DNA of 57,284 nucleotides from Pseudomonadota bacterium. GTDB lineage: Bacteria; Pseudomonadota; Gammaproteobacteria; Burkholderiales; Burkholderiaceae_C. The DNA lies in assembly GCA_020161145.1 (NCBI GenBank), contig JAIUPQ010000011.1, positions 1 to 57,284 of the forward strand. Reading direction: 5' to 3'. The position numbers and the translations under genes were made by a program. Positions within the stretch are counted from its first letter, which is position 1. The number at the start of each line of letters is the position of its first letter. The notes under the pieces were generated by a model that saw nothing but the letters and a program-made list of their open reading frames with translations, did not search any database and was not told the DNA's origin. Below, piece by piece: positions 1 to 57,284 of the stretch.

Positions 1-143
1 ACAACGTGATTGCCACCCTGCGCGGCGAGGCCCAGGCCGAGACCGACGGCCGCGCCGGCCTCCAATCGCTGGAGCTGCTGGTGGCGCTGTACCGCTCGGC
101 GCGCGACGGCCAGCGCGTGGCGCTGCCACTGGAGCGCGGATGA
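1..143 (+). CDS. wbpB: C-terminal end of a Gfo/Idh/MocA-type sugar dehydrogenase, WbpB-like (5' truncated by window edge)
   Basis: Reading from base 3, an open frame of 46 residues (starting [11 protein letters not shown] and ending ALPLERG) runs to TGA at 141-143. The ending, with a [15 protein letters not shown] helix, is typical of the C-terminus of Gfo/Idh/MocA oxidoreductases, where this helix precedes a short tail. WbpB-type enzymes oxidise C3 of UDP-GlcNAcA in the route to di-N-acetylated mannuronic acids. Identification rests mainly on context: the next genes encode the WbpD, WbpE and WbpI steps of that route. The stop codon overlaps an ATG at 140 (ATGA), the junction into which the downstream repeat array fits. 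Only the tail is visible, so family assignment is moderate. Confidence 0.6.
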
Positions 144-370
144 AGCCCCCACGCTCACGTTGTTCGCTGCCCCCCGAGGGGGCGTGCGCGCCCTTCGGGC
201 GGCCGGGCGGGCGCGCAGAAGCCCCCACGCTCACCCTGTTCTCTGCCCCCCGAGGGAGCGGGCGTGCCCTTCGGGCGGCCGGGCGGGCGCGCATGAAGCC
301 CCCACGCTCACGTTGTTCGCTGCCCCCCGAGGGGGTGTGCGCGCCCTTCGGGCGGCCGGGCGGGTGCGCA
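141..370 (+). repeat. Three tandem copies of a 76-77 bp GC-rich repeat between wbpB and wbpD
   Basis: Units are 141-217 (77 bp), 218-293 (76 bp) and 294-370 (77 bp). Each begins (T)GAAGCCCCCACGCTCAC, contains the near-palindrome GCCCCCCGAGGGGGC or a variant, and ends GGCCGGGCGGGCGCGCA. Units 1 and 3 differ at only a few positions; unit 2 is more diverged. The array starts at the TGA of the upstream gene and ends one base into the ATG of the next (ATG 370-372). Removing it leaves an ATGA overlap, like other junctions in this locus. One frame stays open through all three copies, from ATG 140 to TGA 371-373 (77 codons). A dispersed intergenic element of this lineage, amplified locally, is the simplest reading. 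Confidence 0.9.
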
Positions 371-948
371 TGACCACCATCCACCCCACGGCCATCGTCG
401 ATGCAGGGGCCCAGCTGGGCGAGGACTGCCGCGTCTGGCACTGGGTGCACATCAGCGCCGGGGCCCGGGCCGGCAAGGGCTGCTCGTTCGGCCAGAACGT
501 CTACGTGGGCCACGACGTGGTCATCGGCGACCGCGTCAAGATCCAGAACAACGTCAGCGTCTACGACGCGGTGACGCTGGAGGACGACGTGTTCTGCGGC
601 CCCAGCATGGTGTTCACCAACGTGCACAACCCACGTGCGGCCGTGGTGCGCAAGAGCGAATACCGGCGCACGCTGGTCAGGCAGGGCGCCACGCTGGGGG
701 CCAACTGCACCATCGTCTGCGGCGTGAGCATCGGCCGCTACGCCTTCGTCGGCGCGGGGGCGGTGGTCACCCACGACGTGCCCGACTTCGCGCTGATGGC
801 GGGCGTGCCCGCGCGCCAGATCGGCTGGATGAGCCGCCATGGCGAGCGGCTGCCGCTGCCGCTGGAAGGCGACGGCGAAGCCACCTGCCCGCACACCGGC
901 GAGCGCTACCGGCTGCAAGGCGGCCACCTGACCTGCGAGGCCACATGA
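370..948 (+). CDS. wbpD: UDP-sugar N-acetyltransferase, hexapeptide-repeat (WbpD-like)
   Basis: This 192-residue protein is a left-handed beta-helix acetyltransferase. Hexapeptide repeats start directly at the N-terminus ([13 protein letters not shown]) and run to about residue 150, with the [20 protein letters not shown] stretch typical of WbpD/WlbB enzymes. WbpD acetylates the 3-amino group of UDP-2-acetamido-3-amino-uronic acid using acetyl-CoA, in the cytoplasm. The start is the ATG at 370, which follows the repeat array; the open frame extends further upstream but only through repeat sequence, so that extension is not believed. Its stop overlaps the start of the aminotransferase (ATGA), consistent with one operon wbpB-D-E-I. 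Substrate is inferred from neighbours. Confidence 0.85.
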
Positions 949-2045
949 GCAGCATCCCTTTCATTGACCTCAAGGCCCAGTACGCCGCGCTGCGCGAGCC
1001 GATCAACGCCCGCATCCAGCGCGTGCTCGACCACGGCCAGTACATCATGGGCCCCGAGGTGGGCGAGATGGAGCAGCGGCTTGCTGCCTACACCGGTACC
1101 AAGCACTGTGTCAGTGTCGCGAGCGGCACCGAGGCCTTGCTCATCAGCCTGATGGCGCTGGGCGTGGGGCCGGGTGATGAAGTCATCACCTCGCCGTTCA
1201 CCTTCGTTGCGACGGCCGAAGTCATCGTGCTGCTGGGCGCCACGCCCATCTATGTGGACGTGGAGGCCGACACCGGCAACCTTGATGCCACGCTGCTCGA
1301 AGCCGCCATCACCCCGCGCACCCGCGCCGTCATGCCGGTCAGTCTCTACGGTCAGTGCGCCGATATGGACGCCATCGGCGCCATTGTGGCGCGGCATGGG
1401 AACATCCCGGTGATCGAGGACGCCGCACAGAGTTTTGGCGCCGAATACCACGGCCGAAAAAGCGGCGCTCTCTCCACCATCGGCTGCACCAGCTTCTTTC
1501 CCAGCAAGCCGCTGGGCTGCTATGGCGACGGCGGCGCGCTGTTCACCGCCGACGAGGCCCTCGCCCAGGCCTGCCGCGAGATCCGCGTGCACGGCCAGAG
1601 CCAGCGCTACGTGCACACCCGCGTGGGCGTGGGCGGGCGCATGGACACGCTGCAATGCGCCATCGTGCTGGCCAAGCTCGAACGCTTCGAGTGGGAGGTG
1701 CATGAGCGGCTGACCATCGGGGCGCGGTACAACGCGCTGCTGGATGAAGCCGGCATCGCGCGCATCCAGCAAAAAACCGGACGCACCAGCGTGTTCGCGC
1801 AATACACAGTGCTTGTGCACGACCGCGAGCGCGTGCAGGCGGCGCTGAAGGATATCGGCGTGCCGACGGTCGTACATTACCCGGTGCCACTGAACGAGCA
1901 ACCGGCCTACAAAGATCGCAGCCCTGTGCGGCCGACGCCGGTGGCAGCCGAGCTGGCGCGACGGGTAATGAGTTTACCGATGAGTGCGGATTTGAGCGGG
2001 GTCGAGCAACGTCGGGTCGTGCAGGCACTTATAGGGGCGGTGTGA
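945..2045 (+). CDS. wbpE: DegT/DnrJ/EryC1-family PLP aminotransferase (WbpE-like)
   Basis: A 366-residue sugar aminotransferase of normal family length. Visible landmarks are the substrate-phosphate region GTEALLISL (61-69), the EDAAQSFGA motif near 158-166 that contacts PLP, and the Schiff-base lysine K188 in FFPSKPLG. WbpE transfers an amino group from glutamate to the 3-keto sugar made by WbpB, giving UDP-GlcNAc(3NH2)A for WbpD to acetylate. It starts at an ATGA overlap with wbpD and ends at a TGATG overlap with the epimerase gene. Base composition falls near its 3' end, which may mark the boundary between conserved locus edge and lower-GC cassette. Confidence in family is high; the exact sugar is inferred from context. 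Confidence 0.9.
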
Positions 2046-3121
2046 TGAAAGTCGTGAGCGTGGTGGGTGCCCGCCCTCAGTTCATCAAGGCAGCAGCGGT
2101 GTCTCGAACCATCCGCTCCAGCTATGGTGAACAGCTGGTCGAGGTGCTGGTGCATACCGGACAACACTTTGATCACAACATGTCCGCGGTGTTTTTCGAG
2201 GAACTTGGCATTCCGGCGCCGGCACACGATCTTGGGATATCGGGCGGCACACACGGTGTCATGACGGGGCGCATGCTTGCATCCATTGAAGCCGTGTTGA
2301 TGGGGGAGCGCCCCGACTGGGTGCTTATTTATGGCGACACCAATTCCACTCTAGCGGCGGCCCTTGCGGCGGCCAAATTGCACGTTCCGATTGCCCACGT
2401 CGAAGCGGGATTGCGCTCGTTCAACAACCGGATGCCGGAGGAGATCAATCGCGTTTTGGCGGACCGTATTTCCACGCTGCTGTTCTGCCCCTCCGATGCT
2501 GCCGTGCGCCATCTAGCCAATGAGGGCATTCACCGAGGGGTCAGCAACGTCGGTGACGTAATGTTCGACGTGTCGCTGTACTTCCGCGAGCAGGCTGAGC
2601 AGCGCAGCACTATCCGCACGAAGCTGGGCCTGGAGCCCTCGGCTTATGTGCTGGCGACCTGTCATCGGGCTGAAAACACAGATGATCCCAAGCGATTGTG
2701 CGAGATCATGGCCGGCCTCCAGGTCATTGCCCGTACCATGAAGGTTGTGCTGCCGTTGCACCCACGCACGAGACAGGTGCTGGCCACGCAGGGCCTGTTG
2801 GGGACACTTGACGGCATGGTGATAATAGAACCATTATCTTTTCTGGACATGATCGCGCTGGAGCAGTCTGCTGCGGCCATCGTGACCGATTCTGGCGGCG
2901 TGCAGAAAGAAGCCTTCTTCTTCCAGGTGCCATGCGTCACCATACGCGATGAAACCGAATGGGGCGAAACCGTCGATCTGGGCTGGAACCGCTTGGTGGG
3001 AGCCAACCGGGAGCGCATCGCTCAAACATTCAATGAACTGACCCCGGGGCAGCGCGACGTGTTCCCGTATGGGAATGGCACTGCCGCAGACAAGATCGTT
3101 CGCACCATCTTGGCGCACTGA
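2045..3121 (+). CDS. wbpI: UDP-GlcNAc 2-epimerase family, non-hydrolysing (WbpI-like)
   Basis: A 358-residue epimerase of the WecB/WbpI family. It shows the N-terminal VVGARPQFIKA signature, the GDTNSTLAAALAA loop, HVEAGLRS, and PEEINRVLADRIS, all characteristic of non-hydrolysing UDP-GlcNAc 2-epimerases. With WbpB, D and E upstream, the likely substrate is UDP-2,3-diacetamido-glucuronic acid, epimerised at C2 to the mannuronic form; plain UDP-GlcNAc to UDP-ManNAc is the alternative. I chose ATG 2045 over the in-frame GTG 2042 because ATG overlaps the aminotransferase stop by one base (TGATG). A second epimerase of this family, FnlC, is encoded at 11485 and serves another sugar. Confidence 0.85.
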   Translation: MKVVSVVGARPQFIKAAAVSRTIRSSYGEQLVEVLVHTGQHFDHNMSAVFFEELGIPAPAHDLGISGGTHGVMTGRMLASIEAVLMGERPDWVLIYGDTNSTLAAALAAAKLHVPIAHVEAGLRSFNNRMPEEINRVLADRISTLLFCPSDAAVRHLANEGIHRGVSNVGDVMFDVSLYFREQAEQRSTIRTKLGLEPSAYVLATCHRAENTDDPKRLCEIMAGLQVIARTMKVVLPLHPRTRQVLATQGLLGTLDGMVIIEPLSFLDMIALEQSAAAIVTDSGGVQKEAFFFQVPCVTIRDETEWGETVDLGWNRLVGANRERIAQTFNELTPGQRDVFPYGNGTAADKIVRTILAH

Positions 3122-3166
3122 CGACGGCGTCGGCGCGAGGTCCCTCTTGCAGAGCATGCGGCGTTC

Positions 3167-4606
3167 ATGAAAAAGAGCAATCTGAGTTGGTTCACGCTGG
3201 GCTCGTTGGCGTCAAGTTCACTCAGCTTTATCTCCATTCCCATCATCGCCTGGATGTTCAGTGACGCGGACATTGGCAAGGTGGCCTTGCTGATATCGAC
3301 CGCCGGTCTCGGAACCATCGTGTTCTCGTTGGGGTTGGATCAGAGCTACACGCGCGAATTCCACGAGGCGCCCGACCAAGCCACGCTGCTGCTCAATGCG
3401 GTAGTGCCCGGTGCGGCGTTGCTGACGTTGATTGCCGCCTTGCTCGTGGTTGCGCAGCCCACTTGGTTGTCTTGGGTGCTGTTCGGCCAACAGTCACTGG
3501 CGCTGAGCTTGTTCGTTATCGGCTATCTGGCTGTCGTGCTGATCTCGCGGTTCCTGAGTCTGGTCCACCGCATGCGGGAAGATGGCAAGCGGTATGCACT
3601 GAGTTTTCTGTTTGCCAAGATCACGTTCGTGGCGCTTGTGTGCTGGGCTTACACCAGGTCTTCAAGGGGGTTGTTTGATTTGCTGCTGGCGCACGGTGTT
3701 TCGGTGGCCGTGGGTCTGTGCTACTTGCTGATTACGACACAGCCTATCTGGTTGCGGATGCGACTGACACTACTAAGCCGGCCGCTTCAGTACAAGTTGT
3801 TGGCATTTGGCATACCGATGGCGACCTCAGGGCTGTTGTTTTGGGGGCTGGAGGGCGTTGACAAATTTATGTTGCGTTCCTTGTCCAGCTTCTCTGAACT
3901 GGGGGTGTACAGCATCGCGCTGAGCATTTCGGCTATGGCCAATGTGGCCACTTCGATGTTCACCACCATCTGGGTTCCGGTCGTGTACCGCTGGGTCTCG
4001 AATCGGGAAGATCTCTCACGCATCGATCAGGTGACGCGCCACATCTTGGCAGGGGCCGTGTTCCTGATCGGCACCACCGGAGCCTTGAGTTGGCTGCTGG
4101 AATATGCACTGCCTGAGCAGCATCGCGTGGTGCAGCACTTGATCACGGCTTGCATGCTGTGGCCGCTGTTCTACGCGCTGTCCGAAACCACGGGACTGGG
4201 CATCGCGATTACTCGCGCCACCCGGCTAGGTCTGGTGGTGGCCGTCGCGGCGCTGGCGGTTAACGTAGGGATCAATTTGATTTTGATACCCCGTTTCGGC
4301 AGCGGAGGAGCGACGGTATCCCTGGCGGTCGGTATCTGGGTATTTTTCGCGCTACGCACCGAGGTGTCGCATCGCATTTGGCGTCGCGTGCCACGTCGTG
4401 GCCTTTACATCTGGACTCTCACGTCTCTTGCACTGGCGTGTGCGCATGCGTTGCTGGGGCCCACCCAGCGCGCGGCAATGCTGGCCTGCTGGCTTGTTTT
4501 TTTAGTCTGTGCAGGCATCGCCTTTCGCAGCAGCGTTGCACAAGCCTGGTCTTTCGTCCTCATGCCGTTGCGCCGTTGGCGTAACCCACACCCTCTTGCC
4601 AAGTGA
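3167..4606 (+). CDS. wzx: Polysaccharide repeat-unit flippase (Wzx-like, PST/MOP family)
   Basis: A 479-residue, very hydrophobic inner-membrane protein with roughly 12-14 predicted spans along its whole length and charged short loops such as HRMREDGKR. Length, topology and position before glycosyltransferases and a polymerase-like protein fit a Wzx flippase, which moves undecaprenyl-diphosphate-linked repeat units to the periplasmic face. No signature residue proves this; Wzx proteins diverge strongly. It begins 45 bp after wbpI and its stop overlaps the next gene (GTGA at 4603-4606). GC content is low here: by hand count 30 of 60 bases in 3841-3900, against about three quarters in the housekeeping region, suggesting transfer. 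Confidence 0.8.
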   Translation: MKKSNLSWFTLGSLASSSLSFISIPIIAWMFSDADIGKVALLISTAGLGTIVFSLGLDQSYTREFHEAPDQATLLLNAVVPGAALLTLIAALLVVAQPTWLSWVLFGQQSLALSLFVIGYLAVVLISRFLSLVHRMREDGKRYALSFLFAKITFVALVCWAYTRSSRGLFDLLLAHGVSVAVGLCYLLITTQPIWLRMRLTLLSRPLQYKLLAFGIPMATSGLLFWGLEGVDKFMLRSLSSFSELGVYSIALSISAMANVATSMFTTIWVPVVYRWVSNREDLSRIDQVTRHILAGAVFLIGTTGALSWLLEYALPEQHRVVQHLITACMLWPLFYALSETTGLGIAITRATRLGLVVAVAALAVNVGINLILIPRFGSGGATVSLAVGIWVFFALRTEVSHRIWRRVPRRGLYIWTLTSLALACAHALLGPTQRAAMLACWLVFLVCAGIAFRSSVAQAWSFVLMPLRRWRNPHPLAK

Positions 4607-5820
4607 GGGGGCGGGCTGTGCATGTCTTGTTTATTCCTTCCTGGTATCCAGCGTATCCTGGCGATATGGCGGGCTGCTTTTTCAGAGAGCAGGCACGGGC
4701 CCTTCTGGATCATGGGATAAAGGTGGGTGTTCTAACGCCAGCATTCCGATCTCTCAGCAGGTGGCAGGCATTGTTTGAGGGAGGATGGGGCCTACAGGCT
4801 GAACAGGATGAGGGCATTGAAACCCTCCGTTTTCATGGCGTGAGGGCATTCTCATGGTCTCATGCATTGAACATGCGGTTCTGGGAGCGTACCGGCTTGT
4901 ATGCGTTTGAGACCTACCAACGCCGCTTCGGCCGACCCGATGTCTTGCATGTGCATGCCATGATCTTCGGGTTGGCTTGGGCTGCTGCCATTCGGCGTCG
5001 GCATGACATCCCCTTTGTGGTGACGGAGCACAGCTCGGAATTCCTGCGCAACGAAATCAAGGAACCGCTGCTGGCCTATTTGACCAAACAGGCAGCCCAT
5101 GCGTCTCGCCTTTTTGCAGTTTCCCGCGCATTGTGCAGCTCTGTGCAATCTCAGGTGCCTGCACCGATAGGCGGAACTTGGACGGCGATGCCGAATATGG
5201 TGTCATCTCGATTTGATACGGTGTTGCGGGATGCCGGTGCGGTACAGGCTGGGCGACAGCACCGTCGCCTGCTCAGCATTGCGGGGTTGCACGCGAACAA
5301 AGGGCACAACCACCTGTTGCAGGCACTTCGTCTGGCCACTGACGCGGGAGGTGAGTTCCGCCTGCGAATTGGAGGCAGCGGACCGCAGGAGAGGCCGTTG
5401 AGGCAACTGGCGGCGGACTTGGGACTGGCCGACCGGGTCACGTTTCTTGGGCACTGCACCCGCGAACAGGTGGTTCAGGAGATGACGCTGGCCGATGCGC
5501 TGGTGATATCAAGCAATCACGAGACCTTTGGCGTGGTGGCTATCGAGGCGCTGATGAGCGGCACACCTGTGGTTAGCACGCGCTGTGGCGGCCCGGAAGA
5601 CATCATTGAAGAGGGCCGAGATGGCTATCTGGTCGCCAAGAATGACCCGACTGCTTTGGCGCAAGGTCTGTTGCGCCTGAGCCGCGAGCAAACACGTTTT
5701 GACCCAGGCGAGTTGCGGCAGCGCTGCGTGGCGCGCTTTGCCGAGGCGGCATTTGCCCGCCGACATGCCGAGGTCTATGAGGAAGTGGTTGCATGCGCGT
5801 CAATAGGGAGTCAGGTGTGA
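4603..5820 (+). CDS. Glycosyltransferase family 4 (GT-B)
   Basis: A protein of about 405 residues with two Rossmann halves. The N-terminal half starts HVLFIPSWYPAYPGDMAG, a common GT4 opening, and contains VTEHSS. The C-terminal half shows IAGLHANKGHNHLLQAL, RIGGSGPQ, VTFLGHC and the donor-site block NHETFGVVAIEALMSGTPVVST. It probably adds one sugar to the lipid-linked repeat unit at the cytoplasmic membrane face; donor and linkage cannot be read from sequence. The start is GTG at 4603 (GTGA overlap with wzx) or GTG at 4618, which would begin just before HVLFIP; both are in frame and neither has a decisive ribosome site. The stop overlaps the next start by one base. Confidence 0.85.
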   Translation: MRGRAVHVLFIPSWYPAYPGDMAGCFFREQARALLDHGIKVGVLTPAFRSLSRWQALFEGGWGLQAEQDEGIETLRFHGVRAFSWSHALNMRFWERTGLYAFETYQRRFGRPDVLHVHAMIFGLAWAAAIRRRHDIPFVVTEHSSEFLRNEIKEPLLAYLTKQAAHASRLFAVSRALCSSVQSQVPAPIGGTWTAMPNMVSSRFDTVLRDAGAVQAGRQHRRLLSIAGLHANKGHNHLLQALRLATDAGGEFRLRIGGSGPQERPLRQLAADLGLADRVTFLGHCTREQVVQEMTLADALVISSNHETFGVVAIEALMSGTPVVSTRCGGPEDIIEEGRDGYLVAKNDPTALAQGLLRLSREQTRFDPGELRQRCVARFAEAAFARRHAEVYEEVVACASIGSQV

Positions 5821-7097
5821 TGCGTCACGCGCCGCGCTCTGCCTGGCTGTTCATTGCCATCGTGCTGTTTCATGCACCCACCATCGCACTGAGCGGTGTC
5901 GCGGCGCTGGCTCATGCACTTCTCGGTCTGGCCTTGCTCCTGTACGGTGGGGCGCTGGTTCTGCGTGCGCTGATGACGGGCCGCGTGGCCTGGGTCGGCG
6001 GATTGCCCACCTTCGCCGCGGTCTGGCTGCTCTGCGGGTTGGGTGTGCTGTACGCGCTAGTGGATTCGGGTAACTTCGTGGTGAAGATGAAGTTCCTTGC
6101 CCCGTTTGCCATGTTGCCGCTGATGTGGGCAGCCTGCTCGGAGTTGGCGACAACGGCAAACGGGCGTCGCGTGATGAGCAGGCTGCTGCTGCTGTATGTG
6201 TTGGTCGAATTGTTCATCGTTCTGTTGCAAGCGGCTTACTTCCTGGTGGGGGTGGGTCTACCGCCGGGTGAACTGTACGAGTCCATGATTCCGGGTTCGC
6301 AGTTCAATGGTAATAATCTGGCGACGATCGTGGTGTTGCTGAGCATCTTCTACAACGCCACTTCAGATGACGCGCTGCGCGTGGAGCGGTTTCTGTTCCA
6401 TGTGGCGGTGATCTCGATTCTGGTAATCATGTTCTCCCGATTGGCGCTGCTGCTCTATACCGCCGATCGCTTGCGTACGATGAACTGGCGCCAGACCGCG
6501 CGGATCGGCGCGACGTTGCTGGCATTGGCGGCAGCGTCGTTTGCGATCAGCCAGATCGACTACACAGGCAACGCAACCATCGATGCTAGCCTCTACAAAG
6601 CCAAATCGCTGGCCACCATCGCCGAGATGGGTTTCGATGCAGACAGTTCCACATCGAGCCGTAGCCAGTCTTATCGCCACTTCATTGAGCAATTGGGTCA
6701 ATTGGGCATGGGCTCAGCAGCAATACTGAATTACGCCATGTTCACTTCGAATGCGCTTTTTGACGATGGAGCGCTGTATGTCAACCCGCACTCTATGGTG
6801 ATCGAATTCGGTTACTGGATGGGCTGGCCGGGGCTGCTGGCGCTGGGCTCGTTCATGCTGGTCGTCTACCTGCGGCCTAGCCAGGGCAGCTGGGCGCAGC
6901 GTACCTTTATCCTGCTGACTGTTCTGATCGCGTCGTCCATACCATCATCTGCCATTCCTCTGCCATCGCTGTGGCTGGGCCTGTTGTTGCTGGGCATGCT
7001 TGGTGCGTTTGACCCACCGCTGCACGTGAACACTCTTGGACCTTCTAGAGCAGACCACCGGGTGCGGCCAACGATTCAATCGATGCAAGTGCGATGA
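5820..7097 (+). CDS. wzy: O-antigen/polysaccharide polymerase-like membrane protein (Wzy candidate)
   Basis: A 425-residue protein with about ten hydrophobic spans and a larger hydrophilic loop around residues 250-320. The block NPHSMVIEFGYWMGWPG after that loop resembles the Wzy/ligase family pattern in which a histidine-containing segment follows the periplasmic loop. It is the only polymerase-like protein in the locus, so it probably links repeat units in the periplasm under control of the Wzz protein at 13829. I chose ATG 5820 (TGATG overlap with the glycosyltransferase stop) over ATG 5793. A WaaL-type ligase is the main alternative; location inside the cassette favours Wzy. Confidence 0.7.
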   Translation: MRHAPRSAWLFIAIVLFHAPTIALSGVAALAHALLGLALLLYGGALVLRALMTGRVAWVGGLPTFAAVWLLCGLGVLYALVDSGNFVVKMKFLAPFAMLPLMWAACSELATTANGRRVMSRLLLLYVLVELFIVLLQAAYFLVGVGLPPGELYESMIPGSQFNGNNLATIVVLLSIFYNATSDDALRVERFLFHVAVISILVIMFSRLALLLYTADRLRTMNWRQTARIGATLLALAAASFAISQIDYTGNATIDASLYKAKSLATIAEMGFDADSSTSSRSQSYRHFIEQLGQLGMGSAAILNYAMFTSNALFDDGALYVNPHSMVIEFGYWMGWPGLLALGSFMLVVYLRPSQGSWAQRTFILLTVLIASSIPSSAIPLPSLWLGLLLLGMLGAFDPPLHVNTLGPSRADHRVRPTIQSMQVR

Positions 7098-8356
7098 CGA
7101 GTCACGTTGTATTCATCACCGCCGGCGAATGGCCGGCACAAAAGGGCCTGCTGGTGTCTCAAGTTCTGGAGACGGCACGCGCGCTGCAATCCAAGGGCTA
7201 TACCTCATCCTGGCTGGCTGCGATTCCACTGCTGTCGCGCGTCAAGCGCTTGGTGCTGCGGGATCATGACTTGCAATGGCTACAAGCTGAATGCCAACGT
7301 GCCGGCATCGTGTTCGAGTGCTGCACCATCCCTGTCACGCTTGGCAGCCCTTGGTCCATGCCGATACGTCGGTGGTGGCACAGGCGTGTCGCGCGTTACG
7401 CATTGAACGGACCGGTCACTCAGGTGGCTGCCGGCGTGGCAACCATTTTGCATGCCCGTAGCTACTACGCGGCAGAAATCGGGTTGTTGCTGCGCACATT
7501 GATTGGCGCGCAGTTTCCAGACCGGCAAGTGGTTTCATCATTCGACATGCGCAGTTTTCTCGGGCCGGAGAGCCCAATGGGGCATGGCATATTTGGCGCA
7601 GTCAACTACGGCTTCATCAAAATGCTAGAATTTGACTTGGTCCGAGGTAGCGACGTGGCATTTTTGCCTGTGCATGTGGGTCGCCGTCAGTATAAAGAAG
7701 AGACTGGTTTGGATATTGCTCATGCACCTATACAGGGGCTGGATCGCGAACCCGGTTGGCGGGCGGACTTTGAGTTGCGCTGGGTCAGGCGACGCATTGG
7801 CTATTCTGGCTCGGTAGGTCAATGGCACGATCCCGTGCTGTTACGACAGATATTCGATCTTTTCCCCCTGTTCCACCCCCAATTGGCCAGTAAACCCATC
7901 GAGGCATTTGCTGGGTTAGATTGCGAATTGTATCGGCAAACGGAGTTGCCGGCCTACTACGACGGTCTGTTGGCCTTGGTCATTCCCGGGTTGGCCAGGG
8001 TCGAGGGCTACTACCGAACCCTGCAAATGCGTTGCAATCTATTTTCCACCAAGGCGGCTGAAGCACTGTCACGTGGGGTTCCACTTATCGTGTCCTCTGA
8101 GTTGGAGGAATTGGCTGACTTTGTGCGGTCGCACGAGTGCGGCATCGTTGTCGAATTGCGCAACGGCCGGCCGTCGTTGCCTGCGGGGCTCGACCTGGAT
8201 TCCCCGGCCTTCTGGAAGAGACTCACAGCCAACGCCATGCTGGTAGGGGCATCATTCGAGCGCAAGGTGGTCATCGGCGTTTATGAACGTGCATGGCAGA
8301 CTGCCCTCGAACGGTGGCATGGTCACGCAGATCATCTTCAGAAGGATCAGGCATGA
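7094..8356 (+). CDS. Putative glycosyltransferase, GT-B fold
   Basis: A 420-residue protein starting at an ATGA overlap with the polymerase gene. The N-terminus (HVVFITAGEWPAQKG, then VLETARALQSKG) resembles the acceptor half of GT4 enzymes. Near residues 315-345 the segment FSTKAAEALSRGVPLIVSS matches the nucleotide-sugar half, where the second acidic residue of the usual EX7E motif is kept loosely. The middle (SGSVGQWHDP) resembles the loop that opens the second domain. It probably adds a sugar to the growing repeat unit. It is more divergent than the other transferases here, so specificity is unknown. GC content is low, matching the surrounding cassette. Confidence 0.7.
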   Translation: MTSHVVFITAGEWPAQKGLLVSQVLETARALQSKGYTSSWLAAIPLLSRVKRLVLRDHDLQWLQAECQRAGIVFECCTIPVTLGSPWSMPIRRWWHRRVARYALNGPVTQVAAGVATILHARSYYAAEIGLLLRTLIGAQFPDRQVVSSFDMRSFLGPESPMGHGIFGAVNYGFIKMLEFDLVRGSDVAFLPVHVGRRQYKEETGLDIAHAPIQGLDREPGWRADFELRWVRRRIGYSGSVGQWHDPVLLRQIFDLFPLFHPQLASKPIEAFAGLDCELYRQTELPAYYDGLLALVIPGLARVEGYYRTLQMRCNLFSTKAAEALSRGVPLIVSSELEELADFVRSHECGIVVELRNGRPSLPAGLDLDSPAFWKRLTANAMLVGASFERKVVIGVYERAWQTALERWHGHADHLQKDQA

Positions 8357-9255
8357 AGATTGGCTTCACATTCACCAACTACAACAATTCGCTCTTGAGC
8401 ATTCAAGCCGCGCAGTCGATTGCTGCCCATCACGGCGATTGTGATTACCAAATAATATTGGTAGACAACGCCTCCACTGAGGCAGAGCGCCGCATCCTGG
8501 CTGCACCCGGCACACTACCACCATATTGCGACGTGGTATGGAATGCAGACAATGTGGGCTACTTCGGTGGATTGAACCTAGGTCTTGCAGCCTTGCGTTC
8601 GGGGGCGTCTGATTACGATGCCATCGTTATTGGCAACAATGACCTCGTGTTTGAAGCCGACTTTTTCGCTGCGCTGCAGCGCAGGTCAGACGTGTTGGCA
8701 CGGTATCCTGTTTTGGCGCCCAACATCATCACGCTGGACGGTCAGCATCAAAACCCGCACGTGCTCGTCGGCATCAGTCGTTTTCGAGAGATGGTCTGGG
8801 ATCTCTACTTCGCCCACTTTCGCCTTTCGCAGCTTATTGGCTGGGCTGCAAATCGGGCACGCGCGTATGTCGGACGAAAAGACCATCTTGCGTACGCTGA
8901 TGAAGGTGTGATTTATGCAGGATATGGTGCTTGCTACATTCTGACGCCATGCTTTTGGTTGCACTATGCTCAACTATGGTCACCAGGTTTTCTAATGGGG
9001 GAGGAGTTTTATCTGGCACGCCAGCTTGCTGCCAAGGATGAGCAGATGTACTACGTGCCTGATATTCTGGTTCGTCATTATGATCATGCCACTGTATCTA
9101 AGTTACCCAGCCGCCGCTTGTGGGAGATGACTCGTCAGTACCATCGTATCTATCGTTTTTTTATTAGTCCCTACCGAATCATCATGGATAACGGCAAGTC
9201 GCCTGCTGATTACGATCTCAGCGTAGGCACGAAAGTCAGGCTTCCTCTCATTTGA
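8353..9255 (+). CDS. Glycosyltransferase family 2 (GT-A, rhamnosyltransferase-like)
   Basis: A 300-residue GT2 protein. It opens KIGFTFTNYNN, continues with the nucleotide-binding ILVDNASTEAE, the WNADNVGYFGGLNLGL segment that many family 2 enzymes share, and IGNNDLVFE, where NND takes the place of the usual metal-binding DXD. A C-terminal acidic stretch (MGEEFYLARQL) fits the catalytic-base region. The start is ATG 8353 (ATGA overlap with the previous gene); the upstream in-frame extension to 8293 lies inside that gene and is rejected. This gene has the lowest GC content in the window: by hand count 27 of 60 bases in 8881-8940. A 79-bp gap without visible features follows. Confidence 0.85.
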   Translation: MKIGFTFTNYNNSLLSIQAAQSIAAHHGDCDYQIILVDNASTEAERRILAAPGTLPPYCDVVWNADNVGYFGGLNLGLAALRSGASDYDAIVIGNNDLVFEADFFAALQRRSDVLARYPVLAPNIITLDGQHQNPHVLVGISRFREMVWDLYFAHFRLSQLIGWAANRARAYVGRKDHLAYADEGVIYAGYGACYILTPCFWLHYAQLWSPGFLMGEEFYLARQLAAKDEQMYYVPDILVRHYDHATVSKLPSRRLWEMTRQYHRIYRFFISPYRIIMDNGKSPADYDLSVGTKVRLPLI

Positions 9256-9334
9256 AGAGCGGCACGCCGCAATCCATCCCGCAAGCAGGAAACTGTATTG
9301 ATGCGGAATTGACTGACAGCGAAGAGTTCATTTC

Positions 9335-10366
9335 ATGTTCAAAGATAAAGTCCTGCTGATTACCGGGGGAACCGGGTCGTTCGGAAACGCCGTCCTGCGT
9401 CGCTTTATTGATTCCGACTTGACGGAGATCCGCATTCTCAGTCGCGACGAGAAGAAGCAGGACGACATGCGCAAGAAGTACGCATCGGCCAAGCTCAAGT
9501 TTTATATCGGCGACGTGCGTGACTATCAGTCGGTTCTGGCTGCTGTCAGGGGCGCCGATTTCGTCTATCACGCCGCTGCGCTCAAGCAGGTCCCCAGTTG
9601 CGAGTTTCATCCACTCGAGGCCGTGAAGACCAATGTGCTGGGTACCGAGAACGTTCTGGAGGCGTCGGTGACCAGTGGCGTGCAACGTGTGGTATGTCTG
9701 TCAACTGACAAGGCCGTATACCCGATCAACGCGATGGGCATTTCCAAAGCCATGATGGAGAAGGTGGTGGTGGCCAAGTCGCGTAGCGCACCCCACACTG
9801 TCATCTGCGCCACCCGTTACGGCAACGTCATGGCCTCACGAGGCTCGGTCATTCCGCTATTTGTTGAACAGATTCGAGCGGGTCAACCCCTCACGTTGAC
9901 CGATCCGCAGATGACCCGCTTCATGATGACACTGGACGACGCAGTCGATCTTGTGCTGTATGCGTTCGAGCACGGTCAGCCAGGTGACATTTTTGTGCAA
10001 AAAGCGCCAGCAGCAACCACTCACACGCTTGCGCGTGCGCTTACGACGCTGATGGATTCGCCCGATCATCCGGTTCGCATCATCGGTACTCGCCACGGAG
10101 AGAAACTCTATGAAGCTCTCTTGAGTCGCGAGGAGATGGCCGCCGCCGAAGACCTTGGAGGGTACTACCGCGTGCCGCCCGATCTGCGCGATCTGAACTA
10201 TGGTCGGTTTGTCGAAGAAGGGGATGTTCGCATTTCGCAGGCCGAGGACTACAACTCACACAACACACAACGGTTGGATGTGTCGGGCATGCAGGCCCTT
10301 CTGATGAAACTGCGTTTTATGCAAGCCATCGCGCGCGGCGAATCGGCGCGCGCCGAGGAGGAGTGA
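9335..10366 (+). CDS. fnlA: UDP-GlcNAc 4,6-dehydratase/5-epimerase (FnlA/WbjB/CapE type)
   Basis: A 343-residue extended SDR enzyme. The NAD-binding glycine motif ITGGTGSFG is at residues 9-17, followed by HAAALKQVPSCE (79-90) and LSTDKAVYPINAMGISKAMME. In the active site the usual YXXXK is replaced by M134XXXK138, as described for the CapE/FnlA branch. The enzyme dehydrates UDP-GlcNAc and epimerises C5, the first step to UDP-N-acetyl-L-fucosamine. It is followed six bases downstream by FnlB and then FnlC, the complete three-gene route. Length matches the family. A PglF-type dehydratase is excluded by size, since those carry an N-terminal membrane domain. Confidence 0.92.
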   Translation: MFKDKVLLITGGTGSFGNAVLRRFIDSDLTEIRILSRDEKKQDDMRKKYASAKLKFYIGDVRDYQSVLAAVRGADFVYHAAALKQVPSCEFHPLEAVKTNVLGTENVLEASVTSGVQRVVCLSTDKAVYPINAMGISKAMMEKVVVAKSRSAPHTVICATRYGNVMASRGSVIPLFVEQIRAGQPLTLTDPQMTRFMMTLDDAVDLVLYAFEHGQPGDIFVQKAPAATTHTLARALTTLMDSPDHPVRIIGTRHGEKLYEALLSREEMAAAEDLGGYYRVPPDLRDLNYGRFVEEGDVRISQAEDYNSHNTQRLDVSGMQALLMKLRFMQAIARGESARAEEE

Positions 10367-10372
10367 TAGTTT

Positions 10373-11488
10373 ATGCGTGTGCTTGTCACCGGAAGCAATG
10401 GCTTCATCGGCAAGAATTTGACTCTTGCGCTTGTCGAGGCGGGGCACGAAGTGCTGCCATACACGCGGACCCAGCAACCCGCGGAATTGCCCGCGCTACT
10501 GACCCGCGCCGATGCGGTGGTGCACTTGGCAGGCGAGAATCGGCCGATTGATCCAGCGGCTTTCGATGCCGTCAACCGTGATCTCACCCAGAAGCTGTGT
10601 GACGCCCTGAAGGTCGAGCAAGCCCGCAGGGGTCGACATGTGCCACTGCTGGCGAACTCGTCCACACAGGCTGAGCAGGACAGCCCTTATGGCCGAAGCA
10701 AGCGTGGGGGTGAGGCGGCCATCGAGGCACTAGTGGCCGACAAGGGATCGCCCGCTGTCATTTATCGCTGGCCTGGCGTGTTTGGCAAATGGGCCAAGCC
10801 GTACTACAACACGGTAGTGGCCACCTTCTGCCACCAACTCACGAGAGACCTACCTATCGAGGTCAGCAGCCCGGATGCCGTGTTGCGCCTGGTCTATGTG
10901 GACGATGTTGTGCAGGAGTTGCTGCGCAAGTTGGCTGCGCCTGGAGAGGGTCTGCAATGGGGGCGGGTACAGCCCGAGTACACGGTCACGCTGGCTGCGT
11001 TAGCCGAGCAGATACGTGCCTTCCGACGTTGTCGCGACAGCTTGGTCAGCGAACGCGTGGGCACCGGATTCGTGCGGGCGCTCTATGCCACCTATGTCAG
11101 TTATTTGCCCATTGAGCGTTTCGTATACGACCTACCCAAGCACGGCGATGCGCGCGGCGAGTTTGTGGAGATGCTCAAGACGCCAGATGCGGGGCAGTTT
11201 TCTTATTTCACTGCCCACCCGGGTGTCATGCGGGGCGGTCACTACCATCACAGCAAGACTGAGAAATTCCTGGTGATTCGTGGTCATGCGCGGTTTAGGT
11301 TCCGACACATGATGACGGGCGATCGGTACGAACTTTTCACCCAGGGCGGGACACCACAGATTGTCGAAACCGCGCCTGGTTGGACACATGACGTCACCAA
11401 CGTTGGCGAAGACGAACTAGTGGTCATGCTGTGGGCTAACGAGATTTTTGATCGCGCCGCGCCGGACACCGTGACCAATCCTGTATGA
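10373..11488 (+). CDS. fnlB: Bifunctional reductase/epimerase for UDP-L-FucNAc synthesis (FnlB/WbjC/CapF type)
   Basis: A 371-residue two-domain protein. The N-terminal SDR domain begins [15 protein letters not shown], with YGRSKRGGE supplying the YXXXK-like pair. From about residue 245 a cupin domain follows ([16 protein letters not shown], then [17 protein letters not shown]), whose HYHH and E/H residues bind a metal. In CapF the cupin epimerises C3 of the 4-keto intermediate and the SDR domain reduces C4. It lies between fnlA and fnlC, overlapping fnlC by ATGA. The order and sizes match Pseudomonas, Staphylococcus and E. coli O26 FucNAc loci. Confidence 0.9.
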
Positions 11489-12615
11489 ACAAACTTCATG
11501 TGATGACGGTGGTCGGTACGCGGCCCGAGATTATTCGCCTTTCGCGCGTACTTGCGGCGCTGGACGTGCACTGTCAACACACGTTGGTGCATACCGGCCA
11601 GAACTACGACTACGAGTTGAATCAGATCTTTTTCGATGACTTGGGCCTGCGCACGCCAGATCATTTCCTTAATGTGGCGGGCGCCACGGGCGCGCAGACC
11701 ATTGGCAACGTCATCATCGCCGTTGATCAGGTGCTGGCACAGGTTAAACCTGACGCCATGTTGGTGCTTGGTGATACCAATTCCTGCATGGCGGTGCTGT
11801 CGGCCAAGCGACGCAAGATTCCGACTTTCCACATGGAGGCTGGCAATCGTTGCTTCGACATGCGTGTGCCTGAAGAGATCAATCGCCGTATAGTCGATCA
11901 CACCGCTGACATCAACCTCACCTACAGCAGCATTGCACGTGAGTACTTGTTGGCTGAAGGGCTGCCGCCTGATCGCATCATCAAGTCGGGCAGCCCGATG
12001 GCCGAAGTGCTGGCGCACTACCGGCCACGCATTGATGCGGCAGATGTGCTGGGGCGCCTGGGCCTGCAACGCGAGGGCTACTTCGTCGTCAGTGCCCACC
12101 GTGAGGAGAATGTGGACAGTGCTGAGCAGTTTGCCAAACTGGTGGCCGTGCTCAACGCAGTGGCGCACACGTATGACCTTCCGGTGATCGTATCTACCCA
12201 CCCTCGCACCCAAAAGCGCGTGGATGCCACTGGCAGTCGCTTCCATCCCCGCATCCAACTGCTCAAGCCGCTGGGCTTCTCGGACTACAACCACCTGCAG
12301 TTGCACGCTCGCGCTGTGTTGTCCGACAGTGGCACCATCAGCGAGGAGTCATCAATTCTGAACTTCCCGGCTTTGAATTTGCGCGAGGCGCACGAACGCC
12401 CCGAGGGCATGGAAGAGGCGGCTGTGATGATGGTTGGCTTGGAGGTCGAAAGGGTGTTGCAGGGCTTGTCCGTGCTACAGGACCAGCCGCGAGGTGAAGA
12501 GCGCCTGCTGCGCCAAGTAGCTGACTATTCGATGCCCAATGTGTCGGACAAAGTGGTGCGCATTCTGCATAGCTACACCGACTATGTGCAGCGCGTGGTC
12601 TGGAAGCGCTACTGA
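11485..12615 (+). CDS. fnlC: UDP-N-acetyl-L-fucosamine-forming 2-epimerase (FnlC/WbjD/CapG type)
   Basis: A 376-residue member of the non-hydrolysing UDP-HexNAc 2-epimerase family: [14 protein letters not shown] at the N-terminus, [39 protein letters not shown], and [18 protein letters not shown] near the C-terminus. The AGNRC variant is typical of the FnlC/WbjD branch, whereas the WbpI copy at 2045 has AGLRS. It epimerises C2 of UDP-L-PneNAc/talosamine-type intermediate to UDP-L-FucNAc. ATGA overlap with fnlB supports cotranscription and coupled translation. Confidence 0.9.
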
Positions 12616-12623
12616 GGAGCCTA

Positions 12624-13853
12624 ATGCGCCTTGCTGTTGTGGCCGACGTCTACCCGCCACTGCGCTCCTCGGGCGCGGTGCAGTTGCGCGACCTTACGCG
12701 AGCGATGGCGGCTCAGGGCCATGCAGTCACCATGTTCGTCTCAGCACCGGAACAGTCTGAGTCTTGGCGGCTGAACGACGTGCAGGGTGTGCAGGTATTG
12801 CGCCTGGCCACGCCGCGCACTCGCGACATGGGCTACGCTCGGCGCTCGCTGGCGGAGTGGTGGATGTCGTATGCAATGAGGCGCGGCTGGCAAGCGAGTC
12901 CTCTGGCGGATGAGCGCTTCGACGGCGTGGTCTGGTATTCGCCCTCCATCTTCCACGCGCCGCTGGTCCGTGCGCTCATGGCGATCAGTGGCTGTCCAGG
13001 CTACCTCATTGTTCGTGACATCTTTCCCGAGTGGGCGCGTGACATGGGTTTGATGGGCGATGGCATACCTTATCGCATGTTCAAGCACATCGCTCACCGG
13101 CAGTACGAGGCGGCGGATGTGATCGGCGTACAGACGCCGGGCAACCTGCCCTACTTTGCCGACTGGCAGCGCCGCCACCCCGAGCGTCGTGTGGAGGTGT
13201 TGCACAACTGGCTGGCGCCTGCGGCCAATGTGGGCTGTCCCATTGACGTCGCAGCAGCCGGGCTGGCCGGGCGCACGATCTTCGTCTACGCGGGCAACAT
13301 GGGTGTGGCCCAGGGCATGGACGTACTGCTGGATTTGGCCGAGCAGTTCAAGACGCGTGAGGACATTGGCTTCGTGTTCGTGGGCCGGGGCAGCGACACG
13401 GCACGGCTCAGGGCTGACGCGGAGGCGCGTGACCTGAGCGCGGTGCGTTTCTTTGACGAGATCGAACCGGAGCACATCGCCGGCTTGTATGCACAGTGCC
13501 ACATCGGCCTCGTGGTGCTGGATCCGCGCCACCAGACGCACAACATCCCCGGTAAGTTTCTGTCATACATGCAGGCTGGCATGCCGGTGCTGGCCAGTGT
13601 GAATGCCGGCAATGATTTGTTGCAGTTGATCAACGATGAAGAAGTTGGCATAGCTGCCAGTAGCGCGGGGTCTGTCGATGGCTTGGTGCAGGCCGCCATC
13701 ACGCTTGTGCAAACCGTACGCTGCGGCACAAACTACCGGCCACGCTGCGCACGACTCGCACAGCGACTGTTTGACCCATTGGTTGCGGTCACCCAGATTG
13801 TGGCGGCGCTCACCCACGGCCGTGGTGCTCAAGCAGGGGACGTCACGCCCTGA
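12624..13853 (+). CDS. Glycosyltransferase family 4, probable L-FucNAc transferase (WbuB-like)
   Basis: A 409-residue GT4 protein starting MRLAVVADVYPPLRSSGAVQ, with IVRDIFPEWARDMG near residue 130, YAGNMGVAQGMDVLL opening the second domain, FVGRGSDTARLRAD, and PGKFLSYMQAGMPVLAS as the donor-site block. The SGAVQ and RDIFPEWA elements are shared with WbuB-type transferases that commonly follow fnlABC and add L-FucNAc. It starts eight bases after fnlC. Its last 25 bases overlap the 3' end of the convergent Wzz gene. The donor sugar is inferred from position. Confidence 0.85.
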   Translation: MRLAVVADVYPPLRSSGAVQLRDLTRAMAAQGHAVTMFVSAPEQSESWRLNDVQGVQVLRLATPRTRDMGYARRSLAEWWMSYAMRRGWQASPLADERFDGVVWYSPSIFHAPLVRALMAISGCPGYLIVRDIFPEWARDMGLMGDGIPYRMFKHIAHRQYEAADVIGVQTPGNLPYFADWQRRHPERRVEVLHNWLAPAANVGCPIDVAAAGLAGRTIFVYAGNMGVAQGMDVLLDLAEQFKTREDIGFVFVGRGSDTARLRADAEARDLSAVRFFDEIEPEHIAGLYAQCHIGLVVLDPRHQTHNIPGKFLSYMQAGMPVLASVNAGNDLLQLINDEEVGIAASSAGSVDGLVQAAITLVQTVRCGTNYRPRCARLAQRLFDPLVAVTQIVAALTHGRGAQAGDVTP

Positions 13854-14965
13854 CGACGACGTGCCAACATGGGTCTGGCAACAAGCATGGCAGCCACAGC
13901 CAACCCCGCTAGCAGCGCGCTGGCAAAGGTGATCAAGCTGCGCTTGGGCTTGAACTTTTGTTCGGCCGGTTGCGCTACGTCCACCACTTGAATCAAAGCC
14001 CCCTCCCGACTTTCGTCCAGTCGAGCTATTTCGTACTGTTTCGCCATCAATTCAAACAACATTTCCTGGTATTTGAACTCCCGATAGCGCCCCACATAGT
14101 CGGTATCTGCGCCCGATTTCTGTGCACCCGTTTGCTGTACTTCGAGCTGGGTCAGCTGCTGGCGCAACGATCGTACTGTCGCGGCAATTTGCTGCATCTC
14201 AGGTGCGCCGTCAGCCAGCGTCGAGCGAAGGGTCTGCAAGCGCACTTCCGCCGCAGTCAATTGGGCACGCAATTCTGCATAAGTTTCGGCCGCTGCACGA
14301 GGCTCGGCTTTGAGTGCGCCTGCATTGAAGCCGGTTTTCTCAAGTGCCAGTTGAGACTCAATGAGCCGTTGCTTAATAGTTAGCATCTGTGATTCGAAGA
14401 ACGCACGACGCTGTTGGGCCTCGGTAACCGCGATCGATGTGGTCAGGTTTTGCAACTCCTCTACATATCGATTCGCCACCGCCGCAGCCCGTTGTGGATC
14501 ACGGTCCTCCACGCTGACGCGGATCAAACCGTCCTTTTTACCAAGAGAAATATCAGTCGCTTTGCTCAACTGCTCGCGGGCCTGTATGCGCAGCTCGACT
14601 TCGTACACATCGCGCAGTTTGAAATGCTCGATGATGCGGTCTTGCACGGTCACGCTCTCCATCATCGCCAGGTACTGATCACTGGGGCTGCGGATATTGC
14701 CACCTGCAAGACCCGCAAACGCACTCAATGAAGCCAGTGAAGCCAATGCGCTGCTGGTTTGCTGTTGAGGTGGAAGAAAAGTGGTTGTTGACAAATAGGT
14801 TTTCGGGATCAGGAACGACAGGCCGTAGGCCAAGGCTCCCACTAACAGAGGCAGGAAGAACAGAAGTTTCCAGTCTTTAATCAGCGGGCGCACCACATCA
14901 TCCAAACTGATGGTGTCATCGAACGCCTGGTTCGGCGGCCTAGAGGAGTCTATAGATTGCTTCAC
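13829..14965 (-). CDS. wzz: Wzz-type polysaccharide chain-length determinant (no kinase domain)
   Basis: A 378-residue inner-membrane protein of the PCP family. The first membrane span lies about residues 27-47 after DDVVRPLIKDWKLL, a long coiled-coil-rich periplasmic part follows, and a second span (SALLAGLAVAAMLVA) is near the C-terminus after the FKPKRS stretch. It sets chain length of the Wzy product. No Walker motifs or tyrosine-rich tail follow the second span, so it is not a Wzc autokinase. I chose GTG 14965, which overlaps the export gene stop (GTGA); the frame is open 20 codons further upstream but there lies inside that gene. It converges with, and overlaps by 25 bp, the WbuB-like gene. 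Confidence 0.88.
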   Translation of the reverse strand: MKQSIDSSRPPNQAFDDTISLDDVVRPLIKDWKLLFFLPLLVGALAYGLSFLIPKTYLSTTTFLPPQQQTSSALASLASLSAFAGLAGGNIRSPSDQYLAMMESVTVQDRIIEHFKLRDVYEVELRIQAREQLSKATDISLGKKDGLIRVSVEDRDPQRAAAVANRYVEELQNLTTSIAVTEAQQRRAFFESQMLTIKQRLIESQLALEKTGFNAGALKAEPRAAAETYAELRAQLTAAEVRLQTLRSTLADGAPEMQQIAATVRSLRQQLTQLEVQQTGAQKSGADTDYVGRYREFKYQEMLFELMAKQYEIARLDESREGALIQVVDVAQPAEQKFKPKRSLITFASALLAGLAVAAMLVARPMLARRRQGVTSPA

Positions 14966-16860
14966 AACCCCACCGCCTTGATCCCCGCCACACCCAAACC
15001 GAACTGGTAGAGGATTTGCGTCCAATCCTTGGCGCTCTGTGTGAACGTGGTCTTGTCCATTTCCTCAGGCACGAAGATGGTGTCGCCGGGCAGCGCAATC
15101 GTGCTGTTCAGGTCGCCGTTGCGCCAGAAACTGCTGCTTTGGCGAGCGCTGACCACGGTGCCGTTGGCGCGGATGACGAAGATGCTCTTGGTATCGGCAC
15201 CATGCGTGGGGCCCCCGGCTTGCTGTAGGTAGTCGCCAATGCGCTGATCAGACTGGTACAGGAAACTGCCGCCGTTGAAGACGCTGCCAAAAATGCCCAC
15301 AGAACTGCTGTACGAGGGTACGTGAATGCGGTCACCATCCTCTAGTCGCAAGTCAGGTAGGGCCGTGGCAGTCGGCTCGATTTGCAGCACCACGCGCCCT
15401 GTTGGCCGGATCAGCCTCAAGCGATCAACCAGGCGTTGGGTGGCGGCGACGGATGCCGTTTGGGACGCCACTTCCTCAGCCGACGCCGTTCGGCGGGTCG
15501 CGCTGTTGCGCGTCATGTCGGTTTCCATGTCGCGCAAGGCCCGGTCATAGTTTTCCTGCTGGCTGACACGCACACTTTCGCGGTTGAGCTCCGTGCCATA
15601 GACATAGGCGCCCTGCGTCATGCCGCCCGCTGCCTGCAGGGCATCGGCGATGGTGCTGCCGGGTGGCAGCACATATTCGCCGGGCTTGGTCACTTCGCCT
15701 TCAATGCGCACGCGCTGATTTCGCTTGCCGCGTGCGGTGGCGAGATCAATGGCGCTGAAGGCGCGCACCAGATCGCCGGCACCCAGCGCAGTTCGTGCTT
15801 CGGCTGGCAGCGTCAGTTGCACCACACGCCCGCTGTTGCGATCAGCCAAACGTTCCAGCGTCAGGCGACTGCGGTCGGCTACGGCACTGAAGCCGCCCGC
15901 GAATCGCAGCAGGTCGGTAGTCGTCTCGTCGGGCAGCAACTCGAACACGGCAGGCTGGTTAACCGAGCCGATCAGACCCACTTGCGGGCCTACCGGGCCT
16001 ACATAGATCACATCGTCAGGCTGCAGCACCAGATCGCTGCCGCGGTCACCCTTGGTCAGCAGGGTGTAGAGGTCCAGTTGTGCGGTCGTCTTGCCGCCGC
16101 GGCGCAGTTGAATGTCGCGAAAGCTGCCGGCAGCGCTGGGGCCGCCAGCGCGCATGATGGCGTGCAAGGCCGTGGAGAGTCCAGGTAGGGTGATGCTGCC
16201 GGGCTGCTGGGCATAGCCTGTGACGAAGACCCGGATCGCACGCAACTGGCCCACCCCAGCACTGATCTGGTAGTTGCGAAACACCTGACTGACACGGCGG
16301 CCAATCACGCTGTCCAGGTCAGCCTGGCGCACGCCGGCCACAGCGATGCTGCCGACGCGCGGCACGGCGATGCGGCCATTGCGATCGACGACAAGCCGCA
16401 GATCTGCGTCCACAGAGCCCCATAGCGTCAACCTGACTTCGTCACCGGATTTGATCAGATAGTCTGCAGGCACGCTGGGCAGGGGATCGGTGGCGCCGTT
16501 GACGGTGCTCAGATCGAACAGCAACCGGGCGCCGAAACGTTCGATCGTGGGCGATTCGGGGCCGCTGCCAGACTGCCGCTGGACATACCGTTCAAACTCG
16601 CTGGGTACGTAGCGGGGCAGACTGGGCTGCACCACACGTGGTTCGGGCGTGGTGTCAGACATACCCTGGCGCAGAGTCACCGAACCAGTGGCAGCCGAAG
16701 CCTCGGGCGTGGTGGGACGTATATTGCGGTCGTGGGTATCGCCGCGGCTCGTCTGGGTCAGGTCGGCATCACGCCAAGTGGTGGTCTGCGCCCAGGCGGG
16801 GCAGGCTAGCCACAGCGCACTGACAAGCAGCACGGCGCGCAAGGCAGGAAATTGGAGCAT
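14962..16860 (-). CDS. wza: Polysaccharide export outer-membrane protein, SLBB repeats (Wza-like)
   Basis: A 632-residue exported protein. Residues 1-24 form a signal peptide ending PAWA before QTTTW; C20 lies in it but the preceding residues do not make a good lipobox. The polysaccharide-export domain starts about residue 130 (DYLIKSGDEVRLTLWGSV, VDRNGRIAVPRVGSI). Several SLBB domains follow (QPGSITLPGLSTALHAI, QPAVFELLPDETTTDLL, KPGEYVLPPGSTIADAL). It probably forms the outer-membrane conduit for the polymer. It is longer than E. coli Wza, with extra SLBB repeats. It is paired by GTGA overlap with the Wzz gene, and 65 bp separates it from rmlA on the same strand. Confidence 0.88.
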   Translation of the reverse strand: MLQFPALRAVLLVSALWLACPAWAQTTTWRDADLTQTSRGDTHDRNIRPTTPEASAATGSVTLRQGMSDTTPEPRVVQPSLPRYVPSEFERYVQRQSGSGPESPTIERFGARLLFDLSTVNGATDPLPSVPADYLIKSGDEVRLTLWGSVDADLRLVVDRNGRIAVPRVGSIAVAGVRQADLDSVIGRRVSQVFRNYQISAGVGQLRAIRVFVTGYAQQPGSITLPGLSTALHAIMRAGGPSAAGSFRDIQLRRGGKTTAQLDLYTLLTKGDRGSDLVLQPDDVIYVGPVGPQVGLIGSVNQPAVFELLPDETTTDLLRFAGGFSAVADRSRLTLERLADRNSGRVVQLTLPAEARTALGAGDLVRAFSAIDLATARGKRNQRVRIEGEVTKPGEYVLPPGSTIADALQAAGGMTQGAYVYGTELNRESVRVSQQENYDRALRDMETDMTRNSATRRTASAEEVASQTASVAATQRLVDRLRLIRPTGRVVLQIEPTATALPDLRLEDGDRIHVPSYSSSVGIFGSVFNGGSFLYQSDQRIGDYLQQAGGPTHGADTKSIFVIRANGTVVSARQSSSFWRNGDLNSTIALPGDTIFVPEEMDKTTFTQSAKDWTQILYQFGLGVAGIKAVGL

Positions 16861-16925
16861 AACGAGGCGGCGGACTGGCTGGCCCGCTCGATTGAGCTTA
16901 ACTTTGGGATTTTAGCGTTTGCAGT

Positions 16926-17816
16926 TCAGTAAGGCCGCTCGCGTACCACCCGTTGCAGATAGAGCCCATACCCGCTCTTGCCCAGCGGCCCGGCCAGCGC
17001 TTCGAGTTGATCGTCATCGATCCAGCCCTGGCGCCAGGCAATCTCCTCCGGGCAGCAGGTCTTGAGGCCTTGCCGTTTCTCCAGCGTCTGCACGAAGGCG
17101 CTGGCCTCCAGCAGGCTGTCGTGGGTGCCGGTGTCCAGCCAGGCGTCGCCGCGGCCGAAGCGCTGCACGTCGAGCTGGCCTGCTTCCAGGTAGCGGCGGT
17201 TCAGGTCGGTGATCTCCAGCTCGCCGCGCGCGCTGGGCTTGAGCGCCTTGGCGTGGGCCACCACCTGCTCGTCGTAGAAGTAGAGGCCCGTCACGGCAAA
17301 GCGGCTCTTGGGTGCGGCGGGCTTTTCCTCCAGGCTGATGGCACGGCCTGCCGCGTCAAACTCCACCACGCCGTAGCGTTCGGGGTCGTTCACCGGGTAG
17401 GCGAACACCGTGGCGCCCGTGCGCCGGGCGCTGACCGCCTGCAGCCGCTGCGCCAGGTCGTGGCCGTGGAAGATGTTGTCTCCCAGCACCAGGGCGCTGG
17501 GGGCACCGGCCAGGAAGTCCTCGCCGATCAGAAAGGCCTGTGCCAGCCCGTCCGGGCTGGGTTGCACGGCGTAGCTCAGGCGGATGCCCCAGCGCGCGCC
17601 GTCGCCCAGCAACTGCTCGAAGCGGGGGGTGTCCTGCGGTGTGCTGATGACGAGGATGTCGCGGATGCCCGCCAGCAGCAGCGCGCTGAGCGGGTAATAG
17701 ATCATGGGCTTGTCGTAGACCGGGATCAGTTGCTTGCTCAGCGCCAGCGTGGCCGGATGCAGCCGGGTGCCGGAGCCGCCAGCGAGGATGATGCCTTTGC
17801 GGGGGGGGGAGGTCAT
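16926..17816 (-). CDS. rmlA: Glucose-1-phosphate thymidylyltransferase
   Basis: A 296-residue nucleotidyltransferase making dTDP-glucose from dTTP and glucose 1-phosphate. The pyrophosphorylase signature [16 protein letters not shown] is at residues 8-23, with [17 protein letters not shown] next and the [19 protein letters not shown] block near residue 220. The start is ATG 17816 (ATGA overlap with rmlD); the open frame extends upstream within rmlD and is not used. It closes the rmlB-rmlD-rmlA operon. GC content is high again here, unlike the fnl and wz genes. A short poly-G run (GGGGGGGGG) lies in codons 4-7 as read on the + strand near 17801-17809. Confidence 0.96.
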
Positions 17817-18688
17817 AAGGTCTCGGTGAGCATGCGCGCCACGCCTTGTTGCCATGGCGGCAGCCCAAGATCGAACGCGCGGGTGAAACGGGTGCAGTCC
17901 AGTCGCGAGTTCAGCGGCCGGCGTGCGGGGGTGGGGTAGTCGGTGGTGGGAATGGCGGCCACCTGCTGCACACGCAGCGCGGTGCCGTGCGCGCGGGCCG
18001 TGGCGATGACGTATTCGGCATAGCCGTGCCACGAGGTCTCGCCGGCGGCCGTCAGGTGGTAGGTGCCGGTCAGCTCGGGCCGCGTGGCCACCATGCGCAG
18101 CGCGTGGGCGCTGGCATCGGCGATCAGCTCGGCGCCGGTGGGCGCGCCGATCTGGTCGGCGATCACCGTCAGCCGCTCGCGCTCGGCAGCCAGGCGCAAC
18201 ATGGTTTTGGCAAAGTTGCTGCCGCGCGCCGCATAGACCCAGCTGGTGCGCAGGATCAGGTGGCGGCAGCCGCTGGCGCGGATGGCGTCCTCGCCGGCCA
18301 GCTTGCTGGCGCCATAGACGGACAGCGGGCCGGTGGGCGCGTCTTCGGCGCGCGGGGCGTGGCCGCTGCCGTCGAACACGTAGTCGGTGCTGTAGTGCAG
18401 CAGCGTGGCGCCCAGGTCGGCCGCCACCCGGGCCAGTTGGCCGGGCGCCAGCGCGTTGAGGGTGCGAGCCAATTCGGGCTCGCTCTCGGCCTTGTCCACT
18501 GCCGTGTGGGCGGCGGCATTGACAATGACGTCCGGTGCCAGCGCGCGCACCGCCGTGGCCAGCGCGTCAGGGTGGGCCAGATCGCCGCCCGCTGCGCGAT
18601 CCAGCAGCGTCAGCCTGCCCAGCGGCGCCAGCGCGCGCTGCAACTCCCAGCCCACCTGGCCGTTTGGCCCCAGCAGCACGATGTTCAT
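17813..18688 (-). CDS. rmlD: dTDP-4-dehydrorhamnose reductase
   Basis: A 291-residue SDR enzyme that reduces dTDP-4-keto-L-rhamnose. It begins [16 protein letters not shown], the RmlD-type nucleotide motif, with [16 protein letters not shown], the [11 protein letters not shown] segment and [10 protein letters not shown] carrying the catalytic Tyr-Lys pair. The start at 18688 overlaps the rmlB stop (ATGA); longer open frame upstream lies within rmlB. No RmlC, which must act before RmlD in rhamnose synthesis, is encoded in this window. Confidence 0.95.
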
Positions 18689-19740
18689 GCGCGGGCGCTG
18701 TAGTTGGCGGCCACCCAGTCGCGGTAAGCCCCGCTTTGCACCTGCTGCACCCAGTCGGGGTGTTGCAAATACCACTGCACCGTCTTGCGGATGCCGGTGG
18801 CAAAGGTTTCGGCCGGACGCCAGCCCAACTCGCGCTCGATCTTGCGTGCGTCGATGGCGTAGCGCCGGTCGTGGCCCGGTCGGTCGGTCACGTGGGTGAT
18901 CAGGCGGGCATAAGGCCCCTCGGGGCTGGGCTGCAGCTCATCGAGCAGCGCGCAGACGGTGTGCACGATGTCGATGTTGGCCATCTCGTTCCAGCCACCG
19001 ATGTTGTAGGTCTGGCCCAGCCGGCCACCGGCCAGCACGGCGCGGATGCCGCTGCAGTGGTCGCGCACGTACAGCCAGTCGCGGATCTGACGCCCGTCGC
19101 CATAGACCGGCAGCGGCTTGCCGGCCAGCGCGTTGACGATCATCAGCGGGATGAGTTTTTCAGGGAAGTGATACGGCCCGTAGTTGTTCGAGCAGTTGGT
19201 GGTCAGCACCGGCAGGCCGTAGGTGTGGTGCCAGGCGCGCACCAGGTGGTCGCTAGCGGCCTTGCTGGCCGAGTAGGGGCTGTTGGGCTCGTAGGGGTGG
19301 TCTTCGGCAAACGGCGCGTCCTGGGCGCCCAGCGTGCCGTAGACCTCGTCGGTGGAGACGTGCAGAAAGCGGAACGCCGCCTTGTCGGCCAGCCCGCTCC
19401 AATAGGCACGCGCCGCCTCAAGCAGCGTGAACGTGCCCTCCACATTGGTCTTGACGAAGGCGCCGGGGCCGTGGATGGAGCGGTCCACATGGCTTTCGGC
19501 CGCAAAGTGGACGATGGCACGGGGTTGGTGCTTGGCCAGCAGGCTGTCCACCAAGGCCCGGTCGGTGATGTCGCCGTGCACGAAATGGTGGCGCGCATCA
19601 CCTTGCAGGCTGGCCAGGTTGGCCCGGTTGCCCGCATAGGTCAGGGCATCCAGGTTGACCACGGGCTCATCGCCTTGAGCCAGCCAGTCGAGCACGAAAT
19701 TGCTGCCAATGAAACCGGCGCCGCCGGTGACCAAAATCAT
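18685..19740 (-). CDS. rmlB: dTDP-glucose 4,6-dehydratase
   Basis: A 351-residue extended [19 protein letters not shown] at the N-terminus, [15 protein letters not shown] near residue 80, the [14 protein letters not shown] block and [11 protein letters not shown] with the catalytic Tyr and Lys. It converts dTDP-glucose to dTDP-4-keto-6-deoxyglucose. It is the first gene of rmlB-rmlD-rmlA and is divergent from rhlE with only 32 bp between the start codons, so both promoters must lie in that gap or overlap the genes. Confidence 0.96.
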
Positions 19741-19772
19741 GGGTATCCCTTCTGACGCGATAATGCCGGGTG

Positions 19773-21209
19773 ATGACTGACACCCCTACGGCCGATCCGG
19801 CCATTGTCGCCGAGCCCGCCCGCTTCGATACCTTGCCACTGGACGCCAAGCTGTTGCGCGCCGTGCAGGATCAGGGCTACGCCCACATGACCCCCATTCA
19901 GGCGCGGGCGATTCCCATCGTGCTGTCGGGTCGTGACGTGATGGGCGCCGCCCAGACCGGCACCGGCAAGACAGCTGCGTTCTCGATTCCGCTGCTGCAA
20001 AAGATGATGCGCCACGAGACCAGCAGCGTCTCGCCAGCGCGCCACCCCGTGCGGGCGTTGGTGCTGGCGCCCACGCGCGAGCTGGCCGACCAGGTGGCGC
20101 AGAACGTCAAGGCCTACGCCAAGCACACCCAGTTGCGCAGCACCGTGGTTTTTGGCGGTATCGACATGAAGCCGCAGACGCTGACGCTCAAGCAGGGCGT
20201 CGAGGTGCTGATTGCCACCCCGGGCCGGTTGCTGGACCACATCGAGGCCAAGAACTGCGTGCTCAACCAGGTCGAGTACGTGGTGCTGGACGAGGCCGAC
20301 CGCATGCTGGACATCGGGTTTCTGCCCGATTTGCAGCGCATCCTCAGCTACCTGCCGCGCCAGCGGCAGACGCTGCTCTTCTCGGCCACCTTCTCGCCCG
20401 AGATCAAGCGCCTGGCCGCCAGCTATCTGCAAGACCCCGTCGTGGTCGAAGTGGCGCGGCCCAACGCCACGGCCTCCACCGTCGAGCAGGTCTTCTACAG
20501 CCTGGACGAAGACGACAAGCGCGCGGCGGTGCTGCAACTGCTGCGTGAGCGCAACCTCGCCCAGGCCATCGTCTTCGTCAACTCCAAGCTGGGCGCGGCG
20601 CGACTGGCGCGCGCCTTTGAGCGTGATGGCCTGCGCACCGCCGCCCTGCATGGCGACAAATCGCAGGACGAGCGGCTCAAGGCGCTGGCCGCCTTCAAGG
20701 CGCAAGAGGTGGACGTGCTGGTGGCCACCGATGTGGCGGCGCGTGGACTCGACATCTCCGATCTGCCGGCCGTTTTCAACTTCGACGTGCCCTTCCACGC
20801 CGAAGACTACATCCACCGCATCGGCCGCACAGGCCGCGCGGGCGCCTCGGGCGTGGCCATCACGCTGGTGGCCGGCAAAGACGTGCGGCTGCTGGCCGAG
20901 ATCGAGAAGCTGCTCAAGAAAAAGATCACGCCCGAGCCGCTGGCCTTGTCGCGCCAGGCCCATCGCCGCAGCACACCGCGCCATCGCGATGACGACAACC
21001 TGGCCCCGCCGCGCCGCTACAGCCCGCCGCCCGCGCCGCGTGACCCCTTCTTCGACCGGCCCTATGAGCCCAGCGAGGGTGAAGCCCCCGCCGCCTGGGA
21101 AGCCACCACGGCAACGGCCCGTCCGGGCGCGGCACGGGTCTCGCCCAGCATACGGCCCAAGCGCAAGGTGGCGGCGCTGTTGGGCGGCGGCGTCAAGACC
21201 CCGGCGTGA
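19773..21209 (+). CDS. rhlE: DEAD-box ATP-dependent RNA helicase, RhlE-like
   Basis: A 478-residue helicase with all core motifs: Q motif [10 protein letters not shown], motif [24 protein letters not shown] in [12 protein letters not shown] in [15 protein letters not shown] and HRIGRTGR. After about residue 375 comes a basic, arginine-rich tail ([15 protein letters not shown]) typical of RhlE-type proteins that remodel ribosome precursors or structured mRNA. I chose ATG 19773; a GTG precedes it in frame. The stop overlaps the VanZ-like gene (GTGA). DbpA or SrmB are less likely by tail character. Confidence 0.9.
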
Positions 21210-21559
21210 GGGTGGCTCGCGCGCTGTTCGCAGCCGCCCTGCTCGGCATCCTGATCCTGGCGTTGATGCCGCTGGATGCGCCGCCGGTGGTGGTCAATCA
21301 CATCGACAAGCTGGAGCACGCGGCCGTGTTTGCCCTGCTGTGGCTGCTGGGCCGGCGGGCCAGCCTGCCCCGCCCCTGGCTGGCGCTGGGGCTGCTGGCC
21401 TTTGGTGCCGGCATCGAGCTGGCCCAGGCGACCCTGACCACCTACCGGGCCGCCGAATGGCTGGACTGGGGTGCCGACGCTGTGGGCATCACGGTGGGCG
21501 CGGCGCTCGAGTTCATCTGGCTGCGCCGATGCGCGTGGCGCGCAGGCACCTCAGGCTAG
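21206..21559 (+). CDS. VanZ-like family small membrane protein
   Basis: A 117-residue protein with three to four hydrophobic segments. The block DKLEHAAVFALLWLLGRR and the later GIELAQATLTTYRAAEWLDWGADAVG (split by a short loop) match the VanZ-like family, in which conserved H, E and D residues lie near the membrane face. Function is unknown outside teicoplanin resistance; related stand-alone proteins are common in betaproteobacteria. It begins at GTG 21206 overlapping the rhlE stop, and its last 9 bases overlap the convergent methylase gene. Confidence 0.8.
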   Translation: MRVARALFAAALLGILILALMPLDAPPVVVNHIDKLEHAAVFALLWLLGRRASLPRPWLALGLLAFGAGIELAQATLTTYRAAEWLDWGADAVGITVGAALEFIWLRRCAWRAGTSG

Positions 21560-22297
21560 CCACAAAAACACCGCCGGCAGATCGACGGGCATGGCCAGTG
21601 GCCGCGTCCGCCAATCCGTCACCCGACCCATCCGGCACCAGCCCCGCTCATCGGTCAGGCCACAGGCCACGGCCAGGCGTGTGGTCGGCTGCAGCGTGCG
21701 GCACAGTGCGTCCAGCAGTGCGGGGTTGCGGTAAGGCGTTTCGATGGCCAACTGCGTCTGCCCCTCTTGGCGCGAGCGCATCTCCAACTGGATGATGCGC
21801 TTGCCGCGCTCGCCCGCGTCCTGTGGCAAGTAGCCCTCAAAGGCAAAGCGCTGGCCGTTCAAACCGCTGGCCGCCAGGGCCAGCGTCAACGAGCTGGGGC
21901 CCGCCAGCACCTGCACGGTCACGCCATGCCGGTGGGCTGTGGCGACCAGGTTGGCGCCCGGGTCGGCCACGCCGGGCAGGCCGGCGTCGCTGAGAAGGCC
22001 CACGGTTTTGCCGGCGCGTGCGGGCGCCAGCAAGTCATCCCAGGCCGTCTCGGGCACGGACGCGGTGCCGCCCTTGCGGGTGCGCGGCAACTCGCGCACA
22101 TCGAGCGACTGCAGCGGCACCGCCAGCGGCTGCACCGCATCCACCCGCTTCAAAAACGCCCGCGCCACCTTCGGCGTCTCCACCACCCAGTGCGTGATGG
22201 TGGCGGCGGCGTGCACGGCCGCCCGCGGCAGCACCGCATCCAGCGGCACCGGTGCGCTGGCCAAATCGAGCGTGTTGGGCACCAGGATCAGCGTCAT
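21551..22297 (-). CDS. SAM-dependent methyltransferase, tetrapyrrole-methylase fold (RsmI-like)
   Basis: A 248-residue protein of the tetrapyrrole methylase superfamily related to RsmI (16S rRNA C1402 ribose methylase). Visible family marks are LLSDAGLPGVADPGANLVATAHRHG with the SDAG/PGVADPG motifs around residues 100-115, VQVLAGPSSLTLALAASGL, and RFAFEGYLPQD. It is shorter and lacks the usual N-terminal LYVVATPIGNL of true RsmI, so it is probably a paralogue of unknown substrate found in Burkholderiales. Its stop-start overlap with maf (ATGA at 22294-22297, maf upstream) indicates cotranscription. Confidence 0.8.
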   Translation of the reverse strand: MTLILVPNTLDLASAPVPLDAVLPRAAVHAAATITHWVVETPKVARAFLKRVDAVQPLAVPLQSLDVRELPRTRKGGTASVPETAWDDLLAPARAGKTVGLLSDAGLPGVADPGANLVATAHRHGVTVQVLAGPSSLTLALAASGLNGQRFAFEGYLPQDAGERGKRIIQLEMRSRQEGQTQLAIETPYRNPALLDALCRTLQPTTRLAVACGLTDERGWCRMGRVTDWRTRPLAMPVDLPAVFLWLA

Positions 22298-22878
22298 GGC
22301 GCCAGCACGTCCAGCCCCGCCGCGCGCAGCAGCGTGCAGGTGTGGATCAGCGGCAGACCGATCAAGGCCGTGGGGTCGTCCGAGTCGATGCGCGTCAGCA
22401 GCGCCACGCCCAGCGACTCCGCCTTGGCGCTGCCGGCGCAGTCGTAGGGCTCATCCAGCCGCAGATAGGTCTCAATCTCGGCATCGGCCAGCTTGCGAAA
22501 ACGCACGGTGACGGTGCTCAGATGGTCTTGCGCAAAGCCCGCGCGCGCCACCGCCACCGCCGTCTCGAAGCGCACCTCACGGCCGGAGAGCCGGCGCAAC
22601 TGCGCCACGGCACCCTCGTGCGAGCCTGGTTTGCCCAACGGGGTGCCGTCCACGTCGGCCACTTGGTCGGCTCCGATCACCAGCGCGCCGGGGTGCTGTG
22701 CCAGCACCGCCTGCGCCTTGGCGCGCGCCAGCCGCAGCGCCAGGGCGCGTGGCGCCTCCCCGGGTTGTGGCGTTTCATCGACCTGCGGCGCGGCGGTGGT
22801 GAAGGGCTGGCGCAGCCGCGCCAGCAACTCGGCGCGGTAGCGCGAGGTGGAGCCCAGAATCAATTGCATGGTCGCCAT
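22294..22878 (-). CDS. maf: Maf/YceF-like nucleotide pyrophosphatase
   Basis: A 194-residue Maf protein: LILGSTSRYRAELLARL at the N-terminus, VDETPQPGEAP, the VIGADQVADVDG catalytic-metal region and the CAGSAKAESLGVALL segment near the C-terminus. The GSTSRYR opening and the YDCAGSAK variant place it with the YceF branch, active on 7-methyl-GTP and related modified nucleotides, rather than the YhdE (dTTP/UTP) branch. ATG 22878 has a GAGA element upstream; ATG 22869 is an alternative start three codons later. It is divergent from yceD with 37 bp between starts. Confidence 0.9.
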   Translation of the reverse strand: MATMQLILGSTSRYRAELLARLRQPFTTAAPQVDETPQPGEAPRALALRLARAKAQAVLAQHPGALVIGADQVADVDGTPLGKPGSHEGAVAQLRRLSGREVRFETAVAVARAGFAQDHLSTVTVRFRKLADAEIETYLRLDEPYDCAGSAKAESLGVALLTRIDSDDPTALIGLPLIHTCTLLRAAGLDVLAP

Positions 22879-22915
22879 TGTCTCTGCGGCATAGGCTGCG
22901 CCCTACACTTGCGCC

Positions 22916-23434
22916 ATGAAGTTCCCATCCTCCGATCCCCTGAAGCTGGACGTGCAGGCCCTGGCCGAGCAGGGAGGCAGCCTGGCGGGCGCCTGGCCGC
23001 TGGCCGAACTGCCCCGGTTGGCCGACAGCGTGCTGCAAGGCACGCCGGTCAACTGGCGTTTGCAAGGCGAGTTGCGTCAACTGCCAGGCGGCGCGCCCGA
23101 GATCTGGCTGGGGCTGGCTGCCGAGACCGAGGTGGCGCTGACCTGCCAGCGCTGCCTGGAGCCGGTGTCCGAGCACCTGGCGGTCGACCGTTGGCTGCGC
23201 TTCGTGGCGGGTGGCGAAGAGGCGGCCGCGGCACTGGATGCCGAGATGGAAGACGACGTGCTGGCGCTGCGCCCGCGCATGAATGCGCGGGAGTTGGTCG
23301 AGGACGAGTTGCTGCTGGCGCTGCCGCTGGTGCCGCGCCATGCCGTCTGCCCGCAATCCCTGCCAGCGGGCGCAGACACCGCTGCCCCAGCCACCCAGCG
23401 TCCGTTCGAGGCGCTGGCCTCCCTCAAGCGGTAG
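22916..23434 (+). CDS. yceD: DUF177/YceD family protein (23S rRNA accumulation protein)
   Basis: A 172-residue YceD protein. The hallmark LTCQRCLEPV, the CXXC pair of the family, is near residues 77-86, and an acidic stretch (EEAAAALDAEMEDDVLAL) follows, with a VEDELLLALPLVPRHAVC segment containing the second conserved cysteine. YceD always precedes rpmF in proteobacteria and is linked to 23S rRNA accumulation. Here rpmF follows after 80 bp. Its precise function remains unknown. Confidence 0.9.
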   Translation: MKFPSSDPLKLDVQALAEQGGSLAGAWPLAELPRLADSVLQGTPVNWRLQGELRQLPGGAPEIWLGLAAETEVALTCQRCLEPVSEHLAVDRWLRFVAGGEEAAAALDAEMEDDVLALRPRMNARELVEDELLLALPLVPRHAVCPQSLPAGADTAAPATQRPFEALASLKR

Positions 23435-23514
23435 GTTTGTGGTAGACTGATAGGCTTTTCTCGAATCTTTTGGTGGCAGCAATTCCTGCCGCCGCCAACT
23501 CAGGAGCCGTCACC

Positions 23515-23700
23515 ATGGCCGTTCAACAAAACAAGAAGTCGCCTTCCAAGCGCGGCATGCACCGCTCGCACAACGCGCTGGTGCAGCCCGGCATCGCCAT
23601 CGAGCCCACCACGGGCGAGGTGCATCTGCGCCACCACATCAGCCCCAATGGCTTTTACCGTGGCCGTCAGGTGCTGAAGAACAAGGCTGCCGAGGTCTGA
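23515..23700 (+). CDS. rpmF: 50S ribosomal protein L32
   Basis: A 61-residue protein starting [21 protein letters not shown], the conserved L32 N-terminus, followed by the [20 protein letters not shown] segment. L32 sits at the peptidyl-transferase side of the large subunit. The start is ATG 23515 with AGGAG at about 23502-23506; the open frame extends 15 codons upstream without a better start. It lacks the CXXC zinc pairs of zinc-binding L32 variants. yceD-rpmF-plsX-fabHDG is the classical cluster. Confidence 0.96.
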
Positions 23701-23726
23701 TCCCCACCTAGGCCCCGGTTCAGCCG

Positions 23727-24818
23727 GTGTTGCACGCGCACGATTTGTCTCCGCTGACCCGCGTGCGGTTGGCGGTGGATTGCATGGGGGGCGACCACGG
23801 CCCCTCGGTGACGCTGCCTGCCTGTCAGGCCTTTCTGGCCAGCCACCCGGATGTCGATCTGGTTCTGGTGGGCACTGAGGAGGCGCTGGCCGGCGCTCGG
23901 GGTTTGCCGCGCACCACCTGCGTGGTGGCCACCGAGGTCGTCACCATGGACGACTCCATCGAGGTGGCGCTGCGGCGCAAGAAGGACTCGTCCATGCGCG
24001 TGGCCATCAGCCAGTTGCGGCCCGGCCGCGACGGTGCGCCCGCCCTGGCCGACGTCTGCATCTCTGCCGGCAATACGGGTGCCTTGATGGCCGTGGCGCG
24101 CTACCTGCTCAAGACCATGGACGGCATCGACCGGCCAGCCATTGCCACGGTCATTCCCAACCGCATGGGGCGCTACACCACCATGCTGGACCTGGGCGCC
24201 AATGTGGACTGCACGGCAGACCACTTGCTGGAATTTGCCGTCATGGGCAGCGCACTGGTCACCGCCATCGACGGCGTGGACGAGCCCTCGGTCGGCTTGC
24301 TCAACATTGGCTCCGAGGCCATCAAGGGCAGCGAGGTCATCAAGCGCGCCGGTGATCTGCTGCGCGCTGCGGCCCAGGACGGGCATCTGAACTACTTCGG
24401 CAACGTCGAAGGCAACGACATCTATGGCGGCGCCGTGGACGTCATCGTCTGCGACGGCTTCGTCGGCAACGTCGCGCTCAAGACCTCGGAAGGCCTGGCC
24501 TCCATGTTGGGGGCCTTCATCCGCGAAGAGTTCTCGCGCCACTGGTGGACCAAGCTGGCTGCGCTGGTGGCCATGCCCATCCTCAACCGCTTCCGTGCCC
24601 GCGTCGATCCGCGCAACTACAACGGGGCGGCGCTGCTGGGCTTGCGTGGGCTGGTGATCAAGAGCCATGGCGGCGCCGACGTGCACGCCTTTGGTCGCGC
24701 CATGGCACGCGCGTACGATGCAGCACGCAACCGCCTGGTCGAGCGCGTGCATGATGGCGTCGTCGAGACGCTGCGCGCGCTGCCGCAGCAGACCACCGAA
24801 ACCACCACCGCCGCATGA
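23727..24818 (+). CDS. plsX: Phosphate acyltransferase PlsX
   Basis: A 363-residue enzyme converting acyl-ACP to acyl-phosphate for phospholipid synthesis. It shows [13 protein letters not shown] at the N-terminus, the [17 protein letters not shown] motif, [16 protein letters not shown] and the [14 protein letters not shown] block, all PlsX hallmarks. Start codon is GTG 23727 or TTG 23730; GTG 23763 would begin directly at the [10 protein letters not shown] core but shortens the protein by 12 residues. It overlaps fabH by ATGA. Confidence 0.95.
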
Positions 24819-25804
24819 CTCCCACACCGCCGCGCCATGTGCGCATCGCCGGCACCGGCAGCGCGCTGCCGCCTGAGCGCGTCACCAACCACGAGCTGGC
24901 TGCGCGCCTGGCCGCGCAAGGCATCGAAACCTCGCATGAGTGGATCGTCGAGCGCACCGGCATTCATGCGCGCCACTTTGCCGCGCCGGGTGTGACCTCC
25001 AGCGACCTGGGTACCGAAGCCGCTCTGGCGGCGCTGGACGCCGCAGGCCTCAAGCCCGAGGACATCGATCTCATCATCGTCGCCACGTCCACGCCGGACA
25101 TGGTGTTCCCGTCCACGGCCAGCATCATCCAGAACAAGCTGGGGCTGGCTGGCTGCCCGGCGTTCGACGTGCAGGCCGTGTGCTCGGGCTTCGTCTACGC
25201 CATGGGCGTGGCCACCGCCATGCTGCGTGACGGCGCGGCGCGGCGCGCACTGGTCATTGGCGCCGAAGTGTTCTCGCGCATCCTGGATTTTTCCGACCGC
25301 ACCACCTGTGTGCTGTTCGGCGATGGTGCCGGTGCCGTGGTGCTGGAGACGGCCGAGGTGCCCGGCATCCTGGCCTACCGGCTGCACGCCGATGGCAACT
25401 ACCGCGACATCTTGTGCACGCCGGGTACCGTGGCCGGCGGCCAGGTGCTGGGCAGCCCCATGCTCAGAATGGACGGCCAGGCCGTCTTCAAGCTGGCCGT
25501 CAAGGTGCTGGGCGATGTGGCGGATGAGGTGCTGGAGGCCGCCGGCAAAGAGGCCGCCGACATCGACTGGCTGATCCCGCACCAGGCCAACGTCCGCATC
25601 ATGCGCGGCACCGCGCGCAAGCTGAAACTGGCGCCCGAGCGCCTGGTGGAGACCGTGCACGAGCACGGCAACACCTCGGCTGCCTCCATCGGCCTGGCGC
25701 TCGACGTGGCCGTGCGCGGCGGTCAGGTGCAGCGCGGCGACACGCTGCTGCTGGAAGGCGTGGGCGGCGGCTTCACCTGGGGCGCCGTCCTTTTAGACTA
25801 CTGA
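24815..25804 (+). CDS. fabH: 3-oxoacyl-ACP synthase III (KAS III)
   Basis: A 329-residue condensing enzyme that starts fatty-acid synthesis from acetyl-CoA and malonyl-ACP. The catalytic triad is visible: C123 in [11 protein letters not shown]256 in IPHQANVRI and N286 in EHGNTSAAS. Length is normal. It overlaps plsX (ATGA) and precedes fabD by four bases. Confidence 0.97.
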
Positions 25805-25808
25805 CATC

Positions 25809-26746
25809 ATGACCCGACCATTCGCATTCGTGTTCCCCGGCCAGGGCTCGCAATCCGTGGGCATGCTGGACGTCTGGGGCGACCACCCGGCCGTACGCCA
25901 GACGCTGGTTGAGGCCAGCGACGCCCTGGGCGAGGATGTGGCCCACCTGATTGCCACGGGCCCCAAAGAGGCGCTGGCATTGACCACCAACACCCAGCCG
26001 GTGATGCTGGCGGCCGGTGTGGCCTGCTGGCGTGCCTGGCTGGCCGAGGGTGGCCCTCGCCCCGCCGCTGTGGCGGGTCACTCGCTGGGCGAGTACAGCG
26101 CGCTGGTGGCCGCAGAGGCCCTGACGCTGGCCGACGCACTGCCGCTGGTGCGCCTGCGCGCCCAGGCCATGCAGGACGCCGTACCCGTGGGGACGGGCGC
26201 GATGGCGGCGGTGCTGGCCCTGCCGGCCGAGGCCGTGCGCGCGGGTTGCGCCGAGGCAGCGGCGGCCAGTGGCGAAGTGGTCGAGGCCGTCAACTTCAAT
26301 GACCCCATGCAAACCGTGATCGCCGGCAGCAAGGCCGGCGTCGAGAAGGCCACCGAGGTGCTCAAGGCCGCTGGCGCCAAGCGCGTGCTGCCGCTGCCGG
26401 TGTCGGCGCCGTTTCACTCCAGCCTGATGCGTCCCGCCGCCGAGCGGCTCAAAGAGCGGCTGGCCGAGACCCTCATCCGCCCGCCGGTGATGCCGGTGGT
26501 CAACAACATCGACGTGGCCAGCCCTACCGAGCCGGATGCCATTCGCGACGCCCTCTACCGCCAGGCCTTTGGCCCGGTGCGCTGGGTTGAGGTCGTGCTG
26601 GCGCTGCGTGGCCGTGGCCTCAACGTGGTGCTGGAGTGCGGCCCCGGCAAGGTGCTGGCTGGTATGGCCAAGCGCATCGATGCCGAGTTGGTGACCGCCA
26701 CGGTGCAAGATCCGGCATCCCTGCAAGAAGCAAAAGGATTGCTCGC

Positions 26747-26750
<4 letters not shown>
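25809..26750 (+). CDS. fabD: Malonyl-CoA:ACP transacylase
   Basis: A 313-residue acyltransferase loading malonyl groups on ACP. It begins FAFVFPGQGSQSVGM, has the catalytic serine S92 in GHSLGEYSA and the active-site H203 in VSAPFHSSLM. The stop overlaps fabG by ATGA, indicating coupled translation with the following reductase. Confidence 0.97.
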
Positions 26751-27792
<1,042 letters not shown>

Positions 27793-27822
27793 CCCCTTCA
27801 CAACCACCATTCCACTGAGCGC

Positions 27823-29067
27823 ATGACCCGTCGTCGCATTGTCATCACCGGCCTGGGGGCAGTGACCCCCGTAGGCAACACGGTGGCCGAGGCCTGGCCT
27901 GCCCTGCTGGCCGGCACCAGCGGCATTGCCCCGATCACCAAGTTTGATCCGACGGGCATTGCTTGCACCTTCGCTGGCGAAGTCAAGAACTTCGTCGTGG
28001 CCGACCGCGTGCCTGGCAAGGAGGCCAAGCACATGGACGCCTTCATGCACTATGGCGTGGCGGCTGGCCACGAGGCCGTGCGCGATGCCGGCCTGCCCAC
28101 GGGCGACGCATTGACACCCGAGCAGGCCGAACGCTACGGCGTGATGATCGGCTCGGGCATTGGCGGTCTGCCCGAGATTGAGCGTTCATCGCTGCTGGCC
28201 AAGGAGCGCGGCCCCCGCCGCATCTCGCCGTTCTTTGTGCCGTCGGCGCTGATCAACATGATTTCCGGCCACCTGTCGATCCAGTTGGGCTACACCGGCC
28301 CCAACATCGGCGTGGTCACGGCCTGCACGTCGGGCCTGCATGCCATCGGCCTGTCGGCCCGGATGATCGAGGCCGGTGACGCCGACGTGATGGTGGCCGG
28401 TGGCTCCGAAGGCACCGTCTGCACCTTGGGCGTGGGCGGGTTTGCGGCCGCGCGTGCGCTGTCCACCCGCAACGACGATCCGGCCACGGCCTCGCGTCCC
28501 TGGGACAAGGACCGTGACGGCTTTGTACTGGGCGAGGGTGCTGGCGTGGTGGTGCTGGAGGCCTACGAGCATGCCAAGGCGCGCGGGGCGCGCATCTATG
28601 CCGAGTTGATCGGCTTTGGCATGAGCGCGGACGCTTTTCACATGACCGCACCCAACGTCAGCGGCCCGCAGCGGTCGATGGCGGCGGCGCTGCGCAACGC
28701 CGGCATTGCCGGCGATCAGGTGCAGTACCTCAACGCCCATGGCACCTCCACGCCGCTGGGCGACCTGAACGAAACCAACGCCATCAAAGGCGTGTTTGGT
28801 GCGCATGCCCACCAACTGGTGGTCAACTCGACCAAGTCCATGACGGGCCACCTGCTGGGTGGCGCGGGCGGGCTGGAGTCGGTGGTCACCGTGCTGGCGC
28901 TGCACCATCAGGTTTCGCCGCCCACCATCAACATCTTCAACCAGGATCCTGAATGTGACCTGGACTACTGCGCCAACACCGCGCGCGACATGAAGATCGA
29001 CATCGCCGTCAAGAACAACTTCGGCTTTGGTGGCACCAACGGGACGCTGGTGTTCCGCAAGATCTGA
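27823..29067 (+). CDS. fabF: 3-oxoacyl-ACP synthase II (KAS II)
   Basis: A 414-residue elongating condensing enzyme. The catalytic C168 is in TACTSGLHAIG, H306 in NAHGTSTPLGD, K338 in NSTKSMTGH and H343 just after. The N-terminus RRRIVITGLGAVTPVG is typical. It follows acpP by 30 bp and probably shares its transcript. Confidence 0.97.
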   Translation: MTRRRIVITGLGAVTPVGNTVAEAWPALLAGTSGIAPITKFDPTGIACTFAGEVKNFVVADRVPGKEAKHMDAFMHYGVAAGHEAVRDAGLPTGDALTPEQAERYGVMIGSGIGGLPEIERSSLLAKERGPRRISPFFVPSALINMISGHLSIQLGYTGPNIGVVTACTSGLHAIGLSARMIEAGDADVMVAGGSEGTVCTLGVGGFAAARALSTRNDDPATASRPWDKDRDGFVLGEGAGVVVLEAYEHAKARGARIYAELIGFGMSADAFHMTAPNVSGPQRSMAAALRNAGIAGDQVQYLNAHGTSTPLGDLNETNAIKGVFGAHAHQLVVNSTKSMTGHLLGGAGGLESVVTVLALHHQVSPPTINIFNQDPECDLDYCANTARDMKIDIAVKNNFGFGGTNGTLVFRKI

Positions 29068-29082
29068 CCACCGCCCCATGCC

Positions 29083-29352
29083 ATGTCTGCCAGCGCGCCC
29101 GCGCCGGTTGTCTACCCGGCGGGCGACGGGCGGTTGCGCTGGGACGGCCGGCAGTGGTGGCTGGAGCGCGGCGACGCGGTGCAGCCCGGCCGGCCCGAGG
29201 TGGTCTGGGACTTCGACCTTGCGCTGGTCGTGCGCTGGCATGGCGAGGGCCGTCGCTGGCTGTGGCTGGCGCGGCGGCACCATGGGCCCGGATGGCATGC
29301 GCTGCGCGTGGCCTTGATGCACGCGGTGACCACGCATGACCACCCCACCTGA
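29083..29352 (+). CDS. Small protein between fabF and rpoE (possibly YgfX-like, truncated)
   Basis: An 89-residue protein rich in tryptophan and arginine (GRLRWDGRQWWLERGD, then RRWLWLARRHHGPGWHALRVAL). The pattern of W-x-L near a charged strand followed by a tail of hydrophobic/R residues recalls the soluble end of the YgfX/CptA family, but no membrane spans are present and I cannot confirm the relationship. The ORF ends 17 bases inside rpoE. Position between fabF and rpoE recurs in Burkholderiales. Function unknown. Confidence 0.6.
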   Translation: MSASAPAPVVYPAGDGRLRWDGRQWWLERGDAVQPGRPEVVWDFDLALVVRWHGEGRRWLWLARRHHGPGWHALRVALMHAVTTHDHPT

Positions 29353-29971
29353 CGGCCCTGCGCGCCCCGCCCGTCCCGACGTGGATGCGCCGCTGGTGCA
29401 GCGCGCCCGCGAAGGCGATCAACGCGCATTCGAGATGCTGGTGATCAAATACCAGCGCCGGCTCGAGAGGCTGATCGGGCGCATGGTGCGCGACACCGAC
29501 CAAGTGGCCGACATCGCCCAGGAGAGCTTCATCCGCGCCTACCGCGCACTGCCCAATTTTCGCGGTGAGAGCGCGTTCTACACCTGGCTCTACCGCATCG
29601 CCGTCAACACCGCCCGCAAGGCCTTGCATGATGCCCGGCGCGACCCGCTGGTGCTCGAGGCCTCACGCCCCTTGGGCGACGACGACGAAACTTCCGCGCC
29701 ACAGCGGGAACCAACCGACATGACCACACCCGAAGGGGTGTTGGCCAGCAAGGAAATCGCGACGGCCGTCAATGCCGCCGTTGAGGCCTTGTCTCCCGAT
29801 TTGCGTCAGGCCATCACGTTGCGTGAGGTGGAAGGCTTGAGCTACGACGAAATTGCCGAGTTGATGAACAGCCCCATCGGAACCGTGCGTTCGCGCATCT
29901 TTCGGGCGCGCGAAGCCATTGCGCAGCGGCTCAAACCGCTGCTGGACACGCGCGACGGAGAGCGTTGGTAA
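29336..29971 (+). CDS. rpoE: RNA polymerase sigma factor, ECF sigma-E (RpoE/AlgU)
   Basis: A 211-residue ECF sigma factor. Region 2 is clear (VADIAQESFIRAYRALPNF and GESAFYTWLYRIAVNTAR), as is region 4 (LREVEGLSYDEIAELM and GTVRSRIFRAREAI). The insert DDDETSAPQREP between the two is usual for betaproteobacterial RpoE. It directs envelope-stress genes and is held by RseA, encoded next, until RseA is cleaved. The start ATG 29336 lies within the end of the preceding small gene. Downstream rseA, rseB and mucD complete the stress operon. Confidence 0.96.
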   Translation: MTTPPDGPARPARPDVDAPLVQRAREGDQRAFEMLVIKYQRRLERLIGRMVRDTDQVADIAQESFIRAYRALPNFRGESAFYTWLYRIAVNTARKALHDARRDPLVLEASRPLGDDDETSAPQREPTDMTTPEGVLASKEIATAVNAAVEALSPDLRQAITLREVEGLSYDEIAELMNSPIGTVRSRIFRAREAIAQRLKPLLDTRDGERW

Positions 29972-29988
29972 GCATCCAGGAACACCCC

Positions 29989-30555
29989 ATGCCTTCATCC
30001 CATCCCCTGCCTCCAGAGAACCGCAGTCACAGCCTGCTCAGTGCGTTGTGCGACGGTGAAACCGCAGCCGACGAAGCGCGCCTGGCCTGTGCCCACTGGC
30101 AGGCCGATGCCCAGGCGCGGGTGGACTGGCATACCTGGGCGGTGATTGGTGACGCCATGCGGGCCGAGAGCCTGTGCGCCAGCGTCGAGCACGATGCGGA
30201 CTTCGTGCAGCGGCTGCGCGAGCGCCTGGCCTGCGAGCCCATCGTGTTGGCACCTGCACCACTGGCCGGTGGCGCCGCCGCAACCCGCCACATCAACCGC
30301 TGGGCGGGGGCCGGCGCAGTGGCGGCCGGGCTGGCGGTGGTGGCCGGTGCCGTGGTGATGCTGCGCACCCAGCCGGCGGGGGAGCGGACGTTGATGGCGG
30401 CGAGCAACCCGCCGGTGCCGACCCAGCCCGCCGCATCCGCCGCCGCGCCTGCCGATCCGGCATTGGCAGGGTATCTGTTTGCCCACCGCCAGTACGCACC
30501 CACGGCCATGCCTGGCGGCGTGCGCCCCGTTGCATTGCAGCCGGCGCAGCCATGA
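29989..30555 (+). CDS. rseA: Anti-sigma-E factor RseA/MucA
   Basis: A 188-residue single-span membrane protein. The cytoplasmic anti-sigma domain is residues 10-80 (SLLSALCDGETAADEARLA, VDWHTWAVIGDAMR), the span about 105-125 and the rest is an Ala/Pro-rich periplasmic tail. It binds RpoE and releases it after stress proteolysis. I chose ATG 29989, 17 bp after rpoE, over the GTG eight codons upstream that overlaps rpoE. Its stop overlaps rseB by ATGA. Confidence 0.93.
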   Translation: MPSSHPLPPENRSHSLLSALCDGETAADEARLACAHWQADAQARVDWHTWAVIGDAMRAESLCASVEHDADFVQRLRERLACEPIVLAPAPLAGGAAATRHINRWAGAGAVAAGLAVVAGAVVMLRTQPAGERTLMAASNPPVPTQPAASAAAPADPALAGYLFAHRQYAPTAMPGGVRPVALQPAQP

Positions 30556-31520
30556 GGTGGTGGGTGCCCCTGCTGGGGTTGTTGCTGACGGGATGGGCCC
30601 AAGCCGGCCCGCAAGCCGACGCCGACGCCTGGCTCGCGCGCGTGCAATACGCCGCCCAGCACACCAGCTACCAGGGGACGCTGGTGGTCAACGTGGGTGG
30701 CGCGATTGGCAGCTCGCGCGTCGTGCATCTGGCGCAAGGCGAGGCTTCCATCGAACGCATCGACTGGCTGGATGGCGAGCCTCGCAGCACGCTGCGTGAA
30801 CACGGTGAAGTCACCACGCTGTGGCCTCGCGCCAAGGTCGCGTTGATCGAACCGCTGCGCGCGCAGACCCGCTTCCCGGCCCTGCTGGCCGGCCAGGAGG
30901 TGGCCGGCGTGTTGCGCTGGTATGCGCTCAAACCGGGCGATGCCAGCCGCGTGGCTGGCCGCGACGCCGAGGTGATGCTGCTCAAGGCGCGCGACGCGCT
31001 GCGCTACTCGCAGCGGCTGTGGGCCGATCGACGCACAGGCTTGCTGTTGCGCAGCGAGTGGTTGGATGCCGATGGCCAGGTGCTGGAGTCCACAGCCTTC
31101 ATTGAACTGGCGCTGGGCGTGCCGCGCGGGCGCGCGGCCCTGGTGCCGGTGGGCAAATTGGGTGGCTGGCGGGTGATGCGCCCACCGGTCGAGCCCACCG
31201 AGCTGGCCCGCGAAGGCTGGGCCATGACCGAGTTGCCATCCGGTTTCGTCCAGGTGCATTGCACGCGCCGTGTTGCCAACCCCATGGCGGGAGGGCAGGA
31301 GCCCAACGTGGTGCAGGCCATTTACTCCGACGGCGTCACCCATGTCTCGGTCTTCATCGAGCCGGCCAAGGCCGGGCGCGGCGTCAGCGAAGGCGCCAGC
31401 TCCCAGGGTGTCACCCATATGCTGACGCACAAGCAGGGCAGCTATTGGGTGACCGTCATGGGCGACGTGCCACCAGCCACGGTGGCACTTTTTGCGGCGG
31501 GTCTCGTCCGCAAACACTGA
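30552..31520 (+). CDS. rseB: Periplasmic sigma-E regulator RseB/MucB
   Basis: A 322-residue exported protein. Residues 1-19 form a signal peptide ending AQA. The mature part has the MucB/RseB N-terminal lipoprotein-like domain (SYQGTLVVNVGG, VVHLAQGEASIERIDWLDGEPR) and a smaller C-terminal domain from about residue 220 (GWAMTELPSGFVQV, SVFIEPAKAG). It shields RseA from the DegS protease and senses LPS or misfolded proteins. It overlaps rseA by ATGA; 46 bp separate it from mucD. Confidence 0.94.
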   Translation: MRWWVPLLGLLLTGWAQAGPQADADAWLARVQYAAQHTSYQGTLVVNVGGAIGSSRVVHLAQGEASIERIDWLDGEPRSTLREHGEVTTLWPRAKVALIEPLRAQTRFPALLAGQEVAGVLRWYALKPGDASRVAGRDAEVMLLKARDALRYSQRLWADRRTGLLLRSEWLDADGQVLESTAFIELALGVPRGRAALVPVGKLGGWRVMRPPVEPTELAREGWAMTELPSGFVQVHCTRRVANPMAGGQEPNVVQAIYSDGVTHVSVFIEPAKAGRGVSEGASSQGVTHMLTHKQGSYWVTVMGDVPPATVALFAAGLVRKH

Positions 31521-31566
31521 CGATGGCGCGTTCACCCTTACATCTTTGTTTTTTGCTAGAGGACGC

Positions 31567-33066
31567 ATGACGATGCAATCCGATATCCGGGGCCGCGCAC
31601 GCGGCATGGTGTTGACGGCCCTGGCCGCCGCCAGCCTGGCCGCCGTCGGCACGGGCGTGTTGATGCAACCCCAGGCCCAGGCCCAACCGCAGCCGGCCGC
31701 TGTGGCGCCGGCGGTGGCCGCGCCAGTCACGGGTCTGCCCGATTTCACCGGTCTGGTGGCCGCCACCAGCCCGGCCGTGGTCAACATCCGCACCACCGAG
31801 CGGCTGCGCGGCGCCGCGCGGGGCATTCCGGGCATGGACCCGGGGTTGCAGGAGTTCTTCCGCCGCTTTGGCATTCCGCTGCCCGGCTCTCGCGACGGTG
31901 CGCCGGGCAACAACGACGACGAGGACGGTCCGCAGCGGCGCGGCGTGGGCTCGGGCTTTCTGATCAGCGCCGATGGTTACATCATGACCAACGCTCACGT
32001 GGTCGATGGCGCCGATGAGTTGCTGGTCACCATGACCGACAAGCGGGAGTTCAAGGCCAAGGTCGTGGGTGCCGACAAGCGCACCGATGTGGCCATCGTC
32101 AAGATCGAGGCCACCGGCCTGCCGCATTTGAAGGCGGGTGACGTGGGCCATCTGCGGGTGGGTGAGTGGGTGCTGGCCATTGGCTCGCCGTTCAACCTGG
32201 CCAATACCGTCACTGCCGGCATCGTCAGTGCCATGCAGCGCGACACCGGCGACTTTCTGCCCTTCATCCAGACCGATGTGGCCGTCAACCCAGGCAACTC
32301 GGGCGGTCCGTTGCTGAACATGCGCGGCGAGGTGGTGGGCATCAACTCCCAGATCTACAGCCCCTCGGGTGCATTCGCGGGCATCTCGTTTGCCATCCCC
32401 ATCGACGAGGCCACGCGCGTGGCCGACCAGTTGCGCAGCGGCGGCCGGGTGATCCGGGGCCGCATTGGCGTCGGCATCGGCGCCGTCTCGGACGATGTGG
32501 CTGAGGCGCTGAAACTGGGCAAGGCGCAAGGCGCGGTGGTGCAAAGCGTCGAACCCGACACGCCGGCCGACAAGGCCGGTCTGGAGGTGGGCGACGTCAT
32601 CGTCAAAGTTGATGGCCGCACGGTGGACAAGCCCGGCGACCTCTCGCGCATGATTGCCGCGACCAAGCCCGGCACACCGGTCACGCTGGACATCTGGCGC
32701 CGGGGCGCGCCCAAGAGCATCAAGCTCACCGTGGCCCAGGCCCCCGACGACCGCCAGGCCGCTGAACAAGCCGCGCCTGTGCCGGCCGCGCAATCGCCGC
32801 TGGGCCTGGCCGTGGCCGACCTGACTGCGGCCCAGCGGCGGGACCTGAAGATCAAAGGTGGCGTCCAGGTGCGGGAGGCCAGCGGTGCCGCAGCGCGGGC
32901 CGGCCTGCGTGAGGACGACGTCATCCTGCAGATCGACAACCAGGAAGTCACCACGGCTGCGCAGTTCAATACCCTGGTCAGCAAGCTCGACAGCAAGCGT
33001 CCGGTTTCGGTGCTGGTGCGCCGCGGCGACTGGGTCAACTACCTGGTGATTCGCCCCACACGATGA
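31567..33066 (+). CDS. mucD: Periplasmic serine protease/chaperone MucD (DegP/HtrA family)
   Basis: A 499-residue Do-type protease. A signal peptide covers about residues 1-38 (ending QAQAQ). The catalytic triad is H144 (TNAHVVDGA), D174 (RTDVAIVK) and S245 (GNSGGPLLN). Two PDZ domains follow, about 290-385 and 410-495. It degrades or refolds damaged envelope proteins and, as in Pseudomonas, is encoded with the sigma-E regulators. The start at ATG 31567 has AGAGGA at 31558-31563; ATG 31573 is a close alternative. The open frame further upstream is within the gap and is not needed. Confidence 0.95.
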   Translation: MTMQSDIRGRARGMVLTALAAASLAAVGTGVLMQPQAQAQPQPAAVAPAVAAPVTGLPDFTGLVAATSPAVVNIRTTERLRGAARGIPGMDPGLQEFFRRFGIPLPGSRDGAPGNNDDEDGPQRRGVGSGFLISADGYIMTNAHVVDGADELLVTMTDKREFKAKVVGADKRTDVAIVKIEATGLPHLKAGDVGHLRVGEWVLAIGSPFNLANTVTAGIVSAMQRDTGDFLPFIQTDVAVNPGNSGGPLLNMRGEVVGINSQIYSPSGAFAGISFAIPIDEATRVADQLRSGGRVIRGRIGVGIGAVSDDVAEALKLGKAQGAVVQSVEPDTPADKAGLEVGDVIVKVDGRTVDKPGDLSRMIAATKPGTPVTLDIWRRGAPKSIKLTVAQAPDDRQAAEQAAPVPAAQSPLGLAVADLTAAQRRDLKIKGGVQVREASGAAARAGLREDDVILQIDNQEVTTAAQFNTLVSKLDSKRPVSVLVRRGDWVNYLVIRPTR

Positions 33067-33255
33067 GGTGATCTCGGTGCTGCGCGGACGGATGGCATCC
33101 TGCCGCGCGGCGCACGGATCGGCCCTTAATTCCGACTTGTCGCATCGGGATTGTGGGTCTGTAAGTGCCCACTCTCACGGGTGAAACTGTGGGAGCCTCA
33201 CCACAGTGGCGCGACGCCCCCTAGGGGCAGGGTGGAGGCATTCGTCGGCTTGGCA

Positions 33256-33276
33256 CAACATGTGAATAACATGTTG
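33256..33276. promoter_or_regulatory. Perfect 8-bp inverted repeat with 5-bp spacer (candidate operator)
   Basis: CAACATGT, spacer GAATA, ACATGTTG. The two arms are exact reverse complements. It lies 43 bp upstream of the -35-like hexamer of the candidate small-RNA promoter, in an AT-richer patch of an otherwise GC-rich region. The overlapping 9-mers TGTGAATAA (33261-33269) and TGTTGATAA (33272-33280) resemble DnaA boxes, the first matching the loose consensus exactly on the minus strand. Which protein binds is unknown. Confidence 0.4.
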
Positions 33277-33318
33277 ATAACCTGGCTGTGGGCGGGCTGC
33301 AACGGGTCTCGGCCCAGG

Positions 33319-33345
33319 TTGTTTGGGGCCTGTTTTGGCTACAAT
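33319..33345 (+). promoter_or_regulatory. Sigma-70-like promoter upstream of candidate small RNA
   Basis: TTGTTT at 33319-33324 and TACAAT at 33340-33345 with a 15-bp spacer, slightly short. TACAAT matches the -10 consensus at five of six positions. Transcription would start near 33352, at the first base of the first hairpin. The spacing is the weak point. Confidence 0.4.
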
Positions 33346-33351
33346 GGAACC

Positions 33352-33415
33352 CCAACAAGCAGTTGCCATACGTTTTGTTGGAAGGCGCGTCTCCCTTTGG
33401 ACGCGCCTTTTTTTT
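33352..33415 (+). ncRNA. Candidate small RNA or attenuated lepA leader, about 64 nt
   Basis: Between the TACAAT -10 element and the lepA start there are two consecutive hairpins: CCAACAA (33352-33358) pairing with TTGTTGG (33375-33381), then the terminator stem (33382-33409) with eight T residues. A transcript starting near 33352 would be a compact two-stem RNA ending at about 33415. It could be a free small RNA placed between the sigma-E operon and lepA, or a leader that limits read-through into lepA. I do not recognise a known family. Confidence 0.45.
33382..33415 (+). terminator. Rho-independent terminator before lepA
   Basis: AAGGCGCGTC (33382-33391) pairs perfectly with GACGCGCCTT (33400-33409) around an 8-base loop, and T residues run from 33408 to 33415. 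It is the clearest intrinsic terminator in the window. Because it lies downstream of a promoter-like element and only 51 bp before lepA, it more likely ends a short transcript than the mucD mRNA alone. Confidence 0.85.
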
Positions 33416-33466
33416 GATGGCGCGCGCGGCCCCTGAAGGCGGTGCGCGCCGGCTCTTTTGCGTCCC

Positions 33467-35275
<1,809 letters not shown>

Positions 35276-35283
35276 ACAATACG

Positions 35284-36249
35284 ATGAGCGCACTCACCGC
35301 CCTTTTGTTTGCCGCATTGGCAGGGTATCTGGGGGGCTGGTATCTGGGGTTGTGGGTGGGCAACTTCTCGCTCGTGCTGCTGATTCTGTCGGCCGTCACC
35401 TTCGTGTACTGGCTGGCCGAGCGGTTCAAGTTCCGGCCCGAGCGCGAAGCCGCTGCCGCCACGCTGGAAGCCCAGGACGCCGAGCGCCGCGCCCGTCTGG
35501 CCAAGGATGGCATCGCCAAGGTCGATGGCGACATCGCCGAGGCCAAAGAGCGGCTGCTGATGCAGCCCTGGTGGCTGGACTGGACGGCGGGGTTGTTCCC
35601 CGTCATCGTCGTCGTCTTCGTGCTGCGCTCCTTCCTCTTCGAGCCGTTCAAGATCCCGTCCGGCTCCATGATTCCCACGCTGGAGGTGGGTGACCTCATC
35701 CTCGTCAACAAGTTCAGCTATGGCATTCGCCTGCCGGTGATCAACCAGAAGGTGGTGCCCGTGGGCGACCCGCAGCGGGGCGACGTGGTCGTCTTCCGCT
35801 ACCCGGTGGACACCCGCATCGACTACATCAAGCGCGTCGTCGGCCTGCCGGGCGACGAGGTGTCGTACCTGAACCAGCAGCTGCGCATCAACGGCGAGTT
35901 GGTGCCCACCACGCCGCTGGGCGACGACTATGACGAAGAAGCCATGCGCTACATGGCGCGGTTCAGTGAGACCCTGGGCACCAACGAGCACCGCATCCAG
36001 CGCTTTCCCACGCCGTTGCCGTTCCTGGGCGGCACGCGCAACTTCCCCTACAAAGACCAATGCCGCCACAGCCCCGAAGGCGTGGTGTGTAAAGTGCCCG
36101 CCGGGCACTATTTCATGATGGGCGACAACCGCGACAACTCCGAGGATTCGCGATACTGGGGCTTCGTGCCAGACCAGAACCTCGTCGGCCGGGCGTTCTT
36201 CGTCTGGATGAATTTCGGCAAGTTGAGCCGCATTGGCGCGTTCCACTGA
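35284..36249 (+). CDS. lepB: Signal peptidase I
   Basis: A 321-residue inner-membrane protease removing signal peptides. Two N-terminal spans (about 5-45 and 102-118) precede the catalytic domain. Catalytic residues are S128 in IPSGSMIP and K183 in DYIKRVVGLPGDEV; the MGDNRDNSEDSRYWGFVP block is near residue 280. I chose ATG 35284; an in-frame TTG at 35272 overlapping the lepA stop (TTGA) is possible. Confidence 0.96.
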   Translation: MSALTALLFAALAGYLGGWYLGLWVGNFSLVLLILSAVTFVYWLAERFKFRPEREAAAATLEAQDAERRARLAKDGIAKVDGDIAEAKERLLMQPWWLDWTAGLFPVIVVVFVLRSFLFEPFKIPSGSMIPTLEVGDLILVNKFSYGIRLPVINQKVVPVGDPQRGDVVVFRYPVDTRIDYIKRVVGLPGDEVSYLNQQLRINGELVPTTPLGDDYDEEAMRYMARFSETLGTNEHRIQRFPTPLPFLGGTRNFPYKDQCRHSPEGVVCKVPAGHYFMMGDNRDNSEDSRYWGFVPDQNLVGRAFFVWMNFGKLSRIGAFH

Positions 36250-36264
36250 TCGGAGATTGCTCAG

Positions 36265-36627
36265 ATGACATCGTCCACCCAACGCGGGTTCTCCCTATTG
36301 GCCATGTTGACGTGGGCCGTCGTCATCGCATTTGGTGCGCTGCTGACCATGAAACTGTGGCCCGTGGTCACCGAATACATGACCACCAAGAGCGCCGTGC
36401 AAAGGCTGGAGGCCACGCTCCCGGCCAACACCACCGAGTCGGCGATCCGCCACGCCTTCGACCAGCAAAAAGCGGTGGAGTACCAGATTGCCACCGTCAG
36501 CGGCAAAGACCTCATCATCGACCGCCCCGATGGCGGCAGCTTCAAGCTGGGCTTTGCCTACGACAAGGAAGTCGGCCTGTTCGGCCCGGTGTACCTGCTG
36601 CTGAAGTACCGTTATGGTCCGCAGTGA
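36265..36627 (+). CDS. DUF4845 family protein with pilin-like N-terminus
   Basis: A 120-residue protein starting TSSTQRGFSLLAMLTWAVV. The RGFSLL stretch followed by a 20-residue hydrophobic helix looks like a type IV prepilin leader, although the pilin E5 residue is absent. The remainder is a small soluble domain. The DUF4845 protein is regularly encoded between lepB and rnc in betaproteobacteria; function unknown. Its stop overlaps rnc by one base (TGATG). Confidence 0.85.
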   Translation: MTSSTQRGFSLLAMLTWAVVIAFGALLTMKLWPVVTEYMTTKSAVQRLEATLPANTTESAIRHAFDQQKAVEYQIATVSGKDLIIDRPDGGSFKLGFAYDKEVGLFGPVYLLLKYRYGPQ

Positions 36628-37296
36628 TGGCTGAAGCGTCCGCGCTTGCGGCTTTGCAGCAGCGGCTGGGCTACCGGTTTGTCGATCCCACCCTGCTGAC
36701 GCGAGCGCTGACCCACCGCAGTTGGGGCGCCATGCACAACGAGCGGCTGGAGTTCCTGGGCGATGCGCTGCTCAACCTCGCCATCTCGCGCCTGCTGTGG
36801 CAGCGCCAGCCCGAACTGGACGAGGGCGACCTGACCCGCGCCCGCGCCCAACTCGTGCGCGAAGACAGCCTGCACCGTGTGGCGCTGGCGCTGGGCCTGC
36901 CGGCCGTGTTGCGCATGAGCGAAGGCGAGGCCCGCAGCGGCGGTGCCCAGCGCCCCTCGCTGCTGGCCGATGCCCTGGAAGCGGTGCTGGGCGCCATCGA
37001 TCTGGACGGCGGCCACCTGGCTGCCGAGGCCGTGGTGCAGCACCTCTTCGCCGCCGCGCTCAGCGACGACCTGGACGCCGCCCGCAAAGACCCCAAGACC
37101 GCGCTGCAGGAGTGGCTGCAAGGCCGCCGCCTGGCCGTGCCCAGCTACCGCATCGTGGCCACCCATGGCCGCGACCACGAACAGACCTTTGACGTGGCCT
37201 GCGAAGTGCCCGCCCTGGATCTGGCCACCCAAGGCCGTGGCCGCTCGCGCCGCGCCGCCGAACAAGACGCAGCCCAGCGCATGCTGGATCGACTGA

Positions 37297-37313
<17 letters not shown>
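36627..37313 (+). CDS. rnc: Ribonuclease III
   Basis: A 228-residue double-strand RNA endonuclease for rRNA and mRNA processing. The signature ERLEFLGDA is at residues 39-47, the second acidic motif [15 protein letters not shown] near 110-124, and a dsRNA-binding domain runs from about 155 ([13 protein letters not shown] to [15 protein letters not shown]). The start at ATG 36627 overlaps the preceding stop; the longer open frame upstream runs through the DUF4845 gene in another frame. The end overlaps era by 17 bp. Confidence 0.97.
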
Positions 37314-38208
<895 letters not shown>

Positions 38209-38215
38209 GCCGGCG

Positions 38216-39010
38216 GTGCAACCGCTAGCCGCCTATGTGCTGCACCGCTACGACTGGAGCGAAACCAGCCTGATCCTGGAGGTGTTCACGCGCGAGCAAG
38301 GGCGGCTCGCCGTGGCGGCCAAGGGCGCCAAGCGACCGTACTCGCAGCTGCGCGCCGTGCTGCTGCCCTTCCAGCGCGTGGCGCTGACGGTGAGCCGCCC
38401 CGCGCGCAAGCGCACCGAGTCTGGCGAGCCGGTCAGCGACATCCAGACCCTGCGCAGCGCCGAGTGGGCTGGCGGCGGCCCCATGCTGACCGGCGCCGCG
38501 CTGTTCACCGGCTTCTACCTCAACGAGCTGCTGCTGCGCCTCCTCGCCCGCCACGATCCTCACCCGGCGCTCTTCGATGCCTATGCCGGCGCGCTGCCCG
38601 CGCTGGCCAGCGGCGATGCCGTGCTCACGCAGACGGCGCTGCGCGCCTTCGAGTTGGTCGCGCTGCGCGAGATTGGCGTGTTGCCGGCGCTGGACACCGT
38701 CAGTGCCAGCGGTGCTCCCTTGCAACCGGATGCGCCTTACGCCTTGTCGGCCGACGGCGGCCTGGTCGCCCGCCACAGCGAGGCCACGCTGACCGGCGCC
38801 CAGTGGCAGGCCATCGAGGCCGCGCTGGCGGCCGACGAGCTGGCCGCCGTGCAGCGCGCCTGCGCACCCGCGCTCGGGGCGCTGCGCACCCTGCTGCGCG
38901 GCGCCCTTCACTATCATCTGGCCCATCTGGGCGCCGGCCCGCTGCGCACCCCCGACGTGCTGCGCGACGCCTGGCAGCTCGCCCCCGTCCTCACCAGCCG
39001 CACCCCATGA
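38216..39010 (+). CDS. recO: DNA repair protein RecO
   Basis: A 264-residue RecO. The N-terminal OB fold is recognisable (LHRYDWSETSLILEVFTREQGRLAVAAKGAK, written here in pieces: LHRYDWSETS, LEVFTREQGR), followed by an alpha-helical domain. RecO loads RecA on SSB-coated gaps. The start is GTG 38216, seven bases after era; the track-length extension upstream would run through era in another frame. No zinc cysteines are seen, common in betaproteobacterial RecO. The stop overlaps pdxJ by ATGA. Confidence 0.93.
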   Translation: MQPLAAYVLHRYDWSETSLILEVFTREQGRLAVAAKGAKRPYSQLRAVLLPFQRVALTVSRPARKRTESGEPVSDIQTLRSAEWAGGGPMLTGAALFTGFYLNELLLRLLARHDPHPALFDAYAGALPALASGDAVLTQTALRAFELVALREIGVLPALDTVSASGAPLQPDAPYALSADGGLVARHSEATLTGAQWQAIEAALAADELAAVQRACAPALGALRTLLRGALHYHLAHLGAGPLRTPDVLRDAWQLAPVLTSRTP

Positions 39011-39777
39011 ACCCTCTGGCCCCCACGCCCGCCGTGCGCACTGCGCTGTCGGTCAACGTCAACAAGGTGGCGCTGCTGCGCAACACCCGGCATCTGGGCA
39101 TCCCCAGCGTGGCGCGTGCCGCCGAGCAGTGCATCGCGGCCGGCGCGCACGGCATCACCGTCCACCCGCGCCCCGACGAGCGCCACATCCGCGGCAGCGA
39201 CGTGCACGAGCTGGCCGCCCTGCTCAAGGCCTACCCCGGCATCGAATACAACATCGAAGGCAACCCGCTGCACAACCTGATGGACTTCGTGCGCGCCGTG
39301 CGGCCCCACCAGGCCACCTTCGTGCCCGACAGCGTCGCCCAGTTCACCAGCGACCACGGCTGGCAGCTGCCCGCCGACGCCGAGCGGCTGCGCCCGCTGA
39401 TCGCCGAATGCCAGGCGCTGGGCGTGCGCGTCAGCCTCTTCATGGACCCGCTGCCCGAGGCCATGGCGCATGCCGCCGCCTGCGGGGCTGATCGCGTCGA
39501 GCTGTACACCGAGGGCTGGGCCAGCGCCTTCGGCACCCCGCAGCAGGCGGCCGTACTGGCCCGCTACACGGCTGCCGCCGAGGCGGCCCTGGCCGCCGGC
39601 CTGCAGGTCAACGCCGGGCACGATCTGAACCAGGACAACCTCACGCCGTTTCTGGCGGCTGTGCCTGGTGTGGCCGAAGTCTCCATCGGCCACGCGCTGA
39701 TCGCCGACGCGCTGGAAGCCGGCTACGCCGCCACCGTGCAAGGCTATCTGCGCTGCATCGCCCGGGCCGAACCATGA
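39007..39777 (+). CDS. pdxJ: Pyridoxine 5'-phosphate synthase
   Basis: A 256-residue TIM-barrel enzyme making pyridoxine phosphate. Diagnostic segments are LSVNVNKVALLRNTR, GAHGITVHPRPDERHI, IEYNIEGNP, VSLFMDP and VNAGHDLNQDN. PLP made from its product serves enzymes such as WbpE in this window. It starts at an ATGA overlap with recO and ends at an ATGA overlap with acpS. Confidence 0.96.
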   Translation: MNPLAPTPAVRTALSVNVNKVALLRNTRHLGIPSVARAAEQCIAAGAHGITVHPRPDERHIRGSDVHELAALLKAYPGIEYNIEGNPLHNLMDFVRAVRPHQATFVPDSVAQFTSDHGWQLPADAERLRPLIAECQALGVRVSLFMDPLPEAMAHAAACGADRVELYTEGWASAFGTPQQAAVLARYTAAAEAALAAGLQVNAGHDLNQDNLTPFLAAVPGVAEVSIGHALIADALEAGYAATVQGYLRCIARAEP

Positions 39778-40169
39778 TCGTCGGCATCGGCAACGACGTC
39801 TGCGACATCCGCCGCATCGCGCTGGTCAGTGGCCGCAAGGGCGAGCGCTTTGCGCGCAAGGTGCTTGGGCCTGACGAATGGCGGGTCTACGACTACCGCC
39901 GTGGCCGCAGCGCCGAACGCGGGCTGGCCTTTCTGGCCACGCGCTTCTCGGCCAAGGAGTCATTTTCCAAAGCCATCGGCCTGGGCCTCAAAGTGCCCAT
40001 GCGGCTGCGTGACTGCGAAATCTTGAACGAACCCAGCGGCAAGCCCTTCATCCGCCTGCACGGCGAGCTGGCCGCCTGGTTCGAGTCTCAAGGCTGGCGC
40101 GCCCACGTCACCGTGTCGGACGAGACCGACTACGCGATGACGGTGGTGGTGGTGGAACACCTGCCGTAG
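39774..40169 (+). CDS. acpS: Holo-ACP synthase
   Basis: A 131-residue phosphopantetheinyl transferase activating ACP. The metal-binding D in GIGNDVCDIRRI and the E in RFSAKESFSKAIG are both present. It closes the lepA-to-acpS run. The last 62 bases overlap the end of the convergent DUF3052 gene. Confidence 0.96.
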   Translation: MIVGIGNDVCDIRRIALVSGRKGERFARKVLGPDEWRVYDYRRGRSAERGLAFLATRFSAKESFSKAIGLGLKVPMRLRDCEILNEPSGKPFIRLHGELAAWFESQGWRAHVTVSDETDYAMTVVVVEHLP

Positions 40170-40587
40170 CCGGGCGCCGCAGCGCCCGGCGCACCACCAG
40201 CTTCAAACCCGACCACACGGCGGACACCGCGCACACCTTCACATCCACATAGCCCAGCGGCAGCGCCACCTCGCGGATGACGTCCTCGGTCACCGTGGTA
40301 GCCACCTTGGCCGCCCGCTTGGGCCACGAGACCCAGATGGGCACCTCGTCGCCCACCTGCGTGCGCAGACAGGTGAGCGTGGCCGCCAGTTCGGCCCGCT
40401 CGGTGACGAAAACATGGATCAGCGTGCTGGTCGGCTCCACCTGGGTGGTCAGGGCGGCGCCGGCAGGCCATTCGCCCAGCCACAAGGCGTAGTCGGCCGG
40501 CGCGTCCAGTGCCGCCAACCGGGTGGCCGGCGTGATGCCCAGCTTCTTGGGCAGCGGGGTGCCCGAGTAGCCGGCGCCGGCCGTCAT
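40108..40587 (-). CDS. DUF3052 family protein
   Basis: A 159-residue protein beginning TAGAGYSGTPLPKKLGI, the usual DUF3052 opening. It has a compact alpha/beta-looking middle with two W residues (PIWVSWPKRAA) and ends in a proline/arginine-rich tail. Function unknown. It is third in a three-gene unit soxR-DUF2164-DUF3052, joined by ATGA overlaps at both junctions, so it should be made whenever soxR is transcribed. Its 3' end overlaps acpS by 62 bp, which may simply reflect an extended tail. Confidence 0.85.
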   Translation of the reverse strand: MTAGAGYSGTPLPKKLGITPATRLAALDAPADYALWLGEWPAGAALTTQVEPTSTLIHVFVTERAELAATLTCLRTQVGDEVPIWVSWPKRAAKVATTVTEDVIREVALPLGYVDVKVCAVSAVWSGLKLVVRRALRRPATAGVPPPPPSSRSRSRPTR

Positions 40588-40856
40588 CGCCGCCCCTTGC
40601 CTGCCGGCTGTTTGCGCCAGAAGCGGAATTCATCTTCGTGGTGCTCGATGTCCAGCTCCTGCACCCGCGCCAGCAGTCGCTCCTGCACCTCGCGCACCGC
40701 CTGGTTGTAGATCACCGGCCCCACCTCCTCAACGAAGAAGGCCAGCAGCGCGCCGGCCGTGATGTTGCCGATGCGCTGATCCAGCTCCTGCTCGAAATAG
40801 CGTTCGATGGAGGCAATGGCCTCGGCGCGGGTCTCGCGGGTCAACTCGATGGTCAT
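40584..40856 (-). CDS. DUF2164 family protein
   Basis: A 90-residue, mostly helical protein: IELTRETRAEAIASIERYFEQEL, then IGNITAGALLAFFVEEVGP and YNQAVREVQERLLARV (given in parts: SIERYFEQEL, GNITAGALLAFFVEEVGP). These match DUF2164, a family of unknown function. It sits between soxR and the DUF3052 gene with ATGA overlaps on each side. Confidence 0.88.
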   Translation of the reverse strand: MTIELTRETRAEAIASIERYFEQELDQRIGNITAGALLAFFVEEVGPVIYNQAVREVQERLLARVQELDIEHHEDEFRFWRKQPAGKGRR

Positions 40857-41323
40857 GGTCCCTCCTTGCGGGTGTGGTCAGGCGTGGCCAGCGGTGGCAG
40901 GTCGCGCGCGCCCGGCCCGCCGGCCGCCGCCGCATCCCCGGCGTTGTACAGCGCGCAGGTTTTCATCGACAGGCAGCCGCAGCCGATGCAGCCGGTCAGC
41001 TTGCCGCGCAGCCGCTGCAGCGCGGCGATGCGCGCGTCCAGCAGCGGCACCCAGCCGCGCGCCAGGCGCTGCCAGTCGGCCTTGGTGGGCGTGCGCCCGT
41101 CGGGCAGTGTGGCCAGCGCCGCGCCCACTTCGGCCAGGCCCAGGCCCAGCGCCTGCGCCGCGCGGATGAAGCCCACCCGGCGCAGCATGTGGCGCGCATA
41201 GCGGCGCTGGTTGCCCTCGCTGCGCAGGCTGGCGATCAACCCCTGCTGCTCGTAGAAGCGCAGCGCGCTGGCCGGTACGCCGCTGCGCGCGGCCAGCTCG
41301 CCTATGGTCCAGAATGATTCCAC
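40853..41323 (-). CDS. soxR: Redox-sensitive transcriptional activator SoxR
   Basis: A 156-residue MerR-family regulator. The winged helix lies at residues 5-45 (WTIGELAARSGV, LRFYEQQGL, GNQRRYARH) and a dimerisation helix follows. The iron-sulfur cluster motif is C112-X2-C115-X-C117-X5-C123 (CIGCGCLSMKTC), spacing identical to known SoxR proteins. Oxidation of the [2Fe-2S] cluster by redox-cycling compounds activates target promoters. The start is GTG 41323, only four bases from a SoxR-type operator, so the site probably also controls soxR itself. Divergent from the exporter at 41384. Confidence 0.96.
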   Translation of the reverse strand: MESFWTIGELAARSGVPASALRFYEQQGLIASLRSEGNQRRYARHMLRRVGFIRAAQALGLGLAEVGAALATLPDGRTPTKADWQRLARGWVPLLDARIAALQRLRGKLTGCIGCGCLSMKTCALYNAGDAAAAGGPGARDLPPLATPDHTRKEGP

Positions 41324-41327
41324 TTGA

Positions 41328-41345
41328 CCTCAAGTTCACTTGAAC
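41328..41345 (+). promoter_or_regulatory. SoxR operator 1, between soxR and the MFS exporter
   Basis: CCTCAAGTTCACTTGAAC, a dyad close to the known SoxR box (CCTCAAGTTNACTTGAGG). A TTGACC hexamer at 41324-41329 followed by a 19-bp spacer places a -10 at 41349-41354 (GACAGT, only three of six consensus matches). The over-long 19-bp spacer is the hallmark of MerR/SoxR-activated promoters. It faces the exporter gene. Confidence 0.8.
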
Positions 41346-41383
41346 TCCGACAGTTGCCGATTTCAACACGCCCCGCGCCCGCC

Positions 41384-42640
41384 ATGAACCCCACCCAATC
41401 CGATCGCCTGCTGGTGCTGGTCTGCCTGGTCTCCCTGCTCAGCACGGTGGGCATGGCGCTGCCGTACCCCATCCTCACGCCGCTGTTCGTCAACGGCCCG
41501 GCCGACGGCTTCACCCGCTTTGCCGGTCTGCCCAGCGAGTGGCTGCTGGGTGTGGCCCTGGCCATCAACCCGCTGGGCATCTTGTTGGGCAGCTTCTGGC
41601 TGGGGCCGCTGTCCGACCGGCTGGGCCGCCGGCCCGTGCTGATGGCCTCGCTGCTGGCCGGTGCGCTGGCCCATGCGCTGACCGCCTTCGCCATCACCCA
41701 GCGCAACTACCCGCTGTTCATCGTGGCGCGGCTGGCCAGCGGGCTGTGTGAGGGCAACATCGCCATCGCCCGCGCGCTGCTGGCCGATGCCTACGCCCCC
41801 GCTGAGCGCACCCGCGCTTTTGCGCTGCTCAACGCCTTCGCCTACGCCGGCTGGCTGGTCGGGCCGCTGCTGGGCGGCTGGGTCTTTGCCTACGGCGGCG
41901 GCGCTCCCTTCCTGCTGGCCGCCGCGCTCAACCTGCCGGCCTGGCTGCTGGCCTACCGGGCGTTGCCGCGCGAACAGCGGGTGGCCGCCACATCGCCCCA
42001 GCAAGGCCTGGGCACATGGGCCGTCTTGCGCGCCGAGCCGGGCCTGCGGGCGCTGGCCGCCTGCCACATTGCCCTCACGCTGGGCGTCAACGCGCTCTAC
42101 GAGTACGCGCCGCTGTGGCTGGTGCAGCGGTGGGGCTGGGGCAGCGCGGGCATCGCCTGGGTCACGGCGGCGCAGTGTGCGGTGATGGTGGGTGCCAGCA
42201 TGGCGGCGGCTGGGTTGCTGGCCCGTCTGCATGCCTGGGCACCGCGCACGCAGGCGGCGCTGGCCACGGCCAGCCTGATGGCCGTGGCGGTGGCAGCGGG
42301 TCTGGCGGTGTTGGCCACAGGCCAGCCCCACGGCGGTCTGATGGCCATTTTGCTGATGGGCGTGCCCATTGCGCTGTACAACGCCGTGCTGCCCACCCAC
42401 CTGGCCGCGCGCTATATGCACCTGGGCCAGGGCCGCGTGATGGGCATGATGACCACCTGGTTCTGCATCGCCAACGTCGTCATCTCGCTGGTGGGCGGCG
42501 TGCTGGGTTGGCTGGACGTGCGCTGGACCATGGGCCTGGGCGCGGCGTGCTGTCTGCTGGCGGCCTGGTGGCTGCGTGGCGCCCTGGATCAGGATAGGGC
42601 CATGACCGGGGCCGTTGCGCAGGGTGAGCAAACCACTTGA
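41384..42640 (+). CDS. MFS efflux transporter
   Basis: A 418-residue major-facilitator protein with about 12 spans. The loop 2-3 motif A is GPLSDRLGRRPVLMA, and the overall pattern resembles TetA/Bcr-type drug exporters. The start at ATG 41384 is preferred because the frame upstream runs through the SoxR operator. Position next to soxR with a SoxR box upstream indicates redox-responsive export, probably of a small redox-active or quinone-like molecule. SoxR regulates an MFS exporter in Pseudomonas as well (established for PA3718). Substrate unknown. Confidence 0.9.
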   Translation: MNPTQSDRLLVLVCLVSLLSTVGMALPYPILTPLFVNGPADGFTRFAGLPSEWLLGVALAINPLGILLGSFWLGPLSDRLGRRPVLMASLLAGALAHALTAFAITQRNYPLFIVARLASGLCEGNIAIARALLADAYAPAERTRAFALLNAFAYAGWLVGPLLGGWVFAYGGGAPFLLAAALNLPAWLLAYRALPREQRVAATSPQQGLGTWAVLRAEPGLRALAACHIALTLGVNALYEYAPLWLVQRWGWGSAGIAWVTAAQCAVMVGASMAAAGLLARLHAWAPRTQAALATASLMAVAVAAGLAVLATGQPHGGLMAILLMGVPIALYNAVLPTHLAARYMHLGQGRVMGMMTTWFCIANVVISLVGGVLGWLDVRWTMGLGAACCLLAAWWLRGALDQDRAMTGAVAQGEQTT

Positions 42641-42667
42641 CTTCAAGTGAACTTGAGGTTGTCTACT
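42637..42667 (+). promoter_or_regulatory. SoxR operator 2 and promoter, upstream of the questin-oxidase-family gene
   Basis: TTGACT (42637-42642), a 19-bp spacer and TCTACT (42662-42667, four of six matches). The dyad CTTCAAGTGAACTTGAGG spans 42641-42658. Its reverse complement matches operator 1 at 17 of 18 positions. The -35 hexamer overlaps the exporter stop codon, so the downstream gene has its own SoxR-dependent promoter. Confidence 0.85.
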
Positions 42668-42694
42668 GCATGCACCACCTCACAGGATGCTGCC

Positions 42695-43789
42695 ATGACC
42701 ACCGACCGCGCCATCGATTTGTACGCCGACCTGGATGCCGCCGCGCGCTTTGCGCCCAGCTTTGACAACGGGCTCTCCAGTCACCTGGCCATGACGCTGC
42801 ACGCCCAGCATCGACTGGGCGCCAGCGCCGGTCAGCGCGCGGCATTCCTCGCCGCCTACACGCCGCAACTGACGCGGCGTGACGCCGCGTGGGCCGACGG
42901 CCCGCTGGCCAACTGGCCGGCCCACCTGGGCCAGCGGCACGCGTTTGAGCCTCTGCGCGCCCATTTCGCCCACGCCATCGGCGTGCAAGGCCTGCCCACC
43001 GTGCTGGCGCAGGTGCTGCCGCACCTGCTGCCTGGCGCAGGCGGCGACGCCTTTCATGGCCTGATCCGCCTGGGCCATGCGCTGGACGCGGGCCACGCCC
43101 CCGAGCAGGCCCAGGCGCTGGCCTACTGGGCCTGCTGCGCGTTGCCGCTGCGGCCGGCCCAGGCCGTGTGGCCGGTCGGCACACTGGCGGCGCCGGCCTG
43201 GCTCGCCGGCGTGCTGGGCCTGCCACGCCCCGTCCACCCCGATCTGGAGAAGCCGCGCATCGCACTGCGCATGAAGGCCTGGGCCACGGCCCAAGGGTTC
43301 GATGCCGCGGCCACCGCGCTGGCCGTGGGTGCCACACCCGCCAGCGCGGTGGCCACGGTGGATGCCCTGGCGGCGCAGGCTGCCCGGCTCTATGCCCACA
43401 CGGCCAACTTCACGGTGCTGCACGTCATCACCTCGCTGTGGGCGCTGCGCATGCTGCTGCCGCACACGCCAGACCCGGTGCAGGCGGTGCGCACCTATGC
43501 GGTGGCCATGGCCGCCGGCCTGCGTGCAGCCCGCCTGGGCGCCGCGCACGCAGACCTGTTGCGCACGCCTGTGCCGCCTCCCCTGGACTGGGCGACGCTG
43601 CGCGCCCACGCCTGCGCCAGCACCGACGACCACGCGGCCAAGTTTCTTTGGGCGTGCGAACAATGGGCCGGTGTCAGCGACGACGCGGTGTACCTGGCCG
43701 CGGCCAGCGCGCAGTGGCGCGGGCTCACCGCGCAGACAGCGCCGGCTTCTGGTGCAGATACGTGGGCTGCTCTGCCTGCGCGACCATGA
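42695..43789 (+). CDS. Questin oxidase family protein (DUF4243)
   Basis: A 364-residue soluble protein. The family pattern is visible: FDNGLSSHLAMTLHAQHRLG near residues 24-43, a GVQGLPTVLAQVLPHLLPG segment, AFHGLIRLGHALDAG and a C-terminal NFTVLHVITSLWALRML, each carrying the conserved histidines. The fungal member catalyses a Baeyer-Villiger-type opening of the anthraquinone questin; bacterial members are uncharacterised. Immediate SoxR-type promoter and neighbouring exporter suggest it oxidises a redox-active aromatic. ATG 42695 has AGGA upstream at 42683-42686. Its 3' end overlaps the convergent SDR gene by 65 bp. Confidence 0.85.
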   Translation: MTTDRAIDLYADLDAAARFAPSFDNGLSSHLAMTLHAQHRLGASAGQRAAFLAAYTPQLTRRDAAWADGPLANWPAHLGQRHAFEPLRAHFAHAIGVQGLPTVLAQVLPHLLPGAGGDAFHGLIRLGHALDAGHAPEQAQALAYWACCALPLRPAQAVWPVGTLAAPAWLAGVLGLPRPVHPDLEKPRIALRMKAWATAQGFDAAATALAVGATPASAVATVDALAAQAARLYAHTANFTVLHVITSLWALRMLLPHTPDPVQAVRTYAVAMAAGLRAARLGAAHADLLRTPVPPPLDWATLRAHACASTDDHAAKFLWACEQWAGVSDDAVYLAAASAQWRGLTAQTAPASGADTWAALPARP

Positions 43790-44354
43790 ACCGCGCCACC
43801 GTGCGGCGCGGGATGGAGCCCACCTTCATCCCCTGCACATAGTCGGTCTGCACCCGGGGCGGGCCACTGGGCGCGCCGTTGGTCAGCACACCGGGGCGCA
43901 CCAGCATCCAGTTGAGATCCGAAGCGACAAGCCGGCCCTCCATCACCGACTTGTCGGCGTACACGTCTTTGAGGAAGAGGCGAAACAGCAGGCTGGTCAG
44001 CCAGCCGTGGTAGGCCGCACTCTCGCTGGCGCCAAAGCCGGTGAGCACGATCAGCGGCGCGTCGCCCAGCGCATCCCTGGCCTCAAGCAGCGCGGTGGCG
44101 AAATCGGTGTACAGCGTGGTGGGCTTGATGCTGGAGCCGGTGCCCAGCGTCACCAGCACCGCGTTGGCCCCCGTGATGGCGGCGCGCAGATCATCCGCCT
44201 GGGTGGCGCTGCCCTGGCGCACGGTCAGCGCCGGGTGCGCGGGCAAGGTGTCCACGCGGCGCGACAGCGTGGTCACCTGGTGGCCGCGCGCCAGCGCTTC
44301 GGTGGTGCAGGCCAGCCCCACGCCGGCCGAGGCGCCGATGATGGTGATGTTCAT
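43725..44354 (-). CDS. NAD(P)-binding SDR-like protein (NmrA/NAD(P)H-binding family)
   Basis: A 209-residue atypical SDR. It starts NITIIGASAGVGLACTTEAL, a GXSXGXG nucleotide motif, with VRQGSATQADDLRAAITGANAVLVTLG and IVLTGFGASES later. It lacks a clean YXXXK, like NmrA-type proteins that bind NAD(P) and reduce quinones or act as sensors. The start is ATG 44354 with the frame open further upstream through nagZ on the other strand, which I reject. It converges with the questin-oxidase-family gene; no SoxR box is seen in front of it. Confidence 0.8.
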   Translation of the reverse strand: MNITIIGASAGVGLACTTEALARGHQVTTLSRRVDTLPAHPALTVRQGSATQADDLRAAITGANAVLVTLGTGSSIKPTTLYTDFATALLEARDALGDAPLIVLTGFGASESAAYHGWLTSLLFRLFLKDVYADKSVMEGRLVASDLNWMLVRPGVLTNGAPSGPPRVQTDYVQGMKVGSIPRRTVARFMVAQAEQPTYLHQKPALSAR

Positions 44355-44420
44355 GGGGGTGCTCCTGGGCAATGTCCCTGTTCCGACGCCGTCATTCTTC
44401 CCAGGCGGGGCAGAAATGCA

Positions 44421-45494
44421 ATGTCTGAGAATGCGGTCATGCACACCGCCCACGCCCCCGCCTTCATCGACATCGCCGGTCCGGCGCTGACGGTGGCCGA
44501 TCGCCGCCGCCTCGCCCACCCCATGACCGGCGGCCTCATCCTCTTTGCCCGCCACTGGCAAAGCCGCGCGCAGATCACGCGCCTGGTGGCCGAGGCCAAA
44601 GCCATCCGGCCCGACCTGCTGGTGGCCATTGACCACGAGGGCGGGCGCGTGCAGCGCTTTCGCGAAGACGGCTTCACACCGCTGCCGGCCATGCGCGCGC
44701 TGGGCGAGGCCTGGCTGAAAGACGCGCTGGCCGCCACCCAGGCGGCCACGGCCGTGGGCTATGTGCTGGCGGCCGAGTTGCGCGCCTGTGGCATCGACCT
44801 GGCGTTCACGCCGGTGCTGGATCTGGACCACGGCAGCAGCAGCGTCATCGGCGACCGCGCGTTTGCGCGCGACCCGCGCGTGGTCACGCTGCTGGCCAAG
44901 AGCCTGATGCATGGCCTGCTGCTGGCGGGCATGGCCAATTGCGGCAAGCACTTTCCCGGCCACGGCCGGGCCAAGGCCGACAGCCACGTGGCCGTGCCGG
45001 TGGACACGCGCGCCAAGCGCACCTTGCTGGCCGACGACGCCAGGCCCTATGCGTGGCTGGACGGTGCGCTGGCCAGCGTGATGCCGGCCCACGTCATCTA
45101 CCCCAAGGTCGATGCGCGGCCGGCGGGCTTCTCAAGCCGCTGGCTGCAAGAGGTGTTGCGCGGCGAGCTGGGTTTTGCGGGCGCCATCGTCAGCGACGAC
45201 CTCAGCATGGCCGGCGCCCGCGTCATCGAGGGCCGCACCGTCAGCCCCACCGAGGCGGCGCTGGCCGCGCTCTCGGCGGGCTGCGATCTGGTGCTGCTGT
45301 GCAACCAGAGCCTGGAGGATGGCGGCCGCCCGGTGGATGACTTTCTCGATGGCCTGGCCGCCCAATGGCCGGGCGACGCCGCCAGCGAGGCGCGCCGCCT
45401 GGCCCTGCTGCCGCAGATCGACCCACTGCCCTGGGACGAGCTGATGCACGAGGCGCGCTATGTGCGGGCGCTGGAGACGCTGGGGGTGCTGTAA
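44421..45494 (+). CDS. nagZ: Beta-N-acetylhexosaminidase NagZ
   Basis: A 357-residue GH3 enzyme that removes GlcNAc from muropeptides in cell-wall recycling. The family signature is complete: VAIDHEGGRVQRF, K176-H177-F-P-G-H-G with catalytic histidine, and the D187-S-H triad region, then IVSDDLSMAGA holding the nucleophile D. Length is normal. ATG 44421 is used; ATG 44439 is possible. The very long open frame upstream is a shadow of the previous genes. Confidence 0.95.
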   Translation: MSENAVMHTAHAPAFIDIAGPALTVADRRRLAHPMTGGLILFARHWQSRAQITRLVAEAKAIRPDLLVAIDHEGGRVQRFREDGFTPLPAMRALGEAWLKDALAATQAATAVGYVLAAELRACGIDLAFTPVLDLDHGSSSVIGDRAFARDPRVVTLLAKSLMHGLLLAGMANCGKHFPGHGRAKADSHVAVPVDTRAKRTLLADDARPYAWLDGALASVMPAHVIYPKVDARPAGFSSRWLQEVLRGELGFAGAIVSDDLSMAGARVIEGRTVSPTEAALAALSAGCDLVLLCNQSLEDGGRPVDDFLDGLAAQWPGDAASEARRLALLPQIDPLPWDELMHEARYVRALETLGVL

Positions 45495-45580
45495 AAGCGA
45501 GGGAGCCTGTTGCCCATGCGGTCAGGTCCATCGATGACCGGCCCCCCGCAGGGCAACGAGCCGGCAATGCCACCCGGCGG

Positions 45581-46075
45581 TTAGCCTTTGCCGCCCACCT
45601 GATCCTTGAGCTGAACCATGACGACCGCCAACGCGGCACCTCCCAAGGTCTTGATCAGCGCCGAGTGCTGGGCGTAGAAACTGCCTAGCGCATCGGCAAT
45701 GCCCGGGTGGGCTTGTTGGGCCTGATCAACGATCTGGCCCACTTCGGATGGAGATAGGGCCGCCGCCTGATCGGGCGAGATCTGCGTGGTGCCTGGGCTC
45801 AAAACCCGGCCGAGTGCACCCCCGGCCAGTGCAGAGGCAGCGACCGGCCCCAGTGTGGCCAGGATTTGATTCAGCATGCCGGCCTGCTGGTTGCCGCTGG
45901 AATTGCCAAACAGTTGGCCGACCAGCTGCCCTATGGCCGGTGTTTGATCCGACTGGAACATGGCGGACAGCCCCTTGCCAAGCATGTCGGGCGAAGCACT
46001 CTGGGTGAGTTGATCGAAGTGTTGCTCCCCTAGCGCGCCGCTGGCCACTTGGCCAAGAATGTCGAACAGGCTCAT
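45581..46075 (-). CDS. YidB/DUF937 family protein
   Basis: A 164-residue protein rich in Gly, Ala and Gln starting SLFDILGQVASGALG. The GMLNQILATLG stretch and the TQISPDQAAALSPSEVGQI block match the YidB/DUF937 family. One hydrophobic stretch (GPVAASALAGGALG) lies in the middle. Function unknown. A GAAAGGA ribosome site precedes the ATG at 46075. It stands alone with gaps on both sides. Confidence 0.85.
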   Translation of the reverse strand: MSLFDILGQVASGALGEQHFDQLTQSASPDMLGKGLSAMFQSDQTPAIGQLVGQLFGNSSGNQQAGMLNQILATLGPVAASALAGGALGRVLSPGTTQISPDQAAALSPSEVGQIVDQAQQAHPGIADALGSFYAQHSALIKTLGGAALAVVMVQLKDQVGGKG

Positions 46076-46409
46076 GCGATGGTCCTTTCAATTGCGAATG
46101 GCAAACAGTAAAAATGAACTGGCGCGAACCCATGCGGGCTGTGCCGCATCGTCGCGATGTCTACGGACTCTGGCTATGTGACAGCCGGTGGTGCCCGAGT
46201 GCTCCTGCGGGATGGCGTACCTTCAAGTTGAATCGATCAGGTCACGATCCCGAGCACACAACGCAAAGGCGCTGCACTTGTTGACTGCACCAAGTTGCGA
46301 TCCCGCAAACCAGGGCGGTAGAGGTCCGATGACCCACGCTCGCACCTTGCGGGGTCACGCCGCAACGTGGTGAGGGTCACCACTTGGGCCAGTGGCTGCT
46401 TCGTCAGGG
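46076..46409. other. 334-bp gap with no recognised gene
   Basis: The part next to 46076 holds the ribosome site and presumably the promoter of the YidB-like gene. I see no convincing ORF, no terminator with a T run and no repeat. Base composition is a little lower in GC than the flanks. A half-site-like TTCAAGTTGAA at 46221-46231 does not continue into a SoxR box. Confidence 0.6.
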
Positions 46410-46886
46410 TCAGGGTCGGTTCAGGGTGGCGATCAAGTCCACTTCGACGGCCGCGCCCTTGGGCAGTTGCAACACCCCCACCGAGGTGCGGCTGTGGACG
46501 CCGGCCGGCCCCAGAACGTTGACCAGCACGTCCGAAGCGCCGTCGGCCACCTCGCTGTGCAGGGTGAAGTCGGGCGTGCAGCGGACGAAGACGGTCATCC
46601 GGGGCACCGCTCGCACGTGCTCAAGGCTGCCGGCCGCGCGCTGGATGAAGGCCAGTGCGCGCAGGGCGCACACAGCTGCCGCCTGCTTTGCGGATGGCAG
46701 ATCCACCTGTGCCCCCACCGCCCCGACACCAAGCACCTCATCGCCCACCCTGGGGATTTGGCCGCTGACGTAGAGCGTGTCGCCATCCCGGACGACCGGG
46801 GTGTAGTTGCCACCGATCTTGATCTCGCCATCAAAGGTGTGGCCCAGCTCGCGGGCCAACTGGGTGAAGCGTTGGTCTCGGTCCAT
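46410..46886 (-). CDS. RidA/YER057c/UK114 family protein
   Basis: A 158-residue RidA-family protein, longer at the N-terminus than the 128-residue archetype. The core shows GDTLYVSGQIPRVGDE, VCALRALAFIQRAAGSLEHVR (in two parts), MTVFVRC and HSRTSVGVLQLPKGAAVEVDLIA with the conserved arginine of the deaminase site and E. It resembles the long RidA subfamily of uncertain substrate; classical RidA deaminates 2-aminoacrylate. Start ATG 46886; the frame is open further upstream only as a shadow of the GNAT gene. Confidence 0.85.
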   Translation of the reverse strand: MDRDQRFTQLARELGHTFDGEIKIGGNYTPVVRDGDTLYVSGQIPRVGDEVLGVGAVGAQVDLPSAKQAAAVCALRALAFIQRAAGSLEHVRAVPRMTVFVRCTPDFTLHSEVADGASDVLVNVLGPAGVHSRTSVGVLQLPKGAAVEVDLIATLNRP

Positions 46887-46914
46887 GGGGAGTGGTGTCC
46901 AGTTGCTCAGTCGG

Positions 46915-47937
46915 TCAGTGGTCAGGGCAGGGCGGCGACCCGGCCACCAGCCCAAACACCTGGGCGTCGCGCGCCTGCCCGCCGATCTGAAGGCGTCCGC
47001 GTGCCGTGCCCTCATGCTGGGCGCCGCAGCGGCGCGCCACGGCCTGGCTGGCCATGTTGTCCACGGCGGCGACGATCTCCAGCCGGTGCAGGCCCAGCGC
47101 CTCGAATGCATAGCCGGCCAGCGCCTGCGCGGCGGCGGTGGCCACGCCCTGACCTTGATGGTGGGCATGCACCCAGTAGCCCAGGTTGGCGCGGCGGTCC
47201 TTGGCCACCAGGTCGTTGACGCCGCAGCCGCCCACCAGATCGCCGGCCGGCGTGAAGATGCCGAACTCGTGCCCGCGCCCATGCGCGCGGGCCTGGGTGC
47301 AGGCGTCGAACCAGGTCAGCGCCCGCGCGTGGTCAAAGTCGGGTGTGGCCCAGTCCATCCAGCGGCCCACGCTGGCGCTGGACGCGCGCACCGCCTGCGC
47401 AAACGCGGGTGCGTCGGCGGCCACAAAGGGGCGCAGCAGCCAGCGGCCTGCTGGCAGCACCAGGCTGGGCAGCAGCGCGCGGCGCCAGATGCGCACGGCC
47501 TCGCCGCCCTGGTGGCCGCCGTCGGCCACCGGCTCCCAGCCGGTGCGGGCCAGCAAGGTGTCGGCGGTGGCGGTGCCGCAATAGAGGGCCTCGAAGCCCA
47601 GCGCGCCGGCCTGGGCCTGCAGCGCGGCCAGCAGCCGGGCCCCGATGCCTGCCCGGCGCCGGTCGGCCCGCACCCAGCCGGCGGCGGCCCAGGGTGCCAG
47701 GTGGCGGTGGCTGGCCACCGACTCGGCTTTGAGCGCAGCCAGGCCCACAGGCACATCACCCTCCAGGGCCACCATGGCCAGTGGCAGGGCGGGCCGGTCA
47801 TGTGCCCAGGCTTGCAGGTCGGCTCGCGCATCGCCAGGCCCTGCCTCGTCATACCAGGCGGGCCATTCCTGCACCAAATGGTGGGCCAGCAAGTCCAGGT
47901 GGCGCGACGCCACGCCAAGGCGCTCTATCGCGACCAC
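46915..47937 (-). CDS. Tandem GNAT acetyltransferase (two domains)
   Basis: A 340-residue protein formed of two GNAT domains. The first (about 1-155) has VRADRRRAGIGARLLAALQAQA as its acetyl-CoA loop and ends TGWEPVADGG. The second (about 160-335) is RimJ/RimL-like: LLRPFVAADAPAFAQAV, LGYWVHAHHQGQGVATAAAQAL and RLEIVAAVDNMASQAVARRCGA. Single-domain GNATs are about 150-180 residues. Substrates are unknown; RimL-type domains act on protein N-termini or small amines. It is divergent from nothing nearby and follows rne on the same strand with 69 bp between. Confidence 0.8.
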   Translation of the reverse strand: MVAIERLGVASRHLDLLAHHLVQEWPAWYDEAGPGDARADLQAWAHDRPALPLAMVALEGDVPVGLAALKAESVASHRHLAPWAAAGWVRADRRRAGIGARLLAALQAQAGALGFEALYCGTATADTLLARTGWEPVADGGHQGGEAVRIWRRALLPSLVLPAGRWLLRPFVAADAPAFAQAVRASSASVGRWMDWATPDFDHARALTWFDACTQARAHGRGHEFGIFTPAGDLVGGCGVNDLVAKDRRANLGYWVHAHHQGQGVATAAAQALAGYAFEALGLHRLEIVAAVDNMASQAVARRCGAQHEGTARGRLQIGGQARDAQVFGLVAGSPPCPDH

Positions 47938-48006
47938 ACCAGCGCGCTCCTGCTCTACCCCCGACGCGCCCGTCTGCCGGCGACGAGCGCGTCGGGGTGG
48001 GTTGTG

Positions 48007-50847
48007 TCACACGTCGAACGGCAGCCGAATCTGGCTCAAGTCTTTGCGCGTTTCCACCAGCACCAGCGGGCCGTCGTCCAATGCCACCAGCGGCGGGCGC
48101 TCGCGTGGCACGTGCACGGGCTTGGGTTCGGCGGCGATGGCGGCCTGCACCTCGGCCACCTTGGTGGGGTCGGACTGCACCCAGGTCAGGCCGGCGCCTT
48201 CCGCGATGCGGGCCAACTCTGCAGCAGCCAGCACAAACGGCGGGGTGGGCAGGGGAGCTGGCGCGGGCACCGGCACCGGGGCCGGTTCGGGCTGGGCCTG
48301 GGCCACCGGTTGCGGCGCCTCGGTCACGGGCGGGGGAGACAGGGGCTGGGCCAGGGCCACCGGCACGGCCTGCGCCGGCGGGGTGGCCGCAGGCGCACCG
48401 TCTTCCCACCAGGGGCGGGCGGCGGCGGTGACGGCCGGTTCGGCCACGTCAGGCTGGGCGGCGGGCTCGGCGGCGACGGGAGCTGTGGCCACGGCGTCGT
48501 CGGTCGGTGCGTCGTCGCCCAGGCTGTCTTCGTTCAGACCGTCTTCGTTCAGGGGGGCGCCCGTCTCCTCGGTGCGGCCCTCGCTGCGGCCACGGCCGCC
48601 ACGGCGGCGGCGGCGGCGCGACGGCTCACGCGCCTCGTCGGTCGGTGGCGTGGTCTCGGTGACGGGCAGGTCGGCGGCCAGCAAGGCGTCGTCGGCCGCT
48701 TGCGCAACCGGGGCAGCCACCGGGGGCTTGGTCGGCGCGTCGGCGTCGCGCGGCGGGCGGCGGTTGCTGTCGCGGCTGCCGGCGTCTTTGCCGTCCTTGG
48801 GCGGGCGGCGGTTGTCGTTGCGGTCGCGGCCTTCATTGCGACCGTCACTGCGACCGTCACTGCGACCTTCGCTGCGACCTTCCGTGCGGTTGTCGGCGCG
48901 GCCCTCACTGCGACCTTCGCTGCGGCCCTCGGTGCGTCCATCCGCGCGGCCTTCACTGCGGCCGTCCCTGGAGCGGTCGCTGCGCGAGCGGCTGCTGCCG
49001 CCACGCTCGCCCCGGCTGCGCTGGCCGCCGCCGTCTTTGCCACCGTCCTTGCGGGCCGGCGCCGCGGCAGGCGCGGGGGTCTGGGCGGGCGTGGGTGCGT
49101 TCAGCACGGGCTGCGGTTCGGGGAAGAACAGGCCTTTGAGCCAGCCCCAGAAGCCGGCCGGCGCGGCGGCCGGCGCCGCCGCAGGCGCGGCAGCCACAGG
49201 GGCGGCGGCCGGTTGCGGTACCGGTTTGACGACGGGCGGCGGTGCCGGCTCGTCGTGCACCACGCCCCGGATGACCGGCTCCTGCTTGGCCTTGGCTTTC
49301 TCGCGGCGCGAGATTTCCACCTCGTCCTGCGGCTCCTGCACCATGGTGTAGCTGGCTTGCAGGTTTTCCAGGCGCGGGTCGTCGTGGCGCAGGCGCTCGA
49401 GCTTGTAGTTGGGCGTCTCCAGGTGCTTGTTGGGCACCAGCAGCACGGTGATGCGCTGCTTGAGTTCGATCTTGCTGATCTCCTGGCGCTTCTCGTTCAG
49501 CAGGAAGGAGGTGACTTCCACCGGCACCTGCACGTGCACGGCGGCGGTGCTGTCCTTCATGGCCTCTTCCTGCACCATGCGCAGGATTTGCAGCGCCGAG
49601 CTTTCGGTGTCGCGGATGTGGCCGGTGCCGTTGCAGCGCGGGCAGGTGATGTGGCTGCCTTCGGAGAGGGCCGGGCGCAGGCGCTGGCGCGAGAGCTCGA
49701 GCAGGCCGAACTTGCTGATGGAGCTGAACTGCACGCGGGCGCGGTCCTGGCGCAGTGCGTCGCGCAGCCGGGTCTCCACTTCGCGGCGGTTCTTGGCCTC
49801 ATCCATGTCGATGAAGTCCACCACGATGAGGCCACCCAGGTCGCGCAGCCGGCATTGGCGGGCGATCTCGTCGGCGGCCTCCAGGTTGGTGCGGGTGGCG
49901 GTTTCCTCGATGTCGCCGCCGCGCGTGGCGCGCGCCGAGTTCACGTCCACGGCCACCAGGGCTTCGGTGTGGTCGATGACGATGGCGCCGCCCGAGGGCA
50001 GGTTGACGGTGCGGCTGAAGGCCGTCTCGATCTGGTTTTCGATCTGGAAGCGGCTGAACAGCGGCGCGTCGTCCCGGTAGCGCTTGACGCGATGCGCGTT
50101 GTCCGGCATCACGTGGTTCATGAACTGGTGGGCCTGCTCGTAGATGTCGTCCGTGTCGATCAGGATTTCACCCACGTCGGAGGTGAAGTAATCGCGGATG
50201 GCACGGATGACCAGCGAGCTTTCCTGGTAGATCAGGAAGGCGCCTTTGCCCGACTTGGCGGCGCCATCGATGGCGTCCCAGAGCTTGAGCATGTAGTTCA
50301 GGTCCCACTGCAGCTCGGCGGCCGTGCGGCCGATGCCGGCGGTGCGGGCAATCAGGCTCATGCCCTTGGGGTAGTCGAGCTGGTCGAGGTTCTCCTTGAG
50401 CTCTTCACGCTGCTCGCCCTCGATGCGACGGCTGACGCCGCCGCCGCGCGGGTTGTTGGGCATCAGCACCAGGTAGCGGCCGGCCAGGCTGACGAAGGTG
50501 GTCAGCGCCGCGCCCTTGTTGCCGCGCTCTTCCTTTTCCACCTGCACCAGCAATTCCTGGCCGTTGCTGATGACGTCGGCGATGCGGGCGTCGCGCACGG
50601 CCACGCCTTCCTTGAAGTACTGGCGCGAGATTTCCTTGAACGGCAGAAAGCCGTGGCGGTCTTCGCCGTAATCGACGAAACAGGCTTCGAGCGAGGGCTC
50701 GACCCGCGTCACCACGGCTTTGTAGATATTGCCCTTGCGTTGCTCCCGGCCTTCGATTTCGGTTTCGAAGTCGAGCAGCTTTTGCCCATCGACGATGGCC
50801 AGCCGGCGTTCTTCCGCCTGCGTGGCGTTGATCAGCATCCGCTTCAT
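48007..50847 (-). CDS. rne: Ribonuclease E
   Basis: A 946-residue endoribonuclease that organises the RNA degradosome. The catalytic half has the S1 domain (about 38-120), the active-site aspartates D301 ([13 protein letters not shown]) and D344 ([15 protein letters not shown]), and the zinc-link C402-P-R-C405. The C-terminal half from about residue 510 is disordered: Ala/Pro-rich, an arginine-rich stretch with EGR repeats at about 626-674, then acidic and Pro/Ala-rich tail with a short conserved end. I start at [10 protein letters not shown] (50847); 19 further codons upstream are open but not conserved in type. A long leader probably allows self-regulation. Confidence 0.95.
48829..48970 (-). 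repeat. In-gene repeats coding (S/T)EGR-(S/A)(D/E)GR units in RNase E
   Basis: About twelve imperfect 12-bp units (type GCGACCTTCGCT on the + strand) encode a run of SEGR, TEGR, ADGR and SDGR tetrapeptides in the disordered arginine-rich segment of RNase E, at residues about 626-674. Such a run alternates acidic and basic charge and is likely to vary in copy number between strains. It is a coding repeat, not a CRISPR array. Confidence 0.85.
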
Positions 50848-51418
50848 GTACACACACTCCTCGCGCGCCGGTGGGCTTAGGTTGCCCACGGCGGCATCTG
50901 ACACTTCACACCCGCTATGCCGTCATCGCCAGCACGCGGGAATTACAGATGCACGAGAGCCGAAGCGGCCAGTCAAGGAAAGAGTGCCCTGGACGGCGAA
51001 CCCCTTGGAGCCGGGAAGGCAGGGGTTGCCGCGTTGGCGCCGGGAGTGTGTCGCCGCCGGCCACGCGGCCATGTGCCAGCCGGCTGCGTGCGCGCCGGCC
51101 ACCAGGGGCGGGCAGGGCAGAAGCAGGGGTTGGGGCATGGGGGTCTTCGCGAGGCATGGGGGGTGGCACACCACCTGCAGGCCCGCCGCCGCTTTGGTGA
51201 GCGCAGCGGCGTGCCCGTGTCTAAACCTGTTTGTCGGGCCTCGCGCAGGGCGCGGGGCGGATGACTTGCTTGTCGGTCTCTTGCCACCGCGTTTGCCCGG
51301 GCCAGCGATCACATGGGGCATCGCCTCTCCCGGCCGCACACGGCGTTGCATCTCGTCCACGGCTGGCGTCGGGTGCCCGGGTAAACTCCTTACCGAATCA
51401 AGCACTTACCGCACGGCC
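50848..51418. other. 571-bp divergent gap between rne and rluC: probable rne 5' leader
   Basis: No convincing gene is present. A -10-like TATAAT on the minus strand at 51431-51436 would give an rne transcript with a leader of about 575 nt, consistent with the long self-regulated rne leader known from E. coli. The leader is GC-rich with several potential stems, for example around 51240-51260 (CGCGCAGGGCGCG). Any RluC promoter must also lie here. Confidence 0.55.
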
Positions 51419-52432
51419 GTGGCTTCAGCCATTATAAAAGCGAAATCTCCCGCGCCCGGTGCCCGCAATAGCGTGCCATTGCCGCCCAATTCGGCGCCGG
51501 CCAGTGTGCGCCACGTGCGGGTGGACGAAGGCAGCGCCGGTCAGCGGCTGGACAACTTCCTGCTGCGCGAACTGCGCGGCGTGCCCAAAACCCACGTCTA
51601 CCGCATCATCCGCTCTGGCGAGGTGCGCATCAACAAGGGGCGGGCCGACGCCGCCAGCCGCCTGGCCGAGGGCGACGAGGTGCGCCTGCCGCCGGTGCGG
51701 CTGGCCGAGCGCGAGACGCCGGCCGAGCACGCACCGCCGCGCGAATTCCCCATCGTCTACGAGGACGACCACCTGCTGGTGCTGGACAAGCCCGCCGGCG
51801 TGGCCGTGCACGGCGGCTCGGGCGTGGCCTTCGGTGTCATCGAGCAGTTGCGCCGCGCCAGGCCGCAGGCGCGGCTGCTGGAGCTGGTCCATCGGCTGGA
51901 CCGCGACACCTCGGGCCTGTTGATGGTGGCCAAGCGCCGCAGCGCGCTCACCGCCCTGCAAGACCAGTTGCGCGAGCGCGCCACCCACAAGGTCTATGCC
52001 GCGCTGGTGGTGGGCGCCTGGCCCGAGCGGCTCAAGGTGGTGGACGTGGCACTGCGCCGCTACCTCACCGCCACGGGCGAGCGCCGCGTGGCGGTCGATG
52101 CCGAGGGCCAGCGCGCCATCTCCCTGGTGCGCGTGACGCAGCGCTACGCCGGCTACAGCCTGCTGGCCGTCACCCTCAAGACCGGCCGCACGCACCAGAT
52201 CCGGGTCCACACCGCCAGCCAGGGCCATCCCATCGTGGGCGATGACAAATACGGCGACTTCGCCCTCAACAAACGGCTGGAATCCCGCTTCGGCCGCATG
52301 TTTCTGCACGCCGAACACCTGGCCTTCGACCACCCGGCGGATGGCCGCCGCATCACGCTGCACGCTCCGTTGCCGGCCGAATGCCAGGCGTTTCTCACCA
52401 CCTTGGAGGCTCATGCGCCCACGCCGCTTTGA
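51419..52432 (+). CDS. rluC: Ribosomal large subunit pseudouridine synthase RluC
   Basis: A protein of about 337 residues. An S4 RNA-binding domain (RLDNFLLRELRGVPKTHVYR, split as RLDNFLLREL and VPKTHVYRIIRSGEVR) precedes the pseudouridylate synthase domain with catalytic D in LVHRLDRDTSGLL, and KTGRTHQIRVH. RluC modifies U955, U2504 and U2580 of 23S rRNA; RluD is excluded by context beside rne. No ATG is near the start: GTG 51419 gives 32 residues before the VRVDEG core, GTG 51473 gives fewer, and neither has a ribosome site. The end overlaps the HAD gene by 20 bp. Confidence 0.9.
   Translation: MASAIIKAKSPAPGARNSVPLPPNSAPASVRHVRVDEGSAGQRLDNFLLRELRGVPKTHVYRIIRSGEVRINKGRADAASRLAEGDEVRLPPVRLAERETPAEHAPPREFPIVYEDDHLLVLDKPAGVAVHGGSGVAFGVIEQLRRARPQARLLELVHRLDRDTSGLLMVAKRRSALTALQDQLRERATHKVYAALVVGAWPERLKVVDVALRRYLTATGERRVAVDAEGQRAISLVRVTQRYAGYSLLAVTLKTGRTHQIRVHTASQGHPIVGDDKYGDFALNKRLESRFGRMFLHAEHLAFDHPADGRRITLHAPLPAECQAFLTTLEAHAPTPL
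51431..51436 (-). promoter_or_regulatory. TATAAT -10 element, probable rne promoter
   Basis: ATTATA on the + strand reads TATAAT on the minus strand, inside CTTTTATAATGGCTGAAG. It is a perfect -10 match in a GC-rich background, facing rne. No clear -35 hexamer is seen at 16-18 bp. It falls inside the first codons of rluC if that gene starts at GTG 51419. Confidence 0.5.
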
Positions 52433-53072
52433 TCTGATCGCGTTCGACTGGGACGGCACGCTGTTCGACTCCACGGCACTGATCGTGCGCTGCATCCAGG
52501 CCGCCTGCGTGGATGTGGACGCGCCCGCGCCCACGCGCGAGCAGGCCGCCTGGGTCATCGGCATGGGCTTGCGCGAGGCGCTGGCGCATGCCGCACCGGG
52601 GGTGGTGGGGGCGCAACTCGATCGCCTGGTCGAGCGCTACCGCCACCACTACTTTGCCAACCAGCATGAGGTCACGCTGTTCGAAGGCACGCTGCCCATG
52701 TTGCGCGCGCTGCACGCCCGCCACCACTGGCTGGCCGTGGCCACCGGCAAGAGCCGGCGCGGGCTGGATGCGGCACTGGCCAGCACCGAGTTGCACAGCC
52801 TCTTTGACGCCAGCCGCACCGCCGACGAAACCGCCGGCAAACCGAATCCGCAAATGCTGCTGGAGCTTATGGGCGCCTTTGGCACCCCGCCCGAGCGCTG
52901 CCTGATGGTGGGCGACACCACCCACGACCTGCAGATGGCCGTCAACGCCGGCTGCCCCGCTGTGGCGGTGGCGTTTGGCGCACACGAGCCCGAGGCCTTT
53001 GGCGAGTTTGCGCCGCTGTTCATTGCCCACACCACGCCTGAGTTGCACCAGTGGCTGGAAGCCCACGCGTGA
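52413..53072 (+). CDS. HAD-family phosphatase (phosphoglycolate phosphatase-like)
   Basis: A 219-residue HAD protein of the Gph/beta-phosphoglucomutase type. Motif I is FDWDGTLFDST with the two catalytic aspartates, motif II VATGKSRRG, motif III the K in AGKPNPQML, and motif IV VGDTTHDLQMA. The cap is small and helical. It is encoded right after rluC in many betaproteobacteria. The start at ATG 52413 lies within the end of rluC; further upstream frame is shadow. Substrate not determinable. Confidence 0.9.
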   Translation: MRPRRFDLIAFDWDGTLFDSTALIVRCIQAACVDVDAPAPTREQAAWVIGMGLREALAHAAPGVVGAQLDRLVERYRHHYFANQHEVTLFEGTLPMLRALHARHHWLAVATGKSRRGLDAALASTELHSLFDASRTADETAGKPNPQMLLELMGAFGTPPERCLMVGDTTHDLQMAVNAGCPAVAVAFGAHEPEAFGEFAPLFIAHTTPELHQWLEAHA

Positions 53073-53461
53073 GCGCTGCGCCCCTGCCGGCCCAGTACCT
53101 GTGCGCCAGCCACGAGCTGGCCGAGCGCGGCGATGGCCTTCGCTTCGAGGTGCTGCTGTGGGGCCAACCCCAGGCGGCCTTTGCGCTGCGCATCGACGGC
53201 CGCGCCGTGGCCTACGTCAACCGCTGTGCCCACGTGCCCAGCCAGATGGACAGCCCGCCCGGCCAGTTCCTCACCAGCGACAAGCGGTGGATCATCTGCT
53301 CTGTTCATGGCGCCATGTACGACCCGGGCAGCGGATACTGCATCGAAGGGCCCTGCCGGGGCGAGCAGTTGATGCCCATCGCCGTGCAGGAGCAGCAGGG
53401 GGCCATCCACTGGTGGCCCACACCGGACATCGAGCCCGTTTCTTCAGCCTTTCCCGAGTAA
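53069..53461 (+). CDS. Rieske [2Fe-2S] domain protein
   Basis: A 130-residue single-domain Rieske protein. Ligands are C53-X-H55 (RCAHVPSQM) and C77-X2-H80 (CSVHGAMYD), with normal spacing for a cluster binding loop. No membrane span or catalytic oxygenase domain is present, so it may be a ferredoxin-like electron carrier. Start GTG 53069 overlaps the HAD stop (GTGA). The HAD-Rieske-S49 peptidase order recurs in Burkholderiales; partner unknown. Confidence 0.9.
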   Translation: MSAAPLPAQYLCASHELAERGDGLRFEVLLWGQPQAAFALRIDGRAVAYVNRCAHVPSQMDSPPGQFLTSDKRWIICSVHGAMYDPGSGYCIEGPCRGEQLMPIAVQEQQGAIHWWPTPDIEPVSSAFPE

Positions 53462-53465
53462 TGCC

Positions 53466-54434
53466 ATGAACACCGAGTCGAACGCGCCCTCCACCGACAC
53501 CATGCCCGTGGCTGCCGTCGAGCGCATGGTGCGCCAGCTCAGCGCCGACATGCTGACCGAGCAGCGCAGCCGCCGGCGCTGGAACATCGGACTGCGCCTG
53601 GCCTGGCTGGCGCTGGTGGCCTTCATCGTCTACTCGCTGAGCCAGCACGCCAACGGCCTGCACACCCCGCAGCCGGGGCCGCACACCGCACTGGTCGAGG
53701 TGCGCGGCGAGATCGCCGCCGACACCCTGGCCAGCGCCGACAACCTGACCGGTGCACTGCGCGACGCGTTTGCCGACAGCAACTCGCAGGCCGTGGTGCT
53801 GCGCCTGAACTCACCCGGCGGCAGCCCCGTGCAGGCCGGTCTGGTGCATGACGAAATCCTGCGCCTCAAGGCCTTGCACAAGAAAAAGGCCTATGCCGTG
53901 GTCGAGGAAAGCGCCGCCTCCGGCGCCTACTACATCGCCGTGGCCGCCGACGAAATCTACGTGGACAAGGCCAGCATCGTCGGCTCCATCGGCGTGCTGA
54001 TGGACGGCTTCGGCTTCACCGGCACCATGGACAAGCTGGGCGTCGAGCGGCGGCTCATCACAGCCGGTGAGAACAAGGGCTTTCTCGACCCTTTTTCGCC
54101 CATGAGCGCCGGCCAGCGGGCCTACGCTGAGCAGATGCTCGCGCAAATCCATCAGCAGTTCGTCACCGTGGTCAAGCAAGGCCGTGGTGCGCGCCTGAAA
54201 GAGACGCCCGAGACCTTCTCGGGCCTGTTCTGGACCGGGCAGGAAGCCGTGCAGCAAGGCCTGGCCGACCACCTGGGCAGCCTGGACTACGTGGCCCGCG
54301 AGGTGATCAAGGCCGAGAACGTCATCGACTACACCCCGCAGGAGAACGTGGCCGAGCGCCTGGCCAAGCGCTTTGGCGCAGCCATGGGTGGCGGTGCCGT
54401 CAAGGCGCTGCGCAGCACGCCCTCTCTCTATTGA
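53466..54434 (+). CDS. sppA: S49 family signal peptide peptidase (SppA-like)
   Basis: A 322-residue short-form SppA. One N-terminal membrane span (about 42-58, LRLAWLALVAFIVYSLS) anchors it. The catalytic serine S152 is in ESAASGAYYIA, and the block ASIVGSIGVLMDGFGF with K204 further on (GENKGF) supplies the proposed Ser-Lys dyad. It digests cleaved signal peptides. The NSPGGSPVQAG segment is the typical oxyanion part. Four bases after the Rieske gene. Confidence 0.9.
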   Translation: MNTESNAPSTDTMPVAAVERMVRQLSADMLTEQRSRRRWNIGLRLAWLALVAFIVYSLSQHANGLHTPQPGPHTALVEVRGEIAADTLASADNLTGALRDAFADSNSQAVVLRLNSPGGSPVQAGLVHDEILRLKALHKKKAYAVVEESAASGAYYIAVAADEIYVDKASIVGSIGVLMDGFGFTGTMDKLGVERRLITAGENKGFLDPFSPMSAGQRAYAEQMLAQIHQQFVTVVKQGRGARLKETPETFSGLFWTGQEAVQQGLADHLGSLDYVAREVIKAENVIDYTPQENVAERLAKRFGAAMGGGAVKALRSTPSLY

Positions 54435-54446
54435 GACTTTCCGGGG

Positions 54447-55619
54447 ATGAAAGACTCGTTCTTTCCCGACGCGCAGACCCTGACGCGGACCCTCAAGCCC
54501 GGGGCACTACCCGGCAATGCCGCAGCGGCGGCACGCGACTTCATCGCCAAGCTGCTGCGGCCCGCGCCGCGCGTGCAGACCAGCGGCGCCGTCACCCTGC
54601 TGATGGCGGCCGAATCGGTGGCGCACAAGCGGGCCATCGTGCGCCAGGTCATCCGCTGGCACAACCGCCACCCGCTGGCTCGGCGGCTCACCCCGACCGA
54701 CATCAACGGCTTCGGCTCGGCCGACCTGCCGTTCTCGGCCCCGCAGGCCGACGGCAAGCGCTACGCCTTGTTTGACGACGCCAGCCTGCTGCCTGGCATC
54801 TCCAGCCGGCGCCTGGCCGCCTTTGCGCTGGCCCACGGCTATGTCGAGCGCCCTGGCGCGCGCCACTGGGCACGCCGTGCGGTGCCCGTGGCCGCCGGCT
54901 GGAACCCCACCCAGGCCCAGTCGCTGCACCTGCAGGTGGCGGCGCTCAAGGCGGGCGGGCGCAAGAGCCGGCGCCTGCTGCTGGGCCGACCGACCGCACC
55001 CGGCCAGGCCTGGCCGGTGCTGGGGCAGCGCCTCTGGAGCCTGCCCCGCGTCGCCGTGGCGGGGCTGCTGGCTGCCTTGCCGCTGCTGGCGGCAGGCGTG
55101 TGGCTGGCGCCGCTGCTGCAACAGTCGCCCACGCCCACATGGCCAGAGCTGATGGCGCGCACCGACGCGGCGCCGGTGGCCGCGCCCACCGTGCCCATGG
55201 CCACTGTCGCTGCACCGCCGCCCGCCACGCCAGCCGTTGCGCCGCACGCCCCGGCCGAACCGGTGCCCGCACCCGTCACCCCCACCGTCCCCGTTGCCGG
55301 CATGCCGCTGGAACACGCCACCGACCCGCTGCGCCTGGGAGCAGGCCGCTATGCCGGTCAGCGCAACGGCCCCCCGCTGCGGCTGGCCTTGATCGGCAGC
55401 ATCGGCTCCGACCAGCCCGAGCAGCTCGCCTTCCAGACCAACCTGCGCGCCGCGTTGCCTTTGCTGGGCAACCACACGGCCCGACTCTCCGTGGACATCA
55501 TTGGCACGCCGGATGGCGACGCCGTCACGCTGTGGCCGTTTGAGGACGAGGCGGCGGCCCAGCGCGTGGGCCAGGCGCTGCGTGCGCGGGGCATCATGAT
55601 GCGCGTGGCCGAGCTGTAG
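54447..55619 (+). CDS. Uncharacterised one-span membrane protein with proline-rich linker
   Basis: A 390-residue protein I do not recognise. Residues 1-190 are soluble and basic ([28 protein letters not shown]). One membrane span lies at about 199-218 ([19 protein letters not shown]). A long Pro/Ala/Val linker (about 230-285) follows, then a C-terminal globular part of about 85 residues ending [12 protein letters not shown], in shape like a SPOR or periplasmic sensor fold, though without the RL(I/L)P signature. The inside-to-outside arrangement suggests a scaffold at the envelope. It stands between sppA and bioB; function unknown. Confidence 0.7.
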
Positions 55620-55681
55620 GCGGCCGGCCGCGCGGCAGCGGCGACAATGCGGGTCTGAACCAATGTCGAGGACCCTGCCGC

Positions 55682-56680
55682 ATGGACGTTGCAGCAACCC
55701 CCATCACCTTTCACAAGCCGGCTGCCGCGCCGGCCGCCGCAGCCGAGCGCTGGCGCGTGGCCGACATCCAGGCGCTGCTGGAGCTGCCGCTGCCCGAGCT
55801 GATCCACCGCGCGCAGAGCGTGCATCGCCAGCACTTCGACCCTGCTGAAATCGAGCTGGCCACGCTGCTGTCCATCAAGACCGGCGGCTGCCCCGAGGAC
55901 TGTGGCTATTGCCCGCAGTCGGTGCACTACGACACCGGCCTGGAAGCCGGCAAGATGATGGACGTGGTCGCCGTGCGCGCCGCTGCCGAAGCTGCCAAAG
56001 CCAGCGGCGCCACGCGGCTGTGCATGGGCGCCGCCTGGCGCGCACCCAAAGACCGCGACATCGACAAAGTGGCCACCCTCATCCGTGAGGTCAAAGACGT
56101 GGGGCTGGAGGCCTGCTGCACCCTGGGCATGCTCAGCGACAGCCAGGCCCAGGCCCTTAAAGAAGCCGGCCTGGACTACTACAACCACAACCTCGACACC
56201 GCCCCCGAGGCCTACGGCCGCATCATCACCACGCGCGACTACCAGGACCGCCTGGACACCCTGGCGCGCGTGCGCCAGGCGGGGATGAGCGTGTGCTGCG
56301 GCGGCATCGTCGGCATGGGCGAAAGCCGCACCGAGCGCGCCGGCCTGATCGCCCAGTTGGCCAACCTCGATCCCTATCCCGAATCGGTGCCCATCAACGA
56401 ACTGGTCAAGGTCGAAGGCACGCCGCTGGCCGACGTGGACGACATCGATCCCTTCGAATTTGTGCGCACGATCGCCGTGGCGCGCATCACCATGCCCAAG
56501 GCCAAAGTGCGCCTCTCGGCAGGGCGCCAGCAAATGCATGAGGCGCTGCAGGCGCTGTGCTTTGTTGCCGGTGCCAACAGCATCTTCTACGGTGACAAGC
56601 TGCTGACCACCGGCAACCCCGAGGCCGAGCGCGACCGTGCCTTGCTCAAGCGGCTGGGCCTGACCTCGCGCCAGGCCTAG
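55682..56680 (+). CDS. bioB: Biotin synthase
   Basis: A 332-residue radical-SAM enzyme converting dethiobiotin to biotin. The [4Fe-4S] ligands are C70-X3-C74-X2-C77 ([13 protein letters not shown]). CTLGML, the [10 protein letters not shown] motif and the ligand arginine of the [2Fe-2S] cluster in [15 protein letters not shown] follow. No other biotin genes are adjacent. It starts at ATG 55682 and converges with the gene at 56689. Confidence 0.97.
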
Positions 56681-56688
56681 CCCAGGCC

Positions 56689-57284
56689 TTACTGCACCAA
56701 CGCCAACATCGTCACCGCAATGGACTGGCGGGAGGCTGCGAAGGTCTTCTCCACAGCGGTCAGCGCCGCATCAATGACGCGCTTGCGCAAGGCGGGAGCC
56801 AGCGCAGGCGAGCCGGCCTGACTGACCCGCACCAGCAGCCGATTGGCCACCAGCTCCGCCTCACAGGCCAGCGCCTGCCCCGCATCCTGGGCCACCTCAA
56901 AGCGCACCCGGCGCGCCGGGCTGCGGGCAGCCGGCTGCGGCTCGGCCTCATCCACCACCATGGCCACAGGCGCACTGACCTCCTGATCGCGGCCAATCGA
57001 GCGGCCCCAGCGCAGCTGCAGCCGCCGATCGCCCGCAGCCGAGCCCCCACTGGCCGCGCCCCCGCTGGCGCCAGCGCCCTCAGCCGCCAGCGCCCCCGTC
57101 GTCGCCAGCACCGCCTCGGCCCCCGGCGGCAGCGGCGGCAACTCGGGCGGTGGGGGTGGCGGCGGCGTCTGGCTTGGCGGCGCCTGCCCATTGAGCAGCC
57201 CCGACAGCGCCAAATGGCCCGGCGTCCACCCATTGCGCGCCGCCACCCAGGCATCGCGCCCCGTCAAATCCACCGCCCGCCTGA
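56689..57284 (-). CDS. Proline-rich protein with periplasmic-type C-terminal domain (5' end beyond window)
   Basis: An open frame of at least 198 residues running off the right edge (no stop before base 57284). GTG 57273 is a possible start but the frame continues upstream as RRAVDLTG. It has PPPPPPPELPPLPPG near residues 37-51, an Ala/Gly/Ser-rich part and a C-terminal domain (RRVRFEVAQDAGQALACE, LVRVSQAGSPALAP) with an even spread of hydrophobics. I do not recognise it; a periplasmic envelope protein is a guess from composition. Confidence 0.55.
   Translation of the reverse strand, partial: RRAVDLTGRDAWVAARNGWTPGHLALSGLLNGQAPPSQTPPPPPPPELPPLPPGAEAVLATTGALAAEGAGASGGAASGGSAAGDRRLQLRWGRSIGRDQEVSAPVAMVVDEAEPQPAARSPARRVRFEVAQDAGQALACEAELVANRLLVRVSQAGSPALAPALRKRVIDAALTAVEKTFAASRQSIAVTMLALVQ

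Follow-up and report, generated by a model that had tools for sequence, protein, structure and literature searches.

The window, a stretch of 57,284 nucleotides, carries a soxR gene (40853–41323, minus strand; 156 aa, GTG start) and, divergent from it, a gene for an MFS exporter-like protein (41384–42640, plus strand; 418 aa). A gene for a questin-oxidase-like protein of the PF14027/DUF4243 family (Questin_oxidase) follows 54 bp beyond the MFS gene on the same strand (42695–43789; 364 aa). The next gene after it is convergent and is assigned by Pfam to the NAD(P)H-binding family PF13460 (minus strand; frame scanned, 44354–43725).

The regulator of the locus is a true SoxR. With the TIGR01950 equivalog model for SoxR it reaches 195.7 bits, above the cut-off of 116.9, and all four cysteines of the [2Fe-2S] motif CX2CXCX5C are present at C112, C115, C117 and C123, the positions given for an intact motif in an earlier note on this DNA. 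The MFS protein passes the cut-off of PF07690 (115.8 versus 33.4 bits). Its top NCBIfam models describe tetracycline efflux MFS proteins, but the score of 79.4 bits is far below their cut-off of 475, and by this measure the protein does not belong to the Tet-type tetracycline efflux MFS proteins. The PF14027 protein scores 59.5 bits, with a gathering cut-off of 27, and is matched by none of the NCBIfam models.

Two SoxR boxes accompany these genes. Box 1 (41328–41345) is situated in the gap between soxR and the MFS gene, 4 bp from the soxR start codon, and box 2 (42641–42658) is situated ahead of the PF14027 gene; both 18-mers are found where the earlier note had placed its two dyads. Its description of the pair as alike in 17 of 18 bases on opposite strands is correct for the dyads and does not extend to the promoters, both of which face the plus strand. 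The MFS gene promoter (41324–41354, plus strand) reads TTGACC–19 bp–GACAGT, with hexamers at 41324 and 41349. The internal promoter of the PF14027 gene (promoter 2; 42637–42667, plus strand) reads TTGACT–19 bp–TCTACT, with hexamers at 42637 and 42662, and its −35 element overlaps the MFS stop codon (TGA, 42638–42640). Both promoters have the layout of SoxR-activated promoters, with a palindromic box inside a 19-bp spacer between −35 and −10, as had been proposed for both sites.

Compared with the E. coli-type consensus CCTCAAGTTNACTTGAGG, box 1 has two mismatches at best and box 2 has one, and shuffled versions of the window gave a mean of 0.05 matches and a maximum of 1. When the organism's own genome (3,509,363 bases) was searched with CCTCAAGTTNACTTGA at up to one mismatch, both boxes and nothing else were returned, with 0 mismatches each; the same pattern written backwards, as a control, gave one match. 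A search with TTGACNTCAAGTNNACTTGA at up to three mismatches returned four matches, all within the two box positions: the pair on the plus strand has 0 mismatches, and the pair on the minus strand, which arises from the palindromes, has three. Since the backwards control of TTGACNTCAAGTNNACTTGA gave five matches in the genome at the same loose limit, it is the perfect matches that are distinctive, not the count at three mismatches. On the strength of the shuffles and of perfect matches at just two positions in the genome, we reject a chance origin of the boxes. Judged by sites alone, the predicted regulon consists of soxR, the MFS gene and the PF14027 gene.

A search with one protein at E ≤ 1e-3 identified a PF14027 homologue in 45 of 299 genomes sampled from the family, and the 44 loci other than the window were compared together with flanks of up to about 7 kb. 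The earlier note had suggested looking for the box upstream of DUF4243 genes in related genomes, and a SoxR core with TTGAC and a 19-bp spacer is indeed found within 350 bp upstream of 28 of the 45 homologues. The window is the 28th of these box-bearing loci, with the MFS gene standing between soxR and box 2. The upstream core has no more than two mismatches in 26 of the 45 loci and three in L046 and L048, where the layout is alike. As a background, the same loci contain seven sites at two mismatches or fewer in 578,427 positions, which corresponds to 0.0045 expected per region.

Among the 28 promoters TTGAC is invariant, T6 of the −10 element is present in all 28 and A2 in 27, the sole promoter without A2 being promoter 2 of the window (TCTACT). 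With its odd −10 element and a start at the MFS stop codon, and with the MFS and PF14027 genes co-directional and only those 54 bp apart, promoter 2 might be suspected of harbouring a decaying relic or a chance copy of the box, in which case soxR–MFS alone would be regulated and the PF14027 gene would be reached by read-through. However, both the core of box 2 and the accompanying −35 element have 0 mismatches, and the box is retained before homologues whether or not soxR adjoins them; we consider a relic or chance copy very improbable.

A divergent soxR is located within 700 bp of 24 of the 45 homologues, with the CX2CXCX5C motif in all 24 regulators, and 23 of these 24 loci have a box within 350 bp upstream of the enzyme gene. 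In L038, L042, L053 and L067 the box is present without a soxR in the stretch examined, and soxR is found elsewhere in the genome. Because these four homologues have the box although soxR is unlinked, the box is more than soxR's own operator. Autoregulation of soxR as its only function is ruled out by these four relatives and by the window, in all of which a boxed enzyme gene does not adjoin soxR. In L069, the 24th of these loci, a perfect box precedes a small VOC-family gene, which is followed directly by the PF14027 enzyme gene.

The box also tracks the regulator. A true SoxR, above the TIGR01950 cut-off, is encoded by 34 of the 45 homologue-bearing genomes; 28 of the 34 carry the box, compared with none of the 11 SoxR-negative genomes (Fisher p = 1.2e-6, with genomes treated as independent though they are related). 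In the six SoxR-positive genomes that make up the difference, the homologue has no box within 350 bp; one of them is L069, where the box lies one gene upstream. In several relatives TTGACTTGAAGTTGACTTCA or a near-match occurs beside MerR proteins that score below the SoxR cut-off, as would be expected if the sites served another MerR-family regulator with a similar box and not SoxR. Given the SoxR cysteine motif in every one of the divergent regulators, and the lack of an enzyme-gene box in all 11 genomes without a true SoxR, we find this explanation scarcely credible. SoxR itself is encoded by 64 of the 299 family genomes, distributed as 34 of 45 enzyme-bearing versus 30 of 254 enzyme-less genomes (p = 6e-18, kinship ignored). 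With a box that is widespread before homologues, follows SoxR and occurs where soxR is unlinked, the predicted control of the PF14027 enzyme gene by SoxR is well supported by the genome comparison.

We calculated a midpoint-rooted tree from 43 of the 45 homologues; L071 and L074, both MFS-linked and shorter than 280 aa, were left out. All 28 box-bearing homologues fall within a single group of 30 rows (support 96/97), the remaining two members being L069, whose box was described above, and L054, which has a poor three-mismatch site without TTGAC. The box-bearing homologues are about 32–46% identical to the window protein, and the sound reading is that the linkage between SoxR box and enzyme represents one early association that was kept while the proteins diverged. 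Outside the group lie the MFS-linked rows and rows partly seen behind a presumed glutathione synthetase gene. Among the six tree rows concerned, this neighbour is seen by translation in L039, L050 and L063 and as DNA in L045; L056 and L060 do not show it.

In named genomes, 342 loci were found, of which 80 were kept. A divergent soxR is present in 42 of the 80, and all 42 have the box; the cysteine motif was detected in 41 of the 42. In three of the 80 loci the piece examined contains a box but no soxR (one of them, L085, with just 221 bases upstream), and 35 have neither. The named set overlaps the family set: DNA of 15 of the 44 compared loci also occurs in named loci. Aquincola tertiaricarbonis, Paucibacter, Roseateles koreensis, Pelomonas aquatica and Rhizobacter are examples of this overlap.

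As delimited in the genome database, the genus of the window is that of Ideonella benzenivorans: the central 300 bases of L159, a locus from a genome assigned to the window's genus, are identical to a portion of L146, which is from that species. SoxR is matched at E ≤ 1e-20 in 11 of the 16 genomes of this genus. Besides the own genome, the enzyme gene is divergent from soxR in L158, L159, L160, L162 and L164, and a VOC-family gene takes its place in L161 and L163, in a tally of partners that leaves out L165–L167. Matches to the PF14027 profile are rare beyond the family: at E ≤ 1e-8 they occur in 5 of 369 genomes of a class draw and in 3 of 299 genomes of a phylum draw, the own genome counted in each, figures that are not strictly comparable with the family draw, for which one protein and E ≤ 1e-3 were used.

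Relatives of the MFS protein at E ≤ 1e-60 are encoded by 22 of the 299 family genomes, the window included. In at least 7 of the 21 other genomes a PF14027-type gene adjoins the MFS relative within 1.5-kb flanks, and in L065 the two genes of the pair overlap by 4 bases at stop and start. Pfam confirmed three of the seven adjoining enzyme genes; matching is weak in G111, G288 and G218. The presence of a PF14027 gene beside 7 of 21 MFS relatives points, without recourse to SoxR, to a joint function of this MFS subfamily and the PF14027 enzyme, and it lends support to the exporter–enzyme unit that the earlier note had envisaged.

For SoxR control of the MFS gene itself, the support is local and consists of a perfect −35 element and core and a divergent soxR. 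It is not borne out by the relatives: no SoxR box is present within 1.5-kb flanks at any of the 21 loci. These boxless relatives are about 50% identical to the window MFS protein and thus may not be orthologues. Nor is the window protein close to any of seven MFS-like SoxR partners (best match 26% over 135 aa, E 0.003). Among the 45 loci, in the stretch examined, soxR, this MFS gene and the enzyme gene occur together in the window only, which thereby joins both linkages, that of SoxR with the enzyme and that of the enzyme with the exporter.

A search of the PDB with the enzyme as a single sequence gave no match. The alignment of 32 of the 45 homologues (A1) was the source of a 32-row profile, which matched 'Hydroquinone Dioxygenase PaD' (8z4q; E 2.3e-10), questin oxidase BTG13 (7y3x; E 4.3e-8) and 'Oxidoreductase AflY' (8yxs; E 2.8e-4), suggesting that the PF14027 enzyme is remotely related to the solved dioxygenases BTG13 and PaD. 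Residues H30, H121, H243, H313 and K316 of the window enzyme align, by hand count, with positions 55, 158, 296, 374 and 377 of the BTG13 chain, and the PaD alignment shows the identical four histidines and lysine, in two stretches. Within the 45-member set, all five residues are conserved in every homologue that covers the respective column. In a second alignment (A2), made of the window and 58 of the 80 named loci (59 rows), four of the five are invariant and H30 is present in at least 90% of the rows. We take BTG13 to be a fungal enzyme in which iron is bound by four histidines and the carboxylated Lys377, and H30, H121, H243, H313 and K316 presumably form the corresponding metal site. The remote profile match to solved dioxygenases and the conserved His and Lys residues make a ring-cleaving dioxygenase, with a putative active-site metal, a reasonable prediction for the PF14027 enzyme.

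The fungal relatives provide a precedent for such a reaction. Excerpts of the review PMC9890505 describe how GedK cleaves questin hydroquinone in a dioxygenase reaction after the reductase GedF has acted, and they term GedK cofactor-free. The family is not confined to quinone cleavage, since PF14027/DUF4243 is also part of MinC, which belongs to minimycin biosynthesis (PMC8724604, in part). No further conserved partner, for example a reductase like GedF, stood out among 40 ORF clusters listed around the 45 loci, these clusters carrying no family annotation. The window enzyme is related by profile to the fungal ring-cleaving dioxygenases GedK, MdpL and AgnL3 of the excerpted review and to the solved BTG13, PaD and AflY, and its four histidines and one lysine, aligned with those of BTG13 and PaD, are conserved. 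In contrast, the fungal ring-cleaving enzymes are biosynthetic and accompanied by GedF according to the same excerpts, whereas the window enzyme is bacterial, shorter and accompanied by a redox sensor and an exporter.

From the genes, the boxes and their layout, their uniqueness in the genome and the two conserved linkages, we infer that the locus is probably a compact SoxR regulon, its sites confined to a single locus of 3 kb, through which the cell disposes of a redox-cycling aromatic, for example a quinone. In its oxidised form SoxR, sitting inside the two over-long 19-bp promoters, would activate the MFS exporter and the PF14027 enzyme, and with box 1 just before the soxR start, autorepression of soxR is to be expected. 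The enzyme, a predicted non-heme-iron dioxygenase with four histidines and a presumably carboxylated lysine, would oxidatively cleave the hydroquinone form of the inducer, and the exporter would remove either the inducer or the opened product. More tentatively, SoxR and the PF14027 enzyme may form a self-limiting circuit in this bacterial family, in that a (hydro)quinone would oxidise SoxR, the ring-opening enzyme would be induced, and the inducer would be destroyed irreversibly and the product exported. With such a circuit, bacteria would possess an equivalent of the anthraquinone ring cleavage of fungi, employed for quinone defence and not for biosynthesis.

In non-enteric SoxR regulons that pair transporters with modifying enzymes, it is often not clear what becomes of the inducer. 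Should the PF14027 enzyme cleave the ring of the inducer, bacteria would have a dedicated, oxygen-dependent route to dismantle redox cyclers, and a role would be found for a bacterial branch, so far uncharacterised, of an enzyme family that is biosynthetic in fungi. SoxR inducers would then be candidate substrates, offering a ready assay for this branch.

According to excerpts of PMC4146615, non-enteric SoxR regulons are small and contain transporters and enzymes resembling antibiotic-tailoring enzymes, and SoxR of Pseudomonas aeruginosa and Streptomyces coelicolor answers endogenous redox-active antibiotics. The PF14027 enzyme could by analogy be an oxygenase that tailors or helps to make an endogenous metabolite, with SoxR controlling both genes in the service of signalling or of self-made compounds and not of detoxifying foreign quinones; the biosynthetic role of the fungal ring-cleaving relatives (PMC9890505, excerpts) would fit as well. 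Nevertheless, among the 40 neighbour clusters listed, the enzyme and soxR alone are common to most of the 45 loci, and no biosynthetic cluster stood out (the other clusters being without annotation), and we regard an endogenous substrate as unlikely. The regulons of P. aeruginosa and S. coelicolor are like the proposed quinone-disposing regulon in being small and in combining transporters with redox enzymes that modify small molecules. They differ in that, in the excerpts of PMC4146615, their enzymes are a monooxygenase, oxidoreductases, an epimerase/dehydratase and a quinone oxidoreductase, spread over several loci, whereas the window has both sites in a single locus and a PF14027 enzyme.

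In Stenotrophomonas maltophilia the MFS exporter gene mfsA is controlled by SoxR, as documented in excerpts of PMC4411124. As in the window, soxR and the MFS gene are arranged head to head, with the box in a promoter of the TTGACC–19 bp type (TTGACC–19 bp–CATGCT) and near the soxR start, and S. maltophilia SoxR represses itself with a comparable arrangement of box and soxR start. Unlike in the window, a second box or a PF14027 enzyme is not mentioned in these excerpts.

An exporter and an enzyme under SoxR thus represent a known kind of regulon, and what appears new, within the open PMC literature, is the enzyme family and its strong linkage to SoxR. We found no description of a SoxR-controlled PF14027 enzyme in that literature, in agreement with the earlier note, to which a DUF4243 oxidase as a SoxR target was undescribed. 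Open PMC papers on DUF4243 have mostly fungal titles and also concern C-nucleoside antibiotics, those on questin oxidase are on fungi by title, and nothing was found there for questin oxidase with Burkholderia. For Paraburkholderia xenovorans, also of the Burkholderiales, the main text of the SoxR study PMC8859910, as excerpted, is without words starting with 'oxidase'.

Other SoxR loci of the family share with the window a similar box and the divergent arrangement and differ in their partners, which are ABM-like, VOC, RidA-like, SnoaL or MFS proteins. This survey of SoxR partners covered 30 loci of 67 matches, with the partner ORF ambiguous in several, and the box was absent in 3 of the 30. 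A Pfam scan of the partners on seven pieces gave two ABM matches and one MFS match below the cut-off. Of all partners seen, PF14027 is the most frequent: its gene is the immediate divergent neighbour of soxR in 23 of the 64 SoxR-positive genomes (nine of the 64 being outside the survey).

SoxR-like boxes precede homologues of the gene for the questin-oxidase-like PF14027 enzyme outside the bacterial family of the window as well. The box at about position 2565 of locus L195, whose genome belongs to a different family within the same order, has one mismatch, and a poorer one in Vibrio atypicus (L125) has three. SoxR boxes also precede genes of the VOC (glyoxalase/dioxygenase) family at loci L069, L161, L163 and L259; at L069, the VOC gene lies upstream of the PF14027 gene and the two are directly consecutive. 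Within the bacterial family of the window (L230–L259), the divergent partners of SoxR are varied and include ABM-like, RidA-like, SnoaL and MFS proteins.

In the window itself, in the stretch 41321–41331, a Shine-Dalgarno-like GAGG lies within SoxR box 1, 4 bases 5' of the soxR GTG start.

MerR proteins scoring well under the SoxR cut-off adjoin promoter-like sites TTGACTTGAAGTTGACTTCA in eight genomes of the family draw (G206, G111, G154, G028, G236, G077, G182 and G267), the G182 copy with one base changed. This would be an apparent second regulator with a SoxR-like box.

The enzyme gene is adjoined by a convergent NAD(P)H-binding (PF13460) gene on the minus strand (43725–44354). According to a review (PMC9890505), a reductase partner takes part in the fungal ring-cleavage pathway. 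Among the 40 ORF clusters listed for 45 loci, however, no conserved neighbour of the enzyme was conspicuous as a reductase of this type.

At other loci, the PF14027 gene lies 3' of a gene whose product ends in TEINVTSPT, presumably glutathione synthetase, as seen in the DNA (L081, L087, L088, L092, L094, L098, L108 and L126) or in translation (L039, L050 and L063). None of these loci has a SoxR box. Such a glutathione link of PF14027 genes would likewise be in keeping with quinone detoxification.
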